The notes under the pieces: generated by a model | Database searches by the model: none | Told to the model about the DNA's origin: nothing | What the model saw: only the letters and a program-made list of their open reading frames with translations | Source of the DNA: an uncultured Elusimicrobia bacterium | GTDB taxonomy: Bacteria > Elusimicrobiota > Elusimicrobia > UBA1565 > UBA9628 | Direction: 5' to 3' | DNA length: 64,000 bases | Assembly (NCBI GenBank): GCA_903881545.1 | Contig: CAIRTQ010000055.1 | Span: 1 to 64,000 of the forward strand | Part shown: piece by piece, positions 1 through 64,000 of the stretch | Numbering within the stretch: position 1 is the stretch's first letter | Layout of the letters: every line of letters begins with the position of its first letter | Position numbers and translations under genes: made by a program

Positions 1-195
1 CAGCGCCAAGCCAAGGATGTAGTCCGAAGTCGTGTAGGTGCCTTTGCGCTTCCACAGGCCAGGCAAGCAATCCAGCGTGGTGATGAGTCCGATTTGGTGG
101 GCCAATTCCGTCAACAGCGGCAACCCGGCAAATGATGTGACAACCAGTTCCTTCGATTTTTCAACTTTCCAGCGGTGCCCATTTTGAAGTATCAT
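1..195 (-). mobile_element. IS1380-like transposase, N-terminal part (runs off window)
   Basis: The reverse strand from 195 down to 1 reads as an open frame of 65 codons that leaves the window. It starts MILQNGHRWKVEKSKE and continues with FAGLPLLTELAHQIG, then KRKGTYTTSDYILGLAL. This resembles the N-terminus of IS1380-type DDE transposases, in which a 'GGLPLL-E-L--LGL' segment is followed by a 'K-R-GY--SDYVL-LA' segment. The next upstream in-frame stop is at 229-231, so the ATG at 195 is the natural start. The catalytic DDE residues would lie outside the window, so it cannot be judged whether the element is intact. No terminal inverted repeat was identified between 196 and 315. The family call is from recognition of sequence pattern. 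Confidence 0.7.
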
Positions 196-315
196 CCTTT
201 CACCTCGCGGGTGAAAAGTTTGCGCTTTTCACCGATTCTTCCCTTTCGACGGGACGCGAGGTATTTTATTTCTTATCGATCCTCCTTGTTTGAGGATTGG
301 GGACAGTATCTTCAG

Positions 316-344
316 TTGACCGCGTTCCCGTACCGGGATATAAT
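316..344 (+). promoter_or_regulatory. Sigma70-type promoter for the lipoprotein gene
   Basis: TTGACC at 316-321 and TATAAT at 339-344 are separated by 17 nt, close to the consensus. The gene they would drive starts at 389, giving a leader of about 38 nt. Confidence 0.7.
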
Positions 345-388
345 CTTTCCAAGAGGGAAACTGCGTTTTTATAATAGTGGGGGACAAA

Positions 389-940
389 ATGATGAACCGC
401 AATCTGAGTCGGATCTTTTCGTTCGGCTGTTTTGGGCCGGCTTTGCTCTTGACGCTGTCAGGGTGCGCTCACATGTCCCGCACCGGGGGGCCCGAGTGGA
501 CGACGGGCGACTGCCGGAAATTCATTGTCAAGGACAAGAACTTTGAATCGAATCTGTATTACTGCGGCGTGGGTGAGTCTGACTTGATCGGCGATACGTA
601 CATCGAGAAGCAGAAAGCGCAGTCTCGCTGCAACGGCAGGATCGTGGAGTCCATCAAGACGGTTGTAGACACGCTGAACAAAGACTTCGCCAAAGAGACC
701 AAGCTGAACAATTCCGCCGACACGGAGCAGAGATTCGAGACCGCGACCAAAGGCTGGGCACAGTCGACAATCGTCGGAGTGACCTATCCGCTCTCCTACA
801 GAGGCGCCGACACTTATTATGTCCTCTGCCAATCCAGGGGTGAAGTCGCCTCGCTCCAGACCCTGCGGCCCGAAGAGCGGGAATTCGTCGAGCGAGACGC
901 CCAGAAAGCGTTCGATGAATTAGCGAACAAGCCCAAGTAG
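389..940 (+). CDS. Putative outer-membrane lipoprotein, function unknown
   Basis: The ATG at 389 is preceded by a GGGGGA ribosome-binding sequence about 6 nt upstream; an in-frame GTG at 377 is less likely. The N-terminus has basic residues, a hydrophobic core and a lipobox ending LSGC, so the product should be a lipoprotein. The mature part is about 155 residues, with two more cysteines near its N-terminus (CRKF and YYCG) and a charged helical middle in which a 'KAQSRCNGRI' stretch faintly recalls LPP20-type lipoproteins. That resemblance is weak. The gene stands alone behind its own promoter, between an IS fragment and a toxin-antitoxin pair. The function cannot be stated from the sequence. 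Confidence 0.6.
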   Translation: MMNRNLSRIFSFGCFGPALLLTLSGCAHMSRTGGPEWTTGDCRKFIVKDKNFESNLYYCGVGESDLIGDTYIEKQKAQSRCNGRIVESIKTVVDTLNKDFAKETKLNNSADTEQRFETATKGWAQSTIVGVTYPLSYRGADTYYVLCQSRGEVASLQTLRPEEREFVERDAQKAFDELANKPK

Positions 941-1044
941 ACGCGGGCGGAGAAAGACGAGCGGGCCGGGCCCCCTGGTCTGCTTGGAGAACGCCAGCCG
1001 GGCTGGGCAAATGGCTGAAGCCTGAAAGCCCCTGCCTCTTGCCC

Positions 1045-1068
1045 TATTGTACAATATAATGTACAATA
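1045..1068. promoter_or_regulatory. Palindromic operator overlapping the -10 box of the toxin-antitoxin operon
   Basis: TATTGTAC (1045-1052) and GTACAATA (1061-1068) are perfect 8-nt inverted arms around an 8-nt centre that contains TATAAT (1055-1060). The site lies 18 nt before the antitoxin start. Such a palindrome on the -10 element is the expected layout for binding of the antitoxin or the toxin-antitoxin complex (autoregulation). No clear -35 was found. Confidence 0.7.
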
Positions 1069-1085
1069 CATCAGGAGGGCAAAGT

Positions 1086-1334
1086 ATGATCAAAATCGTC
1101 GGCGTCTCATATGTCCGGGCGCACTTGCCGCAGATGGTCGCCGCTCTTGGAAAGAAGAAGCGGGACCGCGTAATCATAACCCGCAATGGCGCCGCTTCCG
1201 CCGTCCTGGTTTCTCCAGAGGAGCTTGAAACACTGGAGGTGCTTGCAGACAAAAAACTGATGCTCTCTCTATTGAAAGCGGAGGAAGACGAACGGGCCGA
1301 GCGCCTGGTCGAACACGAAGACATTTTCAAATGA
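1086..1334 (+). CDS. Type II antitoxin, Phd/YefM family
   Basis: 82 residues. AGGAGGG at 1073-1079 places the start at ATG 1086 rather than at the upstream in-frame ATG at 1059. The N-terminal half (VSYVRAHLPQMVAALG, then VIITRNGAASAVLVSPEE) is the typical Phd/YefM fold: a short helix, then the 'V-ITRNG-P-AVLV' strand-turn that helps form the DNA-binding dimer. The acidic helical C-terminus is where these proteins wrap the toxin. The stop codon overlaps the toxin start by 4 nt (ATGA), so the two are translationally coupled. The role is to neutralise the RelE-like toxin and to repress the operon through the palindrome at 1045-1068. Confidence 0.88.
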   Translation: MIKIVGVSYVRAHLPQMVAALGKKKRDRVIITRNGAASAVLVSPEELETLEVLADKKLMLSLLKAEEDERAERLVEHEDIFK

Positions 1335-1588
1335 TCTACCGAGTCCTCTACACCCAAGAAGCGGCTCGGCAAATTGGAAAGCTGGATAAGCCCATCAAGG
1401 AACGCATTCGAAAAACCATCATCCGGCTTTCCGAACATCCGGAATTAGGGAAACGATTGACCGGCCTGCTCAGCGATCGCTGGTCATACCGGGCCGGGGA
1501 TTGGCGCATCCTGTACAAGATCCGGAACCTTGAGCTGGTCGTCTTGATCCTTACCGTCGGACATCGCAGAGAAGTGTATGACGCGTAA
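1331..1588 (+). CDS. Type II toxin, RelE/ParE superfamily
   Basis: 85 residues, the usual length for RelE/ParE toxins. It begins MIYRVLYTQEAARQIGKLD, followed by a helix with KPIKERI, then 'GKRLTGLLSDRWSYRAGDWRILY' and 'ILTVGHRREVYD'. The pattern R-x-GDWRI-Y and the terminal 'V-HR-EVY' are hallmarks of RelE-fold toxins. RelE members cleave mRNA on the ribosome and ParE members poison gyrase. The basic and aromatic C-terminal HRREVYD favours RelE-type ribonuclease, but this is not certain. It is cotranscribed with the Phd-like antitoxin just upstream. Confidence 0.87.
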   Translation: MIYRVLYTQEAARQIGKLDKPIKERIRKTIIRLSEHPELGKRLTGLLSDRWSYRAGDWRILYKIRNLELVVLILTVGHRREVYDA

Positions 1589-1636
1589 GAAACGCGGCGG
1601 CATCATCGCTGGCGGAAGCGCGCAGAACCCGCCTTC

Positions 1637-1774
1637 AGCCTGCGCCAAGGGTCTATAGTTGAAGCGCCAAAAGGCCAGATGGTGATAAAGGGCAAAGGGC
1701 AGAGCAAATTGTCCCTGCCTCAAATGCTCCGAGGCATCACCAAGGCCAATCGGCATCCCGAGCAAGAATGGTGA
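1637..1774 (+). pseudogene. MazE-like antitoxin remnant (C-terminal part)
   Basis: Between the RelE-like toxin and the next gene one frame reads SLRQGSIVEAPKGQMVIKG, then KLSLPQMLRGITKANRHPEQEW and a stop at 1772-1774. This follows the end of MazE/PemI antitoxins, whose swapped-hairpin domain has 'L--GS-VEL---G-LVI' and whose toxin-binding tail has 'Y-LEELL--ITPEN-H-E-DW'. The N-terminal DNA-binding half is missing and no start codon with a ribosome-binding site fits; the first in-frame ATG is at 1679. No MazF-like gene follows. It is most likely a decayed toxin-antitoxin locus. The identification rests on a short stretch and is moderate. Confidence 0.5.
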
Positions 1775-2472
1775 AGAACCGCGCGCCCGGGTCACCGTCG
1801 CTGGCGGGCATCGGCGCCTTGCCGCTGGCCCTGGCTCTGCTCTGCGCGCTGCAATTGCCGGCGGCGGCGAAATCTCCCTTGGCCTGCGTCGTCAAGATCT
1901 CCAGCGCGGCCTATCACGAGCCGCAGACCCTGCGGGCCTTGCTGGACTGCCAGAACAAGAAGCTGGGCAACGCCGTGGCTTCCTACACGAAGAGGCACGG
2001 ACAGGCGCCCTCGGAAGACACCCAGGGCCAATGGGCGGACCGGCAGCGCGCGGAGGTGCGCGGTTATCTGCGGCGCCACCCGGATCGGGCGACCCTGCAG
2101 GAGAAGTCCTCCGCGGCGCCTCAGGCCGGGGCAGGAAGCGGAAAGCAACCCGACAACACAGATTTGGACGCCTTGAGGCAGTCCTTGTGGGCGGAGTCGG
2201 ACGAGGGCCGCAAGGGAGTGACGCCCCAAATGGCCCAGGACATCATCCGAATGATCACGGCGCAACAGGGCTCCGTGAGTCCGGACATGACCAAGCTCCT
2301 CGACGCGGTGCAGAAGGATGGAGCCGCGCTTTCGGACGACACGGTCAGCCAACTCAAGGCCGCGGCGCGTCAGGCCAACGTCTCTGGATTGGATCTTGGC
2401 GTCAAGCCGGATATTCAGGAGTTCCTGCTCAAGGGCGACGGCAAGCCTGCCGCGTCGCCCGGTACGAATTAG
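1768..2472 (+). CDS. Secreted protein of unknown function
   Basis: 234 residues when started at ATG 1768, which overlaps the MazE-like remnant; no good ribosome-binding site is seen, so the start is uncertain. Residues 1-34 form a convincing signal peptide (basic start, LPLALALLCALQL core, AAA cleavage region). The mature part has two cysteines (LACVVK and LLDCQNKK), an Ala/Gly/Gln-rich linker near residue 115, and predicted helices afterwards (MAQDIIRMITAQQG, MTKLLDAVQKDG, TVSQLKAAARQ). No family was recognised. The helix-rich C-terminal half may be a small structural or binding domain. Confidence 0.6.
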   Translation: MVKNRAPGSPSLAGIGALPLALALLCALQLPAAAKSPLACVVKISSAAYHEPQTLRALLDCQNKKLGNAVASYTKRHGQAPSEDTQGQWADRQRAEVRGYLRRHPDRATLQEKSSAAPQAGAGSGKQPDNTDLDALRQSLWAESDEGRKGVTPQMAQDIIRMITAQQGSVSPDMTKLLDAVQKDGAALSDDTVSQLKAAARQANVSGLDLGVKPDIQEFLLKGDGKPAASPGTN

Positions 2473-2530
2473 GGACTGCCGCAACCCTGTCGGCCAGGGC
2501 GAGCCTCCGCCGCCCTGGGTAGGGGGCCTG

Positions 2531-2571
2531 TACCATGAAAAAGCAACATGTGAAGGAGGAATTTCATGGTA
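2531..2571. repeat. Inverted repeat with ribosome-binding site in the loop
   Basis: TACCATGAAA (2531-2540) and TTTCATGGTA (2562-2571) are perfect 10-nt inverted arms separated by 21 nt. The loop contains AAGGAGG (2553-2559), and the downstream arm contains an ATG (2566) that is in frame with the toxin gene below. It could be an operator, an RNA hairpin that controls translation, or a relic of a small mobile element. There is no T-run to make it a standard terminator. Confidence 0.5.
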
Positions 2572-2611
2572 TCGTATTTTCAGTGCCCGGCCCGGGTAAT
2601 CCGCCGATCTG

Positions 2612-2640
2612 TTGACAATAGGCACACATCGCGCTACACT
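2612..2640 (+). promoter_or_regulatory. Sigma70-type promoter of the BrnT-like toxin-antitoxin pair
   Basis: TTGACA (2612-2617) and TACACT (2635-2640) are 17 nt apart. The toxin start ATG is at 2650, only 9 nt after the -10 box, so the transcript would be almost leaderless. Confidence 0.7.
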
Positions 2641-2649
2641 GGTAATAGG

Positions 2650-2925
2650 ATGAAAGCGGTCCGCTGGGGCGGAGAAAAGAATGAATGGCTGAAGGCCAAC
2701 CGCAATGTCGGCTTTGAGCTCGTCGCCTTCAAGATCGCGGCCGGAGAAGTTCTGGACATCGTCGAGCATCGCAACAAGGAACGGTACCCAAACCAGCGAA
2801 TCTTTGTTTTGGAGATAGAAGGCTATGCGTATCTTGTGCCGTTCGTGGAGACCGAGGCCGAGATATTTTTAAAGACCATCATCCCCAACAGGCAGGCGAC
2901 AAAACGGTATTTAGGCGGAGGCTAA
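2650..2925 (+). CDS. BrnT-like toxin (RelE-fold, type II toxin-antitoxin)
   Basis: 91 residues. The pattern 'W--EKNEWLKANRNVGFE' then 'VLDIVEHRNKERYPNQRIF' and 'YAYLVPFVE----IFLKTIIPNR-ATK-Y' is that of small toxins annotated as BrnT-like, which fold like RelE and act as ribonucleases. The start at ATG 2650 fits the promoter ending at 2640. An upstream in-frame ATG at 2566 with a strong AAGGAGG would add 28 residues that look unrelated to the family. An RHH protein starts 2 nt after the stop, in the toxin-first order typical of this family. Activity itself is inferred from family and context. Confidence 0.75.
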   Translation: MKAVRWGGEKNEWLKANRNVGFELVAFKIAAGEVLDIVEHRNKERYPNQRIFVLEIEGYAYLVPFVETEAEIFLKTIIPNRQATKRYLGGG

Positions 2926-2926
2926 C

Positions 2927-3199
2927 ATGGGCAAGCTGAACAAGGAAGAGGCGAAAATTTCCCGGTCCTATGGGAGCGGCGAGTGGAAACCCATAAAGAA
3001 CCGCAAGGCGGAGACCCGGCGTTACCAGTCCTACGTGCGTGACGCGCTTCAAAAGAGCAGCCGGGTCAATATCCGGATCTCGCCCCAGGATTTGGAAGGC
3101 ATGCAACAGAGGGCCATTGATGAAGGCATTCCTTATCAGACCCTCATGGCCAGCATCATCCACAAATACGTAGCCGGGAGATTCGTCGAGAGGCCGTGA
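2927..3199 (+). CDS. Antitoxin with ribbon-helix-helix (CopG-like) domain
   Basis: 90 residues, with GGAGG about 5 nt before the ATG. The C-terminal half 'RVNIRISPQDLEGMQQRA' followed by 'EGIPYQTLMASIIHKY' is a ribbon-helix-helix domain: a beta strand that enters the DNA major groove and two helices that make the dimer. The N-terminal half, rich in Lys and Arg ('SYGSGEWKPIKNRK'), would be the toxin-binding extension. It is cotranscribed with the BrnT-like toxin and probably represses the 2612-2640 promoter, as CopG-type antitoxins do. Confidence 0.8.
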   Translation: MGKLNKEEAKISRSYGSGEWKPIKNRKAETRRYQSYVRDALQKSSRVNIRISPQDLEGMQQRAIDEGIPYQTLMASIIHKYVAGRFVERP

Positions 3200-3224
3200 C
3201 CACCGGCGCCTGGCGTGGTATAAT
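3196..3224 (+). promoter_or_regulatory. Promoter of the HD-GYP response regulator
   Basis: GTGACC (3196-3201) and TATAAT (3219-3224) with a 17-nt spacer. The -35 overlaps the stop of the antitoxin gene. The leader to the ATG at 3276 is about 45 nt and has no evident ribosome-binding site. Confidence 0.55.
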
Positions 3225-3275
3225 AGGACAGCTTCACCCGAGCAGCCTTTTCGCCCGGGCAAGCCAAAACCGCCC

Positions 3276-4385
3276 ATGATCCATCCCGAGAGCCGCTGGC
3301 CGGCCGCGCACATCCTCGTCGTAGACGATATCCCCGAAAACCGCGTCCTCCTCAGCGAACAGCTCGACCAATCCGGCTACGCCGTCACCGCCGTCTCCAA
3401 CGGCGCCCAGGCCCTCGCCGCCGCCGCCAGCGTCCCCCCCGACCTCATCCTTCTCGACATCGACATGCCCGGCATGGACGGCTACGAAGTCTGCGCCAAG
3501 CTCAAGGCCGACCCCGCGCTCCGCGAGATCCCCGTCATCTTCCTCTCCGGCCTCGGCGACACCAACCACAAAGTCCGCGGCTTCGCCTCCGGCGGCATCG
3601 ACTACATCACCAAGCCCTTCGAAGCCAAGGAGCTTGAGGCCCGCGTCACCACCCATCTCAAGCTCCACTCCCTCCAGCTCGAGGTCGAGCGCAACAACAC
3701 CAACCTCCAGCACCTCGTAGACGAGCAGGTCAAGGAAATATCCGAATCGCACCTGGCCACCATCCTCGCCCTCTCCAAGCTCGCCGAGCATCGCGACCAG
3801 GAGACCGGCAACCACATCCTCCGCGTGCAGAGGTACTGCCGCGCCCTGGCCGTCAAGCTCGCCAGGCAAGGCAAGCTCGCCGGCGCGGACTGGGGCTTCA
3901 TCGAGAACATCTTCCAGGCCAGCGCCATGCACGACATCGGCAAGGTCGACATACCCGACCGCATCCTCCTTAAGCCCATGGCGCTGACCCCCGAGGAAAC
4001 CGCCATCATGAAGATGCACTCCGACCTCGGCGCCCAGACTTTGGCCGAGATCGTCGCCGCCTACCCCAAGAACACATTCCTTAAGATGGGCGCCGAAGTG
4101 GCCCAGTCCCACCACGAGCGCTGGGACGGCACCGGCTACCCCCGCGGCCTCGCCGGCGAGAACATCCCCATCTCCGCCCGCATCCTTATGGTCGCCGATG
4201 TCTACGACGCCCTGCGCAGCGCCCGGCCTTACAAGAAGCCCATAGACGCCGCCCAGGCCCGCGCCATCCTCCTGGAAGGCGACGGCCGCACCATGCCCCG
4301 GCATTTCGACCCTGCCGTCCTGGAAGCCTTCAAGCAGATCTCCGGCGAGTTCGAAGCCATCTACAGCGAGTTCAACGAGCCTTGA
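3276..4385 (+). CDS. Response regulator with HD-GYP domain (cyclic di-GMP phosphodiesterase)
   Basis: 369 residues. Residues 11-128 are a receiver domain: acidic pair at D17-D18, phospho-acceptor D61 in LLDIDMPGMDGYE, and K113 in ITKPF. A short coiled segment (130-165) leads to an HD-GYP domain with MHDIGKVDIPDRIL (H219-D220) and HHERWDGTGYPRGL (279-292), the residues that bind the metal centre and define the GYP subfamily. HD-GYP proteins hydrolyse c-di-GMP to pGpG or GMP. RpfG has the same architecture. No partner kinase is adjacent. Its place upstream of a polysaccharide locus suggests control of surface polymer or biofilm behaviour. Almost every codon ends in C or G, which produces a long spurious antisense frame. 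Confidence 0.92.
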   Translation: MIHPESRWPAAHILVVDDIPENRVLLSEQLDQSGYAVTAVSNGAQALAAAASVPPDLILLDIDMPGMDGYEVCAKLKADPALREIPVIFLSGLGDTNHKVRGFASGGIDYITKPFEAKELEARVTTHLKLHSLQLEVERNNTNLQHLVDEQVKEISESHLATILALSKLAEHRDQETGNHILRVQRYCRALAVKLARQGKLAGADWGFIENIFQASAMHDIGKVDIPDRILLKPMALTPEETAIMKMHSDLGAQTLAEIVAAYPKNTFLKMGAEVAQSHHERWDGTGYPRGLAGENIPISARILMVADVYDALRSARPYKKPIDAAQARAILLEGDGRTMPRHFDPAVLEAFKQISGEFEAIYSEFNEP

Positions 4386-4421
4386 CCCGGGCGCGGAGCG
4401 GGAGCCAGAGGTAACCCCCTA

Positions 4422-6320
4422 ATGTGCGGAATCTGCGGCATCGTCAACAAAGACGGCTCCACCCCCGACTCGGCGCTGCTCAAGAAATCCAACGACCTCT
4501 TCACCCACCGCGGGCCTGACGACGAAGGGCTCTTCGTCCACGGCCCGGCCGGGCTGGCCATGCGCCGCCTGGCCATCATCGATCTCAACACCGGCCACCA
4601 GCCCATCACCTCGGCCGACGGCCGCTACACCATCGTCTTCAACGGCGAGATCTACAACTTCCTGGAACTGCGCGCCGAGCTTGTCGCCCAAGGCTGCTCC
4701 TTCCGCACCAAGACCGACACCGAGGTCATCCTCACCCTCTACCAGCGCCTCGGCACGGACTGCGTCAAGCGCCTGCGCGGCATGTTCGCCTTCGCCATCT
4801 GGGACAAGCTCGACGAGCGTTTGTTTTTGGCGCGCGACCGCATCGGCAAGAAGCCCCTGGTCTACACCGAGCAGCCCGGCTTCTTCGCCTTCGCCTCGGA
4901 GCTGCGTTCGCTCTTCGTCTGGCCCGGCGTCTCGCGCGATATCGACCCGCAGGCCATAGACCTCTTCCTCTCCCTTCAGTACATCCCCTCGCCCGGCACC
5001 ATCTACCGCAGCGTCCGCAAGCTGCCCCCCGGGCACACCTTGGTCTATCACAAGGGCAAGAGCACGGTGGAGCGCTACTGGGACCTGCCCTTGGGCCAGC
5101 CTCCCATCACCCGCGATTTCGAGACCGCCAAGCATCTGGTCGCCGACAAGCTCCGCGAAGCCGTGCGCCTGCGCCTGATCTCGGACGTGCCCCTGGGAGC
5201 TTTCCTTTCCGGAGGGATCGACTCCTCCATCATCGTGGCGCTCATGAGCGAGCTCTCCGACCGGCCGGTCAAGACCTTCGCCATCGGCTTCGAGGAAGAG
5301 GCGTTCTCCGAGTTGCGTTTCGCCAAGGTCCTGGCCCAGCGCTACGGCTGCGAGCACACCGAGCTCATCGTCAAGCCCCAGATGGCCGACGTCCTGCCCA
5401 AGCTGGCCTGGCATTACGGCGAGCCCTACGCCGACTCCTCGGCCCTGCCTTCCTATTATGTGGCCCGGGAGACGCGGCGCTATGTCACCGTGGCTTTGAA
5501 CGGCGACGGCGGCGACGAGAACTTCGCCGGCTACATCCGCTACTTCGCCATGAAGCTGGCGCGGGTCTTCGACGCCCTGCCCGCCAGCGCGCGCAGCGGC
5601 CTCAAGGCCGGGGCGGAGCGCCTGCCGGACTGGCACGCGCCCTATGGCTTCACCTGGCGGCTCAAGCGCTTCCTGCGCTCCACTTTGCTGCAGGACCTGC
5701 CCCACCGCCACCTCAAGATGATCTGCTATTTCTCGGAGGAGGACAAGGCCGGCCTCTACGCTCCGGAGTTCCTGGCGCGTCTGGGCGTCCCCGGCTCGGC
5801 CGGCGGCTACATGAAGCGCGCCTTCGCGGACTGCGCGGGGGAGGATTTCGTCAACCGCCTCCTTTATGTGGACTTCAAGACCTACCTGCCCGAGTGCCTC
5901 ATGACCAAGATGGACATCGCGGCCATGGCCAACTCCCTGGAAGGGCGCTCGCCGTTCTTGGATCACGAGTTCGTGGAGCTGGTCTACCGCATGCCTGGGG
6001 ACTGGAAGCTCAAGGGCCTGCGCGGGCACAAGTACCTGCTCAAGGAAGCCTTCCGCGACAAGCTGCCGCCCGTGATCTTCAACCGGGGCAAGATGGGCTT
6101 CGGCATCCCGCTGGGCACCTGGTTTCGCGGGCCGCTCAAGTCCTATTGGGAAGATCATGTCCTGGGCTCCCGCGCCCTGTCGCGCGGCTATTTCAACCCG
6201 GCCGCCCTGCGCCGCATCTGGGACGAGCATCAAAGCGGGCGCCGCGACCACGGTTACCGCCTCTGGGCCCTGCTCATGCTGGAGCTCTGGCACGAGAACT
6301 GCCTGGAAGCCGGGCAATAG
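4422..6320 (+). CDS. asnB: Asparagine synthase (glutamine-hydrolysing)
   Basis: 632 residues. The start is fixed by the N-terminal nucleophile: MCGICGIVN gives Cys2 after removal of Met. Residues 2-210 are a class II glutamine amidotransferase domain, with FNGEIYNF and the D-E glutamine-binding pattern. Residues 225-600 form the synthetase domain, with the ATP pyrophosphatase loop SGGIDSS near residue 263. It transfers ammonia from glutamine to aspartate with ATP consumption. Paralogues of this length in polysaccharide loci often amidate sugars or lipid-linked precursors instead (the AsnB/WbpS type). Here it is followed directly by a TPR gene (stop TAG abutting ATG) and by glycosyltransferases, so an amidation role in glycan assembly is possible. 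Confidence 0.9.
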   Translation: MCGICGIVNKDGSTPDSALLKKSNDLFTHRGPDDEGLFVHGPAGLAMRRLAIIDLNTGHQPITSADGRYTIVFNGEIYNFLELRAELVAQGCSFRTKTDTEVILTLYQRLGTDCVKRLRGMFAFAIWDKLDERLFLARDRIGKKPLVYTEQPGFFAFASELRSLFVWPGVSRDIDPQAIDLFLSLQYIPSPGTIYRSVRKLPPGHTLVYHKGKSTVERYWDLPLGQPPITRDFETAKHLVADKLREAVRLRLISDVPLGAFLSGGIDSSIIVALMSELSDRPVKTFAIGFEEEAFSELRFAKVLAQRYGCEHTELIVKPQMADVLPKLAWHYGEPYADSSALPSYYVARETRRYVTVALNGDGGDENFAGYIRYFAMKLARVFDALPASARSGLKAGAERLPDWHAPYGFTWRLKRFLRSTLLQDLPHRHLKMICYFSEEDKAGLYAPEFLARLGVPGSAGGYMKRAFADCAGEDFVNRLLYVDFKTYLPECLMTKMDIAAMANSLEGRSPFLDHEFVELVYRMPGDWKLKGLRGHKYLLKEAFRDKLPPVIFNRGKMGFGIPLGTWFRGPLKSYWEDHVLGSRALSRGYFNPAALRRIWDEHQSGRRDHGYRLWALLMLELWHENCLEAGQ

Positions 6321-7073
6321 ATGGAGCTTGCCAAGATAGTGGCCATCGCCTTCGGCGAGGAGCGCAGCCGCCCGCCGAGCGAGAAGGAAAAGTCTGAAGC
6401 CCAGCGATTCTTCATGCAGGGGGAAACCCTCAACGAGCAGGGGCGCTTCGGCGAGGCCGAGGAGCTGTTTTTAGCCGCGCTCAAGAAGGAGCCAGAATAC
6501 GAGGCCGCCATCGGCGGTCTGGCCTGGAGTCTGGCCGGCCAGGGCGATGGCGAGAAGGCCCTGGAGCTGCTGGATCAGGCCGACCGGTTTGAACCAAGGG
6601 ACGACGCCTTGGCCTTGGGCCGCGGCCGCTGTCTTAAGGAGATGGGCCGCATGGACGAGGCCGCCGCGGCCTTCGACACGGCCCTGAGCCTTGACCCGCA
6701 GAACGCGGCCATCAGCTACGAGCGCGGGCTTTGCCAGGTCGCCATGGGGCGCGACGACCTGGCGCTGGCCAGCTTCGCCTCGGCTCTGCGCCTCAACGGC
6801 CGGTACGCCCCGGCTTGGGACCAGAAGGGCGAGTGCCTGCGCCGGCAGGGTTTATTGGAAGACGCTTTGGTCTGTCTGCAAAAGGCCGTGGATTCTGACG
6901 AGAGCCTGCCTTCGGCCTGGTTCAACCAAGCCCAGGTCTTGGAAGCGCTGGGGCGGGGAGCGGAAGCCGGACGATGCTACGCCAGGTTCGTGCCCCTGGC
7001 GCCGGCGCATCAGGCCGAGAAGCAGTTTCAGGCGCGGCAGAAGGCGCTGGAATTGGGCGCCGCGCTGGACTAA
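6321..7073 (+). CDS. TPR-repeat protein
   Basis: 250 residues with no signal peptide. The ATG follows the asnB stop codon without a gap, so the two are surely cotranscribed. After about 30 residues come tandem tetratricopeptide repeats with the W/L-G-A-Y-F-A-P pattern, for example 'GRFGEAEELFLAALKKEPE', 'GRMDEAAAAFDTALSLDP' and 'GRDDLALASFASALRLN', some six repeats up to residue 235. TPR arrays are protein-binding scaffolds, and the partner is unknown. It may organise enzymes of the neighbouring glycan pathway. The last 4 nt overlap the convergent glycosyltransferase gene. Confidence 0.85.
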   Translation: MELAKIVAIAFGEERSRPPSEKEKSEAQRFFMQGETLNEQGRFGEAEELFLAALKKEPEYEAAIGGLAWSLAGQGDGEKALELLDQADRFEPRDDALALGRGRCLKEMGRMDEAAAAFDTALSLDPQNAAISYERGLCQVAMGRDDLALASFASALRLNGRYAPAWDQKGECLRRQGLLEDALVCLQKAVDSDESLPSAWFNQAQVLEALGRGAEAGRCYARFVPLAPAHQAEKQFQARQKALELGAALD

Positions 7074-7945
7074 CCCCGCCGTCCCAGCCGGATGTAAAGC
7101 CGGGGCAGGACCGGGGCCAGAAGCAGCCGGACCCGCTCGCGCCGCCGCTCCCAGCGCCGTGCCGCCTGGGCCTTCCTGGAGAAGCGTACGCCCAGCGACT
7201 GCATCCGGCCGGCGAGCGCCCCGTCGAGGACTGCGCGCGCCTGGGCCATGTCCTCCAGCCGCCGGAGGGCGGCCAGCGCGCCGGCGTACCAGCTGGCGCG
7301 TGGGATGCGCCGGCGGCCCAGGAAACCGTCCAAGGTGATGACCGGGGCCAGCAGCGCGGCGTGCGCGCACAAGAACTCGTCGGCGCAGCAGAAGGCCCCT
7401 TCCGGTATCGCGCCCAGGGAGAGGACGACCTCCCGCGAGAAGGCCAGGCCGCTGGCGCCGGTGAAGACGGTCCGGCCCTCCAGGTAATCCTCCGGCTGGC
7501 AGACCAGAACCCGCGGGATCTCCGCGGACAGGGGCTGGTGCATCTCCGGCTCGGGGGTGTCGGCCATCCAGTGCTGCACGATGCCGGCTTTAGGGTGGCG
7601 GTTGAATGCCAGGGCCACCTGGCGTAGTTTGTCCGGGTGCCAGATGTCGTCGGCGTCGAGGAAGCAGAGGAAGGGACCGCGGGCCGCGGCGATGGCCGCG
7701 TTCATGGCCTTGGCCTGGCCGCCGTGGGCCTGGGCGATGAGGAGGATGTCCGAGGCGAAGGGCTCCAGCGCTTCGCGGGTGTCGTCGGTCGAGCCATCGT
7801 CGACGACCACGATCTCGTAGCGCGCGCGGGGCCAAGTCTGTGCCAGTACGGAGATCAGGGCCGCAGGCAGGAAGCGCGCGTGGTTGTGTGCGCAGATGAT
7901 GACCGACAGTCTATGGGGGTCGTCTGGGCCTCGTTCTGCGGGCAT
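7070..7945 (-). CDS. Family 2 glycosyltransferase
   Basis: 291 residues. The GT-A fold is marked by LSVIICAHNHARFLPAAL near the start, EIVVVDDGSTDDT at about 45-57 and CFLDADDIW at about 92-100; the DAD motif is the metal/nucleotide-sugar site. The C-terminal part carries several basic clusters (RRWERRRERVR) that could bind membrane, but no clear transmembrane segment. It would transfer a sugar from a nucleotide donor to a growing surface glycan; the sugar is unknown. It is encoded opposite to its neighbours, with a promoter-like TATCAT (7964-7959, minus strand) 13 nt before the start and TTGCCG 16 nt further upstream. Confidence 0.85.
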   Translation of the reverse strand: MPAERGPDDPHRLSVIICAHNHARFLPAALISVLAQTWPRARYEIVVVDDGSTDDTREALEPFASDILLIAQAHGGQAKAMNAAIAAARGPFLCFLDADDIWHPDKLRQVALAFNRHPKAGIVQHWMADTPEPEMHQPLSAEIPRVLVCQPEDYLEGRTVFTGASGLAFSREVVLSLGAIPEGAFCCADEFLCAHAALLAPVITLDGFLGRRRIPRASWYAGALAALRRLEDMAQARAVLDGALAGRMQSLGVRFSRKAQAARRWERRRERVRLLLAPVLPRLYIRLGRRG

Positions 7946-7958
7946 GGCTGCTTCGGTT

Positions 7959-7986
7959 ATGATACCAAACTGACGGTGCCCGGCAA
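7959..7986 (-). promoter_or_regulatory. Putative minus-strand promoter of the glycosyltransferase
   Basis: On the minus strand TTGCCG (7986-7981) and TATCAT (7964-7959) are 16 nt apart, and the start codon follows 13 nt later. The region is shared with the divergent gene starting at 8013, which has TAAAAT at 7994-7999. Confidence 0.5.
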
Positions 7987-8012
7987 TATTTTCTAAAATG
8001 GCTTAGGCGAAC

Positions 8013-8732
8013 ATGGGCGACGACTTGGAACTGACGGTTCTGCTGCCGACCTTGGACGAGGGCAGCCATCTGGCCGGTCTGCTGGCGGAGGTGCGCGCCG
8101 CGGCGGCCGAGCTGGCGGCGGCCTTCGAGATGCTGGTCATCGACGGGGGCTCGCGGGACCAGACCGTGGCCGTGGCCGAAGCTGCGGGCGCGCGCGTGGC
8201 GCGCCAGCGCGGGCAGGGCTACGGCACCGCGCTGCGGGAAGGCCTGCAACTGGCGCGTGGGCGCTGGGTCCTCTGCATGGACGCCGACGGCTCGCATCCG
8301 GCACGCTGTTTCCGGGCGCTTTGGGCGCGGCGGGAGTCCTGCGACCTGGTCATCGCCTCGCGCTTCGTCGCCGGCGGCGGGGCCCGGATGTCCTGGCACC
8401 GTTACGGCCTGAGCGTCCTGCTCAACGCCGCCATGCGCTGGACGCAGGGCTGGCCCATCCGGGACAGCTCGGGCGGCCTGCGCCTTTACCGGCGCGAGCT
8501 GGCGGCCGCCCTGCCCCTGACGGCGGCGGATTTCTCCGTGCAGCAGGAAGCGCTGGCGCTGCTTTTGGCGCGCGGCGGCAGGGTCGCGGAGGTCCCGTTC
8601 TGCTACGAGCCGCGGCGCAGCGGGCGGTCCAAGGCGGACATCCCCCGCTTGGCCCGGCGCTACCTGCGCGCCTTCTTTGAGCTGCGGCGACTGCGGGGCG
8701 GCATTGCGGGCCCGCGGAGCGAAAAGTTATAG
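8013..8732 (+). CDS. Family 2 glycosyltransferase, polyprenyl-phosphate sugar synthase type
   Basis: 239 residues, the length of DPM1-like catalytic domains. Motifs are LTVLLPTLDEGSHL (7-20), EMLVIDGGSRDQT (about 43-55) and LCMDADGSHPA (about 88-98, the DAD metal site). The downstream 'RDSSGGLRLYRRE' is typical for enzymes that make dolichol/undecaprenyl-phosphate-linked mannose or glucose. It lacks the C-terminal membrane anchors seen in the next gene. Its stop overlaps the GTG at 8732 of the following frame, so the two transferases are cotranscribed. The likely role is making a lipid-linked sugar donor for surface glycan or protein glycosylation. Confidence 0.85.
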   Translation: MGDDLELTVLLPTLDEGSHLAGLLAEVRAAAAELAAAFEMLVIDGGSRDQTVAVAEAAGARVARQRGQGYGTALREGLQLARGRWVLCMDADGSHPARCFRALWARRESCDLVIASRFVAGGGARMSWHRYGLSVLLNAAMRWTQGWPIRDSSGGLRLYRRELAAALPLTAADFSVQQEALALLLARGGRVAEVPFCYEPRRSGRSKADIPRLARRYLRAFFELRRLRGGIAGPRSEKL

Positions 8733-8740
8733 TGGACGAT

Positions 8741-9916
8741 ATGAATCCGGACAAGGTCCTTTCCATCGTCATCCCCGCTTACAACGAGGAGTCGGCCATC
8801 GCCGACATCTTGCGGCGGGCGCTCGACGCCCGCGAGGCCCTCTGCCGCGCCGCGGGCCTGGAGGCCGTCGAGATCGTGGTGGTCGACGACGGCTCGCGCG
8901 ACCGGACCCGCGAGATCGCGGCCGCTTTCAGCCAGGCGCGGCTCGTGGTGCATCCCGTCAACAAAGGCTACGGCGCGGCCCTCATGACCGGCTTTAAGGC
9001 CGCTTCCGGCGGCCTGCTGGCCTTCCTGGACGCGGACGGGACCTGCGACCCGCTGGCCTTCGCGGACCTGCACCGGGCCCTCTCCGCCGCGGGGGCGGAC
9101 ATGGCCGTGGGCAACCGCATGACCGCCGATTCCCGCATGCCGGCCGTGCGGCGCCTGGGCAACCTCTTCTATGCCGCCGTCATCTCCTGGCTCAGCGGGG
9201 TGCGCGTGAGCGACTCTGCCAGCGGCATGCGCCTGTTCCGGCGGGAGCTGCTGGGCCGGCTGGAGCCTTTGCCCACGGGCCTGCATTTCACCCCGGCCAT
9301 GTCGGCCCGGGCCGCCTGCCTGGGCGCGCGCATCGTCGAGGCGCCCATCCCCTACGCTGAAAGGCAGGGGCGCTCCAAGCTCAACGTCGTCAAGGACGGC
9401 GTGCGCTTTCTGCGCGTCATCCTGGGGGTCATCTTCGCGATCTACCCTCTGCGCATCTTCGGCCCCATCGCGGCCCTCTGCGCCCTGCTCGCCGCGGGCT
9501 ACGGCGCCGGTCCCGTGGCCTATTACCTCTCCTTCCACCGGCTGGAAGATGACATGATCTATCGGCTGCTGACCATACTGACCCTGGGCGCCTGCAGCCT
9601 GACGGCCTTGTGTTTTGGGCTCGTGGCGCAAAGCCTTTCCGACATGGCCACGGGCCGCTCCAATCGTTGGCTGGAGCGGGCGGCCTGGTCCCGTTCCGCG
9701 GCGGCCGCGGGCGGCCTGCTGGGCGGCGGCGGCGTCCTGCTCAACTCCCGCACCATCATGGAATACGCCGCCCGCGGCCGCATCACCACGCACTGGGTCT
9801 ACGTGCTGACCGGGGGCCTGGCCGTCATCTGCGGCATGGTCCTGTTCAGTTTCGGCGTCACCATGGGGCTGGCGCGCCACCTGCCCGCGAACCGGCCGGG
9901 CAAATTGCTAAGATGA
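8741..9916 (+). CDS. Family 2 glycosyltransferase with C-terminal membrane segments
   Basis: 391 residues from ATG 8741; an in-frame GTG at 8732 overlaps the previous stop and is an alternative. Residues 1-225 are a GT-A domain: LSIVIPAYNEESAI, EIVVVDDGSRDRT, and LAFLDADGTCDP with the DAD motif, followed by 'DSASGMRLFRREL'. From about residue 225 there are four hydrophobic stretches (around IFAIYPLRIFGPIAALCALL, LLTILTLGACSLTALCFGLV, AAGGLLGGGGVLL, and LTGGLAVICGMVLFSFGVTM). The architecture resembles GtrB/ArnC-type polyprenyl-phosphate glycosyltransferases, which hand a sugar to the lipid carrier at the inner membrane. It is paralogous to the preceding gene and sits 7 nt before the ligase gene. 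Confidence 0.87.
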   Translation: MNPDKVLSIVIPAYNEESAIADILRRALDAREALCRAAGLEAVEIVVVDDGSRDRTREIAAAFSQARLVVHPVNKGYGAALMTGFKAASGGLLAFLDADGTCDPLAFADLHRALSAAGADMAVGNRMTADSRMPAVRRLGNLFYAAVISWLSGVRVSDSASGMRLFRRELLGRLEPLPTGLHFTPAMSARAACLGARIVEAPIPYAERQGRSKLNVVKDGVRFLRVILGVIFAIYPLRIFGPIAALCALLAAGYGAGPVAYYLSFHRLEDDMIYRLLTILTLGACSLTALCFGLVAQSLSDMATGRSNRWLERAAWSRSAAAAGGLLGGGGVLLNSRTIMEYAARGRITTHWVYVLTGGLAVICGMVLFSFGVTMGLARHLPANRPGKLLR

Positions 9917-9923
9917 CACGCTG

Positions 9924-12479
9924 ATGGCGGAACGCAAGAGCCCACCGGAACCCAGAAAGGCCGCCGCGGCCGTCCCTGCGGCTGTCCTTGCCCATAAAGC
10001 CGTGGTCCTGTGGCTGCCCATCCTGTATTGCCTCATCTCCTCCTTGTTCTACCTGCGCACCTACGATTCGGCCCAGGTCAAGATCACCATGATGCAGATG
10101 GGCGGCGCCGCCCTGCTGGCCCTGTGGGCGTCGCGCCTGCTGGAGTCGGGCCGCGCGGCCTTCACCAAGGCGGACCTGCTCTGCCTGGCGCCGTTTTTGG
10201 CCTTCCTGGCGGTCGGCATCCTCTCCTTCCTGCACGCGCCTTATCACATGGCCAGCGTGGACTTCTTCCTGCGGCATTGCTTCTTCATGACCGTGGCGCT
10301 CATCGTGATCTACGAGTTCGACCACGCCGCCACCGACCGCTTGACGCACATTCTGATCCTGACTGCCTGGATCGCGGTGGGCTACGGCATCCTGCAGTGG
10401 GCCGATAATACCTGGTTCCCCCATGGGCCGGGATCTGTCGGGATCGATCCGTTCGTCTGGCGCGGCGCGTTCGGAAACCGCATCTTCTCCACCTACGGCA
10501 ACCCGAATTTTTTCGCAGATTTCCTGGTCATCATCTTCCCCATCCTTCTGACCCAGTACATCAAGACCAAGCGCGCCAGCCTCCTGCCCCTGATGGCGCT
10601 GCTCCTGGTGGACCTCATCATGACCGGGACCAAGGGCGCCTGGTTGGGTTTTGCCCTCGTCATCTTCCTGTTCGGCGTCATCGCCTTCCTCTTCTTTCCG
10701 GTCGTGGTTGCCCCCTACCGCAAGATCGTCTTTGGCGTGGTGGCGGCCGGGGTCCTGGGTTTCGTGGGCTATGTGGCCAAGGACCTGGAAGCGCGCATCG
10801 TGTCGGTGAACTTCCGGCTTTTCACCTGGGAGGCGACCTGGGAGATGATCATGAGGCAGCCCTGGATCGGTACCGGGATCGGCAGCTTCCCGCCGGTCTA
10901 TCCCGCCTTCCGCCGGCCGGCGATCTTCCATATCGAGGGCAAGCACAACACGGAGACCGACCATTCCGAGGACGAGTACCTGGAGGAACTGTTCGACAAC
11001 GGGATCCTCGGCTTTGGGATATTCATCTGGCTGATCTTCAGCACCTTGGCGGTGGGTTTCCGCTCCTTGGGCCAGATGACCACGCTCTTCTCCACCAAGG
11101 ATGGCCGGGCCCCGCCGCGCGCCTATGACTTGGTCGGCTACATGGTCGCTTTCATGGGCATGCTCGGTCACAATTGCTTCGACGTGAGCATGCGCTTCGT
11201 CTCCAGCGGCATCTATCTGGGGCTGCTGTCCGGGATGGTGGTCAACCTAGCCCGCGGCCACGCCCTCCACGAGCTGCACGAACGGCGCGCCGCCGAGGCC
11301 GAGGCCCACGCTCCGGAGCCGGGGTTGGAGGCCGGGCCGTCGGTCTGGCGGAAGCTGGCCGACCTGCTCATCTGGCCGGCGCGCCTGGCGGCTTGGGCGG
11401 GCCTGGCCTATGTGGCCTACCTGCTGTTCCAGGAGTTCGCGGGCATGACCGTTGCGCCGCTGCATCTGCTCAGCGGCGGCGACCTCCTGCAATGGTGGCT
11501 GGCCTGGGCGGTCTTCGCCGGCTGCGTCCTGACGCTCAGCGGCGTGCTGGCGCGAATCGTCCACCTGGCCCGCAACCCCGCCGTGCCCCTCTTGATCCTG
11601 GCCCTACTGATGCCCCTGTATCAGTTCTGGGGCTACTTCAAGGCGGACATGCACCACAACATCGCCATCTACTATTCCAAGGAGCGGCGCTGGGACGATG
11701 CCCTGGGCAACTATCTCAAGGTCAAGAAGCTCAACCCGAACTTCGTGATGTCGATGTATTTCATGGGCAACGTCTACAATGACCGCTTCAATATGAACAA
11801 GGGGTACCACCCGGAGTGGGGAGACACGGACAACCAGCCCCGGGACGACTATGAGCGTGCCTTGGACGCCTACGAGGGCGTGCGCCGGCTGGCTCCCAAT
11901 TACGTGCAGATGCACCATCAGGTCGGCACCCTCCACATGCGCCGGGCGGAATGGGCCAGGAACAATGGCCGGCCCCAGGAGGAGGACCTCTACCTCAAGA
12001 AGGCGCTCACCCGGTTCCATATGTACCAGGCGCTTGACCCGGTCTTCGAGCCGAATTTCCAGCGCATCGGGCAGATCTACATGATGTGGGGGCAGCGTGC
12101 CCAACAGGCGGGCCGCGGGGCGGAGGCCCGGGCCGAGTACCAGAAGGCCGCCGAGAATTTTGAGACCTACATCAACGCCCCGAACTGCGCGGTGGAGCCC
12201 GCCCTGATGGCGAAGGATGTTCTCAAGCGCACCATCCTCGCCTACCAGAGCTATGTCAAGGCGGATGGCGGGCCGCTGGTCCATAAGCACGAGACCGCCG
12301 CGGCCTACAGCAGCCTGGGCAACGCCTACTACATGCTGGGCCGCCGGCAGGAAGCGGAGCAGGTCTATCTGCGGGCCTTGGCCATAGACCCTGGCTTCGT
12401 CCAGGCCAGCAACAACCTGGCGGTGCTCTACCAGCAGACGCGGGCGGGCGGGCGGCCTAGGGCCGCGCGTCCGAGATAG
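9924..12479 (+). CDS. O-antigen ligase/polymerase-like membrane protein with TPR domain
   Basis: 851 residues. Residues 30-430 contain about ten hydrophobic helices with a large loop 'WEMIMRQPWIGTGIGSFPPVY' and 'NTETDHSEDEYLEELFDNG', the pattern of the Wzy_C/WaaL superfamily, in which an Arg and a His-rich loop help transfer polymer from undecaprenyl-PP. Two to three more membrane helices lie at 485-560. The remaining roughly 290 residues are periplasmic TPR repeats, for example 'RRWDDALGNYLKVKKLNPN' and 'GRRQEAEQVYLRALAIDPG'. It could ligate surface polysaccharide to a lipid anchor or glycosylate proteins (PglL type); the sequence does not tell which. It belongs to the same operon as the two glycosyltransferases upstream. 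Confidence 0.85.
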   Translation: MAERKSPPEPRKAAAAVPAAVLAHKAVVLWLPILYCLISSLFYLRTYDSAQVKITMMQMGGAALLALWASRLLESGRAAFTKADLLCLAPFLAFLAVGILSFLHAPYHMASVDFFLRHCFFMTVALIVIYEFDHAATDRLTHILILTAWIAVGYGILQWADNTWFPHGPGSVGIDPFVWRGAFGNRIFSTYGNPNFFADFLVIIFPILLTQYIKTKRASLLPLMALLLVDLIMTGTKGAWLGFALVIFLFGVIAFLFFPVVVAPYRKIVFGVVAAGVLGFVGYVAKDLEARIVSVNFRLFTWEATWEMIMRQPWIGTGIGSFPPVYPAFRRPAIFHIEGKHNTETDHSEDEYLEELFDNGILGFGIFIWLIFSTLAVGFRSLGQMTTLFSTKDGRAPPRAYDLVGYMVAFMGMLGHNCFDVSMRFVSSGIYLGLLSGMVVNLARGHALHELHERRAAEAEAHAPEPGLEAGPSVWRKLADLLIWPARLAAWAGLAYVAYLLFQEFAGMTVAPLHLLSGGDLLQWWLAWAVFAGCVLTLSGVLARIVHLARNPAVPLLILALLMPLYQFWGYFKADMHHNIAIYYSKERRWDDALGNYLKVKKLNPNFVMSMYFMGNVYNDRFNMNKGYHPEWGDTDNQPRDDYERALDAYEGVRRLAPNYVQMHHQVGTLHMRRAEWARNNGRPQEEDLYLKKALTRFHMYQALDPVFEPNFQRIGQIYMMWGQRAQQAGRGAEARAEYQKAAENFETYINAPNCAVEPALMAKDVLKRTILAYQSYVKADGGPLVHKHETAAAYSSLGNAYYMLGRRQEAEQVYLRALAIDPGFVQASNNLAVLYQQTRAGGRPRAARPR

Positions 12480-12512
12480 CGCGCGGGGCCGCCGCGCGCC
12501 AGGCCCGGGGCT

Positions 12513-13283
12513 TCATCGCGGCGCGACGCAGCCGTCGAACTTCGGCACGCGCAGGGCGCCTTTGGTCCAGAGCCAATAGGTCAGCATGGATTTGAGCACG
12601 TCCAGGCCGTAGCGGAACACGTTAACCCCGCATTTTTCCTTGCCGTAATAGGTGGGGATGGGCATCTCGCAGATGCGCAGGCCCTTGATCTTGAATTGGA
12701 TGATGATCTCGGTGTCGAAATGGTAGTCGTTGGAGCAGAGGTCGAAGGGGACCTGGGCCAGCGCGGCGCAGCGGAAGACCCGGAAGCCCGAGTGGAACTC
12801 GGAGAGGCGCATGCCCAGAATGCGGTTCTGTATGGCGGTGAGGAACTTGTTGCCGAGGAACTTGTGGATCGGCATCCCGCCCTTCAGGGGCAGCCCCGCG
12901 ATGCGCGAGCCGAATACCATGTCCACCTCGCCGCGTTCCAGGGGCTCCAGCAGCCCCGGGATCTTCTCGGGCGCGTATTGGGCGTCGCCGTGCAGCATGA
13001 CGACGATGTCGAAGCCGTTGTCGATGGCATAGCGATAGGCCAGCTTTTGGCTGCCGCCGTAGCCGCGGTTGCTCTCGTTGCGGAAGACCTCGAGTTTGTC
13101 CAGCCCCTTGGCCTCGCGGTAGCCGATCCCGATGAGGTAGGTATTGTCCGGGCTGGCGTTGTCAATGACGAAGATCTTTTTGACCTTCTCCTTGATCGTC
13201 GGGGGGATGCGGTCGAGCACCACGGGCAAAGTGTAGGCCGCATTGTAGGCCGGGATGAATATGGCGATCTTGAGTTCGGACAT
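12513..13283 (-). CDS. Family 2 glycosyltransferase, DPM1-like
   Basis: 256 residues on the minus strand. It starts [19 protein letters not shown]; further motifs are [13 protein letters not shown] (about 37-49), [12 protein letters not shown] (about 94-105, with GDAQ in place of the usual D-D-D motif, as in many DPM1-like enzymes) and '[13 protein letters not shown]'. The C-terminal '[16 protein letters not shown]' region is amphipathic. It probably forms a lipid-phosphate-linked sugar or extends the glycan built by the neighbours. It converges with the ligase gene (33-nt gap) and diverges from the E1 dehydrase gene. Confidence 0.83.
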
Positions 13284-13359
13284 GTCCCGGAGCCGCCTTT
13301 GGCTGCGGCGTATGTTAGCATTTCAAGGCGGCCTCCGGCTGTGGTATCATTACTGGGCT

Positions 13360-14688
13360 ATGGCTGCGGACCAGAACGCTGACCTTCGGAAGCGCATTCT
13401 GGAGCTGGTAGGGCAGTACGCGCGGCAGAAGTTCGCGCCGCGGCCGTTTGCGCCGGGCCAGGACCTCGTCCATTACGCCGGCCGGGTCTTCGACGGCGAC
13501 GAACTGACCCACGCCGCCGACGCCGTCCTCGATTTTTTCTTGACCGCCAACCGGTTCTCCGAGCAGTTCGAGGCGGATTTTGCCGGCCATTTTGGGGTGC
13601 CCGGAGCTTATCTGGTCAACTCCGGCTCCTCGGCCAACCTACTGGCCATCACCGCGTTGACCTCCCCCAAGCTGGGAGAGCGCCGGCTGCGGCCCGGCGA
13701 TGAGGTGGTCACCGTCGCGGCGGGGTTCCCCACCACGCTGGCGCCCATCCTGCAGAACGGGCTGGTCCCGGTCTTCGTGGATGTGGGCATCGGCGATTAC
13801 ACCGCGATCTCGGAGCGGGTCGCGCAGGCCGTCGGCCCCCGGACCCGGGCCGTCATGATGGCGCACACCATGGGCAACCCCTTCGACCTGGACGCCGTGC
13901 AGGAGACCGCCCGCCGGCACGGGCTCTGGCTGGTGGAAGACAACTGTGACGCCCTGGGCTCCACCTACCGCGGCCGGATGACCGGCACGTTCGGCCACCT
14001 GGCGACCTTCTCGTTCTATCCCGCGCATCACATCACCATGGGCGAAGGCGGCTGCGTCATCGCGGCCGGCGATACGGCTGAGGAGCTGGGGCGCATCGTG
14101 CGCTCGCTGCGCGATTGGGGCCGGGACTGCTACTGCGCGGGGGGAGAGACCAACACCTGCGGCAAGCGCTTCGCGCAGCAGTTCGGGACGCTTCCGGCCG
14201 GCTTTGATCATAAATACGTCTACTCGCACATCGGCTACAACCTCAAGCTCACGGACCTGCAGGCCGCGGTCGGCTGCGCGCAGTGGCGTAAGCTGCCCGG
14301 CTTCATCGCGCGGCGCAAGGCCAATTTCGAGTATCTCCGGAAGGCTCTGTCTCCCTACGAGGATCGCCTGGTCCTGCCGTCGGCCACCCCCGGCTCGGAC
14401 CCGGCGTGGTTCGGCTTCGTGATCACGGTGCGTGAAGGCGCGGGCTTTACTAGGACCGACCTACAGCGCCACCTCGAGGAGCGCAAGGTGGAGACGCGGG
14501 CGCTGTTCGCCGGCAACCTGCTGCGCCATCCCGCGTTTCTCGACATCCCACACCGCGTCTGCGGCGACCTGCGCAATACCGACCGCATCACCGATTCCAC
14601 CTTCTTCGTGGGCGTCTATCCGGGGCTCGACGAGCCGCGGCTCGCCTACATGGCCCAGGCCTTCCAGGATTTCCTCAAGGCCCGCTGA
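13360..14688 (+). CDS. CDP-4-dehydro-6-deoxyglucose 3-dehydrase-like (E1, RfbH/DdhC type)
   Basis: 442 residues from ATG 13360, with TATCAT ending 9 nt before it. It is a fold-type I PMP/PLP enzyme of the DegT/DnrJ/EryC1 superfamily. At the place of the usual PLP lysine it has [12 protein letters not shown] (His223-His224), the signature of E1 enzymes, which use PMP for C3 deoxygenation instead of amination. The iron-sulfur ligands are visible too: C196 in [10 protein letters not shown], then C257-x-C259-x7-C267 in [12 protein letters not shown], as in RfbH/AscC. Reaction by family: removal of the C3 hydroxyl of CDP-4-keto-6-deoxyglucose on the way to 3,6-dideoxyhexoses. The next gene encodes a reductase suited as its electron donor. 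Confidence 0.88.
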
Positions 14689-14695
14689 GGCGCGG

Positions 14696-15427
14696 ATGGC
14701 CACGCCACGGAAGCTGCGCTGCACCATCTGCGAGCTACGCGACCATGGGGACCGCGTCTACTCGCTGCGGCTCAGATCCGAGCGGCCCTTGCCCCAGTTT
14801 CGGCCCGGGCAGTTCCTGCACCTGGCCCTGGACCCATACGATCCCTCCGGCTTCTGGCCGGAATCAAGGGTCTTCTCGATCGCGAGCTCCCCAGGCCGCA
14901 AAGACGAAGTGGAGATCGTCTATTCCGTGAAGGGGCGGTTCACCTCGCGGATGGAGAAAGAGCTGTGCGCGGGCGGCGAGGTCTGGGTCAAGCTGCCCTA
15001 CGGGGAGTTCGTGGTCTGCGCGCCCGCGGGAGCGGAGGTGGCGCTGCTGGCGGGCGGCACCGGCGTGACGGCGTTCACGGCGTTCCTGCAGGAATACGCC
15101 GCCCAGGCGGTCGAGGACGGCTCGCGCGTCCATCTCTTCTACGGCGCCCGCAATTCCCAGCTGCTGCTCTTCCGCGAGAGTCTCGTGCGCCTGGCGCAGG
15201 CGCGTCCGGCCTTCCGGCCCCGTTTCTTCGTGGAGGAGGGGGCGTTGGGCAGCCCTGGCGTGGAGGCGGGTCGGCTTTCCCTGGATCTGGCCTGGGCCGA
15301 TTTGCGGGCGCCCGCGGCCGCGACCTACTACCTCTCCGGCCCGCCGGTGATGATCCGGGCCTTTTCAGAAGAGCTGGCGGGGCGCGGGGTCGCGCCCGGG
15401 TCCATCCGAGTCGACGCCTGGGAGTAG
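14696..15427 (+). CDS. E3-like FAD/NAD(P)H reductase, partner of the 3-dehydrase
   Basis: 243 residues from ATG 14696, with GAGG a few nt upstream and only 7 nt after the E1 stop. It is a ferredoxin-reductase-fold protein: flavin-binding RVFSIASSPG (RxFS) at about 57-66, then GGTGVTAFTAFLQEY for NAD(P)H, and YYLSGPPVMI near the end. E3 proteins of ascarylose and related pathways have this module plus an N-terminal plant-type [2Fe-2S] ferredoxin domain of about 90 residues. That domain is absent here, so electrons must pass straight from flavin to E1 or through a separate ferredoxin. The last 100 nt overlap the convergent TPR gene. Confidence 0.8.
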   Translation: MATPRKLRCTICELRDHGDRVYSLRLRSERPLPQFRPGQFLHLALDPYDPSGFWPESRVFSIASSPGRKDEVEIVYSVKGRFTSRMEKELCAGGEVWVKLPYGEFVVCAPAGAEVALLAGGTGVTAFTAFLQEYAAQAVEDGSRVHLFYGARNSQLLLFRESLVRLAQARPAFRPRFFVEEGALGSPGVEAGRLSLDLAWADLRAPAAATYYLSGPPVMIRAFSEELAGRGVAPGSIRVDAWE

Positions 15428-16596
15428 CGGAGCGGCACGGTCCGCGCCAGCGGCTTAAGCCACATGGAGAAGAGGTACTGCTCGCTGCGCCGCACGCCGC
15501 GGCCGGCGTCCAGGATCGCCTCCAGCTGAGCCGTGACCGCGTGCGGCGGCGCGCCGGGCTTGATGTCCCGTCCCGCCCGCCAGGAGAAGTAGGAACGGAC
15601 TCGCAGCGGCACCAGGAAATAATCGGCCCACATACCGGGATGGTCCCGCAGCCGAGCCCGGACTAAGGCGCGGTTGATATAGGCCCACATGGGGGAGTTG
15701 CCGAATCGGCAGGCCGCGTCGAGGTCCGCGAGCGCTTCCCGGCATCGTCCTGCCAGGCGCTTGGCCTCGCCGCGCCAGATGAGGGCTTCCTGGTCCTCGG
15801 GATGGGCCCGGAGCTGGGCGTCCAGGTCGCGCAGCGCTTCCGGCAGGCGCCCCAGCTTGAGCAGGGCGGCGCCGCGCCAGCAGAGGGTCAGGGGGAACGG
15901 GCTTGCTCTCGTGGCCGCGGCCAGGGCCAGGGCGGCGTCTAGGTCGTGCAGGGCCGCGGCGTAGGCGCCGGTCCACAGCCGCATCTCCGCGCGCCAGACC
16001 AGGATCGCGGGTCGGTCCATCTCCGGCACCGTGCGGTACAGTCCGTCCATGGCGGCGAAAGCTTCCCGGGATCGGCCTTGGGAGAGCGCGATCTCGGCCA
16101 GCAGCGCGCGGGCCTTCCAATATTGGGGCGCGCCTCGCAGGACCGCCTGGAACTCCGTCGCGGCCTCGGCGAAGTCCCAGCGGTTATTGAGGAGCATCAT
16201 GCCCCGGTGCCAGCGCATCCAGGAGTATCGGCGGGGCAGTTCGAGGAGGCGTTCGCTCTCCTGCAGTGCCTCGCTGGACCAGTGCAGGCGGTCGAGGAGC
16301 ACCGTGGTCAGGAGGATGCGCCAGGGCCGATGGCGGACCGTCGGGCGCCGGACGAGGGTCTGGAGGAGGTCGTAGAGGCCGGAATCCGGGGCTGTGGCGA
16401 AGCCGCGGTCCAGCGGGTACATGAGGGCTTCGATGACCTCGGCCGGCGGCCGCGAGGCCATGATGCGCTCGCCCAGGGCAAAGGCGCTTTCGAACTCTCC
16501 CGCGGCCACCAGGCCGCGCATCCTTTGGACGGCTGCCACGCGCGGGGAGTCGGCCGGGATGTGCCCGGCGCCGCGCCGAGTCGCGATGACGCTCAC
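15328..16596 (-). CDS. TPR-like helical repeat protein
   Basis: 422 residues; start codon GTG at 16596. The whole length is built from helical repeats of TPR type, for example 'WDFAEAATEFQAVLRGAP', 'GAYAAALHDLDAALALA', 'GRLPEALRDLDAQLRAHPE' and 'GRCREALADLDAACRFG'. There is no signal peptide or membrane helix, so it is a cytoplasmic scaffold of unknown partner. A minus-strand TATAAT (16610-16605) ends 8 nt before the start codon, predicting a nearly leaderless mRNA. The final 33 residues are encoded opposite the end of the E3-like reductase gene and are probably not conserved. The divergent radical SAM gene starts 25 nt away. Confidence 0.75.
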   Translation of the reverse strand: MSVIATRRGAGHIPADSPRVAAVQRMRGLVAAGEFESAFALGERIMASRPPAEVIEALMYPLDRGFATAPDSGLYDLLQTLVRRPTVRHRPWRILLTTVLLDRLHWSSEALQESERLLELPRRYSWMRWHRGMMLLNNRWDFAEAATEFQAVLRGAPQYWKARALLAEIALSQGRSREAFAAMDGLYRTVPEMDRPAILVWRAEMRLWTGAYAAALHDLDAALALAAATRASPFPLTLCWRGAALLKLGRLPEALRDLDAQLRAHPEDQEALIWRGEAKRLAGRCREALADLDAACRFGNSPMWAYINRALVRARLRDHPGMWADYFLVPLRVRSYFSWRAGRDIKPGAPPHAVTAQLEAILDAGRGVRRSEQYLFSMWLKPLARTVPLRYSQASTRMDPGATPRPASSSEKARIITGGPER

Positions 16597-16604
16597 TGCC
16601 GGAC

Positions 16605-16614
16605 ATTATATACT
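16605..16614. promoter_or_regulatory. Overlapping divergent -10 boxes
   Basis: The 10-nt stretch ATTATATACT holds TATAAT on the minus strand (16610-16605) and TATACT on the plus strand (16609-16614). The two start codons lie 8 and 7 nt away. The two genes would compete for polymerase and both give leaderless transcripts. Confidence 0.6.
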
Positions 16615-16621
16615 ATGTGTC

Positions 16622-17620
16622 ATGGCGCCCGCGTACGCGCAGCCCCCGGACGAGCCGCGGCGCGTCGATATCCACCTGGGGACCCGCTGTAACAGCCGCT
16701 GCGCCTTTTGCATGAGCAGTGTGCCGCGCGACCAGCGGGAGCCGTGGGCGCCGCCGGAGCGGGTCCGGGCGGAACTTCGGCATTTTCACCAGAGCGGCTG
16801 CCGCGCCGCGGGGTTCCTGGGCGGCGAGCCCACCGCCTATCCCGGACTGGCCGCCTGCATCGCTTACGCCAAGAAGTTGGGCTACGCCCGGATATCCCTC
16901 TGCACCAACGGTCTACGGTTTTCCGATGCCGGGTTCTGCCGGGCGCTGGTGGATGCGGGGCTTACGCGCGTGACCTTGTCCGTCCATAGCCACCTCGCGC
17001 GCGTGGAGGACCGGCGCATCACCCGCGTTCGGGGCGCGCTGGCCCGCAAGGTGCGGGCGGTCCGCAACCTCGTCGCCTTGCGGGACCAGGGGCGCCTGCC
17101 GGGCAATATCGCCCTGAACCCGGTGCTATGCCGTCCCAATCTGGAGGGGCTGGAGGGCTATGTGGCATTCTTCGGCGGCCTCGGCGTGGACGACATCCGC
17201 TTTAATTATATTTGGCCGCATGGCGAGGCGCGCGGCGAGCGGGCCTGGGTCCCGTCTTTCCGCGAGGCCATGCCGCAGGTAGTGCGTCTCATTCTGCTTA
17301 ATGAGAAGGGCTCCCGCAGGCGCCTCTCCTTCGGCGGGGTGCCTAAGTGCGCTCTGTTCCAGGCCGGGGTTTCGCCGCGCTTGCTGGAGCATCTGGCGGC
17401 CAGGTATTTCGACGAGGCCGGCTTCGACCCGGGCAATGATGTGAGCATGGCCGGGCAAGCTGGCGGGCGGGAGGAGCGGTTCGTCTGGCAGGAGCGCAAG
17501 AGGGACGTGCTTAAAGTCCAGGCGCCGGGCTGCCGGAGCTGCCGGCATCGGGACCGCTGTGAGGGCGTATGGGCCAGTTACGCGGACATCTATGGTTTCG
17601 GCGAGTTGCAACCGTTGTGA
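16622..17620 (+). CDS. Radical SAM protein with C-terminal cysteine cluster
   Basis: 332 residues from ATG 16622. The [4Fe-4S] motif is C23-x3-C27-x2-C30 in GTRCNSRCAFC, followed by a GFLGGEPTAYP glycine-rich SAM-binding strand and ISLCTNGLRF. The C-terminus has a second cysteine group, 'GCRSCRHRDRCEGVW', with the C-x2-C-x5-C spacing seen in SPASM/twitch-type auxiliary cluster domains. Such proteins modify peptides, glycans or cofactors. The substrate cannot be inferred. It stands after the polysaccharide locus and before the secreted YYPAP proteins, either of which could supply the target. The alternative start MCVMAP (16616) would overlap the -10 box. Confidence 0.85.
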   Translation: MAPAYAQPPDEPRRVDIHLGTRCNSRCAFCMSSVPRDQREPWAPPERVRAELRHFHQSGCRAAGFLGGEPTAYPGLAACIAYAKKLGYARISLCTNGLRFSDAGFCRALVDAGLTRVTLSVHSHLARVEDRRITRVRGALARKVRAVRNLVALRDQGRLPGNIALNPVLCRPNLEGLEGYVAFFGGLGVDDIRFNYIWPHGEARGERAWVPSFREAMPQVVRLILLNEKGSRRRLSFGGVPKCALFQAGVSPRLLEHLAARYFDEAGFDPGNDVSMAGQAGGREERFVWQERKRDVLKVQAPGCRSCRHRDRCEGVWASYADIYGFGELQPL

Positions 17621-17626
17621 CGGCCG

Positions 17627-18244
17627 TTATTTGGGGCAGCAATAGAGATACCCCGGGTCGATATTATTGTGGTACTGGGTGAGGGTGGCCCAGTCTGCGA
17701 CCTTGGTGCCCGTATTCAAGGCATAGACCTGGGTGGTCGTGATGCCTCCGCCTAAGTTGGCATAGACGTTGCCGCCGCGATTCTGGTAGGACACGCCCGA
17801 AATGAACAATCCTGGGGTCCAAGTGGCGTATTGGCTCGCTGAGTTGCAAGCATTGCCGTTGGGAGTGGGGTTTATATTTAGCGAGCATCCGGTCGCGGTG
17901 TTGTCGATGTACAGATAGCCCTTTTGTGGGGAAGAGGGAGCGAAGGCCAGGCCCGAGCCGTTGCCGTTCAAGATGACATTGCCAGCGGCTATCTGGAGTT
18001 TTGCCGCGGGGCTTGTGGTGCCGATGCCGACGTTGCTGGAGGCCGTCGTGGCCAGGAAGGTGTTCTGCGTGGTGATCATCTGGGTGTAGACGCCTGATGG
18101 GGCGGGATAATAGTTCGACAAGTTCACGCTTTCCGAGCCCAATTCAGGGGCGAACGCTAGTAGGATGGCCGCCGCGAAGCCCAGGGTCACCGCCTGCGGC
18201 GGCAGGGTCAGGTCAAAATGGATGTTGATCTTTCTTTGGCTCAT
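17627..18244 (-). CDS. Secreted YYPAP-motif protein, paralogue 1
   Basis: 205 residues. After a basic N-terminus there is one hydrophobic segment (VTLGFAAAILLAFAPELGSE), then LSNYYPAPSGVYTQMITT and a short 'NVGIGTTSPAAKLQI' stretch like those in phage tail-fibre and trimeric-autotransporter stalks. The C-terminal domain has paired cysteines and ends YLYCCPK. It lacks the GFTLIE cleavage motif of type IV pilins, though size, single N-terminal helix and C-terminal beta-rich domain are pilin-like. It is a close relative of the next upstream gene (same strand, 18-nt gap). It is probably exported and surface-associated; no function is established from sequence. Confidence 0.7.
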   Translation of the reverse strand: MSQRKINIHFDLTLPPQAVTLGFAAAILLAFAPELGSESVNLSNYYPAPSGVYTQMITTQNTFLATTASSNVGIGTTSPAAKLQIAAGNVILNGNGSGLAFAPSSPQKGYLYIDNTATGCSLNINPTPNGNACNSASQYATWTPGLFISGVSYQNRGGNVYANLGGGITTTQVYALNTGTKVADWATLTQYHNNIDPGYLYCCPK

Positions 18245-18262
18245 AAGCGCTCCTGGCGTTCT

Positions 18263-18943
18263 TTACCGTGGGCAGCAGTAGACGGTCAATACCGCTCCCT
18301 CGGTATACGGCGGCGTGGCTTGAGAAACGGTCCCCCAACCCGCCGCCGCGCTAGGATCCGATATGTATTTGTTGGGCTGGGCTTCCTTCCAGCATAAGCC
18401 AGCCAACTCGTCGGCCGTGAAACTGCAGACTTGACTCGTCTTGACTCCGCCGGACAAGGCGGCATAGACATTCCCGCCGTGATTCTGGTAGGACAAGCCG
18501 TCGATATACAGTCCCTGGGTCCAAGTGGCGTAAAATCCTGACGGGCAGACGCTGTTGCTGTTGGGCGCGACAATGCGCGGGTAGGTGCAGCCGGTTGAAT
18601 CGAGGTTGATGCGCAAATAGCCCTTGCTGGCGGGTGAAGGAGTGTAATCGAGCCCGCCGCCGATGCCGTCTATTATGAGATTGCCGGAAGCGACCTGGAG
18701 TTTTGCCGCGGGATTTGTGGTGCCGATGCCTACATGGCCGGAGTTGGTGGCGAGGTAGGCGTTCTCATAGGTTATCATCTTATTGTATACGCCGGAGGGA
18801 GCGGGGTAATAGCTCGTCAAGTCCACATTCTCAGAGCCCAATTCGGGCGCCATGATGAGCAACAGCAACGCCGCGATGCTCAAGCAGAATGAGCGCGGCG
18901 GCAGGGACGATATATCCCAGCTGATATAGATGTCTTTGCGCAT
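18263..18943 (-). CDS. Secreted YYPAP-motif protein, paralogue 2
   Basis: 226 residues from ATG 18943. It has the same plan as its neighbour: basic start MRKDIYISWD, one hydrophobic segment (CLSIAALLLLIMAPELGSE), LTSYYPAPSGVYNKMITY, 'HVGIGTTNPAAKLQVASG', a C-terminal domain with GLYIDGLSYQNHGGNVYAAL (the neighbour has GLFISGVSYQNRGGNVYANL) and the end VYCCPR. It has more cysteines than paralogue 1. The two genes are clearly a tandem duplication that has since diverged. A minus-strand promoter lies at 18999-18972. A surface or pseudopilus-like role is possible. A long upstream extension of the frame to 19990 is only antisense to the flavoprotein gene. Confidence 0.7.
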   Translation of the reverse strand: MRKDIYISWDISSLPPRSFCLSIAALLLLIMAPELGSENVDLTSYYPAPSGVYNKMITYENAYLATNSGHVGIGTTNPAAKLQVASGNLIIDGIGGGLDYTPSPASKGYLRINLDSTGCTYPRIVAPNSNSVCPSGFYATWTQGLYIDGLSYQNHGGNVYAALSGGVKTSQVCSFTADELAGLCWKEAQPNKYISDPSAAAGWGTVSQATPPYTEGAVLTVYCCPR

Positions 18944-18971
18944 GGCCACCCGTATCCCGATTCCTTGCGTT

Positions 18972-18999
18972 AGTATAGCAGGACCGGGTGGGATTGCAA
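18972..18999 (-). promoter_or_regulatory. Promoter of the YYPAP protein pair
   Basis: Minus strand: TTGCAA (18999-18994), 16-nt spacer, TATACT (18977-18972). The leader to ATG 18943 is about 22 nt. Confidence 0.55.
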
Positions 19000-19075
19000 G
19001 GTCGGAATTGTTTCGGCGGCGCAGGCGTTTTGGCCGTCTTGTAATGGGCCAGGGTACACTAGTAAACTGTAGGCG

Positions 19076-19951
19076 ATGCGCCAGGCCGCCAGCTGGGAAA
19101 GCGTGATTGTGGGAGGCGGGCCTGCCGGCTTGGCCGCCGGGCTGCATCTGGCGCGGGCGGGCTATCGCGTCCTGCTGGTCGAATCCGGCCACCTGGGCGG
19201 CCAGGCGCGCGGCTTGGGCCGCATCGAGAATTACCCCGGATTCCCCGCCGGCATAGATGGCGGCCGGCTTATGGAGCGCTGGGTCCGGCAGGCCCGGCGT
19301 TGGGGCCTGCGGACTCGGCACGCCACTGTCCGAAGTGCCCGCCGCGGGGCCCGGGGGTTCCTGCTGAGCCTGGACCATGGCCGGGCTCTGGCCGCGCGCA
19401 GTTTGGTGTACTGTCCCGGCGCGCCTTTCGACGACCTGGCCTTGCCCCAGGAGAAGCGGCTGCGCGGGTGCGGGGTCTTCCACGCGGCCTTTGATCGCGC
19501 CAGCCGTTGGAGCGGGCGGACCGTGGCCGTGGCCGGGGGCGGCGAGGCGGCCGCGCACCAGGCACTGGCCTTGTCGCGCCACGCCCGCGCGGTCCATCTT
19601 ATCTGCCGCAGCGGCGAGGTCAAGGCGCATCGCCTGTTGCGGCGCCGGCTGCGCGACAACCCGCGCATCGTGATGTCCCTGGGCGCGCGCGTGCTGCGCC
19701 TGCACGGCCGTCGCCGCCTGGAAGCGGTGGATGTCTCTAGCTGTGGCACCCGTCGGCGCCTCGCTGTGGACGCGCTCTTCGTCCTCGTCGGGAAGGTCCC
19801 GCCCCGCCTGCCTTTCCCGGCCGGGCGCTTGCCGCCCGGATTCTTCGTGGCCGGCGACGCCGCGGGCGAAGACCGCCAGGTCGTGGTCGCGGCCGGATCG
19901 GGGGTCAAGGCAGCCATGCGGTGCATCGGGTTCCTGGAGGGCAGGCCGTGA
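19076..19951 (+). CDS. Thioredoxin-reductase-like flavoprotein lacking the redox CxxC
   Basis: 291 residues. The FAD-binding Rossmann motif is VGGGPAGLAAG (12-22), followed by GGQARGLGRIENYPGFP, the ENYPG signature of thioredoxin reductases. The second Rossmann motif VAVAGGGEAAAHQALAL lies near 150-166 and the FAD-binding FVAGDAAGEDRQVV near 267. Where true enzymes have GVSYCATCDG, this protein reads GVFHAAFDR (133-141), so both redox cysteines are gone. It cannot work as a classic thioredoxin reductase. It may pass electrons directly to a partner, as ferredoxin-NADP reductases of this fold do. The GTGA overlap with the downstream radical SAM fusion suggests it supplies electrons to that enzyme. 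Confidence 0.82.
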   Translation: MRQAASWESVIVGGGPAGLAAGLHLARAGYRVLLVESGHLGGQARGLGRIENYPGFPAGIDGGRLMERWVRQARRWGLRTRHATVRSARRGARGFLLSLDHGRALAARSLVYCPGAPFDDLALPQEKRLRGCGVFHAAFDRASRWSGRTVAVAGGGEAAAHQALALSRHARAVHLICRSGEVKAHRLLRRRLRDNPRIVMSLGARVLRLHGRRRLEAVDVSSCGTRRRLAVDALFVLVGKVPPRLPFPAGRLPPGFFVAGDAAGEDRQVVVAAGSGVKAAMRCIGFLEGRP

Positions 19952-21552
19952 GGATCGCGGAAGAGCGGCAGGCGGCGGGGCTGGCCACACTGTACCTGGC
20001 GGAACTGCCGGGCGAGCCGCCGCGCCGCGTGGAGTTCGTGGACACCAGGGAGCCGGGCCTGCCCAAGGCCGCCAAGTGGGTCATGATGATATCGACGCAG
20101 GCGGGCTGCGCGGTAGGCTGCCGCATGTGCGACGCGGCCGCGGCCGGCTATCAGGGGAACCTGTCGGCGGAGGAGATGCTCGACCAGGTCCGGTTCATGG
20201 CCCGGCGGAACCCGGACCTGGACCTTCTGCGCCATCCCAAGGTCAAGATCCACTTCGCGCGCATGGGCGAGCCGTCCCTGAATCCGGCGGTCCTCGAGGC
20301 CTTGCGGGGTCTGGCCAGGGAGTTCCCCGGCCCGGGGATCATTGCCAGCGTCTCCAGCGTGGCGCCCAAGAGTCCCGTGACCGCGGCCTGGTTCGCGGAG
20401 CTCGCGCGCGTTAAGGACGAATGCTTCGGCGGCGGGCGCTTCCAGCTCCAATTCTCCTTGCATTCCGTCGATGAAGAGAAGCGCCAGGAGATCATTCCGA
20501 TCAAGAAGTGGCGCCTGGAGGAGGTGGCGGACTTCGGCCGCCGCTTCGTCAAGCCCGGCGACCGCAAGGTGACCCTCAACTTCGCTCCCGGCCCGGGCGA
20601 GGCCTTGGAGCCGGGCGCCATCGCCCGGGCCTTCGACCCGCGGCATTTCCTCATCAAGGTCACGCCGGTCAACCCCACTTTGGCGGCGCAGCGCAGCGGG
20701 ACGGCCTTCGTCTGGAGCGAGGCTCCGCCGTCGCTGCGGGCGGCCGCGGCGGAACTCGAACAGAGCGGTTTCCAGGTCATCTTGTCTCCCAGCTCCCCGG
20801 AGGAGGTGGCGTCCGAGACCTCCTGCGGCCAGCTCTGGAGCGAGCGCCTCAAGACTTCGGCCGCCGCCGGCCTGCGCGCGCAGCGGCGCGAGCTGGATTG
20901 CTATGTCACAACCGACTCCATGCCCCGGAAGGCCGAGGCTTGGTTGCAGGAGTCGGCGCCGCGGCGCTGTCCGTCTCCGCCCTTCGAGCCGGCCGCGGCC
21001 GCCCTTTTGGTCGTGGACATGCAGGATTTTTTCCTGGACCGGAGCGCGCCGGCCTATCTGCCCTCCGGCCGCGCCGCCTTGCGCAACGTCAGGCGCCTCG
21101 TGGAGGCCTTCCGCGCCGCCGGACGGCCGGTCTTGTTCACGTTGCATGCGCACGAGGACCTGGCCCGGGACGGCGGGCTCATGGCCCGTTGGTGGCAGGA
21201 AGCGTGCCTGGCGGGCTCGCCCTGGGCCCGGGTGGCGGCGGTCTTGGAGCCGCGGGCCGGCGACACCTACCTTAAGACGCGCTACAGCGCTTTCTCCAAC
21301 CCGGCTCTGGAGGCGCGGCTGAAGACGGACCGGGTCACCCAACTGGCGCTGGCCGGGGTCAAGACCGACCTTTGCGTCGAGTCCACGGCGCGGGCCGCCT
21401 TCGATCTGGGCTGGCATACCTTCGTGGCCGTGGACGCCACGGCCACCCGCACCGAAGCCCAGCACATCGGCGCCCTCAAGTCCTTGGCGCGCGGTTTTTC
21501 TGCGCTGACCGACACCGGGCGGCTTGTCGCCAGCCTCGGCAGCGGAGCGTAA
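19948..21552 (+). CDS. Radical SAM domain fused to isochorismatase-like cysteine hydrolase
   Basis: 534 residues from GTG 19948, which overlaps the previous stop (GTGA) and has GGAGGG about 7 nt upstream. Residues 40-300 form a radical SAM domain with C54-x3-C58-x2-C61 (GCAVGCRMCD), similar in layout to RlmN-type enzymes (VKIHFARMGEPSLNP, 'FSLHSVDEEKRQEIIP'). Residues 348-525 form an isochorismatase-superfamily hydrolase with a complete triad: D357 in LVVDMQDFF, K443 in YLKTRYSAF and C476 in VKTDLCVES. The catalytic Cys points to nicotinamidase/carbamoylsarcosine-type amide hydrolysis rather than true isochorismatase. The fusion implies sequential steps on one substrate. The substrate is unknown. 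Confidence 0.82.
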   Translation: MRIAEERQAAGLATLYLAELPGEPPRRVEFVDTREPGLPKAAKWVMMISTQAGCAVGCRMCDAAAAGYQGNLSAEEMLDQVRFMARRNPDLDLLRHPKVKIHFARMGEPSLNPAVLEALRGLAREFPGPGIIASVSSVAPKSPVTAAWFAELARVKDECFGGGRFQLQFSLHSVDEEKRQEIIPIKKWRLEEVADFGRRFVKPGDRKVTLNFAPGPGEALEPGAIARAFDPRHFLIKVTPVNPTLAAQRSGTAFVWSEAPPSLRAAAAELEQSGFQVILSPSSPEEVASETSCGQLWSERLKTSAAAGLRAQRRELDCYVTTDSMPRKAEAWLQESAPRRCPSPPFEPAAAALLVVDMQDFFLDRSAPAYLPSGRAALRNVRRLVEAFRAAGRPVLFTLHAHEDLARDGGLMARWWQEACLAGSPWARVAAVLEPRAGDTYLKTRYSAFSNPALEARLKTDRVTQLALAGVKTDLCVESTARAAFDLGWHTFVAVDATATRTEAQHIGALKSLARGFSALTDTGRLVASLGSGA

Positions 21553-21575
21553 ACAAGGTATAATGTTGGTATCAA

Positions 21576-23537
21576 ATGAAAAGAATCCTATTTACGAGCA
21601 TCTGCCGGCCTCTGGGCCCCGAGTGCGGAGACGGCCCCAGCGTGGGCTATGAGCTGCTTTTCGGGCAAGTCACGCGCGCGCAAGGGATCTTCAGCCCCCG
21701 GGCGGTCCATCATCACTTTTCCTTGGAATATATCGCCGCCAACATCCAAGCGCCGGCCGTGGTGCTGCAATATCCCTCCCGGAGCGAGCTCATCCGGGAG
21801 CTCAAGAAAGGCTACGATTACGTGGGCGTCTCCTTCATCCTATCCACGTTCCACCGCATGAAGGAGATCGTGGCGCTCATCCGCCGCTACGCCCCCAAGA
21901 GCCGGATCGTATTGGGCGGCTACGGGACGGTGCTGGGCGAGGAGTTCCTCAAACCCTACGGTGATCATATTTGCCGGGGCGAGGGGGTTGAGTTCTTTCG
22001 GAAGCTCCTGGGTGAGGAGCATCATCCCGGTCCGTACCAGCATCCCTTGGTCGTCAGCCGGCTCAAGGTCTTCGGCCTGCCGGCCGGCAACACGGGCATG
22101 ATCTTCGCCGGCCTGGGCTGTCCGAACGGCTGCGATTTCTGCTGCACCTCCCACTACTTCAAGCGCCAGCATATCAAGCTCCTGCCCACGGGGCGGGACA
22201 TCTTCAACGTTGTGGAGCGCTATCTGGACATGGATCCGCACATGTCCTTCACGGTCATCGATGAGGATTTTCTGCTCGACAAGAAGAGGGCCATGGAGTT
22301 CCGGGAGCTGGCGCTACAGTCCGGCCGCCCGCTCTCCATCTTCGCCTTCGCCAGCATCCGGGCCTTGAGCCAATACCGGGTCGAGGAACTCCTGGAGATG
22401 GGCATAGACGGGGTCTGGATCGGCTACGAGGGCACGCGCTCCGGCTACGGCAAGCAGACGGGCCGGCCCGTCGCGGAGGTGTTCCGGGAACTGCGCGAGC
22501 ACGGCATCACGATCCTGTCTTCCATGATCGTGGGCTTCGACTATCAGGACGAGGCGACGGTGGAGCAGGAGCTCGACGGCCTGCTGGCCTTGAAGCCCGC
22601 CCTGGCGCAGTTCCTCATCTACGGCCCCACGCCCGGCACGCCCTTCTGGGATCGGGTGCAGGCCGAGGGGCGGCTGCGCGCGGACCTGGCAGCAGATCCT
22701 GAGACTTTTTGCCGCAGCGCTTCTGGCTTCACCGCCATGGTCAAGCACCCCAAGCTCTCGGCCGCACAGATCGAGGGGCTTCAGCGCCGGTGCTTCGCCG
22801 AGGATTATCGCCGGCTCGGGCCCAGCATCTACCGAGCGGTGGAAGTCTGGCTCAACGGCTACCTCAAGCTTAAGGATTCCTCCAATCCCATGCTGGCCCG
22901 GAAGGCCGCCAGCTTCGCCCGCGACATCCGTAAGTCGTACCCGATCTTCCTCGCTGGCCGGCTGTTCGGCCCCAACCGCGAGGTCCGGGCCTGGATCGCG
23001 GACCTGGAGCGCCGGGCGCACGCGGCCCTGGGCGCGCCGACCGGGATGGAGCGCGCCGCTGCCGCAGCCGCCGTGTGCGCCGCGGCTTGGACCAGCCTGA
23101 CGCTCAAGTTGGGGCTGTTCCAGCACCCGCGCCTGTTGCGCACCGCCTATCGCCAGCCGGATTCCGCCTGGGCCGCTCATGGTGTCTGGGAGTCCTTAGC
23201 CGCGCGCCTCAAGGCCCGGGATTTCCGGATGCAGGTGGAGTTCCTGCACGCCCGGCGCGAAGTCTGGCTCAAGTGCGAGGGCAAGTTGAGCGGCGCGGAG
23301 GCAGCGCGTCTTTGGCAGGGCCTGGGCCAGTCCCTGGGGCGCAGCCACAGCCGCGTGATTCTGGATTTGAAGCGGTTCCACTGGGAGGGCCCCTCCCTCT
23401 CTCCCGAATTCAAGGCTAAGCTGGCCCAGTGTCAAGACCGCATCCGCGTGGTCCTGCCCAAGCTCCAGCACGCCCATCCAGAAATCCTTATCCTTGCCCA
23501 GATGCTGCGCGAATACAAAGGCGGCTTCGGGCTTTAG
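21576..23537 (+). CDS. B12-binding-type radical SAM protein
   Basis: 653 residues. Residues 1-140 look like a cobalamin-binding Rossmann domain ('DYVGVSFILSTFHRMKEIVALIR', 'IVLGGYGTVLGEEF', 'ICRGEGVEFF'). The radical SAM cluster is C182-x3-C186-x2-C189 (GCPNGCDFCC). The TIM-barrel pattern continues with FTVIDEDFLLDKKRAMEF and GVWIGYEGTRSGYGKQ. Around 250 C-terminal residues (after about 400) are helical and unassigned. Members of this class methylate or rearrange lipids, peptides or pigments. A TATAAT at 21559-21564 ends 11 nt before the ATG, so it may have its own short-leader transcript in addition to readthrough. A chorismate mutase gene starts 3 nt after its stop. Confidence 0.85.
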   Translation: MKRILFTSICRPLGPECGDGPSVGYELLFGQVTRAQGIFSPRAVHHHFSLEYIAANIQAPAVVLQYPSRSELIRELKKGYDYVGVSFILSTFHRMKEIVALIRRYAPKSRIVLGGYGTVLGEEFLKPYGDHICRGEGVEFFRKLLGEEHHPGPYQHPLVVSRLKVFGLPAGNTGMIFAGLGCPNGCDFCCTSHYFKRQHIKLLPTGRDIFNVVERYLDMDPHMSFTVIDEDFLLDKKRAMEFRELALQSGRPLSIFAFASIRALSQYRVEELLEMGIDGVWIGYEGTRSGYGKQTGRPVAEVFRELREHGITILSSMIVGFDYQDEATVEQELDGLLALKPALAQFLIYGPTPGTPFWDRVQAEGRLRADLAADPETFCRSASGFTAMVKHPKLSAAQIEGLQRRCFAEDYRRLGPSIYRAVEVWLNGYLKLKDSSNPMLARKAASFARDIRKSYPIFLAGRLFGPNREVRAWIADLERRAHAALGAPTGMERAAAAAAVCAAAWTSLTLKLGLFQHPRLLRTAYRQPDSAWAAHGVWESLAARLKARDFRMQVEFLHARREVWLKCEGKLSGAEAARLWQGLGQSLGRSHSRVILDLKRFHWEGPSLSPEFKAKLAQCQDRIRVVLPKLQHAHPEILILAQMLREYKGGFGL

Positions 23538-23540
23538 GCC

Positions 23541-23858
23541 GTGGCCGACCCGCAGTCGCGGCGTCTGGCGGCCCTGCGCCGCCGAATTGATTTTTGGGAC
23601 CGGGCTATTGTGCGCGCCCTGGTGCAAAGGTCCCGGATCGTGTGCGCCCTGGCGCCCCTCAAGCCCCGGGTGCGGGACCTTCGCCGGGAGGCCGACGTGC
23701 TGGCCAATGTCCTGGGGCAGGCCCGCCGCAGCGGCGCGGATCGCGGTTTCGTGGAGCAGGTGTATCGCGCCATCCTGCGCGCCAGCCGGTCCCTCCAGAG
23801 GCGCCCGGCGCGGCGCTCGCCTTCAGAAGGTCACCAGCGCGATGCCGGCCAGCGCTAG
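23541..23858 (+). CDS. Chorismate mutase, AroQ type
   Basis: 105 residues from GTG 23541. The first 90 residues match the AroQ-alpha three-helix fold: 'LAALRRRIDFWDRAIVRALV', 'LKPRVRDLRREADVL' and 'FVEQVYRAILRASRSLQ'. The residues equivalent to the E. coli active site are present: Arg in LRRRID, R30, K41, R49, E50, S82 and Q86. It should therefore convert chorismate to prephenate by Claisen rearrangement, the branch point to Phe and Tyr. No dehydratase or dehydrogenase is fused. Position at the end of the radical SAM cluster suggests a role in a dedicated pathway, although housekeeping is equally possible. The last 12 residues overlap the convergent EamA gene. Confidence 0.8.
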   Translation: MADPQSRRLAALRRRIDFWDRAIVRALVQRSRIVCALAPLKPRVRDLRREADVLANVLGQARRSGADRGFVEQVYRAILRASRSLQRRPARRSPSEGHQRDAGQR

Positions 23859-24692
23859 CGAGGTGGCGATCAGCTTGCGGCGCGTGAACGGCTCTTTCAG
23901 GAAGACCGCGGCCAGGATGAGGACGTAGATCGAACTCGACTGATTGAGGATGGCGGAGACCCCCGCCTTGGCGTATTTCATTCCGGCGATCCAGCAGAGC
24001 AGGGCGAGGTAGGAGCCGAGCACGGCCGCCGGCAAGGCGAACCGCCAGGCCCGCGAGGGGCGCAGGGCCCGCAGCAGCTCCCGGCGGCGCGGGGACAGCG
24101 AGACTACGGGGGCCATCACGCACAGGCAACCGAGCTGGCGCATCGCCGTGGCCCAAAGCACGGGCGTGCGGCCGAGCGCCGGTTTGGCGATCACGATGCC
24201 CAGGGCCAATGTGATCATGGAGAGCACGCCCCAGGCCGCGCCCAGGGCCAAGCGCTGCGGGGTGACGCCACGGGGAGGCTCGTGCTGCGCGGCGGCCAAG
24301 ACCCCGGAGATCACCAGAGCCATGCCGAGGATTTGGCGGGGGCTGAGGCGCTCTCCCAGAAGGAGTGTCGCGAAGAGGGCGGTCAGCGGCGCGTAGAGGC
24401 AGTCGATGACCGCGGAGATACCGGCGCCGACCGCGTTGAGGCTCATGTGGAACAGCGTGTCGGAGATTGCGATGGAAAGTATCCCGCTGGCGAAGAGGAG
24501 GGCCACGTCCCGCGGCGAGCCCAGCAGGCGCATTTGTCCGGCGAATACCAAGGTCGGCAGGAGCAGGGCGGCGGAGACCACGACGCGGAAGATGTTGAGG
24601 GCGAACGGCGGCATGGTCTCCCCGGAGCGCTTGAGGAGGATGACGGCCGCGGCCCAGATGATGGCCGTCAGCAAAGAGAAGAAAGTCCCCAT
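23823..24692 (-). CDS. EamA-family (drug/metabolite transporter) membrane protein
   Basis: 289 residues from ATG 24692; the frame is open further upstream but a TATAAT (minus strand 24708-24703) ends 10 nt before this ATG. There are ten hydrophobic helices in two repeats of five, each resembling an EamA domain: 'LLTAIIWAAAVILLKRSGE' begins the first and 'LGAAWGVLSMITLALGIVIAKP' the second. EamA proteins export amino acids, purines or other metabolites across the inner membrane. The substrate is unknown. The 'SSIYVLILAAVFLKEPFTRRKL' near the end is highly typical. It converges with the chorismate mutase gene. Confidence 0.88.
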   Translation of the reverse strand: MGTFFSLLTAIIWAAAVILLKRSGETMPPFALNIFRVVVSAALLLPTLVFAGQMRLLGSPRDVALLFASGILSIAISDTLFHMSLNAVGAGISAVIDCLYAPLTALFATLLLGERLSPRQILGMALVISGVLAAAQHEPPRGVTPQRLALGAAWGVLSMITLALGIVIAKPALGRTPVLWATAMRQLGCLCVMAPVVSLSPRRRELLRALRPSRAWRFALPAAVLGSYLALLCWIAGMKYAKAGVSAILNQSSSIYVLILAAVFLKEPFTRRKLIATSLALAGIALVTF

Positions 24693-24731
24693 GGCGGGAG
24701 CGATTATAGGATAATCGGCCTGCGAGGGCGC

Positions 24732-24776
24732 AAAAGGAACGGCCGTGGACATGCTGAGTCTGTCCACGGCCGTTCC
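24732..24776 (-). terminator. Rho-independent terminator (minus strand)
   Basis: GGAACGGCCGTGGACA (24736-24751) and TGTCCACGGCCGTTCC (24761-24776) form a perfect 16-bp stem with a 9-nt loop. On the minus strand the stem is followed by TTTTG. It lies 66 nt beyond the stop of the secreted protein gene at 24842 and would end that transcript before the EamA gene. Confidence 0.7.
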
Positions 24777-24841
24777 GCCAGCGGCGTCGTCGCTAGCACC
24801 CGAAGGTCGTACCGAGCCGGTCCGGCCTTATTCGGGTTCGC

Positions 24842-25474
24842 TCATGGGCACGGATTCTGCAATAAGTAATGAGTCGGCTTGTAATAGTAACGAAAGCCAT
24901 TCCACCCGGTCGTAGAGCGCTTTATGGCGCTCGTGGCCCCGGAGGGTTCGTCATCGAAGTAGTAGTAGAAGCCCTTGCTGGTGGCGCCACCGGCAAAGAG
25001 GCCTCCGTGCCATTTGTTACCCCAGGCATGGCCTTGCGCAGTTGCCAGCACATCGCCCGAGATGAGCATGGTTGGGTCAGTGATCTTCGCCCATAGCGAG
25101 TCCGGAGCGTCGCCCACCGGAAGAGCCGTCGAGGTCCCCATCCCGGCCGTCTTACGGCACGCCGCAGTCATTCCTGCCAGGAAGGGGTTCCAGACCCTGC
25201 GGACGAAGCCGTAGCAGTCGTTATAGCCATCGCCACAGTAGCCGTGTTCAATAGTTGTGCCTGGCTTGTCATCCGGCCATAGGCACTTCGGCCCGCTGCA
25301 CACGCAGGTATGCAACCCATTGATCGGCCCCGCAATCGCGGTGGCCTGAAGCATGACGTGGCTGGAAAGGATGCTGGAGGGGGTCGCAGTGCTCGCGGCC
25401 CAGGCCTGGCCCCATGCTGTCAGTAGCAGCCCCGCTGCAAACAACCAACTCCATATGCCGCTGACTCGTTTCAT
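24842..25474 (-). CDS. Secreted NlpC/P60-like protein (possible cell-wall hydrolase)
   Basis: 210 residues. Residues 1-26 are a signal peptide ending AWA-AS. The mature protein has a cysteine-rich start (HTCVCSGPKCLW, then CGDGYNDCYGFVRRVW) and later SGDVLATAQGHAWGNKWHGGLFAGG. The pairing of 'DCYGFVRRVW' with 'GDV------HGGLFAG' matches the catalytic Cys and His regions of NlpC/P60 peptidases ('DCSGFV-YV' and 'GD-----HVGIY-G'). If active, it would cleave stem peptides of peptidoglycan in the periplasm. The assignment is from motif order only. A truncated relative lies at 52587-52817. A strong hairpin terminator follows. Confidence 0.6.
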   Translation of the reverse strand: MKRVSGIWSWLFAAGLLLTAWGQAWAASTATPSSILSSHVMLQATAIAGPINGLHTCVCSGPKCLWPDDKPGTTIEHGYCGDGYNDCYGFVRRVWNPFLAGMTAACRKTAGMGTSTALPVGDAPDSLWAKITDPTMLISGDVLATAQGHAWGNKWHGGLFAGGATSKGFYYYFDDEPSGATSAIKRSTTGWNGFRYYYKPTHYLLQNPCP

Positions 25475-25710
25475 GGCGAACTCTCTTGCCCCTGCCGGAA
25501 GCTGCTTGCGGCCCAGGCTATTCTCTGCGATGAGTATGGGGCCGCAGGGCCAGGATGTCCAGACAATTTTTGGTTATGGTTTGGATAGGAATCGGTAAAG
25601 GAGCGCCTTTGGATGCGGCAGAACCTTTTCGCGGTTCGCCCGTATTATAGATGTGCACAAAAGTGCCCCTCGCAAGAGAGGCTACATCATGATGGAGGTA
25701 TAACATAAAC

Positions 25711-25947
25711 ATGTTAAAGCTCATCGTCGCCGTGATCGCCGTTCTCGGCTTTGCCGGGTCCGTGTTCGCCCAGACCCCGCCTGCCGCCGTGCCGCAAGAC
25801 AGCGCTGCCGTGACGCAGCCCGCGCCGGTCGTCGCGGCCCCGAAGGCTGCGAAGCATGGCAAGAAGCACGCCAAGAAGCATGCCAAGAAGGCCAAGGTGG
25901 ACTTAGGCGGCCAGCCCGCCTCCGCTCCGGCCCCGGCCGCCAAGTAA
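25711..25947 (+). CDS. Small secreted Lys/His-rich protein
   Basis: 78 residues. A signal peptide (MLKLIVAVIAVLGFAGSVFA) precedes a mature peptide of about 57 residues made of an Ala/Pro-rich part, the basic repeat KHGKKHAKKHAKKAK, and an Ala/Pro-rich tail. GGAGG lies 13 nt before the ATG. It resembles other low-complexity periplasmic peptides such as acid-shock proteins in composition, not in definable sequence. The His/Lys repeat could bind metal, nucleic acid or acidic polymer. It is a monocistronic gene with a classic terminator behind it. Confidence 0.65.
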   Translation: MLKLIVAVIAVLGFAGSVFAQTPPAAVPQDSAAVTQPAPVVAAPKAAKHGKKHAKKHAKKAKVDLGGQPASAPAPAAK

Positions 25948-25966
25948 GACTGCGACTCGTTAAACG

Positions 25967-26001
25967 GCAGCCCTCGCGCAAGCGGGGGCTGCTTATTTAT
26001 T
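25967..26001 (+). terminator. Rho-independent terminator
   Basis: GCAGCCCTCGC (25967-25977), GCAA loop, GCGGGGGCTGC (25982-25992), then TTATTTATT. The stem is 11 bp with one T-G pair. It ends the small secreted protein gene. The following interval up to 26179 has no gene; it holds an AT-rich segment, presumably the clpC promoter, but no clear -35/-10 pair or CIRCE-like repeat was found. Confidence 0.8.
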
Positions 26002-26179
26002 GGGGCCCGCGCCGACCGCCGGGGCCGCCCGCGAGGCATGGCGAGGTCCGGCACCGCTTGCGCTCTGGCGGCCCCCCGACAATAAATATTCGGTTACGAA
26101 TAAGTTAATTCCCGGGAAACTTGAGTCGTCAAAAAAATGTATCATGGCATTGAAAGCAGTACTAATCAGGAGAACGATT

Positions 26180-28657
26180 ATGTCGAACCGATTTACGGAA
26201 AGAGCGCAGCGCGTCATCCTCAGCGCTCAGGAAGAGGCCAAGCGGCTCAACCATGATTATGTCGGCACCGAGCACATCCTGCTCGGCTTGATCGCCTTGG
26301 GCGAAGGCGTGGCGGCTCAAGTCCTGGCCAACCTCGGCGTGGACCTGCGCCGGGTGCGCTCCGAGATCGAGAAGATCGTGGGCACGGGCGACAACGTCAT
26401 GCTGCTCGGCGAAATCCCTTTCACGCCCCGCGCCAAGAAAGTCCTGGAATACTCGGTCGAGGAGGCCCAGCACATGGGCCATTCCTATGTCGGGACCGAG
26501 CATCTCCTCCTGGGGCTCATCCGCGAGGAGGAGGGCGTGGCCGCACGGGTGCTGGAGAATCTGAGTCTGCGCCTGGAGGCCGTGCGCGAGGAAGTGCTCA
26601 ATCTCCTGGGCGAGGGGCAAGCCCAGCAGCAAGGCGGCCAGCCGCAGGCCCCCGCCCGGACCAAGTCGAAGACGCCGACCTTGGATGAGTTCGGCCGCGA
26701 CCTGACGGTCATGGCGCGGGAAGGCAAGCTCGACCCGGTCATCGGCCGTCACGACGAGATCGAGCGCATGATCCAGATCCTGGCGCGCCGCCAGAAGAAC
26801 AATCCCGTCCTGATCGGCGATCCGGGCGTGGGCAAGACCGCGATCGTGGAGGGGCTCGCGCAGAAGATCTCCACGGGAGATGTTCCCGAGATTCTGAACA
26901 ACAAGCGGGTCCTGTCTCTGGACCTGGCCCTGGTCGTGGCCGGCACCAAGTATCGGGGCGAGTTCGAGCAGCGCCTGAAGAACATCATCGAGGAGATCCG
27001 CCGCTCCAAGGGCCAGATCATCCTGTTCGTCGACGAACTGCACACCGTCATCGGCGCCGGCGCGGCCGAGGGCGCCATCGACGCCTCCAACATGATCAAG
27101 CCGGCGCTCTCGCGCGGCGAATTGCAGTGCATCGGCGCGACCACCCTCGACGAGTTCCGCAAGCATATCGAGCACGACGCCGCGCTGGAACGCCGTTTCC
27201 AGCCCATCATCGTGGAGCCGCCTTCGGTCGACGAGACCGTCGCCATCCTCAAGGGCTTGCGCGAGAAATACGAAGCGCACCATAAGGTGAAATACGACGA
27301 CGCGGCCCTGGCCGCCGCTGCGGGCCTGGCTGACCGCTACATCTCGGAGCGCTTCCTCCCAGACAAAGCTATCGACCTCATCGACGAAGCCGGCTCGCGG
27401 GCTCGGCTGCAGACCACTCAGATGCCCCCCCAGTTTAAGGATAAGGAGACGGAGATCGAGAAGGTGGTCAAGGAGAAATCCACCGCCATTTCGGGCCAGG
27501 AGTATGAGAAGGCCGCGCGTCTGCGTGACAAGGAGAAGGAACTGCGCAAGGCCTTGGAGGAGCAGAAGAAGAAGTGGCGCGAGAAGCGCGACCAGTCTAC
27601 TCCCACGATCACGGCCGAGGACATCGCGGTCGTCGTCTCCAAGTGGACAGGGGTCCCCGTTACCAGCCTCACCGAATCCGAGACCGAGAAGCTGGTGCAC
27701 ATGGAGGAGGTCCTGCATAAGCGCATCATCGGGCAGGATGAGGCCATCAAGTCCCTGTCCCAGGCCATCCGCCGGTCCCGGGCGGGACTCAAGGAGCCGA
27801 AGAAGCCCATCGGCAGCTTTCTGTTCCTCGGCCCCACGGGTGTGGGCAAGACCGAGCTGGCGCGAGCTTTGGCCGATTTCCTCTTCAACAACGAGGAAGC
27901 CATCGTGCGCGTCGACATGTCTGAGTACATGGAGAAATTCGCGGTCTCGCGCCTCATCGGCGCGCCTCCGGGTTATGTGGGATACGAGGAGGGCGGGCAG
28001 CTGACCGAGGCGGTCAGGCGCAAGCCCTATTCCGTGGTGCTGCTCGACGAGATCGAGAAGGCCCACCCCGATGTCTTCAACATCCTCCTACAGGTCATGG
28101 ATGACGGCATCCTCAACGATAACCTGGGGCATAAGGTAAGCTTCAAGAACACCGTGGTCATCATGACCTCCAACGTGGGCGCGCGTCTCATCCTGCGCGG
28201 CAAGGCGCTGGGCTTCATCGCCCCGGACGAGAAGCAGGACGAGCGCGACTACAAGAAGATGAAGGACACGGTGATGGAAGAGGTCAAGCGTGTCTTCAAC
28301 CCGGAGTTCATCAACCGGGTCAACGATATCATCGTCTTCCATTCCTTGAGCGAGCCCGAGATGCGCCAAATCCTAAAACTGATGCTCGCGCGCGTGCGCG
28401 CTAAAATCGAGGTGCAGGGGTTCAAGATCGAGTTCAGCGAGGCGGCGGAAGGCCACCTGCTCAAGACCGGCTTCGATCCCAACTACGGTGCCCGGCCCTT
28501 GCAGCGCACCATCCAGCGCATGATCGAGGACCCGCTGGCGGAGGAGATGCTGCTCAAGAGGTTCGAGGTGGGCGCCACCATTTCCGTGGACCTGGATGCT
28601 GGAGGCGAGAAGCTCACATTCCCGAGCCGGCCGGCGCCCGTCAATCAAGCGCCCTAG
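26180..28657 (+). CDS. clpC: AAA+ unfoldase ClpC
   Basis: 825 residues from ATG 26180, with CAGGAGA upstream; the open frame extends further 5' but without homology. Order: two Clp N-repeats (3-75 and 80-150: '[20 protein letters not shown]' and '[22 protein letters not shown]'), AAA1 with GDPGVGKT near 213, a UVR-type helical middle domain near 430-465 ('[21 protein letters not shown]'), AAA2 with GPTGVGKT near 551 and the C-terminal D2-small domain ('[27 protein letters not shown]'). The UVR domain distinguishes ClpC from ClpA and ClpB. It unfolds substrates for ClpP. Adaptor (MecA/McsB) and clpP genes are not in the window. Confidence 0.95.
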
Positions 28658-28690
28658 CCGCGGTCCTAGGCCGCGGCCCGCGGAGCAACT

Positions 28691-29905
28691 GTGCTGGCGC
28701 GGCGCCCAGCGGCCGGCACGAAGATGATCCATCGTCTTGGCGGTACGGCGGAGGGCCCCAGCGCGGCACCGCGCGTTCCGGCACGCACGCCCGCGCGGCT
28801 GGCGCGGCTCGACATCCTGCTATCCGCGGCCATGATGGTGGTCGCCGCTTCCTATGTCCTCGGTTACCGTCTTGATTGGAGCCAGGAGACGGGTGCGCCT
28901 TCTGTCGGAGTGGAAGAGGCGGCGCGGGCCGTTGCGGCCCTTCCCGCCGCGCCCGCGGCCGTCCTGAGGCCCATGACCGCCGCGTCGACGGCGCCGGCCA
29001 CATCGCCTGCTCCGGTCGAGGCTGCCATCGTGCCCGCGGCCGCTCCGGCCTGGGCACCGAGCCAGGAGGACGTCGAATGGGAGCGGATGACGGCAGAGTT
29101 GGCGGGTCTGGTGTCCCGCCACCCCGGCCGCGTCGCCATCGTCTTGAAGGATCTGCGGACGCGGCGCGCCTGGAGCCATAATCCCGATGAGCTCTTTCCC
29201 GCGGCCAGCCTGATCAAGGTCCCGGTCATGATCGCGGTCTTCTACCAGATCGGTGCGGGAGAGCTCGCCCTTCATGAGCGCGTCACCTTGCGCCGGAGTA
29301 CGCGGGTGGGCGGGTCGGGCAGCCTGAAATGGCGGCCGGACGGCACGCGGCTTACCGTCGAAGAGCTGCTCATCCACATGATCAACGAATCCGACAACAC
29401 CGCGACCGCCATGCTCCTGAATGCCTTGGGCATCGGCTACGTCCAGCAGCAGTTCTCGCGCATGGGGCTGCTGTATACCGGGATATATCCCGAGGGCATG
29501 AGCATCAAGGGCGGCCGGGTCGCTCACGAGAACTACACGACCGCCCGGGAGATGACCATGCTCCTGGAGAAGATCTATCGCGGGGAGGCGGTGGACCGGT
29601 ACGCGAGTTCCCTTATGCTGGACATCCTCAAGCGGCGCAAGGCCGTGCCTTCGCGTCTGGCCAAGGGCTTGCCTGCCGGATGGGAAATCGCGCATAAGAC
29701 CGGGCTGCTGCGCATGGCCTGCCACGACTCGGCCATCTTCTTCACGCCCCGCGGCGACTATGCGATGACCGTGCTCACGGGCGAGAACCGCGACTATCGG
29801 GCGGCCAAGGATTTCATCAGCCGCCTCGGGCGCGTCACTTTTCGTTATTACTCCGGCCAGGACCGCCTGGCCCGCGCCACGCGCCGGCGGCCGGCCCTGC
29901 GGTGA
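28691..29905 (+). CDS. Membrane-anchored serine hydrolase, class A beta-lactamase fold
   Basis: 404 residues from GTG 28691; ATG 28724 is an alternative. A hydrophobic anchor (LSAAMMVVAASYVLGY, 44-59) and a 60-residue Ala/Pro linker precede the catalytic domain. Motifs of the penicillin-recognising fold are present: S173-x-x-K176 (SLIK), S234-D235-N236 and K336-T337-G338. The Glu-x-x-Leu-Asn motif needed for efficient beta-lactam hydrolysis is not evident (the region reads YPEGMSIKGG). A peptidoglycan DD-peptidase or other peptidase role is therefore as likely as resistance. The stop overlaps the next start by 4 nt. Confidence 0.8.
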   Translation: MLARRPAAGTKMIHRLGGTAEGPSAAPRVPARTPARLARLDILLSAAMMVVAASYVLGYRLDWSQETGAPSVGVEEAARAVAALPAAPAAVLRPMTAASTAPATSPAPVEAAIVPAAAPAWAPSQEDVEWERMTAELAGLVSRHPGRVAIVLKDLRTRRAWSHNPDELFPAASLIKVPVMIAVFYQIGAGELALHERVTLRRSTRVGGSGSLKWRPDGTRLTVEELLIHMINESDNTATAMLLNALGIGYVQQQFSRMGLLYTGIYPEGMSIKGGRVAHENYTTAREMTMLLEKIYRGEAVDRYASSLMLDILKRRKAVPSRLAKGLPAGWEIAHKTGLLRMACHDSAIFFTPRGDYAMTVLTGENRDYRAAKDFISRLGRVTFRYYSGQDRLARATRRRPALR

Positions 29906-31818
29906 CGCTGCAGCGCGGGCGCCTCTGGCGGCGCCTCCAGTTATGCGTTGGAGTCGCAATCTGCGCCATCGGGACGGGGCTGCGGTGGCGCAGCGTTGGG
30001 GCCGCTTCCACCCCTCTGCAGACGGCGCAGCGCAGCCGCGCTGAGCATCTGGAGTATTTCGACCTCGGGCAGAACCTGGCAGAGTTCAAGGTTCTGGGCT
30101 GGAGGAGCGAGCCCTCCGCATTCCGCGGCGTCATTTTTCCGGCATTCCTCTCTGCGGCGGAGGATTATGGGTCCTCGGGCAGGCCCGCAGCGCCCAGGAT
30201 CGAGGCCTTGCTGGCGAGTCTGGAAATTCCGCTGGCGGGCTGGGTCGCCTGCGAGCTCCATTCGCCCCTGGCGGGGCTCGTCACGGGGGCGCTGGTTGCC
30301 TTCCATCCGGACCTGAGCCGCCTCAGCACGCCCTACGAGATTGAGGATTTCTATGCCCTGCTGATGATGCTCGTGGCCGTGGCCTTGACGGCCTGGGCAC
30401 GCGCGCCGAATGCGGGGCGCTCTTGGGCTCTGGGACTGGCGATTTCCGTCAGCCTGTTGTGCCGCTCCGTCCTCTTCCTTTTCCCGCCGGTTCTGGCCCT
30501 GTCGCGGCGCCGCGGCGCCTGGATCGTGGCCCTCGCTTCTTATCTATTCCTGACGCCCTGGGTGGCGCGCAACGCCTGGCAGTTCCATCGCTTCATCCCT
30601 TGTGAGGACCATGCCGCCACCCGCAACTTCTTCGCCGCGACTCTGGGGGTCGTGGAGAACGTGGATGGGCCCTATCAAGACATCCTCGCCGGCCGGGTCC
30701 TGCCCGGCGGCGACGGAGAGAGCTACCTGGCGACGATGCGCGCCGCCGCGTTCAAAATCATCGTCGCGGTACCCGGAGCTTATGCGCGCTCCTGCCTAAA
30801 GAGGCTAGCCTACCTGCTGCGCCTGCATGGCCCGGTCATCCTTCTGGCGGGGTTGGGGCTTCTGCTGCTGCGCCACGACCCCGGCGTTGCGGCCACCGGG
30901 CTCCTTTGTGCCTATTTTATCTTGATCTATGTTCCTATGACTCTGGAAGCGCGGTATCTTAAGCCCTTGCTGCCCTGCCTGCTGACCCTGGCCGGCTGCG
31001 CCCTTGCGGAACTGGCGCGCCGGGCCTGGCAGCGGCGCGCGGCCCCCTCACCGTTCGGCCAAACTTCTTCGGCGCGCGGCACGGCAGTGCCGACGGCGAC
31101 CTTATGCCTGGTAGTCTCGCTCTATTTCCTGGGCTGCCAGAGGCTAGCGGTTGAGACCGCGCTGCTTTCTTGGCCCCGGCCCCAGGGTCGAGGCGCCTTG
31201 TCTTGGTACTACGCGGGCCGCCGGTTGGCGGCGCGCGATCCCGCCGCCGCCCGGCGCGATTGGGAGAAGGCGTTGGCCGGACTCGGCCCCGGGGCACCGC
31301 GCGCGCTGCGGGTGGAGATCCTCTCGGAACTGGCCTTGGCGCGCTGGCGCGAGGGCCGTAAGCCGGAGGCGCGTGCTTGCTTGGAGCGCGCCATGACGGT
31401 GGATGGCTACGAAGTCTGGAAGAAAGCGCTCTGGCTGCAGGATCGCCGTCGACTCTCCGAGGCCCGGGTCTTCCTTGAAGCTCTGACCGCGCGGTCGCCG
31501 GGCCGTGCGGATTACCGGACGGATCTCGGCATCGCGCTGGCCCTGGCCGGGCGCTACCAGGAGAGCCGGGCGCAATTCGAGCGGGCCTCGGCGTTGGCCC
31601 CGGATGACCCGCGCGCGTGCCTCAATCTGGGCGTGCTTCGGGAGCGCGCGGGCGATGGGCCTGCGGCCTTGCGGCTCTACGACCGGGCGCTGGCACTCGC
31701 CCAGGAGCCGGAGCGCGCCGCGCCAGAGCAGGGGCGCTATTGGCTGCACATCGCGCTGTTGCGCGACGCGCTGCGCGCGCGCCTGCGCCCGGCCGTCCCC
31801 GGCGGGAAAATGCCATAA
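29902..31818 (+). CDS. Integral membrane glycosyltransferase-like protein with C-terminal TPRs
   Basis: 638 residues; GTG start overlaps the previous stop (GTGA). Residues 70-380 hold about nine hydrophobic helices with loops reminiscent of the GT39/PMT_2 superfamily ('LFLTPWVARNAWQFHRFIPCEDHAATRNFF' region, 'FILIYVPMTLEARYLKPLLPCLLTL'), although the usual first-loop DE motif is not clear. Residues 420-630 form a soluble TPR domain ('GRYQESRAQFERASALAPDDP', 'GPAALRLYDRALALAQEPE'). A lipid-linked sugar transferase with a periplasmic or cytoplasmic scaffold is a reasonable reading. Coupling to a cell-wall-type hydrolase upstream suggests envelope work. Confidence 0.65.
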   Translation: MTLQRGRLWRRLQLCVGVAICAIGTGLRWRSVGAASTPLQTAQRSRAEHLEYFDLGQNLAEFKVLGWRSEPSAFRGVIFPAFLSAAEDYGSSGRPAAPRIEALLASLEIPLAGWVACELHSPLAGLVTGALVAFHPDLSRLSTPYEIEDFYALLMMLVAVALTAWARAPNAGRSWALGLAISVSLLCRSVLFLFPPVLALSRRRGAWIVALASYLFLTPWVARNAWQFHRFIPCEDHAATRNFFAATLGVVENVDGPYQDILAGRVLPGGDGESYLATMRAAAFKIIVAVPGAYARSCLKRLAYLLRLHGPVILLAGLGLLLLRHDPGVAATGLLCAYFILIYVPMTLEARYLKPLLPCLLTLAGCALAELARRAWQRRAAPSPFGQTSSARGTAVPTATLCLVVSLYFLGCQRLAVETALLSWPRPQGRGALSWYYAGRRLAARDPAAARRDWEKALAGLGPGAPRALRVEILSELALARWREGRKPEARACLERAMTVDGYEVWKKALWLQDRRRLSEARVFLEALTARSPGRADYRTDLGIALALAGRYQESRAQFERASALAPDDPRACLNLGVLRERAGDGPAALRLYDRALALAQEPERAAPEQGRYWLHIALLRDALRARLRPAVPGGKMP

Positions 31819-31841
31819 TGGGGCCCGGCAGGAACTAGGCA

Positions 31842-32393
31842 ATGGCGATGTCTTTAGGCGGGAGGGCGGTGGTTTTGGCGTTGTTGGGCGTGGCTCTGCT
31901 CCAGCCCGGGGCCATCCTGGTTTTCGGGCAGGAAGAACCCCCTGACATTCAGCGTTCGCTGGCGGGCCTCTATCTGGGCGCTTCGTTGAAGGATGTCGAG
32001 CGGCGCTATCCGCCGGTGCGGGAATGGCCCGCCGTCGTGGAACGCCGCGGTCGGGTGCGGCGCCTGCGGGTGGAGCGCCAGTTCGCCCAGAGTTTCCCGG
32101 CTAGCGTCCAGACCATCTGGTTGGGGTTCCGGAAGAGCCGTTTGGCCGAGATCCAGCTGATCTATGATCTGAACTTCTCCCGCCGCAAGTCCGCCGAGTC
32201 CTTGGCCCAGGACATGGCCCTAGTCTACGGTGACCCCCGGCGGAGCAATAATAAGTTCTGGTGGAGCGATGGACGCACGGTCCTGCGCGTCTTCGATGCT
32301 GAGCTTGCGAGCGCGGAGCGGGATAGTCGGTCCACGGCCCTGCGCACCAGCATCCAGATCATCGAGCAGGAACTCTTCCAACGCGCGCCGTGA
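31842..32393 (+). CDS. Exported protein of unknown function
   Basis: 183 residues. An N-terminal hydrophobic stretch (AVVLALLGVALLQPGAILVFG) is likely a signal peptide or anchor. The mature part has 'LAGLYLGASLKDVERRYPPV' and 'QTIWLGFRKSRLAEIQLIYD', then 'LVYGDPRRSNNKFWWSDGRTVLRVFD'. The first motif recalls the 'I-LG-s--evl--lG-P' strand-turn of BamE/SmpA-like periplasmic domains, but similarity is too weak to name. It follows the membrane glycosyltransferase by 23 nt on the same strand and converges with the TrpD-like gene. Confidence 0.6.
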   Translation: MAMSLGGRAVVLALLGVALLQPGAILVFGQEEPPDIQRSLAGLYLGASLKDVERRYPPVREWPAVVERRGRVRRLRVERQFAQSFPASVQTIWLGFRKSRLAEIQLIYDLNFSRRKSAESLAQDMALVYGDPRRSNNKFWWSDGRTVLRVFDAELASAERDSRSTALRTSIQIIEQELFQRAP

Positions 32394-32399
32394 CTGCGG

Positions 32400-33389
32400 T
32401 CAGGTGCGGCCCAGCTTTTTGACGGCTTCCAGCGTCTGTAGGGCTCGGCAGCTGTCTATGGATTCTGCGGCCCGGGCCAAGCCCTCCTTGAAATCCGATG
32501 CCCGGTCCGCGACGATCAATGCGGCGGCGGCGTTGAGCAGCGCCGCGTCGTAGGCTGGCCCGCGCTCGCCTTTGAGGGTGGCGAGCACGAGGGCCGCTTC
32601 GGCGGCGGGGCTGCGGCTAACGCAGTCCGCGGCCGGCCGGCGCTGCAGGCCCAAGGCGGCGGCGTCTACTTCATATTCCTCGATGCGGCCCGCGCGCAGA
32701 TGCGCGACTACTGTCGGCGCCGCAAGAGAGAACCCGCAGAGGCCGTCGCGGGAGCTGACTACCATGGCGGATTCGCTGCCCAGCGACTTGAGAGCCCGGG
32801 CGAGCAGGGGCACCAGCGGCGCGGCTGGCACACCCAGCAGCTGCCGACCGGCTCCGGCCGGATGGGCCAGGGGCGTCAGGAGGTCAAAGACCGTGCGCAC
32901 GCCCAGGTCCTGGCGCAGCGGGCTAACTCGCTCCAGGGTGGGATGGAACGCCTGTTGGGGCAGGAAGCATATCCCCGTAGCCTCCACGCAACGCCGGGAG
33001 TCCTCTGGAGAGTCATCCAGACGCACCCCTAGGATATCCAGTACTTCGGCCAAGCCGGGCCGCCAGCACAGGCCGCGGCCGACCTGCTCGGCCACCGCCG
33101 CTCCGGCGCCGGCCGCGATGAAGGCGACGGCCGTGGAGTTGCCGCCGGTATCAAGCAGCGGCGTCCGGTTCACCTTGACCCTGACGCAGCGTTCGCGTAA
33201 GGCCTGGCCGAAGCCCACGAGCTCGTCGGCGGCGGGGCCGCGTAAGGCCAGCGCGCCCAGGAAGGCTCCGGCTTGGGCCGCGGTGGCGCCTCCGTCGATG
33301 ACCGCCCCTAAGGCGAGACGGGCGCGATGTAGCGGCAAAGTTCCGCCTTGCAGTACGGAGTGGAGGGCGTCGGGGAAGGGCGTGCTCAT
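32400..33389 (-). CDS. TrpD-like (anthranilate phosphoribosyltransferase superfamily) protein with altered active site
   Basis: 329 residues. The fold of anthranilate and nucleoside phosphoribosyltransferases is recognisable: helical N-terminus ('GATAAQAGAFLGALALRG'), 'LGVRTVFDLLTPLAHPAGAGRQLLGV' (close to the TrpD 'LGIRT-FN-LGPL-NPA' block), and 'FKEGLARAAESIDSCRALQTLE' at the end. Key PRPP and anthranilate residues differ: GTGGDG is reduced to DTGGNS, KHGN is replaced by EQVGRG, and the HGxDGxDE block reads SSRDGLCGFS. No other tryptophan gene is nearby. It may use another substrate or have lost activity. It overlaps the histidine kinase gene by 4 nt and is cotranscribed with it. Confidence 0.7.
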   Translation of the reverse strand: MSTPFPDALHSVLQGGTLPLHRARLALGAVIDGGATAAQAGAFLGALALRGPAADELVGFGQALRERCVRVKVNRTPLLDTGGNSTAVAFIAAGAGAAVAEQVGRGLCWRPGLAEVLDILGVRLDDSPEDSRRCVEATGICFLPQQAFHPTLERVSPLRQDLGVRTVFDLLTPLAHPAGAGRQLLGVPAAPLVPLLARALKSLGSESAMVVSSRDGLCGFSLAAPTVVAHLRAGRIEEYEVDAAALGLQRRPAADCVSRSPAAEAALVLATLKGERGPAYDAALLNAAAALIVADRASDFKEGLARAAESIDSCRALQTLEAVKKLGRT

Positions 33390-34054
33390 GCTTGGGGGAG
33401 GAACAGGGTCAGGGAGGCCCCGCCACCGGAGAGGTTCTTGGCCGAGAGGCGGCCCTGGTGGGCCGCCGCCGCCTTCTGCGCGATGGCTAGGCCCAGGCCC
33501 AGCCCGCGGGGTTTGGTCGTGAAAAAGGGCTGGAACAGCGCGGCCAGGGCTTCGGGCGCCAGTCCCGAACCGCTGTCGCGGACTTCCACGAATCCGGAAC
33601 CTCCGGCCGCGCCGGCCAGGACCGTTAGGGTCCCTTGGCCGTCCATGGCCGCCAGAGCGTTCTCAATGATGCGGCGCAAAGCGTCGCCGATGACGCGGGC
33701 GTCCGCCCGGACTATGATCCCGGCCTTGGGCTTCTTCAAGGTGGTTTTGATCCCGTCGGGGACGGCGCAGTCCTGGAGTGCCGTCTCCGCGATGGCGGTT
33801 AGGTCTGCTGCGGCCGGATGGAGCTCCAAGGGACGGGAGAAGGAGAGCATGTCACCTATTATTCGGTCGGCGCGGGCGATTTCGGATGCGATGATTCCCA
33901 GATGCTTTTCTATCTTCGGGTCCGGGGCCGGCGCGCCAGCGAGTTTAGTCCTGACGAAGTAGGCGGAATTGTTGATCACGGCCAGAGGATTGCGCAGTTC
34001 GTGGCCTACGACCGAAGCGATGCGGCGGATAAGCGCGCGTTGTTCTTCGTCCAT
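33386..34054 (-). CDS. Small soluble sensor histidine kinase
   Basis: 222 residues with no membrane helix and no sensory domain. HisKA: 'VVGHELRNPLAVINNSAYFV' with phospho-acceptor His18. HATPase: N box 'RRIIENALAAM', G1 'VRDSGSGLAPEA', F box 'LFQPFFTTK' and G2 'GLGLGLAIAQKAAAAH'. All kinase motifs are intact, so it should autophosphorylate. Without its own sensor it may take input from a partner protein or act on the orphan receivers in this window. The gene lies between the NUDIX and TrpD-like genes on one strand. Confidence 0.88.
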   Translation of the reverse strand: MDEEQRALIRRIASVVGHELRNPLAVINNSAYFVRTKLAGAPAPDPKIEKHLGIIASEIARADRIIGDMLSFSRPLELHPAAADLTAIAETALQDCAVPDGIKTTLKKPKAGIIVRADARVIGDALRRIIENALAAMDGQGTLTVLAGAAGGSGFVEVRDSGSGLAPEALAALFQPFFTTKPRGLGLGLAIAQKAAAAHQGRLSAKNLSGGGASLTLFLPQA

Positions 34055-34059
34055 GGTGC

Positions 34060-34629
34060 TCAGGCTAGGCCGCGCGCTGCCAGGAGGGCAATTACGGTCT
34101 TGGAATCCCGGATACGGCCGAGGCGGACCAGACTCAGGGCCTCCCGCAAGGGCACGGCGACGGCCTCGATGAATTCATCGTTATCGGGTGAGTGGCGGCC
34201 AGGGGAGAGCCCTTCGGCCGTGTAGAGGCGCAGGAGCTCGTTGGAGAAGGCCGGGGTGGGCCAATAATCGATGAGGTGGCGTATGCGGCGTGCCGTGTAC
34301 CCGGTCTCCTCACGCAGTTCCCGCTTGACGCAGGTGAGGTGTGATTCTCCCGCATCGAGCTTGCCCGCGGGGATTTCCAGCGTGACTCGGCCTACGGGAT
34401 AGCGGAACTGCCGCACCAGGATCACGGTGCGCCGGTCGAGGAAGGGCAGTACTCCCACGGCGCCGTGGTGGTCGAGGTACTCGCGTTTGGCCAGTCGACC
34501 GTTGGGCAGGCGGACATCGTCGACGTTGAAGCCCACGCAGCGGCCTTTGTAGACGGTCCGTAGGCGCACTTTCTTCTCGACCAAGGCCGGGTCGGGGAAG
34601 AAGTAGTCGGGACGGGAGGGGCGGGCCAT
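34060..34629 (-). CDS. NUDIX hydrolase, ADP-ribose pyrophosphatase-like
   Basis: 189 residues. The complete Nudix box is present: GKLDAGESHLTCVKRELREETGY, matching G-x5-E-x7-REUxEExGU, preceded by 'RQFRYPVGRVTLEIPAG', typical of ADP-ribose pyrophosphatases. It would hydrolyse ADP-ribose or a related nucleoside diphosphate sugar. A minus-strand TATAAT (34644-34639) ends 9 nt before the start codon, so the operon NUDIX - kinase - TrpD-like may begin with a leaderless gene. Confidence 0.9.
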   Translation of the reverse strand: MARPSRPDYFFPDPALVEKKVRLRTVYKGRCVGFNVDDVRLPNGRLAKREYLDHHGAVGVLPFLDRRTVILVRQFRYPVGRVTLEIPAGKLDAGESHLTCVKRELREETGYTARRIRHLIDYWPTPAFSNELLRLYTAEGLSPGRHSPDNDEFIEAVAVPLREALSLVRLGRIRDSKTVIALLAARGLA

Positions 34630-34694
34630 GCGGACGGCATTATATAAAGAAACCAGCCTGGCAATTTCGTAAAATACTCTCCCACCCTTTTCCC

Positions 34695-37600
34695 ATGAAC
34701 AAGGCCGAGTTCGTCCACCTGCACAACCACTCCGAGTACTCGATGCTCGACGGCATCATCCGTTTCACGGACAAGGACGGCAAGCAGCCCTCCCAGCTCC
34801 TGCGCAACCTGGCGCGGGACGGGGCCAAGGGCATGGCCATGACCGACCACGGCAACATGTACGGGGCCATCGATTTCTACGCCCAGTGCCGCAAGGTCGG
34901 CCTCAACCCCATCGTCGGCTGCGAGGTCTATTTCTCCAAGGGCAAGCGCACGGACCGCGGGCATTCGCAGAAGGAGAACTGCCACCTGACCTTGTTGGCG
35001 CGCAACTTCGAGGGCTACCAGAACCTCATGCAGCTCTCGACCAAGGCCTTCCTGGAGGGCTATTACTACGATCCCCGCATCGACCGCGAACTTCTGGCCC
35101 AGCACGCCAAGGGGCTGGTGGTCCTCTCCGGCTGCCTCAAGGGTGAGATCGCCCAGACCGCCCTGCGCGGGGACCTGGAAGAATGCGCCAAGCTCGCCGT
35201 CTCGTACCGCGACGCGCTGGATCCGGACTGTTTCTATCTCGAGATGATGGACCACGGCATGCCGGAGCAGCGCGAGGTGATCAAGGCGCTGCAGGAGGTC
35301 TCCCGGCGCACCGGAATACCGCTGGTGGCCACCAACGACTGCCATTTCCCGGAGAAGGGCGACGCCGAGGCCCAGGACGCGCGCGTGTGCATCGCCACCG
35401 GCCGCCGCCTGGAAGACCGGGACCGCCTCGCTTTCGCCAGCCGCGAATACTACTACAAGTCCCCGGAGGAGATGACCAAGCTCTTCTCCTACGCGCCCGA
35501 GGCTTGCGCCAACACGGTCAAGATCGCCCAGATGTGCCACCTCGAAATCCCCATGGGCCAGATGCTGCTGCCGGAGTTCAAGGTCCCCGGGGGGGGCGAC
35601 CAGAGCGACTATTTGAAGGAGCTTTGCGTCCAGGGCCTGCGGCAGCGCTTCGGCGGCGAGATTCCGGCCGAACACCAGCAGAGACTGGATTACGAGCTCG
35701 GGGTCATCAAGCGGATGGGGTTCTGCGGCTATTTCCTGATCGTCTGGGACTTCATCAAATATGCCCGCACCCAGGGCATCCCCGTGGGCCCTGGCCGGGG
35801 CTCGGGCGCCGGGGCCTTGGTCGCCTATGCCTTGCGCATCACCAACCTCGATCCCATCAAGCACGGACTTCTGTTCGAGCGCTTCTTGAACCCCGACCGC
35901 CGGTCCATGCCTGACCTCGACATCGATTTCGCGGACACAGGGCGGGAGCAGGTCATCACATACGTGCGCAACAAGTACGGGGCGGACAACGTGGCCCAGA
36001 TCGTCACCTTCGGCTCCATGGCGGCCAAGTCGGTGGTGCGGGACGTGGGCCGGGTCCTGGGCATGCCTTTGGCCGAGGTCGACCGCCTGGCCAAGCTCAT
36101 CCCCTCCGCCCCGGGGACCATGCTCTACGACGCCATCCAGAGCACTCCGGAGCTCGCCGAGGCCGGCAAGGATCCCCGCGTCAAGAGGCTCCTGGACCTC
36201 TCGCTCAAGCTTGAGGGGATCAAGCGCCATATCGGCGTGCACGCGGCCGGCACCGTCATCACCAAGGAACCGGTGGTGCGCTACACGCCCCTGGCCCGGG
36301 GCTCCCGGGAGACGATCATAACTCAGTATGAGGGAAACATCCTGCCCGAGCTGGGCCTGCTTAAAGTCGACTTCCTGGGATTGCGCACGCTTTCCATCAT
36401 TGATAACGCGATCAAGGCTATCCGGTCCCGGGGGCGACCTGATTTCGACATAGACCTCATCCCCACGGACGACGCCAAGACCTTCGATCTGCTGCGCGCG
36501 GGCAAGGGCCTGGGTGTCTTCCAGCTCGACTCCCAGGGCATACGCGACCTCATGGTGCGGGTCAAGCCGAGCGAGTTCACCGACATCGTGGCGCTCATCG
36601 CCCTCTATCGCCCCGGCCCCATGAAGGCCGGCATGCTCGACATGTTCGTCAACCGCAAGCACGGCCGGGAGAAGGTCAAGTACGACAACCCATTGATGGA
36701 GCCCATCCTCAAGGACACCTACGGCTGCATGCTCTATCAAGAGCAGATCATGGAGATCTCCAAGCGCCTGGCCAATTTTACGCCGGGCGAAGCCGACGGC
36801 CTGCGCAAGGCCATGAGCAAGAAGGTCCCCGAGGCCTTGGCCCAGGAGCGGGACAGGTTCGTCAAAGGCTGCGCCGTAAATAAGATCAACCCCAAGATCG
36901 CCAACAAGGTCTACGAGCAGATGGAGAAGTTCGCCGGCTACGGCTTCAATAAGTCGCATTCCGCCGCCTATGGCTTGGTGGCCTATCAGACCGCTTTTCT
37001 TAAGGCTAACTATCCCTTGGAGTTCGTCTCCGCACTAGCCACTTCGGAGATCGGGCATTCCGCGGTCGGGGCCGCTGACAAGGAGAATAAGCTGGTCACC
37101 TATCTGGCGGATGCGCGCGCCGCGGGCATCGTCATCCTGCCTCCGGACGTCCAGAAGTCCGGCGCCCGGTTCACCATCGAGGATCCTAACTCTATCCGCT
37201 TCGGACTGACCGCGGTCAAGAACGTGGGTGATGGGGCGGCCGAGACCATCCTCCAGGCGCGCGCCCAGGGCCCCTTTCGGAGCCTTGACGATTTCTGCGC
37301 GCGCGTGGACCTGCGCGCCGTCAACAAGAAGGTAATAGAGTCCTTGATCAAGGCCGGGGCCATGGACTGCGTGGCGCCAGGCTTGGGCGCGGGCGCGGCC
37401 CGGGGCCGGCTGTTGGCCTCAGCCGAGTCCTCGGCTGACCGCCAGCAGAGGGTCCAGGCCGACCTTTCCCGCGGGCAGGGCCAGCTTTTTTCTGAGGGGG
37501 AACTGCCCGCCGCGCCGGCGCCGGCCGGCGTTCCGGAGGCGGTCCTGCACGAGCACGACATCCTCGCTTTCGAGAAGGAGGTCCTCGGGTTCTACTTCTC

Positions 37601-38201
37601 CGGACACCCTTTGCTGGGCGTCAAGGAGTTCCTGCGCGCCGCGGCCTCGCATGAAATCGTCGGGCTCAAAGGAGGCGACTCGACTCCCGTGCGTTTGGCG
37701 GGCATGATCGTCCAGGTCAAGCGCATGGTCACCAAGAAGGATGGTCGGCAGTACGCTAAGTGCCAGTTCGAGGACCTTTCCGGGGAGATCACCCTCTTGA
37801 TCTTCCCCAAGCGCTACGCTGAGGGCTTGGGCGAGCGGCTTAAGGTCGGCGCCATCGTGGCCGTAGAGGGCAAGCTTTCCCTGCGGGGGGATGGGGATGA
37901 GGCCGCCACGCCGGAGGTGCAGGTCCAGGACATCCTGCCTTTGGAGACGGCCGCCAGCCGCCATGCCCGCCGGTTGCGCCTCGCCTACGACCCGGCTATC
38001 CTGAGTGATTCGGCGCTGGAGGACCTGCGCGCCGTACTGGAGCGTCAGTCCGGTCCGTGCCCGGTGTCCTTGGAGCACGACACTCCCGAAGGCACTGAGA
38101 TTTTGGAGCTGGATTGCCGCGTCACATTAAGCCAAAATCTGTTAGAATCTGTTGAGGAAATTCTAGGCGAGAAGTCATGGCGGATAGAAAGCGCATCTTA
38201 A
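34695..38201 (+). CDS. dnaE: DNA polymerase III alpha subunit
   Basis: 1168 residues, normal for DnaE1. The N-terminal PHP domain starts at VHLHNHSEYSMLDG. The polymerase palm has PDLDIDFADTGREQVI near residue 407 with the two catalytic Asp; fingers and 'GYGFNKSHSAAYGLVAYQTAFLKANYP' are conserved, then tandem HhH and beta-clamp-binding regions, and an OB domain ('VRLAGMIVQVKRMVTKKDG', about 995-1040). This is the replicative polymerase. No proofreading exonuclease is fused. The 3' end overlaps by 25 nt a truncated receiver gene. Confidence 0.96.
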   Translation: MNKAEFVHLHNHSEYSMLDGIIRFTDKDGKQPSQLLRNLARDGAKGMAMTDHGNMYGAIDFYAQCRKVGLNPIVGCEVYFSKGKRTDRGHSQKENCHLTLLARNFEGYQNLMQLSTKAFLEGYYYDPRIDRELLAQHAKGLVVLSGCLKGEIAQTALRGDLEECAKLAVSYRDALDPDCFYLEMMDHGMPEQREVIKALQEVSRRTGIPLVATNDCHFPEKGDAEAQDARVCIATGRRLEDRDRLAFASREYYYKSPEEMTKLFSYAPEACANTVKIAQMCHLEIPMGQMLLPEFKVPGGGDQSDYLKELCVQGLRQRFGGEIPAEHQQRLDYELGVIKRMGFCGYFLIVWDFIKYARTQGIPVGPGRGSGAGALVAYALRITNLDPIKHGLLFERFLNPDRRSMPDLDIDFADTGREQVITYVRNKYGADNVAQIVTFGSMAAKSVVRDVGRVLGMPLAEVDRLAKLIPSAPGTMLYDAIQSTPELAEAGKDPRVKRLLDLSLKLEGIKRHIGVHAAGTVITKEPVVRYTPLARGSRETIITQYEGNILPELGLLKVDFLGLRTLSIIDNAIKAIRSRGRPDFDIDLIPTDDAKTFDLLRAGKGLGVFQLDSQGIRDLMVRVKPSEFTDIVALIALYRPGPMKAGMLDMFVNRKHGREKVKYDNPLMEPILKDTYGCMLYQEQIMEISKRLANFTPGEADGLRKAMSKKVPEALAQERDRFVKGCAVNKINPKIANKVYEQMEKFAGYGFNKSHSAAYGLVAYQTAFLKANYPLEFVSALATSEIGHSAVGAADKENKLVTYLADARAAGIVILPPDVQKSGARFTIEDPNSIRFGLTAVKNVGDGAAETILQARAQGPFRSLDDFCARVDLRAVNKKVIESLIKAGAMDCVAPGLGAGAARGRLLASAESSADRQQRVQADLSRGQGQLFSEGELPAAPAPAGVPEAVLHEHDILAFEKEVLGFYFSGHPLLGVKEFLRAAASHEIVGLKGGDSTPVRLAGMIVQVKRMVTKKDGRQYAKCQFEDLSGEITLLIFPKRYAEGLGERLKVGAIVAVEGKLSLRGDGDEAATPEVQVQDILPLETAASRHARRLRLAYDPAILSDSALEDLRAVLERQSGPCPVSLEHDTPEGTEILELDCRVTLSQNLLESVEEILGEKSWRIESAS

Positions 38202-38302
38202 TCGCGGATGATGACCAGGATCTACTCGATATGACCAGCCGCGACACCGAGCGGGAAGCGGGGCTCCCCCGCCTCAGCGGCGCCTTGGGGACGACCCGAT
38301 GA
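38177..38302 (+). pseudogene. Truncated response-regulator receiver (N-terminal 19 residues plus unrelated tail)
   Basis: A 41-codon frame starts MADRKRILIADDDQDLLDM, the unmistakable first strand and acidic pocket of a CheY-like receiver, then turns into TSRDTEREAGLPRL and stops at 38300-38302. The phosphorylation site and the rest of the domain are absent. It begins inside the end of dnaE and its stop overlaps the next ATG by 4 nt. It looks like what is left after an internal deletion; alternatively it now serves only as a coupling ORF for the downstream gene. Confidence 0.65.
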
Positions 38303-39141
38303 ATACTCCGAGCGCGTTGGCGCGGCGGGTCACGCTTCTGGCTGCCGCCCTCCCCTTGATGGCAGCGCTCTGCGCGCCGGTGCGTGCTGTTGATGCCGAC
38401 GAGGCTGCCGGGAGCGGCCGCTTCATTCATATCAGGCCAAAGAACGTTCCAGCCGAAGCGGAGCCCGCGGCGATTGAAGGCCTGCATCCTCCGGAGACAG
38501 GCGTCATTGACGCTCCGACAGCCGCGGTGCTAGATCATGGCGGCTACGGCACGCAGAGCCGGTTCTATTCCGAGGGCGGCCTGCTGCAGTACTTGTCCTT
38601 CGGAGTCTATCCCCGGTTGAATCTGGGCGCCTCTCTCTCCATCGACGGGCTTATCGGCAACGGCACCATCGTGCGCGCGCGGCTGCCGCAGGTCCAGGTC
38701 AAGTTCCGTTTCTATGACGGGGACCGTTACCTCCCGGCGGTGGCAGCCGGATATGACGGCCAGGGTTTCAATTACAGCCAAAAGGACCGGGATTATAAAG
38801 AGCGCCAGCGCGGATTCTACATGGTCGCTACCCAGGAGCTGGGGCTACCCGGCCTGCAGGCCCACCCGTCCTTCAATATTTCCGATTTCAATTCCAATGC
38901 TATCTTTGGGTCCATCCCCCTGACCTATAATATTCGGGATAAGGTCGCCCTGCTCTTTGAATGGGACAGCATCAATAATTTCAATGATAGCCGGGTCAAC
39001 GCGGGCTTGCGGGTGTACCTGATGCCCAGCCTGTCCTTGGATTTCGCGGTGCGCCGCATCGGGCGGGGGGGCTATTATGATGACGGAAGCCCGCGCGGTC
39101 CGGAGCGGGTCGTGCAGTTCAAATACAGCGGCAGTTTCTAG
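38299..39141 (+). CDS. Predicted outer-membrane beta-barrel protein
   Basis: 280 residues with a signal peptide (LLAAALPLMAALCAPVRAV). The mature part has alternating amphipathic strands, for example 'YLSFGVYPRLNLGASLSIDGLIG', 'VQVKFRFYDG', 'VALLFEWDSINNFNDSRVNAGLRVYLMPSLSLDFAVRRIG', and ends in an aromatic residue (SGSF), as outer-membrane proteins often do. The repeat 'L-P-L---F' pattern and 'DHGGYGTQSRFYSEGGLLQY' recall YjbH-like or DUF-type barrels, but no named family is certain. The start codon overlaps the stop of the truncated receiver frame. It is followed by pfkA at 11 nt. Confidence 0.65.
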   Translation: MNTPSALARRVTLLAAALPLMAALCAPVRAVDADEAAGSGRFIHIRPKNVPAEAEPAAIEGLHPPETGVIDAPTAAVLDHGGYGTQSRFYSEGGLLQYLSFGVYPRLNLGASLSIDGLIGNGTIVRARLPQVQVKFRFYDGDRYLPAVAAGYDGQGFNYSQKDRDYKERQRGFYMVATQELGLPGLQAHPSFNISDFNSNAIFGSIPLTYNIRDKVALLFEWDSINNFNDSRVNAGLRVYLMPSLSLDFAVRRIGRGGYYDDGSPRGPERVVQFKYSGSF

Positions 39142-39152
39142 GGAGATCCTTC

Positions 39153-40226
39153 ATGGCCGAGAAAAAAAGGAAGGTCGGAATTTTAACCGGAGGCGGCGAT
39201 TGTCCGGGGCTTAATCCGGCCATTCGCGGCGCGGTGATACAGGCTTCGGCTTTGGGCTTCGAGTGTCTGGGCCTGCAAGAAGGCTGGAAAGGCATGATCA
39301 CGGGCGAGGCTGTCCCGCTGACCCCTGGGGGCGTCGCCGGCATCATCAACCAAGGCGGGACCATCCTGGGCACCTCGCGCACCAACCCGTACAAGAAGGA
39401 GAACGGCGTGGCTGCGGTCCTGGAGACCTTCAAGAGGCTGGGGCTCGACGCCTTGATCGCCATGGGCGGCGAGGATACTCTGGGGGTCGCGGCCAAGCTT
39501 TATCGGGACCACAAGTGCCCGGTGGTGGGAGTGCCCAAAACCATGGACAACGACTTGTCCGCTACGGATTTTACCTTTGGGTTCGATAGCGCGGTCACCT
39601 TGGCGATGGAGGCGGCCGAGCGCCTGGTCGATACGGGCCGCAGCCATCGCCGCATCATGGTCCTGGAGGTGATGGGCCGCCATGCCGGTTGGGTCTCCCT
39701 CTACACTGCCATTTCGGCGGGAGCCGATTATGTGTGCTTGCCGGAGCGTAAGGTGGACTTGGAGGACATGGTCGCGCGCCTGCGGGCGGCGTACGCGCGC
39801 AAGAAGGTCGCCTTGGTTGTGACCTCCGAGGCCGTGGATCTGGGCGATTCGGGCCAAGAGGAGCTCGACGAGTTTGGGCATATGATTCTCAGGAAGCGCG
39901 GCGTGGCGGAAAAGCTGAGCGAGATCATCGAGAAACAGACCGGGATCGAGACACGCAACGCGGTCATCGGGCACATGCAGCGGGGCGGGGCTCCGACCCT
40001 TTTCGACCGTATGCTGGGCACGCGCGTGGGGGTCAAGGCGGCGCAGTTCGCGGCGGCCGGTGTTTTTGGCCAGATGGTCGCTCTGCGCGGTGACGAGGTC
40101 GTTCCGGTGTCTTTGGAGAAGGCGACTGGGGCCCTAAAGATCGTCCCGGCCGAGTGGCTGGCGCTGGCGGACTTGCTCTGCACCGGCGCGGCCGTGCAGG
40201 CCGCGTCTGCGGCGGGTGCCAGGTAG
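39153..40226 (+). CDS. pfkA: 6-phosphofructokinase, pyrophosphate-type signature
   Basis: 357 residues, with GGGAGA before the ATG. Family motifs: ILTGGGDCPGLNPAIRG at the start, GGEDT (105-109), PKTMDND (128-134), MGRHAGW and HMQRGGAPTLFDR. In ATP-dependent enzymes the two diagnostic positions are Gly (GGDGS and PGTIDND). Here they are acidic (E in GGEDT) and Lys129, the combination found in PPi-dependent members, so the enzyme probably uses pyrophosphate and can run in both glycolysis and gluconeogenesis. It catalyses fructose 6-phosphate to fructose 1,6-bisphosphate in the cytoplasm. Confidence 0.92.
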   Translation: MAEKKRKVGILTGGGDCPGLNPAIRGAVIQASALGFECLGLQEGWKGMITGEAVPLTPGGVAGIINQGGTILGTSRTNPYKKENGVAAVLETFKRLGLDALIAMGGEDTLGVAAKLYRDHKCPVVGVPKTMDNDLSATDFTFGFDSAVTLAMEAAERLVDTGRSHRRIMVLEVMGRHAGWVSLYTAISAGADYVCLPERKVDLEDMVARLRAAYARKKVALVVTSEAVDLGDSGQEELDEFGHMILRKRGVAEKLSEIIEKQTGIETRNAVIGHMQRGGAPTLFDRMLGTRVGVKAAQFAAAGVFGQMVALRGDEVVPVSLEKATGALKIVPAEWLALADLLCTGAAVQAASAAGAR

Positions 40227-40229
40227 ACC

Positions 40230-40790
40230 ATGAGCGAGCCCCGGAAATTCCAGCGGCGCACCGTCCTGATCAAGCGCCAGCTTCAGTTCAAGTACGTGGG
40301 GTTGGGCTTCTTGAGCGTGCTGCTCGCTTCGCTCATCATCGGCGGGGACATCTACTACAACATGTACCGCCTCATCGAGAACGAGGCCCCGGCTCTGGCG
40401 CAGCTGGCGAGCCAGTTCAACGGCATGATCCTGGTCAAGCTCTTGCTCTACCTCGTCTTGATGATGCTGATATTCGTGTTCGTCTCCCATCGCATCGCCG
40501 GTCCCATATTCCGTTTCGAGAAATCGGCCCAGGCCGTGGGGACGGGGGATCTTACGCACCGCGTCGCCCTGCGCACGGGAGATGAGCTCATGGAACTGCA
40601 AGGCGAGTTCAACGCTATGACCGCCAGCCTCCAAGCCCGAGTCCAGAAGGACCGCGCTCTGGCTGAGCGCCTGGCCGGGCAGGTCGAGGATATCGCCCAA
40701 AAGTTGCCCGATGACGCGGCGGCCGCGCGCGCGGACCTGGCCGCCGTGAAAGCGGAACTGCGGCGTTTGACGCAGTCTTTCAAGATCTGA
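40230..40790 (+). CDS. Membrane protein with HAMP domain, no output domain
   Basis: 186 residues. Two membrane helices (VGLGFLSVLLASLIIGGDIYY and LVKLLLYLVLMMLIFVFVSH) flank a short periplasmic loop of about 30 residues. Then comes a HAMP linker ('RIAGPIFRFEKSAQAVGTGDLTHRVALRTGDELMEL') and a coiled coil to the C-terminus. There is no kinase, cyclase or methyl-accepting domain, so it must signal or act through a partner. It begins 3 nt after pfkA and its stop shares one base with the tolC-like start, so it belongs to the TolC - patatin - TPR - dapFA run. Confidence 0.82.
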   Translation: MSEPRKFQRRTVLIKRQLQFKYVGLGFLSVLLASLIIGGDIYYNMYRLIENEAPALAQLASQFNGMILVKLLLYLVLMMLIFVFVSHRIAGPIFRFEKSAQAVGTGDLTHRVALRTGDELMELQGEFNAMTASLQARVQKDRALAERLAGQVEDIAQKLPDDAAAARADLAAVKAELRRLTQSFKI

Positions 40791-42106
40791 TGGCTAGGTA
40801 CCGGACGGCGTTGGTCTGGGCCTGCCTGGCGCTGCTACAGGCGGCGTCCATCCACGCGGCCGCGTCGGTCGAGTCCGGCCCGGTCGAGCGGGCCTTTACC
40901 TTGGACGACGCCATCTCCGTCGCGCTCCGGAACGACTCGCGCCTGCTTTCCGTGGAGCAGGACCGCGTCATCGCCCAGGAACGGGTGACCGAAGCCCGGC
41001 TGGTGTTCCTGCCCGAATTTGGTCTGCAGGCGTCGGCCACTAAATTTGGTGCCCGCTACCCATTCGCCTTGTCGCAGGAAGTCGGCAACACGTTGGTTTT
41101 TCCAGGCGGTCCCGGGTTCAACCCCCGCGACTCCGAGAATATTTTCTCGGGGCGGGGCTACATGAGTTTCCCCATCTACGAGGGCGGCCGTAGCATCAAT
41201 ACCCTGCGTCTGGCCCAGGCCGCGCTTAAGCAGGCGCAGAGCAACTACGAAGCGGTCAAGATGGAGGTGGTACTCCATGTCAAGGATGCGTTCTACCGCC
41301 TGCTCATGGCGCAGGTGAAGGCCACGGCCACCATCGAAGCGGCCGGAGAGGCACAGCATCTGACCGCCGCGTTGACCCTCGACCCCTGGGGCCGCATTGA
41401 GGCCGAAGGCTGGAGCGAACAGGCCCGGCATTTGGCGGCAGAGGCTGTTCAGGATTCCGGCCTGCGGCGGCTGGATTTCCTGAGAGCCTTGAACCTGGAG
41501 TTGGACACGCCTTTCCGCGTCCTGGGTCAACTTGAACCCCGCTCTGTCGATGTGGACGCGCAAAAGGTCGCGCTCTGGGCTTTAGAATTGCGGCCGGAAC
41601 TCCAATCGGAGACCTATAAGGCGGAGATGGACGCCATCGCGGTGAACCTGGCCATCAGCCGGCGCTATCCTACCTTGTTCCTGGCGGGGGATTACGAGGT
41701 CATGGACCAAAGGTTTCCCCTGCTCAACAATAATTGGGATTTTGGCGCGGGCATCAAAATCCCGCTCAGCTACGATTTTTTCACCAAGCTGCGCCAGCGG
41801 CGGGCCGAGCAAAGGCAGGGCCAGCTCAAGCGCACCGCCCTTCAGGATCAAGTGCGCCTCGAGGTCCGTCAGTCCTGCGAGCAGCTGAGCCACTGGAAAC
41901 AGGAAGCGGCTCTGCGCGGCCAGCAATACCGCGCAGTCCTCGGCCTTTATGAAAAAGCCGCTCCGGCGGCCGCGGCCTCTTTGGGCAAGTTGCGGGCGCT
42001 CAAGACCGTTCTGGAATTGCGTCTCTCGTACATTGAAGCGGTGACCGAGCACACACTGGCGCGCGCCCGGCTCGAGCGCGCCGTCGGCAGGGACCTGGAG
42101 CCGTGA
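40790..42106 (+). CDS. TolC-family outer-membrane efflux protein
   Basis: 438 residues with a signal peptide (VWACLALLQAASIHAAA). The mature protein shows the TolC duplicated helix-strand pattern: 'FTLDDAISVALRNDSRLLSVEQD' at the start of repeat one and 'LWALELRPELQSETYKAEMDAIAVNLAISRRYPTLFLAGDYEV' at repeat two. TolC trimers form a barrel and periplasmic tunnel for type I secretion or drug efflux. No membrane-fusion protein or inner-membrane pump is encoded next to it. Its stop overlaps the patatin start (GTGA). The nearest partner candidates by context are the HAMP protein and the patatin. Confidence 0.88.
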   Translation: MARYRTALVWACLALLQAASIHAAASVESGPVERAFTLDDAISVALRNDSRLLSVEQDRVIAQERVTEARLVFLPEFGLQASATKFGARYPFALSQEVGNTLVFPGGPGFNPRDSENIFSGRGYMSFPIYEGGRSINTLRLAQAALKQAQSNYEAVKMEVVLHVKDAFYRLLMAQVKATATIEAAGEAQHLTAALTLDPWGRIEAEGWSEQARHLAAEAVQDSGLRRLDFLRALNLELDTPFRVLGQLEPRSVDVDAQKVALWALELRPELQSETYKAEMDAIAVNLAISRRYPTLFLAGDYEVMDQRFPLLNNNWDFGAGIKIPLSYDFFTKLRQRRAEQRQGQLKRTALQDQVRLEVRQSCEQLSHWKQEAALRGQQYRAVLGLYEKAAPAAAASLGKLRALKTVLELRLSYIEAVTEHTLARARLERAVGRDLEP

Positions 42107-43098
42107 AGTTCGTCGGCGCGCTCCTGGCCCTGCGGCTGCTCGCCGCCGGGGCCTGGGCGGCCCCGGATTATTCTCCGGACGCGCTGTTGCGCGCCCATCT
42201 GTGGCGGGAGTTTACCGCCCGGCCCCCGTCGCGGCGGCCCCATGTGGGGCTGGTGCTTTCCGCCGGTTCCACGCGCGCGACCGCTCATGTGGGCGTCCTC
42301 CAGGTTCTGGAGCAGGCGGGCTTTCCCATTGATGCCGTGGCTGGCACTTCCATGGGCGCGGTCATCGGCGCCATGTACGCCGCGGGCCGGCCCGTGAAGA
42401 GGCTCCGGGACATCGCGTCGCGCCTGAGTCTGCGCATGGGCGCCAACTACAACAGTTTCCGGCTCATCTCCCTGATGCTCGCGGACAAGCTGCTGTCCTC
42501 GGAAAAGACCGAGAAGTTCATCAGCAAAGAGATCGGGGGGCTGCGCTTCGACCAGTTGCCCACGCCGTTCGCCTGCGTGGCCATGGATATCTATACGGGC
42601 GAGACGGTGCTGTTCCGCGACGGCGACGTGGCCTCCGCCGTCCGAGCCAGCATGAACCTGCCCGGCGTGTTCGCGCCGGTGGCGTACCGGCAGCGCTATC
42701 TCGTCGACGGGGGGGTGGTGGACTATATCCCCATCGACGCCGTCAAGCGCCTGGGCGCGGACTGGGTGCTGGCCAGCGTCACGGAGAACGATTACCGCAG
42801 CGCGCGCCCTGAGAATGTGCTGAGCGTCCTTCAGACCTTGGAACAGGTCATCGACATCCGCGGCGCTTTCCTATCCCGGGAGCAGCGCAAGAACGCGGAT
42901 TTCATCATCGAGCCCCCGGTCGGATATATCGGCATCTATGATACATCCCGAGCTTCCGAGGCCATGGATAGGGGCGTCATCGCCGCCTACGAGAACCTCA
43001 AGCCCGCCACGGAGAGCCTGTTGCTGGCTTCCCTGAAGTCATTTGCGCCGGATTGGGGCCTGGGACTGGACCATGCGGCCAGCGGAGCCAAGCCATGA
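42103..43098 (+). CDS. Patatin-like phospholipase with altered oxyanion loop
   Basis: 331 residues from GTG 42103, with a signal peptide (ALLALRLLAAGAWAAP). The nucleophile elbow is GTSMG in DAVAGTSMGAVIGAMYAAG and the dyad Asp is in the DGG of YLVDGGVVDYIP. The usual glycine-rich oxyanion loop GGGxRGxxHxGVL reads SAGSTRATAHVGVL here, so two of the glycines are replaced. It would be a periplasmic or outer-membrane-associated Ser/Asp lipid acyl hydrolase of the RssA/patatin group. Whether the changed loop is active needs testing. Lies between TolC and TPR genes with overlapping ends. Confidence 0.85.
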   Translation: MKFVGALLALRLLAAGAWAAPDYSPDALLRAHLWREFTARPPSRRPHVGLVLSAGSTRATAHVGVLQVLEQAGFPIDAVAGTSMGAVIGAMYAAGRPVKRLRDIASRLSLRMGANYNSFRLISLMLADKLLSSEKTEKFISKEIGGLRFDQLPTPFACVAMDIYTGETVLFRDGDVASAVRASMNLPGVFAPVAYRQRYLVDGGVVDYIPIDAVKRLGADWVLASVTENDYRSARPENVLSVLQTLEQVIDIRGAFLSREQRKNADFIIEPPVGYIGIYDTSRASEAMDRGVIAAYENLKPATESLLLASLKSFAPDWGLGLDHAASGAKP

Positions 43099-44054
43099 GG
43101 CTGCGGGCGGCGGCCGTCGCGGTCATCTTGCTGGCATCTACCTCGCTCTGGGGTTTCTGGGGAGCGGGCGACGAGGTCATCCACGACTTGCAAGGGCAAT
43201 TCGATGCCGGGCGCTATGGGGCGGTCATCGCGCAGCTCGATCCGGCGGGGCTGGGAGTGGTCAGCCTCAAGCTGGGGAGCGAGAACCTGCGGATCGGGCA
43301 TGTGCTCTTGGGCGCCTGCTATGAGAAGGTCGGACATGCCGACAGGAGTCTGAGCGTCTATCAAGTCGGGGTGCGTCTGTTCCCGCGGGACAAGGACCTG
43401 CTGTCCCGCCTGGCCGCGCTCCTGCACCAAGCCGGTCTCGAGGAGCAGGCCCAGCCGCTTTTCGAGAGGCTGGTGCGCCTGGACCCGGCGAGTCCCTACG
43501 GTCATCTGGGCTTGGCTCAGATCGACCGCGCTTTGGGGTTCCTGGACCGCAGCGCGGAGCATTATCGAAAAACTTTGGATTCCTTGCCCATGCGTGGAGA
43601 TGTCTGGCAGGAATACGGCGAAGACCTCTATGAAGCGCGCGATTACCGCGCCGCGGAAGCGGCGTTGCGCCGGGGCTTGGATCTCGCCCCCGGCAATGTT
43701 GATAATATGCTGGCATTAGCCTTGGTCTTGCGCGCCGAAGGCCGCACCGAGGCCGCTCTGGCCCAGTTGGAAAATCCGGCCCGTGCCGGCCGGTGGGCGG
43801 CGGTCCAGGCCCGCGCTCTCTGGCTGATGGAATCCGGGCGCGACGAAGAGGCCGGCTCCGTCGTCGTCGGTTTGCTGCGCCGGGCTCCCCACGATCCATT
43901 GGCGCTTTATGTGCGGGCGCGCCTCGGCCTGAGGGCGGGCCGCCGGGCTCAGGCGCTCGCCGACCTGCGTCTGGCCTCGGCCCAGGGAGACGAAGCCCCT
44001 TTCTGCGCCCGGGTGGCAGCCAAGCTTGCGGCTCTCGGCCAGGGTCGACCGTGA
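43095..44054 (+). CDS. Exported TPR protein
   Basis: 319 residues from ATG 43095, overlapping the patatin stop by 4 nt. It has a signal peptide or anchor (LRAAAVAVILLASTSLWGF) and then tandem TPRs, for example 'GHADRSLSVYQVGVRLFPRD', 'GLEEQAQPLFERLVRLDPASP', 'RDYRAAEAALRRGLDLAPGN' and 'GRTEAALAQLENPARAG'. It would act in the periplasm as a scaffold, possibly for the TolC or patatin proteins encoded upstream. The stop overlaps the dapF start (GTGA). Confidence 0.82.
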   Translation: MRLRAAAVAVILLASTSLWGFWGAGDEVIHDLQGQFDAGRYGAVIAQLDPAGLGVVSLKLGSENLRIGHVLLGACYEKVGHADRSLSVYQVGVRLFPRDKDLLSRLAALLHQAGLEEQAQPLFERLVRLDPASPYGHLGLAQIDRALGFLDRSAEHYRKTLDSLPMRGDVWQEYGEDLYEARDYRAAEAALRRGLDLAPGNVDNMLALALVLRAEGRTEAALAQLENPARAGRWAAVQARALWLMESGRDEEAGSVVVGLLRRAPHDPLALYVRARLGLRAGRRAQALADLRLASAQGDEAPFCARVAAKLAALGQGRP

Positions 44055-44842
44055 CCGTGCGATTCTGGAAGTTGAGTGGCGCCGGGAATGATTTCGTTCT
44101 GGTCGCCGAGCCGCAGCGGCGCGCTTTGGCGGCCTTGGCGCGCCGGCTGTGCGATCGCCGTCAGGGCGTGGGCGCCGACGGGTTGCTCGCGGTGTGGCAC
44201 CGGCGCGGCGGACTGCGTCTGCGCTACTTCAACGCGGACGGTTCCGAGACTTTTTGCGGCAATGGGAGCCGATGCGCGGTCTGGTGGGCTTTTCGACACC
44301 GTGGGGTCGGCCGCCGCATGCGCCTGTGGACCTGCGCGGGCGAGACAATGGCGCGCGTGGTCCGCCGGGAATGCGTGAGCCTGGATATGCCCGAGCCGAG
44401 GCATCTGCGCCTGGGCCTGCGCATTCGGGCCCGCGGCCGCGCCTTCGTCGCCCACGCCCTGGACACCGGCGTGCCCCACGCGGTTGTGGCAGCCCGGGGC
44501 CTCGCGCGCTTTCCGGTGGAAGACTACGGGCGGGCCATCCGGAGGAACTCCCGTTTCAGACCGGAAGGCGTCAATGTGGATTTCGTGGAGCGGGATGGCG
44601 AGGCCCTGCGCTTGCGTACCTATGAACGCGGCGTGGAGGGCGAGACCTGGGCCTGCGGCACCGGTGCCGTGGCTGCGGCCGTGGTAGGCTGGCGCTTGGG
44701 CTGGACGCGCCCGCCCGTGACGGTCATCGTCCGCGGCGGCGAGACCTTGCGGGTTTCTTTTCGCGCGGAGGGCAGCGCAGCGCGCGAGGTGCGCCTGGAA
44801 GGCCCGGTGCGGGAAGTCTTTCAGGGGGAGGTCCTAGCATGA
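44051..44842 (+). CDS. dapF: Diaminopimelate epimerase
   Basis: 263 residues from GTG 44051. Typical start VRFWKLSGAGNDFVLV. The two catalytic cysteines are present: C69 in NADGSETFCGNGSRC and C202 in ETWACGTGAVAAA. It interconverts LL- and meso-2,6-diaminopimelate, the last steps to lysine and the peptidoglycan cross-linking residue. The GTG start overlaps the TPR gene and its stop overlaps dapA (ATGA), so all are translated from one message. Confidence 0.95.
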   Translation: MTVRFWKLSGAGNDFVLVAEPQRRALAALARRLCDRRQGVGADGLLAVWHRRGGLRLRYFNADGSETFCGNGSRCAVWWAFRHRGVGRRMRLWTCAGETMARVVRRECVSLDMPEPRHLRLGLRIRARGRAFVAHALDTGVPHAVVAARGLARFPVEDYGRAIRRNSRFRPEGVNVDFVERDGEALRLRTYERGVEGETWACGTGAVAAAVVGWRLGWTRPPVTVIVRGGETLRVSFRAEGSAAREVRLEGPVREVFQGEVLA

Positions 44843-45720
44843 TATTCTCGGGTTCATTCGTGGCATTGGTGACGCCGTTCGACAAGAGCGGCGCCCTGGA
44901 TGAGGAGGCGCTGCGGCGCTTGGTGCGCGGCCAACTGCGTGCCGGGACATCCGGGCTGGTGCCTTGCGGCTCCACCGGGGAGGCGGCCACCTTGACCGCC
45001 GAGGAGTACCGCCGGATCGTCACGATCACATTGGAGGAATCCCAAGGAGACCTTCCGGTCGTCGCGGGAGTAGGGAGCAACGCGACGGCCAAGGCCATTG
45101 AGCTCGCGCATGAGGCGGAGCGGCTCGGCGCGGACGCGCTCTTGGTGCTGGCGCCCTACTACAACAAGCCCACGCAGGAAGGACTTTACCTGCATTTCCG
45201 CGCCGTGGCCGAAAGCACCCGGCTTCCCATCGTGGCCTATAACATCCCAGGCCGCACCGCGGTCAATTTGCTGCCCAAGACCTTGCTGCGCCTCGCTGCG
45301 GACTGCCCCAGTCTTGCGGCGGTCAAGGAGGCCTCGGGCAGCCTAGACCAGGTCAGCGAGATCGTTTCCGGCGCGCCGCGCGGCTTCGCGGTGCTCTCCG
45401 GAGACGATAGTCTCACCGTTCCCATGATGGCCGTGGGCGCGGCCGGGGTCATTTCGGTCGTGGCCAACATCGCGCCGCGGCAAACCGCGGCCATGTGCGC
45501 GGCTTTCGCGCAAGGCGATCTCAAGAAAGCCCGTTCCCTGCATCATAAGCTGTTTCCCTTGATCAAGGCCCTGTTCGTGGAAACTAATCCGATTCCCGTC
45601 AAAGCGGCTCTGGAGATGATGGGCCTTTGTCGCGGAATCCCGCGCTTGCCCTTGACCGCCATGACGGAGGAGAATCGCTCCGTGCTACGCCGGGAGCTCA
45701 AAGCCTTCGGGCTCCTCTAA
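44839..45720 (+). CDS. dapA: 4-hydroxy-tetrahydrodipicolinate synthase
   Basis: 293 residues, normal length. The TIM barrel carries the pyruvate-binding GSTGE (44-48), Y134 in IVAYNIPGRT, and Schiff-base K163 in AAVKEASGS. It condenses pyruvate with aspartate semialdehyde, the first committed step to DAP and lysine. It is the final gene of the packed run that begins after pfkA. The arrangement dapF-dapA after envelope genes fits peptidoglycan supply. Confidence 0.96.
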   Translation: MIFSGSFVALVTPFDKSGALDEEALRRLVRGQLRAGTSGLVPCGSTGEAATLTAEEYRRIVTITLEESQGDLPVVAGVGSNATAKAIELAHEAERLGADALLVLAPYYNKPTQEGLYLHFRAVAESTRLPIVAYNIPGRTAVNLLPKTLLRLAADCPSLAAVKEASGSLDQVSEIVSGAPRGFAVLSGDDSLTVPMMAVGAAGVISVVANIAPRQTAAMCAAFAQGDLKKARSLHHKLFPLIKALFVETNPIPVKAALEMMGLCRGIPRLPLTAMTEENRSVLRRELKAFGLL

Positions 45721-45729
45721 GTTTGCGGC

Positions 45730-45758
45730 TTGAGTCGTTTGGGCATTTGCGCTATGAT
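45730..45758 (+). promoter_or_regulatory. Promoter upstream of the small basic ORF
   Basis: TTGAGT (45730-45735), 17-nt spacer, TATGAT (45753-45758). The ATG of the 33-residue ORF follows 6 nt later, so the transcript should start at or next to that codon. Confidence 0.6.
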
Positions 45759-45764
45759 GGTTGC

Positions 45765-45866
45765 ATGCCGCACCGGGGAAAATTATTCCGTTTCGCACGC
45801 AATGTCGGCCTGAACCTGGTGCGGGGGCGTCATGCCGTCCGGCTTCGTGGCCCTAAGAGTCTGTAA
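45765..45866 (+). CDS. Small basic ORF, 33 residues
   Basis: The frame starts MPHRGKLFRFARNVG and ends RGPKSL, with about a third Arg/Lys/His. It lies exactly where a good promoter predicts the transcript start, and its stop is 21 nt before the ATG of a B12-type radical SAM gene. It might be a leader ORF, a small structural peptide or a substrate peptide of the neighbouring enzyme. Nothing in the composition proves translation. Confidence 0.4.
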   Translation: MPHRGKLFRFARNVGLNLVRGRHAVRLRGPKSL

Positions 45867-45887
45867 TGTAATGGATTCAGAGGCGTG

Positions 45888-47321
45888 ATGCGCATAACCC
45901 TGGTCAATCCCCCCCTCGGCGATATCAAAAGCCTGGGCTTAAGCACCATGTTCTTTCAAAAATATGAGCCTCTGGGAATTCTCTATATAGCCGCCGCGGC
46001 CCAGGGACATGGACATCCTGTCGAGGTGATCGATTGTGGCGCCGAGAATATGCCTTTAGACGCACTGAAGCAGCACCTTCTCGTGAGCCAGCCCGACGTC
46101 GTCGGAATATCCACGCTGACCTTGCAGGGCGCGGCGGTCTTCAATCTCGGGCGATGGCTGAAGGCATTCTTGCCGAGGACCTTCGTCGTGCTGGGCAATA
46201 TTCATGCTTCCGTCTTCTCGAAAGAATTCTTGAACAACGGTTGTTGCGATGCCGTTGTCCATGGCGAGGGCGAGTATGTTTTTTTGAATATTTTGGAATG
46301 CCTTGAGAACAAAAAAGAATTGTCCGCCATCCTGTCTATCTCGCATTTTGACAAGGCCGGAGGTCTGCGCGAAGACAAGCGCTCCGCGGCGGTGGCAGAT
46401 TTGTCGGCCCTGCCGCCGCCCGCGCGTTCTTTGCTCGCCGGCAATTCCTACGGCCTTGACGCCATAAGCAATCAGGTTTTTGTGGCCGGCCGCCCTGCCA
46501 GTGTGAAGACCATCATCACATCAAGGGGCTGCCCCAATATATGTAGTTTTTGTTCGGCATCCCACGGCCATGCTCCGCGGTTCAACAGCCCGGAGCGCAT
46601 CGTGGATGAGATGCAGCGGCTGGCGCAGGAAGACGGGGTTGAATATTTCTACATTGAGGACTCGCTATTCGTATCGAACAAGGGTCATTTGCGCGCGGTC
46701 TGTGAGGAGATCACGCGGCGTGGGCTGCGCATCCGCTGGGGAGCGCAGGCCCACGTCAACCTCCTTGACTCGGAGATGCTGGGTCCCATGGAACGGGCAG
46801 GGTGTTATGATATCGCCATAGGGATCGAATCGGGCGTGCAGCGTGTGCTGAATTCGATCAATAAGAATATTCGGTTGGAAGGAATCGCAAGATGCGTGGA
46901 GATGGTCAAAAGCGAATCCCGCATCAAAATCTCCGGCTTGTTCATGCTCGGGCTGCCGAATGAGACCTATCAGGAGGCGCTGGAGACGATTAGGTTTGCA
47001 AAGTCCCTGCCCCTGGATTTCGCCCAGTTCAGCGTTTTTGTGCCTTATCCGGGTTCCCCTCTGTTCGACCGGCTCCGTGGGGCGGGGGCGCTCGACACGG
47101 GAGTCAGGCCCGACGGCTCCGTGGAACCTTCAGTGTGGAACCGCTATTTCGCTTACCCTGCATTCGCGGACATCGAACCCATATGGACGCCTTCTACCAT
47201 AACCAGGCGGGAGATTGTTTCTTTGCAGCGAAGGGCGCAACGCGAATTCTATTGCCGGCCGAAAATGATAATCAAGAATTTGAAACGCATCCGGAGCAGG
47301 AACGTCGCCACTTTATGCTGA
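45888..47321 (+). CDS. B12-binding-type radical SAM protein
   Basis: 477 residues from ATG 45888 (GTG 45885 is adjacent). Residues 1-140 are a cobalamin-binding-like Rossmann domain (MRITLVNPPLGD, 'PDVVGISTLTLQGAAVFNL', 'VLGNIHASVF', 'VVHGEGEYVF'). The cluster is C215-x3-C219-x2-C222 (GCPNICSFCSASHG), followed by 'YIEDSLFVSNKGHLRAVCEE' and 'IAIGIESGVQRVLNSINKN', typical for this class (COG1032-like). These enzymes act on lipids, tetrapyrroles or natural products. Base composition from here to 49000 is clearly AT-richer than the rest of the window, suggesting acquisition together with the next gene. Confidence 0.85.
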   Translation: MRITLVNPPLGDIKSLGLSTMFFQKYEPLGILYIAAAAQGHGHPVEVIDCGAENMPLDALKQHLLVSQPDVVGISTLTLQGAAVFNLGRWLKAFLPRTFVVLGNIHASVFSKEFLNNGCCDAVVHGEGEYVFLNILECLENKKELSAILSISHFDKAGGLREDKRSAAVADLSALPPPARSLLAGNSYGLDAISNQVFVAGRPASVKTIITSRGCPNICSFCSASHGHAPRFNSPERIVDEMQRLAQEDGVEYFYIEDSLFVSNKGHLRAVCEEITRRGLRIRWGAQAHVNLLDSEMLGPMERAGCYDIAIGIESGVQRVLNSINKNIRLEGIARCVEMVKSESRIKISGLFMLGLPNETYQEALETIRFAKSLPLDFAQFSVFVPYPGSPLFDRLRGAGALDTGVRPDGSVEPSVWNRYFAYPAFADIEPIWTPSTITRREIVSLQRRAQREFYCRPKMIIKNLKRIRSRNVATLC

Positions 47322-47341
47322 TTGCTATGGAAAGGATTGTC

Positions 47342-49000
47342 ATGGTGAATCTCAAGAAATATGTCTTGTTACTTCTCGCCTGCGTTAGCCTCGGATATGC
47401 GGTCCACTATTGGGCCTTGCAACGCGGGCATATAGACACCATGACCGACCAAAACTGTTCAAGTTGCTGCGCCTTCCAAGAAGTGATGAGAATTCCATCT
47501 CCGGACTTTAATCTAAAGCACTTCGTTTTCACTTATCCTCCGCTTCATTCCATGATCACATCCAATCTGCTGTCCTGGTCCAGGAGCTACTCTTGGACAA
47601 TCTTCCTGCTGAATTCTTTCTATTTGCTGCTGTTGATCGCATCTCTCTATCTGTTGGGCAAGGAATTGGGGAACGCTTTGATCGGCTACTTCGCTGCTCT
47701 CATCATGCTGTTATATCCTCATACATTTTTCCTGTTCCATATGTACAGTCTGGATCTCCCCCTGACTGCGGTTGTCACGTTGAGTGTGTGTCTTTTAATC
47801 AAATCACAATCGTTTAAATCCATTCCCTGGACTCTGGCCTTCTCGGCAAGCTCGGTTTGGGGGCTTCTGATCAAAGATCCTTTCGGTGCATTTTTGATTG
47901 GCCCGGTGAGCATATCCGCCATTGCCGCTCTCAGGCGGATTGCCAAGCAACGGAAGTTCGGGCAGATCTTGAATCTGGCGGTTCCCATATTGATCGTTGG
48001 GCCGGTCATCTACATATTTTACTTGCAGAACCACTACTTGCAAGACATTTCCCTGCCGCGGCCGGTAAGGGAGAGCTACGGCGGAGGAATACCTTCGATA
48101 GCCACGACCGGATTATGGAAATATCAGCTTACGCCTCTGTTTTTTCTTCTCTGGGTTGCCGGTCTTGCCGTGTTTTTCCGTCGATGTGTCCCGGCAAGAT
48201 GGTTGATCATCCTATGGATTATTGTGCCCAATTTGATAGTCGCATTGATGCCGCATTGGAAATCCGTCCGCTATGTCATGCCGGCGCATCCGGCGTTCGC
48301 CTTGATCAGCGCTTTTGCGGTGGGCTGGGCTGTTGACAAGATCAAGACAAGGTCCGCTGTCGTCCTGATATCTGTCCTGGCTCTTGTCGGAACCTGGCAG
48401 ATCATGGATTTGGTCCACGGCGACAAGTTGCTGTCGCGAAGGGCGGGGGGCTGGCGTTACTTCGGCCAGGATAACAATTCCTGCATCTCCCTGGACCAAA
48501 GACGCGAGTCTGAGGCGATTCTCCTGTCTTTGACCAGGGAAATGAGCCTGTCGCCGGGGCACTCATTTAAAGTGATTACGAATTCCCATGAGCCGATCTT
48601 ATATTTGGTCGAAAAATATGCGGCTTTACAGGGCGCGGACCTTCGCATGGCGTACAGCTCGGAATTGAGCCGAGATGATTGGGAGCGGAATTTACAGGAT
48701 ACGGAATGGTTTGTCCTTATGCCTCGCGGTCCTGTTTCTCGCGACATAATGCGCGAAGGGTTTGCTTTTGACTGGCTGGTTGATGATTATAATTACAATG
48801 TCGTAGGAGGTGGGTACGACAAGCCTCTTGAGGGCGAAACGCTTGCGCGCAAGAAAAGAGCATGGGACAAAATAGCTAAACATTTTGTGCTCGTCAGGAT
48901 GCTGAGATTTCAAGGCAATGTGATATATTTGTACCGGTCGCCAACTCTCCTGCCCGGTGCAACCGTGCCAGGTCCTCGGCATCCTGCCGGTCTGTCTTAA
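47342..49000 (+). CDS. GT39/ArnT-like membrane glycosyltransferase
   Basis: 552 residues from ATG 47342, with AAGGA 6 nt upstream; ATG 47327 is an alternative. A first membrane helix (YVLLLLACVSLGYAVHYWAL) is followed by a loop with acidic residues, then about ten hydrophobic helices ('SWTIFLLNSFYLLLLIASLYLLGKELG', 'WLIILWIIVPNLIVAL') and a C-terminal soluble domain. The plan is that of GT-C transferases using polyprenyl-phosphate sugars. AT-rich composition and codon use differ from the window average. The last 20 or so residues (from SPTLLPG) are read from the opposite strand of an IS110 fragment, so the natural C-terminus was probably replaced. Confidence 0.72.
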   Translation: MVNLKKYVLLLLACVSLGYAVHYWALQRGHIDTMTDQNCSSCCAFQEVMRIPSPDFNLKHFVFTYPPLHSMITSNLLSWSRSYSWTIFLLNSFYLLLLIASLYLLGKELGNALIGYFAALIMLLYPHTFFLFHMYSLDLPLTAVVTLSVCLLIKSQSFKSIPWTLAFSASSVWGLLIKDPFGAFLIGPVSISAIAALRRIAKQRKFGQILNLAVPILIVGPVIYIFYLQNHYLQDISLPRPVRESYGGGIPSIATTGLWKYQLTPLFFLLWVAGLAVFFRRCVPARWLIILWIIVPNLIVALMPHWKSVRYVMPAHPAFALISAFAVGWAVDKIKTRSAVVLISVLALVGTWQIMDLVHGDKLLSRRAGGWRYFGQDNNSCISLDQRRESEAILLSLTREMSLSPGHSFKVITNSHEPILYLVEKYAALQGADLRMAYSSELSRDDWERNLQDTEWFVLMPRGPVSRDIMREGFAFDWLVDDYNYNVVGGGYDKPLEGETLARKKRAWDKIAKHFVLVRMLRFQGNVIYLYRSPTLLPGATVPGPRHPAGLS

Positions 49001-49022
49001 CTTTACGGTCCACGACCGGGAG
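48936..49022 (-). mobile_element. IS110-family transposase fragment
   Basis: The minus strand reads LPVVDRKVKTDRQDAEDLARL followed by HRAGEL. The block V-----KTDR-DA--LA-L-RAGEL is the conserved DEDD-domain segment of IS110-type transposases. Only about 29 codons match, flanked by nothing recognisable, so it is a relic. The tail of the plus-strand glycosyltransferase gene (to 49000) runs through it in antisense. Confidence 0.7.
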
Positions 49023-49137
49023 AGCTCTAATTGCTGCGATTACTTCCGGCTGGGCCACAAGTCCGCGGGGACGCGTTCTCCCACGAACCGGGAGAGATGC
49101 TTTTGCCGCCCTGTTCGCCAATAGGCCTCCCGCGAGG

Positions 49138-49166
49138 TTGACGGGTCTAAGTCAAGGTTGTACCAT
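49138..49166 (+). promoter_or_regulatory. Promoter of the receiver gene
   Basis: TTGACG (49138-49143), 17-nt spacer, TACCAT (49161-49166). The ATG follows 6 nt later (49173), which predicts a leaderless mRNA. Confidence 0.6.
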
Positions 49167-49172
49167 ACACCT

Positions 49173-49571
49173 ATGGCGCATATACTCATCAGCGACGATG
49201 ACGCTGGCATCTTGAAATTGATGGCCACGATCCTTTCCAAGGCCGGCCATGAGGTCGTAACCTGCTCTTCGGGCCTGGAGACGCTTAGAAAACTGGGCGT
49301 TCAGCCCGAGGATCCGTCCGTGGAACTGCCCGACCTTCTCATCCTGGACATCATGATGCCCAAGTCAGACGGCTACACGGTGGGCACCGTCATCCGCAAT
49401 CACCTGAGGACCCGTGGCCTCCCCATCTTGGTGGTTTCAGCCCTGCGCGAGATGAGCCGTCTTTTTACCGCCACGGTCCAGGTGGACGGGTTCCTTTCCA
49501 AGCCGTTCTCTCCTGAAGAACTCATCGCGGAAGCTGCGGCGATTTTTGAGAAGCACAAAGGACAGGTTTAA
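49173..49571 (+). CDS. Single-domain response regulator (CheY-like)
   Basis: 132 residues. MAHILISDDDAGILKLM gives the acidic pocket; 'LPDLLILDIMMPKSDGY' the phospho-acceptor Asp; 'LVVSALREM' the Ser switch residue; and 'GFLSKPFSPEEL' the conserved Lys. There is no output domain, so it acts by protein contact or as a phosphate shuttle. No kinase is adjacent; the soluble kinase at 33386-34054 is the only one in the window. Between its stop and 49676 no gene is evident, although one frame (49580-49660) reads like the end of a signal peptide (LSAALLLGVGAAAARAAP) before a stop, perhaps a broken gene. Confidence 0.88.
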   Translation: MAHILISDDDAGILKLMATILSKAGHEVVTCSSGLETLRKLGVQPEDPSVELPDLLILDIMMPKSDGYTVGTVIRNHLRTRGLPILVVSALREMSRLFTATVQVDGFLSKPFSPEELIAEAAAIFEKHKGQV

Positions 49572-49676
49572 GACATGAGAACAGCTCAAAGACGCGTTGG
49601 CATGAGATCCTGTCCGCGGCGCTTCTGCTGGGCGTAGGCGCTGCCGCTGCGCGAGCGGCCCCCTGAAGAGGGCCAG

Positions 49677-50825
49677 CTAGGGCCTGAGGTAGTAATCTTC
49701 CGTGCTGTTGGGCTCGCTCTTGCGGATGAAGAGCCGTTGTTCGGCGGGCACGCCCAAAAGCGTTTGGGAGACATCGGTCAGGATCGGCCGTGAAGCATAA
49801 TAGCCGTGGCCGAGACCCCCGATGCCGAGGGCGGGGGCGTCGATTTCTCCGACGTTGATTACATCCACTCCCGGGACCCGCTCGCAGCCGCCCATGCGCC
49901 GGTTCTTGTTGTAAGTCTCGGAGGCTGCGATGGCGTTGTCGTTGTAGGAGCAATATAAGGTCACGCGCCCGGTTATCTTTTCGACCTGCGGCATCAGGAG
50001 TTCAAAATCTTTCACCGGTATGTCCGGCGCGTTGAGGATGAGCTCTCCGATGAAGGGCTTGGGCGTCTGCTGGGCGAGTTCGGCCAGTGCCCTGAGCGCG
50101 ACCTGGTGCCCCATGGAATGGACCATCACATGCACGGTCCGGTCCAAGCCGCTTAGCTGCTTGAAGAATGCCTGGGCCAGGGGTACGGATTTAAGAGCGC
50201 TCGATAGATTGTCGGCATAGGTGCGAGTCACTCGTGTGGAACCGAATAGGCTCTCTTCGGCGCCCGCGGGCCAGCTGAAGAGCACGACCGGCCCCTGGAA
50301 TTTGAGGTCGTAGGCAATTTGGGCCGAACGCGCCAAGGCCTCCTGAAATCTGACATTGAACCCGTGTATGAAGACCAGGATGTCTGCGCCGGGCTGCCGG
50401 CGCAGCCTGTCGGCCAGGGCGGATTCGTCGAGCGGCGCGTAGCCGAGCTTGCGATAGTACTGGTGGGGGTCGGCGCGCGGATTGGGGGCGAACTCGAACC
50501 CCCCGACTTGGTGGCGCTTGGGCACATTGAAGGTGCAAACTCCGTAGGACAGCTTGTCCGCAGGCTTGATCCCGAATGCGGTGTCATCGCATTCCGTCGG
50601 GTCGCCCCCAGCCGCGCGGTCGGTGGCGAAGACCACATCCACGGCTTGGGTGTCCGAGTAAGGCTGCTTGAAGAGGGCTCCCAGGTCCTGACGCAGCGCC
50701 TCGGTTCCGTAGAAGCGCGGGATTTGGATCTGCTCGGACGGCTTGACCGGGGCGCTATGACAAGCCGCCAGGGCCAGCGCTCCGGAAAGGAGAACGGATG
50801 CAAAAGGCGGGCGTACGCCAATCAT
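49677..50825 (-). CDS. Lipoprotein alpha/beta hydrolase, DUF900-like
   Basis: 382 residues. The signal sequence ends with lipobox ALAACHS. The hydrolase core has ILVFIHGFNVRFQEALARSAQ (oxyanion strand), VVLFSWPAG, and VHVMVHSMGHQVALRALAEL, where Ser in HSMGH is the nucleophile (G/H-x-S-x-G/H type). Late motifs include 'ILNAPDIPVKDF' and 'GLGHGYYASRP', which supplies the likely catalytic His. The layout is that of the DUF900 (COG4782) family of esterase-like lipoproteins. The substrate is unknown. It would be anchored to the envelope. It is encoded opposite to the receiver gene. Confidence 0.85.
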   Translation of the reverse strand: MIGVRPPFASVLLSGALALAACHSAPVKPSEQIQIPRFYGTEALRQDLGALFKQPYSDTQAVDVVFATDRAAGGDPTECDDTAFGIKPADKLSYGVCTFNVPKRHQVGGFEFAPNPRADPHQYYRKLGYAPLDESALADRLRRQPGADILVFIHGFNVRFQEALARSAQIAYDLKFQGPVVLFSWPAGAEESLFGSTRVTRTYADNLSSALKSVPLAQAFFKQLSGLDRTVHVMVHSMGHQVALRALAELAQQTPKPFIGELILNAPDIPVKDFELLMPQVEKITGRVTLYCSYNDNAIAASETYNKNRRMGGCERVPGVDVINVGEIDAPALGIGGLGHGYYASRPILTDVSQTLLGVPAEQRLFIRKSEPNSTEDYYLRP

Positions 50826-50904
50826 AATTCAGTTGTATGGAAATGGCCATCCCGCTGGGATGTCGTTCCGTCCGACTCCCAGCGGGATGGCATGCGGCGG
50901 GAGG

Positions 50905-51633
50905 TCAGTCCTCTTCTAGCTTGGTCGGCATGACCAGTTTGGCGTTGGCCTCAAGCACCGCGGCTGGTACGGGCCGCACCAGTTTGGTCTGGATCATTTC
51001 TTCAAGATACCGTTTGATCGAGATGTCCCAGTAGTTCTTGGTCACATAGAACACTTTGGCGCCGCCCAGCTCGTGCTGGACGTCCGGCCAGGGGTAGGAG
51101 GGCTGGGCCATCCCGATGCCCCAGCGCTTGAGGCCGTTGTAGCTCTCGTAGGTCGCCCAAAACTCCTTCTGCTTGAGGGTCTCGAAGGCGTATTCGCACT
51201 TGGCGTAGTACATGATGGCACCGGCCCGCAGGCCGCGGCGGAAGGCCAGGCTGTGCAGGCTGATGTTGATGTTCTCGTTCATGAGCCGGCCGTTGCAGAA
51301 GGCGACCACATGCCCGTCGATGAGGCCTACGAGTTGGTAAGGGTCCTTGAGGCGGTTGCGGACCCAGCCGAGGACTTCGGCGTAGACGCGGGCGCCGACG
51401 ATGTCGTAGAAGTCGTGGTCTATCATCATCAGCTTCTTGATGTAGTCGAGGAACAGGGGCGCCTCTTCCTTCTGTAGGGGACGGATCAGCATCGTTTCCC
51501 CGTTTTTGACCTTGACCATGGCCGGCACGAACGGCGGGATATCCATCGCCGGAGGCGAGAGCAACGGCTCTAACTCGGCGACATTAAAAGTGACGGTTTC
51601 CTGTGAAACCTTCTCCGGCGGCGCTTTTTTCAT
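50905..51633 (-). CDS. GNAT-like acetyltransferase
   Basis: 242 residues from ATG 51633; GGAGG lies about 11 nt upstream on that strand and the longer frame to 51849 runs antisense to the next gene. After a 45-residue N-terminal region comes 'TMLIRPLQKEEAPLFLDYIKKL', the first strand-helix of a GNAT fold, then 'YQLVGLIDGHVVAFCNGRLMN', 'SLAFRRGLRAGAIMYYAKCEYAFETL' (acetyl-CoA pyrophosphate loop region, with a divergent R-G-L-R-A-G-A) and 'ATYESYNGLKRWGIGMAQPSYP'. It probably acylates a small molecule or protein; the substrate is not evident. Confidence 0.7.
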   Translation of the reverse strand: MKKAPPEKVSQETVTFNVAELEPLLSPPAMDIPPFVPAMVKVKNGETMLIRPLQKEEAPLFLDYIKKLMMIDHDFYDIVGARVYAEVLGWVRNRLKDPYQLVGLIDGHVVAFCNGRLMNENINISLHSLAFRRGLRAGAIMYYAKCEYAFETLKQKEFWATYESYNGLKRWGIGMAQPSYPWPDVQHELGGAKVFYVTKNYWDISIKRYLEEMIQTKLVRPVPAAVLEANAKLVMPTKLEED

Positions 51634-51718
51634 TCTGTTGTTTCCTCCGTAATATGTAGGTGTGGAATGGCGTGTGGATTGACGTGGGCTAGTATACAAA
51701 AAATATTCCGGGCGGCGT

Positions 51719-52477
51719 CTAAAGGGATGCGATGTCGCTGCGCCGGGACTTGATGAAGGGCAGACGCTCCCGGGCGCGGAGGACGGCCTGCTCGGAAATG
51801 TCGGCCAGGTAGATTCCCGCCGCACTCTTGCAGTCGAGCACCGTCTCACCCAGGGGCCCGATGACCAGGGAACCGCCGGTATATTCCGTCTGGGGATCGC
51901 GTCCCGTGCGGTTGACGCCTACGGCGTAGCACTGGTTCTCGATGGCGCGCGCCTGCAGGAGCCGCGTCCAGTGCTCGGCGCGCTGGGCCGGCCAGCAGGC
52001 GATGACCGCGAGCAGGTGCGGCGGCGCGGCCGCGTCCCAGAAGAGATAGGGGAAGCGCAGGTCGAAGCAGACCGCCGGCGTCACGGCCAAGTCGTCGATG
52101 ACGAAGCGCTCCCGCCGGTCTCCGGGGATGTAGTTCTGGTCCTCTCCGCCGAGAGAAAACAGGTGCGTTTTGGAATAGGTGGAGATGACCCGTCCGGTCC
52201 GGTCCATCGTGATGCAGTTGTTGCGGCCGTCCTGCACCCCGCCGAAGGTGATGAACGCGTTCCGGCAACAGGCCAAGTTGCCGAAGAAGGCGAGGTCCTG
52301 GGTGTCCAAGGCCGCTTTCTGCGCGTTCATGGTGAATCCCGTGAGGGTCATCTCCGGGAACAGGAGCCAGTCGATGCTTTCTCGGGGGGGCAGGCGGCCC
52401 AGCAGTGCGCGAATGTGCTCCTTGGTCGCGGCCTTGTCTTCCCATACCGCGTCCAACTGGGCGATCGCTATCCTCAT
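51719..52477 (-). CDS. Carbon-nitrogen hydrolase (omega-amidase/nitrilase family)
   Basis: 252 residues. The Glu-Lys-Cys triad is in place: E in [14 protein letters not shown] in [15 protein letters not shown] and C in [15 protein letters not shown]. The residue pattern and length fit YafV/NIT2-type omega-amidases, which hydrolyse alpha-ketoglutaramate or similar amides in the cytoplasm. '[25 protein letters not shown]' is characteristic for this group. It is the first gene of its strand; upstream lies the spacer with a truncated NlpC/P60-like copy. Confidence 0.88.
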
Positions 52478-52586
52478 GCTTGCCGCCCTCCCGGCGGTTC
52501 CAGCATTCTATCACACGGCAACGTATTCTAGGAAGGGCGAATTCAACAGGGCGCGTCCAGCAGGCGATATCGGAGGGGTGCTAGCT

Positions 52587-52817
52587 CTATTTGCCGCCCA
52601 GCATTTTATGAGCCGGGGCGTAGTGCCAGAGGGAGGCGTTAGGCTCCCAGGACACCGGCGGCTGCCTGGCGCCCCAGGCTGGAGCATCGTCGAAGATTTG
52701 GTGGGTGCCTCCGACGGCGCCTGCATAGAGGCCCGCGTGACAGCTCCCTCCCCAGAAATGCCCTTGGGCTGTCGACAGCACATCACCCGGGATAATTTCG
52801 TAGTATGAAATCGAAAA
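52587..52817 (-). pseudogene. Truncated NlpC/P60-like copy (C-terminal part)
   Basis: In the 417-nt spacer between the amidase and FKBP genes the minus strand reads GDVLSTAQGHFWGGSCHAGLY, then 'IFDDAPAWG' and 'NASLWHYAPAHKMLGGK'. It parallels the end of the secreted protein at 24842-25474, which has GDVLATAQGHAWGNKWHGGLF and 'YYFDDEPSG'. The signal peptide and the catalytic cysteine region are missing and the frame opens without a proper start (only GTG 52781 or upstream sense codons). It is a remnant of a related gene. The rest of the spacer (52478-52586 and 52818-52894) holds only the FKBP promoter region (TATGAT near 52846). Confidence 0.6.
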
Positions 52818-52894
52818 AAGAGGGCTCGGGCCGGCCCAGAACTGCTATGATTGGCCTCCGCTGTAGTCGTCAACGCTCCTAACGAGGTGAAACA

Positions 52895-53659
52895 GTGAAA
52901 AGATTGGCTTTGGCCGTGATAGCCGTGGCCTTTTTGGCGCCCCTGGCCGCCGCGCAGGCCCCTAAGAAATCCCCCGTAAACCCTGGCGGGACCTTGCAGA
53001 CCGAAGAGCAGAAGACCCTTTACGCCCTCGGGGCGGCTTTGGCGCAGCAGATGAGACAGGCGGTCGATTCATTTAGTCTGACAGCCGCAGACAATAAGCT
53101 CGTGCTGATGGGCATCCGAGACGCTTTCCAGGGCGAGAAGCTTAAGGTGAATATTCAGATTTACGGCCCTAAGATCAACGAACTGGGCGAGGCGCGGGGC
53201 AAGGCGAAGGCGGCCAAGCAGAAGGAGAAGGACAAGCAGTTCCTGGCCGACCAAGCCAAGGCGCCGGGGGCCCAGGTTTTTCCTTCCGGTCTGATCTACT
53301 TTGAGGTCAAGGCCGGGACCGGTGCGGTTCCCTCGTCGCAGGATTCGGTCAAGGCTTTCTACAAGGGCACGCTCAGTGATGGGAATGTCTTTGACGCGTC
53401 TTCCTCGCGCGGCGACCAGCCTGTGGAGTTCCCCTTGAGCCGGGTCATCCCGTGTTGGACCGAGGCCATTCAGAAGATGAAGGTTGGGGGCAAGGCTAAG
53501 CTCGTCTGCCCATCGGATATCGCCTACGGCGACATGGGCCATCCGCCCGTCATACCAGGCGGGGCTGCGCTGGTCTTTGAGGTGGAACTCGCCGATGTCG
53601 TCAAGGCCCAATCTCCGGCGGCGACCCCCGTCCCCGCAGGCAAACGAAAGAAGCCGTAG
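52895..53659 (+). CDS. FKBP-type peptidyl-prolyl cis-trans isomerase, exported
   Basis: 254 residues from GTG 52895 with GAGGTG 6 nt upstream. A signal peptide (LALAVIAVAFLAPLAAAQA) and an N-terminal helical dimerisation region (40-125, 'LYALGAALAQQMRQAVDSF') precede the FKBP domain ('DSVKAFYKGTLSDGNVFDASSSRGD', 'VIPCWTEAIQKMKVGGKAKLVCPSDIAYGD', 'PGGAALVFEVELADVV'). This is the FkpA/Mip plan: a periplasmic chaperone-isomerase for envelope proteins. VIPCWTEA replaces the usual VI-GW-E- Gly with Cys; other pocket residues are kept. Confidence 0.92.
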   Translation: MKRLALAVIAVAFLAPLAAAQAPKKSPVNPGGTLQTEEQKTLYALGAALAQQMRQAVDSFSLTAADNKLVLMGIRDAFQGEKLKVNIQIYGPKINELGEARGKAKAAKQKEKDKQFLADQAKAPGAQVFPSGLIYFEVKAGTGAVPSSQDSVKAFYKGTLSDGNVFDASSSRGDQPVEFPLSRVIPCWTEAIQKMKVGGKAKLVCPSDIAYGDMGHPPVIPGGAALVFEVELADVVKAQSPAATPVPAGKRKKP

Positions 53660-53680
53660 GCAGGGTCCGTCCTCGTCCGG

Positions 53681-54229
53681 CTAGATAAGCTCGCTGAGGA
53701 GTTCCGGGCGAGGCTGGGCGATGACGACCTTCTCGACCAGCAGGCCCCGGCGGCCTACCACGGCCGCGGCTGCGGCCACCGCCGTGTCCACCGCGGCCAC
53801 ACTGCCGGTCATGGTCACGAAAGCCTTGCCGCCCATGGCCATGGCCAGGCGCACCTCAATCAAGCGCACGCTGGTGGCCTTGACTGCCGCGTCGGCTGCC
53901 TCGATCAAGGCCGAGACCGAGAAGGCTTCGACTACGCCCAGCGCCTCGAGCTTGCCGACCACTGCCGTACCGGAGACGGCGGGTAGCACTTCCGGGTGTA
54001 CATTGGGGATGACGAATCGGTCGACCAGCGAGGCGCCGCCGCGGCCTGCGCCCGTGTCCACGGCGGCCTGCACATCCGCCACTTCGCCCGTGACCAGGAC
54101 GATGAATTTGCCCGGGCAGACGGTGCGCGCCAGCAGCAGCCGCACTGGAGCGGCCTTGAGCATAGTGTCTGTCACGTCGAAGCCGCGCGCCATGCTGGAA
54201 AGTTCCACGCCGCCGATGGCATTGTTCAT
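53681..54229 (-). CDS. Tandem-BMC microcompartment shell protein, PduT-like
   Basis: 182 residues made of two BMC domains (about 3-85 and 95-178), as in trimeric PduT. It starts AIGGVELSSMARGFDVTD, near to PduT, and has Cys38 in RTVCPGKFIVLV, the position that in PduT holds a [4Fe-4S] cluster at the trimer pore. Domain two begins GVVEAFSVSALIEAADAAVK. PduT sits in the shell and passes electrons through its cluster, with PduS on the inside. The gene overlaps by 4 nt the PduS-like gene upstream. No other shell or lumen enzyme gene is present in the window. Confidence 0.88.
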   Translation of the reverse strand: MNNAIGGVELSSMARGFDVTDTMLKAAPVRLLLARTVCPGKFIVLVTGEVADVQAAVDTGAGRGGASLVDRFVIPNVHPEVLPAVSGTAVVGKLEALGVVEAFSVSALIEAADAAVKATSVRLIEVRLAMAMGGKAFVTMTGSVAAVDTAVAAAAAVVGRRGLLVEKVVIAQPRPELLSELI

Positions 54230-55563
54230 GCAGTTATCTCCACAAAATCCTTTACCGCGGTCACCTGGCCTGAGATGCTGGCGTGCACGGGCACGCCCAA
54301 TTGGTCTTCAGGGACATGTCCTATTAAGTCGCCGCGCTTGACGGCTTGGCCGACCGCGACCACGGGGCGGGCCGGGACGCCCACATGTTGGCGCAAGGGG
54401 ATGCGCACGGCCGGGGGCGCGTAGGGCTCTTGCCGCAACGGGGCCTCGGCCTCGAAATCCTCCAGCCCCAACCGCGCCTTTAGCTGGCTGATGGGAATCT
54501 TTCGCCAGGGGCGGATGGGATGCTCGCGGGGGGCTTGGCCTTGATTCAAGGGGGAGTTCTTCCAGCGGACCTGCTCCGCGGCGAGGTCCGCCTTGGCGAA
54601 GCCGCAGATATCACCTGGGCTGAGGTTCTCCGGGCAGGCGTAGAGGCTGCAGAGCTTGCATTCGCAGCACAGCAGCGCCCACTGGTTCCAGGTCTTGCGG
54701 TCGGAGGCGGAGAAGAGCAGACCGCGCATGACCTTGTGGGGCTGGATGGCGTAGCCGAGGAGATAGCGAGGGCAAAGTTCGGTGCACAGCGTGCATTGGT
54801 CGCAGGCAGACTTGCCGGCACGATCGAAGGCGGAGCGGCCGGCATTCTTGCGCCGCACCAGGGGGTGCCCGGCGGGCAGGATGATCATGCCGCCGCTGGT
54901 TTTGGTCAAGGGCTGGGAGAAGTCCGAGACCACCTTGCCCATCATGGCGCCGCCGTCCAATGCCACGCAATCCTTGGCCGTGGCGCCGCCGGCCAGGGCG
55001 ACGGCTTGAGCCATGCTCGTGCCCACCGGCAGGCGTAGGGTGCAGGGTTTTTTTACCGCGCCGGTGACGGTGAGGAATGTGTCCACCACCGGGGTTCGGT
55101 CCGCCTGGGCCATGTTGAAGACGGTCTCGACGTTGTTGACCACCACGCCGACATCGATGGGGATGCCCCCCATGGGAATCAGCCGACCCGTGATTTCGAA
55201 GACCTGGCAGAATTCATCTCCGGCCGGATAGTAGTCGCCGAGGCGGTGGATGGAAAGGGCTTTCTTTCCGGCGATGGCCTTCTCGAGGATTCTAACCAGG
55301 TTCTCGTGTTTCTCCTTGATGGCGATGACGCCGCGACCGGCGCCGGTCGCGGAGACCAAGAGCTCAAGGCCGCAGATGACCTCGGGCGCGAAATGGGCCA
55401 GGATCTCCTGGTCCTTCTGCAAGAGCGGTTCGCATTCCGCCGCGTTGACGATGACGGTGTCAGCGTTGGAAGAGGCTTTGATGTATGACGGGAAGCCCGC
55501 CCCGCCGGCTCCGACCACGCCAGCGCGGCGGAGGAGGCGGGCGAAGTCGTTGAGCGCTGCCAT
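54226..55563 (-). CDS. PduS-like (RnfC-type) flavin/iron-sulfur reductase
   Basis: 445 residues. N-terminal NADH/FMN-binding domain with VVGAGGAGFPSYIK and AAECEPLLQKDQEIL; central SLBB-like region (165-235); two ferredoxin-type motifs, C254-x2-C257-x2-C260-x3-C264P and C299-x2-C302-x2-C305-x4-C310P; and a C-terminal barrel-sandwich-like domain ('VGVPARPVVAVGQAVKRGDLIG' and 'VHASISGQVTAV'). This is the architecture of PduS, the cobalamin reductase of B12-dependent diol/ethanolamine microcompartments. It would oxidise NADH and pass electrons outward or to cobalamin through the PduT-like protein it overlaps. Confidence 0.9.
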   Translation of the reverse strand: MAALNDFARLLRRAGVVGAGGAGFPSYIKASSNADTVIVNAAECEPLLQKDQEILAHFAPEVICGLELLVSATGAGRGVIAIKEKHENLVRILEKAIAGKKALSIHRLGDYYPAGDEFCQVFEITGRLIPMGGIPIDVGVVVNNVETVFNMAQADRTPVVDTFLTVTGAVKKPCTLRLPVGTSMAQAVALAGGATAKDCVALDGGAMMGKVVSDFSQPLTKTSGGMIILPAGHPLVRRKNAGRSAFDRAGKSACDQCTLCTELCPRYLLGYAIQPHKVMRGLLFSASDRKTWNQWALLCCECKLCSLYACPENLSPGDICGFAKADLAAEQVRWKNSPLNQGQAPREHPIRPWRKIPISQLKARLGLEDFEAEAPLRQEPYAPPAVRIPLRQHVGVPARPVVAVGQAVKRGDLIGHVPEDQLGVPVHASISGQVTAVKDFVEITA

Positions 55564-55604
55564 TTCTTGACTATCCCTGCGCTAGCGTGTCCGGACCCTG
55601 GGGC

Positions 55605-56294
55605 CTACCAGGCATCCATGGTCTCGAGGACATCGCGCCGCTTCTCCAATTCGGCCGGCCGGTCGGCGGACTGGGATAACTCCTGGGCCTTGAGGCGCAT
55701 TTCCTCGGCTGAAGCCAGCAGTCCTTTGGCGTCGGCCAGCCGATCCAATTGGTCGGCCCTGTTGGAAAGGATCTCCAGCTTGGCCTGCTCCTTGCTGGAT
55801 TGAGCTTTTAAATCATTGGCTGCGGCCTCGGCATGCTGTACGCCGGTCGCGGACTCGCCTGCCGCGTTGGCGGCGTTCTGGTCCGCGGTGGCCACACCGG
55901 CTTGGGCCGCGCCCCGCAGACCGGCCTGCGCGCCTGTCTTGATGACACTGCCTAGGCTGCCGCCGCCGGGCAGGAATCCCAGGATGTCCGCGGCTGCGCT
56001 CATCCCGGCAGCGCTGGATTGAGCTTGGGCCTGCTGCTGCCGCGCCGCTTCTAACTGCTCGGCCTGGCGTTGCTGGGCTTCGGCGATGGTCTGTTTGACC
56101 TGCGTATCTAGGGCGGAAACTTTCTGTGCCCTGAGCTGGTAGCGGTTGCGCAGATTGTGCGCCATGCGGTGGTAGCGCTGGGAGTCGGCCTGTAAGACGG
56201 CTATGTCCAAAGCTTTGAAATCATCTGACGCCGCCCGCGCCGCAGCCGGCAGGGCGGCAAGCAGGACTAGGACTAATCCGCGACCGCTAATCAT
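55605..56294 (-). CDS. Secreted coiled-coil protein of unknown function
   Basis: 229 residues from ATG 56294, which lies within the last codons of the lipoprotein gene (8-nt overlap). Signal peptide MISGRGLVLVLLAALPAAARA. The mature part is almost wholly helical with long Gln/Ala-rich coiled coils ('QTIAEAQQRQAEQLEAARQQQAQAQ', 'NDLKAQSSKEQAKLEILSNRADQLDRL') around a Gly/Ala-rich centre (ILGFLPGGGSLGSVI). A periplasmic or surface rod is likely. It is in one run with the lipoprotein and barrel protein genes upstream, and PduS follows 41 nt later. Confidence 0.6.
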   Translation of the reverse strand: MISGRGLVLVLLAALPAAARAASDDFKALDIAVLQADSQRYHRMAHNLRNRYQLRAQKVSALDTQVKQTIAEAQQRQAEQLEAARQQQAQAQSSAAGMSAAADILGFLPGGGSLGSVIKTGAQAGLRGAAQAGVATADQNAANAAGESATGVQHAEAAANDLKAQSSKEQAKLEILSNRADQLDRLADAKGLLASAEEMRLKAQELSQSADRPAELEKRRDVLETMDAW

Positions 56295-57585
56295 CGGATC
56301 TCCGGTTCGACTCTTGCTCGGTGGCCGCGACGATCCTGAGGAGCAATTCGGCCTGGGCATCCATGCGCTGGACTAATTTCGCCAGGCTGGCGTGACCGCC
56401 CACGGCGCCCGCGGTCTTGGTGGCCGCGCGGGCCCGCCGGGAGGCCTCGCGGGCGTTCTCGGCGGCAGTGTCCTTAGGGTCGTCCGGATTTTCACTGCCC
56501 CGGTTGTAGAGGGCTTCTTCTTCTTGCTCTTTGCCCTCCGCGTCATCGGCGAAGGCCGAAGAGGTCTGGGAGAGAGCTTCGGCCTTGGCGGCAAGTTCGT
56601 CTGGATCGCCCATCAGCGCGGCCAAGGATTTGCGCTGGTCGGCCAGTTCTCCTAATGCTCCCAGCAGGCGCGTCATGGTCGTCTTATTCCCAGGCGCAAC
56701 CCGGAGGGATAGCCCGGAGCACGCGGCTGGCGTGGCGTTAGTGGAACGGAAAGTCGCGGCCAGGCCGGCGCGTAGGGATTCGGCCTTGGCGCTGAAGAGG
56801 TCCTTCTCCCGCGCTAGCGCCGCGGTCAATGCGTTGCGGCATTCCATGTTGCGGAATACCGGCGAGCCTTGCCGGAGTTTTCCGATTTCCTCATTCAGCT
56901 CGTTGTCGGCAGGGTAGTACTTGGGAGCGGTTTCCTGAAGGCGGGCGCCGGCAGTGTCTCCATGAGGGGACTTGGGGTGTTTTTTTAGGAACCACTGCCA
57001 GGCCAGGCGCGTGCCTAGTGCGCTGGCTGTCTGGTAATCGGCGGCCTCCACCTTGGATTTTAGCGGCGCAGTTCCTTCTATCCCTGGATACTGGGCCAGG
57101 AACAGGGCTATCTCATTTGTGTCTGCGGAGTTGCGAACCGATTCAAGGCGTAGCTTCTGCAGGGCCAGCCTGAGTTCGGGATTGTGGCGGTCGTCTGGGA
57201 ACGATGAGAGATATTTCAGGTAGTCGTCCTGCTCTCCTTTGCCTTCGAGAAGGAGCTTGCCGGCCCGCTCCCTGGCTTCCTGGGCTTGGGGGAGCTCTGC
57301 ATGGGCGGAGATGAATGCCAAGTAGGCCGCGGCACTATCCTGCGCCTGAGCTTCCCGCCAATAGGCGGCGTTGAGCTTTTCGGTCGCTTCTTGGGCGTGG
57401 GAGCTGTTCGGGTATTGGCTTATGAACGCTTGCCAGCCCTGCGAGTTGTCAGAGGCCTTGGCTTCTTGGAATGCGCGTCGATCCGTCAGGGCGCCCTGGA
57501 CGGTCTCGACCATCCCCTGCTCGGCGCAGCCGGCCAGCAGGAGGCAGAATGTCAGGGCGACGCCCAGCGAACTCAGTCGCCCCAT
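56287..57585 (-). CDS. Lipoprotein with TPR-like repeats
   Basis: 432 residues. Lipobox CLLLAGCAEQ. Residues 35-220 show repeated 'W--FI--YPNS--A-EA---L' units (GWQAFISQYPNSSHAQEATEKL, AYLAFISAHAELPQAQEARE, 'YLKYLSSFPDDRHNPE'), like the outer-membrane tetratricopeptide lipoproteins that feed partner complexes. The C-terminal half is charged and helical with a low-complexity acidic stretch ('AEGKEQEEEALYNRGSENPDDP'). It overlaps the barrel gene upstream by 13 nt and the coiled-coil gene by 8 nt. It would be anchored to a membrane, probably the outer one. Function unknown. Confidence 0.65.
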   Translation of the reverse strand: MGRLSSLGVALTFCLLLAGCAEQGMVETVQGALTDRRAFQEAKASDNSQGWQAFISQYPNSSHAQEATEKLNAAYWREAQAQDSAAAYLAFISAHAELPQAQEARERAGKLLLEGKGEQDDYLKYLSSFPDDRHNPELRLALQKLRLESVRNSADTNEIALFLAQYPGIEGTAPLKSKVEAADYQTASALGTRLAWQWFLKKHPKSPHGDTAGARLQETAPKYYPADNELNEEIGKLRQGSPVFRNMECRNALTAALAREKDLFSAKAESLRAGLAATFRSTNATPAACSGLSLRVAPGNKTTMTRLLGALGELADQRKSLAALMGDPDELAAKAEALSQTSSAFADDAEGKEQEEEALYNRGSENPDDPKDTAAENAREASRRARAATKTAGAVGGHASLAKLVQRMDAQAELLLRIVAATEQESNRRSDD

Positions 57586-58292
57586 GCAAAGCCGACGCCC
57601 GCGATGATCCTGTTGGAGTTAAGCGACTTAAAGGTAATGGAGCTGTTGTAGTAGCCCGCGCCCTGGGAACTGGCACTGTTGCCGATGGCGCTGTTTTTGA
57701 TGACCAATGGGGTCAGCAAGTTCGTGAAGCGGTCTTCCAGGAAGATGTTGAAGCGATTCGTTATGAGCCATCGGAAGCCCAGGAAGGTGTTGTAGCCGAG
57801 GGCGCCGGAAGTGCCGATGCTGTTTGGTGAGGTGGTGCCGGATATTTTATCCTGACCTGTATAGTTGTAGAACATCAGGGGCACACAAAGCCCTGCGCCG
57901 CCGTAGAGGCGGATGAATTTTAAGGGGATGCCGATAATCAGGTCGGCTCCCGGCTGCATCACGAAGCCGCCCTGCTCGGCGGTGGTTCCCGCGCGGAATT
58001 TGGCCTTCGCTTCATACATGTCCATGACGAAGGCGCCGCCCAGCGAGAGCCGCTTCCATTTATGGATGCCGCCTAAGCGCAGACCGCCGGCGACGCTCGC
58101 GTTTATATTCTTGTTGCCGTAGAGACCGTCATGTCGGATTTTTGCAGGGTCGAGATAGCTTTGCTTCATGCTTACGGGGGCGAATGTCGCGCCGCCGAGA
58201 AAAAGGTCGAATAGGCCTTCGGCCGCAGCCGGGGCGGCGGACAGCGCAGACATCAGGGGAAGCATGAGAATGCAAGACCAGATTTTTGTCAT
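57573..58292 (-). CDS. Predicted outer-membrane beta-barrel protein
   Basis: 239 residues with a signal peptide (ILMLPLMSALSAAPAAAEG). The mature part has alternating strands and many aromatic girdle residues: 'NINASVAGGLRLGGIHKWKRLSLGGAFVMDMYEAK', 'FIRLYGGAGLCVPLMFYNY', 'ALGYNTFLGFRWLITNRFNIFLEDRFTNL' and a final strand ending VGFAWGD. It resembles porin-like barrels of about eight to ten strands without a recognised family. It heads the envelope run and has a strong promoter at 58349-58321. Confidence 0.65.
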   Translation of the reverse strand: MTKIWSCILMLPLMSALSAAPAAAEGLFDLFLGGATFAPVSMKQSYLDPAKIRHDGLYGNKNINASVAGGLRLGGIHKWKRLSLGGAFVMDMYEAKAKFRAGTTAEQGGFVMQPGADLIIGIPLKFIRLYGGAGLCVPLMFYNYTGQDKISGTTSPNSIGTSGALGYNTFLGFRWLITNRFNIFLEDRFTNLLTPLVIKNSAIGNSASSQGAGYYNSSITFKSLNSNRIIAGVGFAWGD

Positions 58293-58320
58293 TTCTTACT
58301 CCTCAGGAATGCTATTGTAA

Positions 58321-58349
58321 AATTTATCACGAATACATATGTGTGTCAA
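58321..58349 (-). promoter_or_regulatory. Promoter of the envelope operon
   Basis: Minus strand: TTGACA (58349-58344), 17-nt spacer, TAAATT (58326-58321). GAGGAG lies about 10 nt before the ATG at 58292. The transcript may continue through the lipoprotein, coiled-coil, PduS- and PduT-like genes, all on the same strand with gaps of 41 nt or less. Confidence 0.65.
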
Positions 58350-58368
58350 GGGGCTGGGCGCGGGCCAT

Positions 58369-60591
58369 CTATGGAGTCGTGACCGCCCTGGGCAGGCTCG
58401 CAGCATGGCCGCGCTCCGACAAGGCCGCCCAGTCCGAGACGATGCGGACCGCCTCGTCGAGATAGACGTCCGGGGCCGAGGGGTCCTTGCTCTCCTCTTC
58501 CTCATCATCGAGCCCCGTCCCGGTTTTGGCCGCGGTGGAGGGCTTGACTGCGGGCGCGGATGGATTGTCGATGGATTCCAGCGTGATCGATATCTCGCGG
58601 GGCTTGGGCGCCTTGCGCGCGGCGCGCTCCGCCTTGCGCTGCTTGGTCCGGTCCTCGTCAGCCTTCTTCTCGGCCAGGCGCTTGGCCTCGTTGAGGGAGA
58701 TGGACTTGTCCGCCTGCTGCTTCTTGAAGCGCTCCAGGTCTTCGCGGATGTAGCCGAATTCGGGTGAGGCCGTAATCCGCTCCTGCGCGGCCTGATCCAG
58801 CTGGGCCAGCAGCGGCGCGGTCAGTTCCAGCTTCGGGTGGGAGGTCGGCTCTACCTCGTCGTACGGCAGGGCGTTTTTGAGCGAGGTTTCGGTCACATCC
58901 ATGGCGTCGGCCACCGCCGGCAGGCGGATGTCCGGGATGACGCCGCGGTTCTGAGTCGAGCCGCCGGAAACGCGGTAGAATTTTTGAATCGTGAGCTTGA
59001 GCGAACCAGGCTTGTAGGCGCGCAGGGCAGATGGCATGTATTGGTCGAGGTCGACCACGGATTGGACCGTACCCTTGCCGAAAGTGCTTTTGTTGCCCGC
59101 GATGACGGCGCGGCCGTAGTCCTGCAGGGCCGCGGCCAGAATCTCGGAGGCCGAGGCCGAGGCGTGGGAGGTCAGGACCACCATGGGCCCGGCGTAGGCG
59201 ATGCCGCTCTCTAGGGCTGGAGTGTGCAGGACCCGGAGGAAGCCGCGGGTGTCCTTGACCTGCACCACGGGGCCGTCGGGGATGAAGACTCGGGTCAGCG
59301 CGACGGCCTCTGTCAGCGCGCCGCCGCCGTTGCGGCGCAGGTCCAGGACCAGGCCGCCGATGCGCTCGCTCTTGAGTTTGGCCAGCAGTTTCTGCACATC
59401 GCGCGTGGTGCTCTTGGAATCCCCGGCGGCGCTCTTGAGATCGGCGTAGAAGGAAGGCAGTTCGATGACGCCGATGCGCTCGCGCCGGCCGTCCGCCTCC
59501 GGGACCGTGATGATTTTGGCCTGGGCTTCCTGGTCGGTCAGTTTAATCTCGTCGCGCACTAAGGCGATGACCACGCGTTTGGACGCATCCGCGGATTCCG
59601 CCGGGATGACGCGCAGGCGCACCGTGGTCCCCTTGTCGCCGCGGATGAGCTGGACCAGCCGGTCGAGCTTCATGCTCACGGCGTCGATGAAGGGCTCCGC
59701 GCCCTGGCCGACGGCCTCGATCTTGTCGTTGGGCTTGAGCCGCCCATCCTTGGCGGCCGGCCCGCCGGGCACCATCGAAACGATCTTGGCATAACCGTCC
59801 TCGGAGCGCAGGACCGCGCCGATGCCCACTAGGGAGAGCTTCATGCTGATATTGAAATTCTCCGCTTGGGGCGCGGCCATATAGTCCGAGTGGGGATCAT
59901 AGGCGTGGGCCAGGGCGCCCAGATAGGCCTGTAGGACATCGCTCGCGTCGAACTCCTTGAAGCTGCGCAGCATGCGCTCGTAGCGCGTGACCACGGTCTT
60001 CACCTGCTCCGCGGGCTTGGTGCCGGCGAGTCGCTCTTGGAGGATCTCGAACTTGACCCGCAGCCGCCAGAGTTCCGCGGCTTCCTTTTCGTCGGCGGGC
60101 CAGGGCAGCTCATGGCGGTCCGCGGTCAGGCGTTCGTCCTCCGTGAAGGTGATGGTGGAGGTCGTAATCAGCTTCACGGTCGCCTCACGCTCCGCGACAC
60201 GCTTGAGGAAACGGTCGAACACTTCGTAGGCCGGGGCGAGGTTCCCGTCCTTGACTAAATCGCCGAGGCGCTCGCCATAGCGCGCCGTGAACTCATCCGT
60301 GTCGGGTTTAGTGAAGAAAAGGTGGCCGTAGTCGAAGTAATCGAGGTATTCGCGCAGCCATTGCTGGGAAAGGGCGGCGTCGATGGGACGGTGGTTGTAG
60401 TGCGTCTGTTCGAAGATGCGGGCCACGAGTTGGGCGACGACCTGGGCGGCCGGGGGCGGCTCGAGCGCGGCTCGGGCCGGCAAGACCCAGGCCGCGGCCA
60501 AGACCAGCAACAGCGCCGCCGCGCGGATCGCGGCCGCGGTCCGTCGCGGTCTGCGCGGCGGCCTATGGTGACGCGTGGCGGAGGTGGACAT
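58369..60591 (-). CDS. C-terminal processing protease, Prc/tail-specific type (S41)
   Basis: 740 residues. Basic N-terminus and hydrophobic signal (AAALLLVLAAAWVLPARAAL). Order: helical N-domain (50-230, 'QWLREYLDYFDYGHLFFTKPD'), PDZ ('LSLVGIGAVLRSEDGYAKIVSMVPGGPAAKD', near 250-310), S41 protease with 'VLTSHASASASEILAAALQDYGRAVIAGNKSTFGKG' holding the Ser-Lys dyad, then a C-terminal extension with 'RLAEKKADEDRTKQRKAERAAR'. It cleaves periplasmic proteins from their C-termini, as Prc does for lipoproteins and muramidase partners. A minus-strand TATAAT (60603-60598) ends 6 nt before the start codon. Confidence 0.92.
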   Translation of the reverse strand: MSTSATRHHRPPRRPRRTAAAIRAAALLLVLAAAWVLPARAALEPPPAAQVVAQLVARIFEQTHYNHRPIDAALSQQWLREYLDYFDYGHLFFTKPDTDEFTARYGERLGDLVKDGNLAPAYEVFDRFLKRVAEREATVKLITTSTITFTEDERLTADRHELPWPADEKEAAELWRLRVKFEILQERLAGTKPAEQVKTVVTRYERMLRSFKEFDASDVLQAYLGALAHAYDPHSDYMAAPQAENFNISMKLSLVGIGAVLRSEDGYAKIVSMVPGGPAAKDGRLKPNDKIEAVGQGAEPFIDAVSMKLDRLVQLIRGDKGTTVRLRVIPAESADASKRVVIALVRDEIKLTDQEAQAKIITVPEADGRRERIGVIELPSFYADLKSAAGDSKSTTRDVQKLLAKLKSERIGGLVLDLRRNGGGALTEAVALTRVFIPDGPVVQVKDTRGFLRVLHTPALESGIAYAGPMVVLTSHASASASEILAAALQDYGRAVIAGNKSTFGKGTVQSVVDLDQYMPSALRAYKPGSLKLTIQKFYRVSGGSTQNRGVIPDIRLPAVADAMDVTETSLKNALPYDEVEPTSHPKLELTAPLLAQLDQAAQERITASPEFGYIREDLERFKKQQADKSISLNEAKRLAEKKADEDRTKQRKAERAARKAPKPREISITLESIDNPSAPAVKPSTAAKTGTGLDDEEEESKDPSAPDVYLDEAVRIVSDWAALSERGHAASLPRAVTTP

Positions 60592-60642
60592 CAGGATATT
60601 ATAGAAGAAATGGGAAGCCGCCGCCTCCGGCTCCGGCGTCGG

Positions 60643-61101
60643 TTATGCTTTCGCGACCAGCAGGCGCATCTCCTTGAGATAGGAGATGGCCTTGGAGAGT
60701 TCCTTGTAAGGGATTCGGACGCCCTTCTTGGACCAGCCCTTATAGCTGGAGTCTTCCACCCATTCGCGCAGGTCCACGCCCGTGGTATCCCGGAAGATGG
60801 TGATGCGCAGCACGAGCTGGACTCCCGCCTTCTTTGGGAAACGGGCGAGTTCCTTGTCCTCGGAGGTGTCGGGCTCCTTAGGGAGCTTCTGTAGGACCGG
60901 GATGACGCCGTCGAGAAGCGCGGCGTTCATCGTTATGCCGGACTTGGTGGGGCCGCTGTAGGATTCGCCCTGGATGAAGGTACGGATGGAGCCGTACTTG
61001 TAGCCCTTGTACTCATCCACGTAGAATTTAATCTGCGTCGTTTCCGACAACGACAGTGTTCCCAGCTCATTAAGCGGCTTGAATTCCCGAGTCTCTGGCA
61101 T
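60643..61101 (-). CDS. Double PC4-like ssDNA-binding protein
   Basis: 152 residues from ATG 61101, with GGGAGGGG just upstream. Two PC4-fold units follow each other: 'TLSLSETTQIKFYVDEYKGYKYGSIRTFI' with 'GPTKSGITMNAALLDGVIPVLQKL', and 'VQLVLRITIFRDTTGVDLREWV' with 'KGWSKKGVRIPYKELSKAISYLKEM'. Each has the strand-turn 'I--Y----G---I-' and the helix after 'T-KGI-I'. PC4/Sub1 proteins bind single-stranded DNA as dimers; bacterial YdbC-type members are single-domain. The tandem form may make an intramolecular dimer. It diverges from the CNNM-EIIA gene. Confidence 0.72.
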   Translation of the reverse strand: MPETREFKPLNELGTLSLSETTQIKFYVDEYKGYKYGSIRTFIQGESYSGPTKSGITMNAALLDGVIPVLQKLPKEPDTSEDKELARFPKKAGVQLVLRITIFRDTTGVDLREWVEDSSYKGWSKKGVRIPYKELSKAISYLKEMRLLVAKA

Positions 61102-61159
61102 GGCCCCTCCCATGGCCAATCATATCATATCGCTGTGCCAATTTATATAATACTCGCGG

Positions 61160-62671
61160 TTGTTTATTTTAACTTTAGTCTGTTTATTGCTTATCGGCTG
61201 CAACGCCTGTTTTGTGGCCATGGAGCTCTCCCTCATCCGGGTGAGAGCCTCACGCATTGAACTGCTGGCCCGGAAAGGAGACGCGGCCGCCCTCCAGGTC
61301 CAGGAGATGCTGGGGCGACTCGACGACTACCTGGCCGCAAGCCAAGTGGGCATCACGGTCATCAGTCTGGCCCTGGGTTGGATAGGAGAGCCGTCCCTTG
61401 CCGCCTGGCTTGAGCGGCATCTGAATTCTTTGGCCATCACCCTGCCCGGCGGCCTGATCCACGCCATCGCTTTCGGCCTGGCGTTGGGACTACTCTCCAT
61501 GGTCCAGATCGTGCTGGGCGAACTCGTGCCTCGGTCCGTGGGCATACAGAAAGCGGACGCCATCTCATTGTGGGGCGCCTACCCTATGCGGCTCTACGCC
61601 CGCGCCATCCGGCCCTTAATCGCGCTCACGGCTGGTTTGTCCAAGGCGGTGCTCGGCCTCCTGGGCCTTAAACCCGCCGCGGAATCGCAGTCCGTGGTGT
61701 CCCAGGAGGAGATGCGCGTCCTCCTCGGCGAGACCCAGGAGCAGGGATCCTTGCCCTTGGAGCGCCTCCTCCTGCTGGAGAACCTATTCGACCTCGGCTC
61801 AGCCAAGGCTGCGGATGTCATGGTCCCGGCGGAGAAGGCTGCCTTCCTTTCCGTCGATAAGAGTTGGGAAGAGAACATGGAGCTCGTCCGCCTGCGCCGG
61901 TTCTCCCGCTATCCCCTCTGCGCCGGCGGCTTGGATGGCGCGCTCGGTATGGTCCACATCAAGGATCTGGTACTCAAGCCCCAGGGGGGGCCGGCCCCGG
62001 ACCTGCGCCACATCCGGCGGGACCTAGCCGAGGTCGCCGAGAGCGACTCCTTGGAGAAGCTGGTCAAGGTGTTCCCGGACAAGGGGATACATATGGCCCT
62101 AGTGAAGAACGCGCAGGGAGCGGTCACGGGCCTGATCACCTTGGAGGACATCATGGAGGAACTCGTCGGCGAGATCAACGACGAGTTCGACTTGCCCCAG
62201 GCCTGGAACCTGGCGGATTTGGTGGTCGGCTCGGCGGTTGCGGTGGGCCTGCAGGCCTCGGATTGCAAAGCCGCCGTCGCAGTCCTGCTTGCCAAGCTCA
62301 AGGCCGCGGTACCCGAGATCAACGAGGAAGAAGCCTTCAGGGCGGTGCTGGAGCGGGAGGCGAAGCTCTCCAGCGCGGTCGGCCGCGGCGCGGCCGTCCC
62401 GCACGCCCGATTGCCCGGCCTCTCGCGCCCTTTTATAGCGGTGGGCCGATTCGCCAAACCTGTGCCTGGCGTGACTCCGGACAACATCCCCGTGCGCCTG
62501 GTGTTCTTGATCCTTACGCCGCTTTCCTCCCCGATCGCGCAGCTTAAGATTCTGGGCCGCATCGCGGCCCTGCTGACCAACGAGAACCTGCGGCGCAAGC
62601 TCCAACGGGCCAAGACGGACGAGGCCCTTCTGGAGACCCTGCGCACGGCTGACACGCTCCTGGCCGCTTGA
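61160..62671 (+). CDS. CNNM/CBS-type membrane protein fused to PTS EIIA domain
   Basis: 503 residues from TTG 61160; TATAAT at 61146-61151 ends 8 nt before it. Residues 1-175 are a DUF21/CNNM membrane domain ('LVCLLLIGCNACFVAMELSLIRVRASRIELLA', 'IVLGELVPRSVGIQKAD'); 200-340 a CBS pair ('AADVMVPAEKAAFLSVDKSW', 'GAVTGLITLEDIMEELVGEINDEFD'). The corC/HlyC C-domain is replaced by an EIIA type-2 domain (about 350-500) with 'REAKLSSAVGRGAAVPHARLPGL', where His415 is the phosphorylatable residue of PtsN-like proteins, and 'LKILGRIAALLTNENLRRKL'. It may be a Mg2+/ion transport protein controlled by a phosphotransfer state. Confidence 0.85.
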   Translation: MFILTLVCLLLIGCNACFVAMELSLIRVRASRIELLARKGDAAALQVQEMLGRLDDYLAASQVGITVISLALGWIGEPSLAAWLERHLNSLAITLPGGLIHAIAFGLALGLLSMVQIVLGELVPRSVGIQKADAISLWGAYPMRLYARAIRPLIALTAGLSKAVLGLLGLKPAAESQSVVSQEEMRVLLGETQEQGSLPLERLLLLENLFDLGSAKAADVMVPAEKAAFLSVDKSWEENMELVRLRRFSRYPLCAGGLDGALGMVHIKDLVLKPQGGPAPDLRHIRRDLAEVAESDSLEKLVKVFPDKGIHMALVKNAQGAVTGLITLEDIMEELVGEINDEFDLPQAWNLADLVVGSAVAVGLQASDCKAAVAVLLAKLKAAVPEINEEEAFRAVLEREAKLSSAVGRGAAVPHARLPGLSRPFIAVGRFAKPVPGVTPDNIPVRLVFLILTPLSSPIAQLKILGRIAALLTNENLRRKLQRAKTDEALLETLRTADTLLAA

Positions 62672-62686
62672 AAGAGAGCTCCTAAT

Positions 62687-63736
62687 ATGGACCTTAAGGC
62701 TGCGGCCGCGGCGCTCAAAGGCTTGCATGCGCCCGCCTTCCGTCTGGATCAAGTGCGCCGGGCGGTCTACGGCCAAACGGTCTCCTCTTATGAGGAGATC
62801 TCGGTCTTGCCCTTGGACCTGCGCCAGGAGCTCGCCGGCGCGGCGCCCATCTTGAGCTTCATCCCGCGCGAGATCAAAATCGCTCCGGACGGCCGAGCGC
62901 GCAAGGCCGCGCTCGTTCTCCGTGACGGCAAGGCCGTGGAAACGGTCCTGCTCAAGCCTAGCCCCCAGCGCTGGACCGCTTGCCTTTCCACGCAGGTCGG
63001 CTGCGCCTTCGGGTGCGTCTTCTGCGCTACGGGCCTCATGGGCCTGGAGCGGGATCTGACCGGGGAGGAAATCTCGGACCAGGTTTTGTTCTGGCGCCAG
63101 CACATGCGCCGTGAGGGGTTGCAGGACAGGCTCGATAACGTGGTCTACATGGGCATGGGCGAGCCGCTGGCCAATTACGAGGCCGTCGCTGAGAGCCTGC
63201 GCAGTCTTTTGGACCCCAGGCAGCACGGCATCGGAGCGCGGCATATCTCGGTCTCGACCGTGGGTATCCCCGATGGCATCGCGCGCTTCGCCGAGGATTT
63301 CCCGCAGGTCAACCTGGCGGTGTCTTTGCACGCAGCCCAGGATGATTTGCGCAGCCGTCTGGTGCCGGCGAACCGCGCCTTTCCGCTCGCGAAGCTGGCC
63401 CGGGCCATGGAGGAATATGTCGGCCGCGGCAACCGCAAAGTGTTCCTGGAATATGCTTTGCTCAGCGGAGTCAACGACCGGGCGGGCGACGCGCAGGATC
63501 TCATCGCTTTCGTGCGGGGACTGGGCCGCACGGAGCTTTTTCACATCAACTTGATTCTGTACAATCCTACTCAGACCCCGTTTGAGGCCACGGCCGAGCC
63601 CGAGGCCAGGCGGTTCCAGAAATGCCTGCTCGATGCCGGCCTCAAGGTCACGGTTCGCCAGAGCCTGGGAGCCGAGGTGCGCGGGGCCTGCGGACAACTT
63701 ATAGCTGATAGGAGCCCAGATGTCAGACAGCCCTGA
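62687..63736 (+). CDS. rlmN: Dual-specificity 23S rRNA/tRNA adenine C2 methyltransferase RlmN
   Basis: 349 residues. Radical SAM cluster C106-x3-C110-x2-C113 (VGCAFGCVFCATG), 'VVYMGMGEPLANYEAV', 'VNLAVSLHAAQDDLRSRLVPANR', and the methyl-carrying C-terminal Cys in EVRGACGQL near residue 335. The N-terminal 'FRLDQVRRAVYGQTVSSYEEI' helical domain is the RNA-binding part. It methylates A2503 of 23S rRNA and A37 of some tRNAs, improving translational fidelity. The last 17 nt overlap the start of the next gene. Confidence 0.95.
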   Translation: MDLKAAAAALKGLHAPAFRLDQVRRAVYGQTVSSYEEISVLPLDLRQELAGAAPILSFIPREIKIAPDGRARKAALVLRDGKAVETVLLKPSPQRWTACLSTQVGCAFGCVFCATGLMGLERDLTGEEISDQVLFWRQHMRREGLQDRLDNVVYMGMGEPLANYEAVAESLRSLLDPRQHGIGARHISVSTVGIPDGIARFAEDFPQVNLAVSLHAAQDDLRSRLVPANRAFPLAKLARAMEEYVGRGNRKVFLEYALLSGVNDRAGDAQDLIAFVRGLGRTELFHINLILYNPTQTPFEATAEPEARRFQKCLLDAGLKVTVRQSLGAEVRGACGQLIADRSPDVRQP

Positions 63737-64000
63737 GGAATTCGTCGCTGAGCGGGAGCGCCTGAAGAAGCGGCCCTCACGCGCGCGCTACGACAAGGCC
63801 CATGCGCTCCTGGAGCGGAAGTGGCGGCGGCGGGAATTAGCGCCTGACCGCATGATGCGGGAAGTGGTGGACGTCCTATGGGACATCTTCGCCGGGAGCC
63901 CGTACTCCTGGGTGGGTTTCTACCTGCTCAGCGGAGGAGGCCAGAGCTTGGTCTTGGGGCCGCACCGGGACAAACCGGCCTGCTCGCCTCTGCCTATGCA
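63720..64000 (+). CDS. GAF-domain protein, free-methionine-sulfoxide-reductase-like (5' part)
   Basis: The frame from ATG 63720 runs off the window after about 93 residues and overlaps rlmN by 17 nt. After a charged N-terminus comes 'VVDVLWDIFAGSPYSWVGFYLLSGGGQSLVLGPHRDKPACSPLPM'. The pattern W-GFYL-----L-LGPFQGKPAC is that of GAF domains of the fRMsr type, which reduce free methionine-(R)-sulfoxide with Cys residues. The C of KPAC is one of these. The rest, and thus the call, cannot be checked. Confidence 0.65.
   Translation, partial: MSDSPEEFVAERERLKKRPSRARYDKAHALLERKWRRRELAPDRMMREVVDVLWDIFAGSPYSWVGFYLLSGGGQSLVLGPHRDKPACSPLPM

Follow-up and report, generated by a model that had tools for sequence, protein, structure and literature searches.

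A flavoprotein, RlmN-like radical SAM domain and cysteine hydrolase as a conserved three-protein unit in bacteria and archaea

The conserved unit at this Elusimicrobia locus consists of three proteins, a flavoprotein (FLAV), an RlmN/Cfr-like radical SAM domain (RSAM), and a cysteine hydrolase domain (ICH), and it spans both bacteria and archaea. In the window (the whole 64,000-nucleotide stretch analyzed), RSAM and ICH are fused, and two further genes follow them (Table 1). The initial annotation had described four plus-strand genes at 19076-23858, with a 4-nt GTGA overlap between the FLAV and RSAM-ICH open reading frames (ORFs) and subsequent gaps of 23 and 3 nt, and had assigned domains to each gene; the ORF coordinates bear out this layout, and Pfam and NCBIfam profile matches agree with the domains. 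Compared with two congeners, dN was lower than dS for all four genes (dN/dS of about 0.13 to 0.35). Module genes were located in other genomes by six-frame profile searches, while gene neighborhoods were read with a gene caller that missed the small AroQ gene and some low-GC genes.

Table 1. Features of the module and the genes that follow it in the window
Feature	Coordinates	Strand	Remark
FLAV (TrxR-like FAD/NAD(P)H flavoprotein without CxxC)	19076..19951	+	module core
RSAM (RlmN/Cfr-like radical SAM domain)	19948..20907	+	module core
ICH (PF00857 cysteine hydrolase domain, triad D357-K443-C476; fused to RSAM)	20923..21552	+	module core
RSAM-ICH fusion ORF	19948-21552	+	534 aa
B12-binding radical SAM protein (BchE/HpnJ-like core plus extra C-terminal region)	21576..23537	+	facultative neighbor
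AroQ-type chorismate mutase	23541..23858	+	probably housekeeping neighbor

Distribution and linkage of the three genes

Within Elusimicrobiota, a search for the fusion at an E value of 1e-30 matched 41/295 genomes and 22/90 genera, some of them with the radical SAM part only. A scan of further genomes retrieved the same proteins, unfused, from Thermoplasmata archaea and other bacteria. The RSAM family profile matched 35/194 genomes of Thermoplasmatota (the phylum of a Methanomassiliicoccales genome), 4/201 genomes of Chloroflexota (the phylum of an Anaerolineales genome), and 11/149 and 18/39 genomes in two further groups. No RSAM domain was found on plasmids in PLSDB at an E value of 1e-20. 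Literature searches for the gene combination found no relevant description. Four archaeal copies contain an in-frame TAG; a reading as pyrrolysine was rejected, as these codons sit at the natural C-terminal end.

FLAV lies immediately 5' of RSAM in 44/54, 34/34, and 20/20 loci of three sets (about 98/108), counts that include a few duplicate loci; contig ends account for some of the exceptions. The 4-nt overlap of the two genes is often seen, in archaea as in the Elusimicrobiota window. It had been asked whether the flavoprotein and AroQ genes stay beside the fusion: FLAV does, and it also accompanies the split versions in other phyla and in archaea, but AroQ adjoins the module in the window's genus only. 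In a few Elusimicrobiota, FLAV is absent from the site and a radical SAM gene of a separate cluster (c4) precedes RSAM. An unclassified radical SAM family that comprises L087:10641-11576, L091:6169-7131, and cluster c4 lies directly 5' of FLAV or RSAM in the related families f2 and f3, at some loci replacing FLAV, and gave no NCBIfam match at an E value of 1e-15.

Most Elusimicrobiota carriers have ICH fused C-terminally to RSAM. The possibility that the fusion is confined to one assembly is ruled out by the 33 fused proteins read from Elusimicrobiota loci. As a separate gene, ICH usually precedes FLAV; this split form occurs in archaea, in other phyla, and in a few Elusimicrobiota. Outside Elusimicrobiota, the genes usually run hydrolase-flavoprotein-radical SAM. 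In a tree built from 84 RSAM rows, two label changes were required for the 33 fused rows, the second of which is explained by a locus that ends inside the radical SAM part (L038). A single fusion is thus the simplest reading, and the fusion apparently arose once, within Elusimicrobiota. Fused or adjacent in split form, ICH accompanies RSAM in most loci; because a minority have no ICH beside RSAM, and because ICH also occurs alone in other bacteria, the coupling may be loose.

Sequence and fold of the three proteins

The radical SAM half of the fusion ORF matches PF04055 in Pfam and is specifically RlmN/Cfr-like, a point absent from the initial annotation, with an NCBIfam match to TIGR00048 (E value of 1e-17) that falls below the cutoff. 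Against the curated RlmN/Cfr cutoffs, it scored 63.8 bits (cutoff of 290) and 56.7 bits (cutoff of 550), below both. An AlphaFold2 model of the RSAM-ICH fusion was confident (pLDDT of 95.9), and its nearest folds in the PDB were RlmN (6fz6 and 5hr6) and isochorismatase/biuret hydrolases.

Class A radical SAM methylases use two conserved cysteines, of which C118 is indispensable in that it resolves the cross-linked intermediate, being essential in both RlmN and Cfr; the RlmN/Cfr-type methylases described act on RNA substrates and require both cysteines (PMC9692996). In a 90-row RSAM alignment, the CX3CX2C cysteines of the 4Fe-4S cluster are kept in 89/90 rows. The SAM-binding GEP motif is retained. 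The counterpart of C355, the methyl-carrying cysteine of RlmN, is Cys in all 85 rows that have a residue at that position (C293 in the window) and lies in a conserved CGQ motif placed exactly where RlmN has this cysteine. In contrast, the column equivalent to C118 holds Met, Ile, Thr, Leu, Val, Arg, and others, never Cys (Met47 in the window). In the same alignment, the window's separate RlmN (62687-63736) does have Cys in this column, unlike RSAM.

RSAM shares with RlmN/Cfr the radical SAM core, the CX3CX2C and GEP motifs, the C355 equivalent in its CGQ motif, and the fold, and differs from them in lacking a C118 equivalent and the N-terminal RNA-binding domain of RlmN, in scoring below the NCBIfam cutoffs, and in having a near-constant flavoprotein partner and a fused hydrolase. 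As judged from these alignments and models, the family is RlmN-like in its fold and methyl-carrying cysteine, yet it fails a defining class A feature, as the C118 equivalent is missing.

RSAM might still modify tRNA or rRNA as RlmN and Cfr do, with FLAV as its reductase and the link to ICH incidental. RlmN and Cfr are indeed its closest families and folds, and the retained C355 equivalent and GEP motif are compatible with such a role. We nevertheless consider it quite unlikely: the RNA-binding domain is gone, the resolving cysteine is absent from every row, a separate Cys-bearing RlmN is encoded in the same window, and fusion with a small-molecule hydrolase fits RNA modification poorly.

FLAV matches PF07992 (Pfam; E value of 1e-17) and, below the cutoff, the thioredoxin reductase (TrxR) model TIGR01292 (E value of 6e-51; 173 bits against a cutoff of 343). 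It has the FAD and NAD(P)H Rossmann domains and the overall fold of TrxR, from which it differs in its pairing with RSAM and in lacking the redox-active CxxC of the NADPH domain. The initial annotation had called the flavoprotein cysteine-less at this site, and the window FLAV does lack CxxC, as do 81/83 aligned rows. The two rows with CxxC (L072, 6232-7158, and the L044 copy on the minus strand) represent separate TrxR-like genes, not module FLAVs. The glycines of the NAD(P)H-binding site are kept; the second NADPH arginine reads as not kept. CxxC is also missing from the group of TrxR-like ferredoxin-NADP reductases (FNRs), which likewise have FAD/NAD(P)H domains. FLAV differs from these in that its profile is nearer to TrxR than to FNR; TrxR is closest by both fold and profile, with FNR matches in the PDB ranking far below TrxR matches. 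Because the disulfide is lost and pairing with RSAM is near-constant, we infer that FLAV is a putative dedicated electron donor (reductase) of RSAM, a role that its near-constant position beside both fused and split RSAM genes would fit.

ICH matches PF00857 (Pfam; E value of 2e-40) and scores below the RutB and BiuH cutoffs in NCBIfam. The catalytic triad proposed in the initial annotation holds in the numbering of the fusion protein, and D-K-C is invariant in 21/21 aligned hydrolases, archaeal ones included. True isochorismatases (EntB/PhzD) have Gly in place of the triad Cys. On the strength of its PF00857 match and triad, ICH is a cysteine hydrolase of the isochorismatase superfamily rather than a true isochorismatase, since the catalytic Cys is kept and is not Gly. 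It has the same fold and triad as the biuret, triuret, and ureidoacrylate hydrolases and N-carbamoylsarcosine amidase, differing from these as a family of its own that is partnered with FLAV and RSAM.

Genes beside the module

The B12-binding radical SAM protein matches PF02310 and PF04055 (Pfam) and falls below all NCBIfam cutoffs. It shares its B12-binding and radical SAM domains with BchE/HpnJ-type enzymes, differing from them in an extra C-terminal region, and a sequence search found no PDB relative. Its gene is present in 43/295 genomes, 16 with the module and 27 without it; a further 25 genomes have the module only. Co-occurrence in 16 genomes compares with a chance expectation of 6 (Fisher P = 2e-5, uncorrected for phylogeny). 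The gene adjoins the module (within 1.4 kb) in 9 of these 16 and, where checked, has unrelated surroundings elsewhere. We thus rejected the B12 enzyme as an obligate partner, given the 27 genomes that have it alone and its adjacency in only 9/16; it looks like an occasional, separable neighbor outside the module core. At one locus (L074), the cluster also holds a second, divergent RSAM-like gene (5221-5949), just 5' of the B12 gene and with no hydrolase domain.

AroQ matches PF01817 above the cutoff (Pfam; E value of 5e-13; 49.5 bits against 27), and its residues are compatible with the active site in a weak alignment to the solved AroQ 2d8d (E value of 0.002). It is the only CM_2 protein detected in the window genome; across the window's genus, it is the sole one detected in four genomes (G000, G085, G163, and G275), and it is therefore probably a housekeeping gene of Phe/Tyr synthesis. 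In another genome of the genus (G099), AroQ lies far from the module; for these two reasons, its role as a pathway gene is disfavored.

All four genes had initially been proposed to form one dedicated pathway from chorismate-derived material. They do share one strand and tight spacing, and three further genomes of the genus have the same four-gene order. Even so, such a pathway is very improbable: AroQ adjacency is limited to the genus, where AroQ is the only chorismate mutase detected and lies elsewhere in G099; the B12 gene often occurs without the module; the hydrolase has Cys rather than Gly; and most carriers have neither gene adjacent. Chorismate as the starting material is thus not supported.

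The other neighbors of the module differ between lineages. Several gene names were read from sequence; those confirmed by profile scan are marked "(profile)". One Elusimicrobiota group has pantothenate/CoA genes by the module with FolKC/FolP nearby (profile), and several related genomes have pyrK and pyrD flanking the FLAV-RSAM pair (profile). ThiD is directly downstream in L142 and L144 (profile), ThiC-ThiD-ThiE lies about 3 kb downstream in G111, NrdD is near the module in L063, L066, and L067 (profile), and molybdenum cofactor (Moco) genes are near it in L036 and L064. Lipoate-like genes also occur among these neighbors, and archaeal copies have FolC and PurN/PurH-like genes nearby (profile). 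The neighbors share a flavor of cofactor, nucleotide, and one-carbon metabolism, with no single pathway common to all lineages.

The pyrK/pyrD, ThiD, and folate genes might suggest that the module stands in for an absent standard enzyme (thymidylate synthase or ThiC, for example), an idea that we regard as extremely improbable. Thymidylate synthase replacement, prompted by the pyrK/pyrD neighbors, was rejected since ThyX is present in 34/36 genomes irrespective of the module (ThyA in none). In the two remaining genomes (G089 and G203), neither enzyme was detected, perhaps through incompleteness. ThiC replacement, prompted by the ThiD neighbors and a C2-methyl analogy, was rejected since most carriers outside Elusimicrobiota have ThiC (6/6 archaeal carriers and 9/9 tested carriers of the L055 phylum), and most Elusimicrobiota are without ThiC whether or not they have the module.

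Other genes were observed around the module. In the window, a radical SAM protein at 16622-17620 resembles HxsC4 (NF038332; E value of 4e-34, below the cutoff); several Elusimicrobiota loci have relatives of it (cluster c2) a few kilobases away from the module, and in the window pseudopilin-like genes at 17627-18943 lie between it and the module. A flavin reductase-like protein (PF00175; 14432-15427) lies beside an ORF at 13360-14688 that reads from its sequence as a DegT-type enzyme, which suggests a deoxysugar pair. A tryptophanase/tyrosine phenol-lyase family gene (cluster c13) is near the module at L039, L060, L061, L062, and L075, the L061 member scoring above the NF009709 cutoff. A SPASM radical SAM protein close to AhbD/TIGR04053 (cluster c9) lies directly 5' of FLAV at L060, L064, and L086.

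Proposed activity and its implications

We tentatively propose, at a little under an even chance, that the three proteins form one enzyme system in which an RlmN-type enzyme with a single cysteine, powered by FLAV, acts on a small metabolite and is coupled to a hydrolase. FLAV would take electrons from NAD(P)H via its FAD and, having no redox cysteines, would pass them on to the RSAM 4Fe-4S cluster, either directly or through a small carrier. Conservation and fold support SAM binding by RSAM at the CX3CX2C cluster. C293 would then carry a SAM-derived one-carbon unit or take part in the radical step as a thiol. The absence of RlmN's RNA-binding domain makes a small-molecule substrate probable; a nitrogen heterocycle, similar to the adenine ring modified by RlmN, would be plausible. 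Since the resolving cysteine is also missing, an RlmN-type carbon-sulfur intermediate would have to be released in another way, possibly with FLAV electrons. ICH might then hydrolyze an amide bond, or one like it, in the product or in a shared intermediate; this would account for its recurrent pairing and fusion with RSAM. The B12 enzyme and AroQ would stand outside this core system.

Two accounts of the radical step can be weighed. RSAM may be no methylase at all, with C293 as a hydrogen donor or thiyl in a small-molecule oxidation, isomerization, or ring cleavage, FLAV moving electrons in or out, and ICH hydrolyzing the product. The missing resolving cysteine and the tight linkage of flavoprotein and hydrolase would suit this account, but the CGQ motif is conserved exactly at the position of the methyl-carrying cysteine, and we judge it somewhat unlikely. 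Alternatively, one cysteine would carry the SAM-derived carbon, the carbon-sulfur intermediate would be resolved by FLAV electrons or by transfer to another acceptor in place of a second cysteine, and the hydrolase would finish a methylated or methylene-bearing cofactor precursor; in this full detail, the account is unlikely. If true, RlmN-type radical SAM chemistry would have a third kind, directed at small molecules.

The physiological electron donors of radical SAM enzymes are often unknown, and FLAV is a candidate for such a donor. That FLAV, RSAM, and ICH travel together across several phyla of bacteria and some of the archaea points to an undescribed enzyme system, and the RSAM family offers a natural test of the purpose of the resolving cysteine. 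A family lacking this cysteine in every member, with a reductase and a hydrolase as its partners, would extend RlmN-type chemistry to metabolites.
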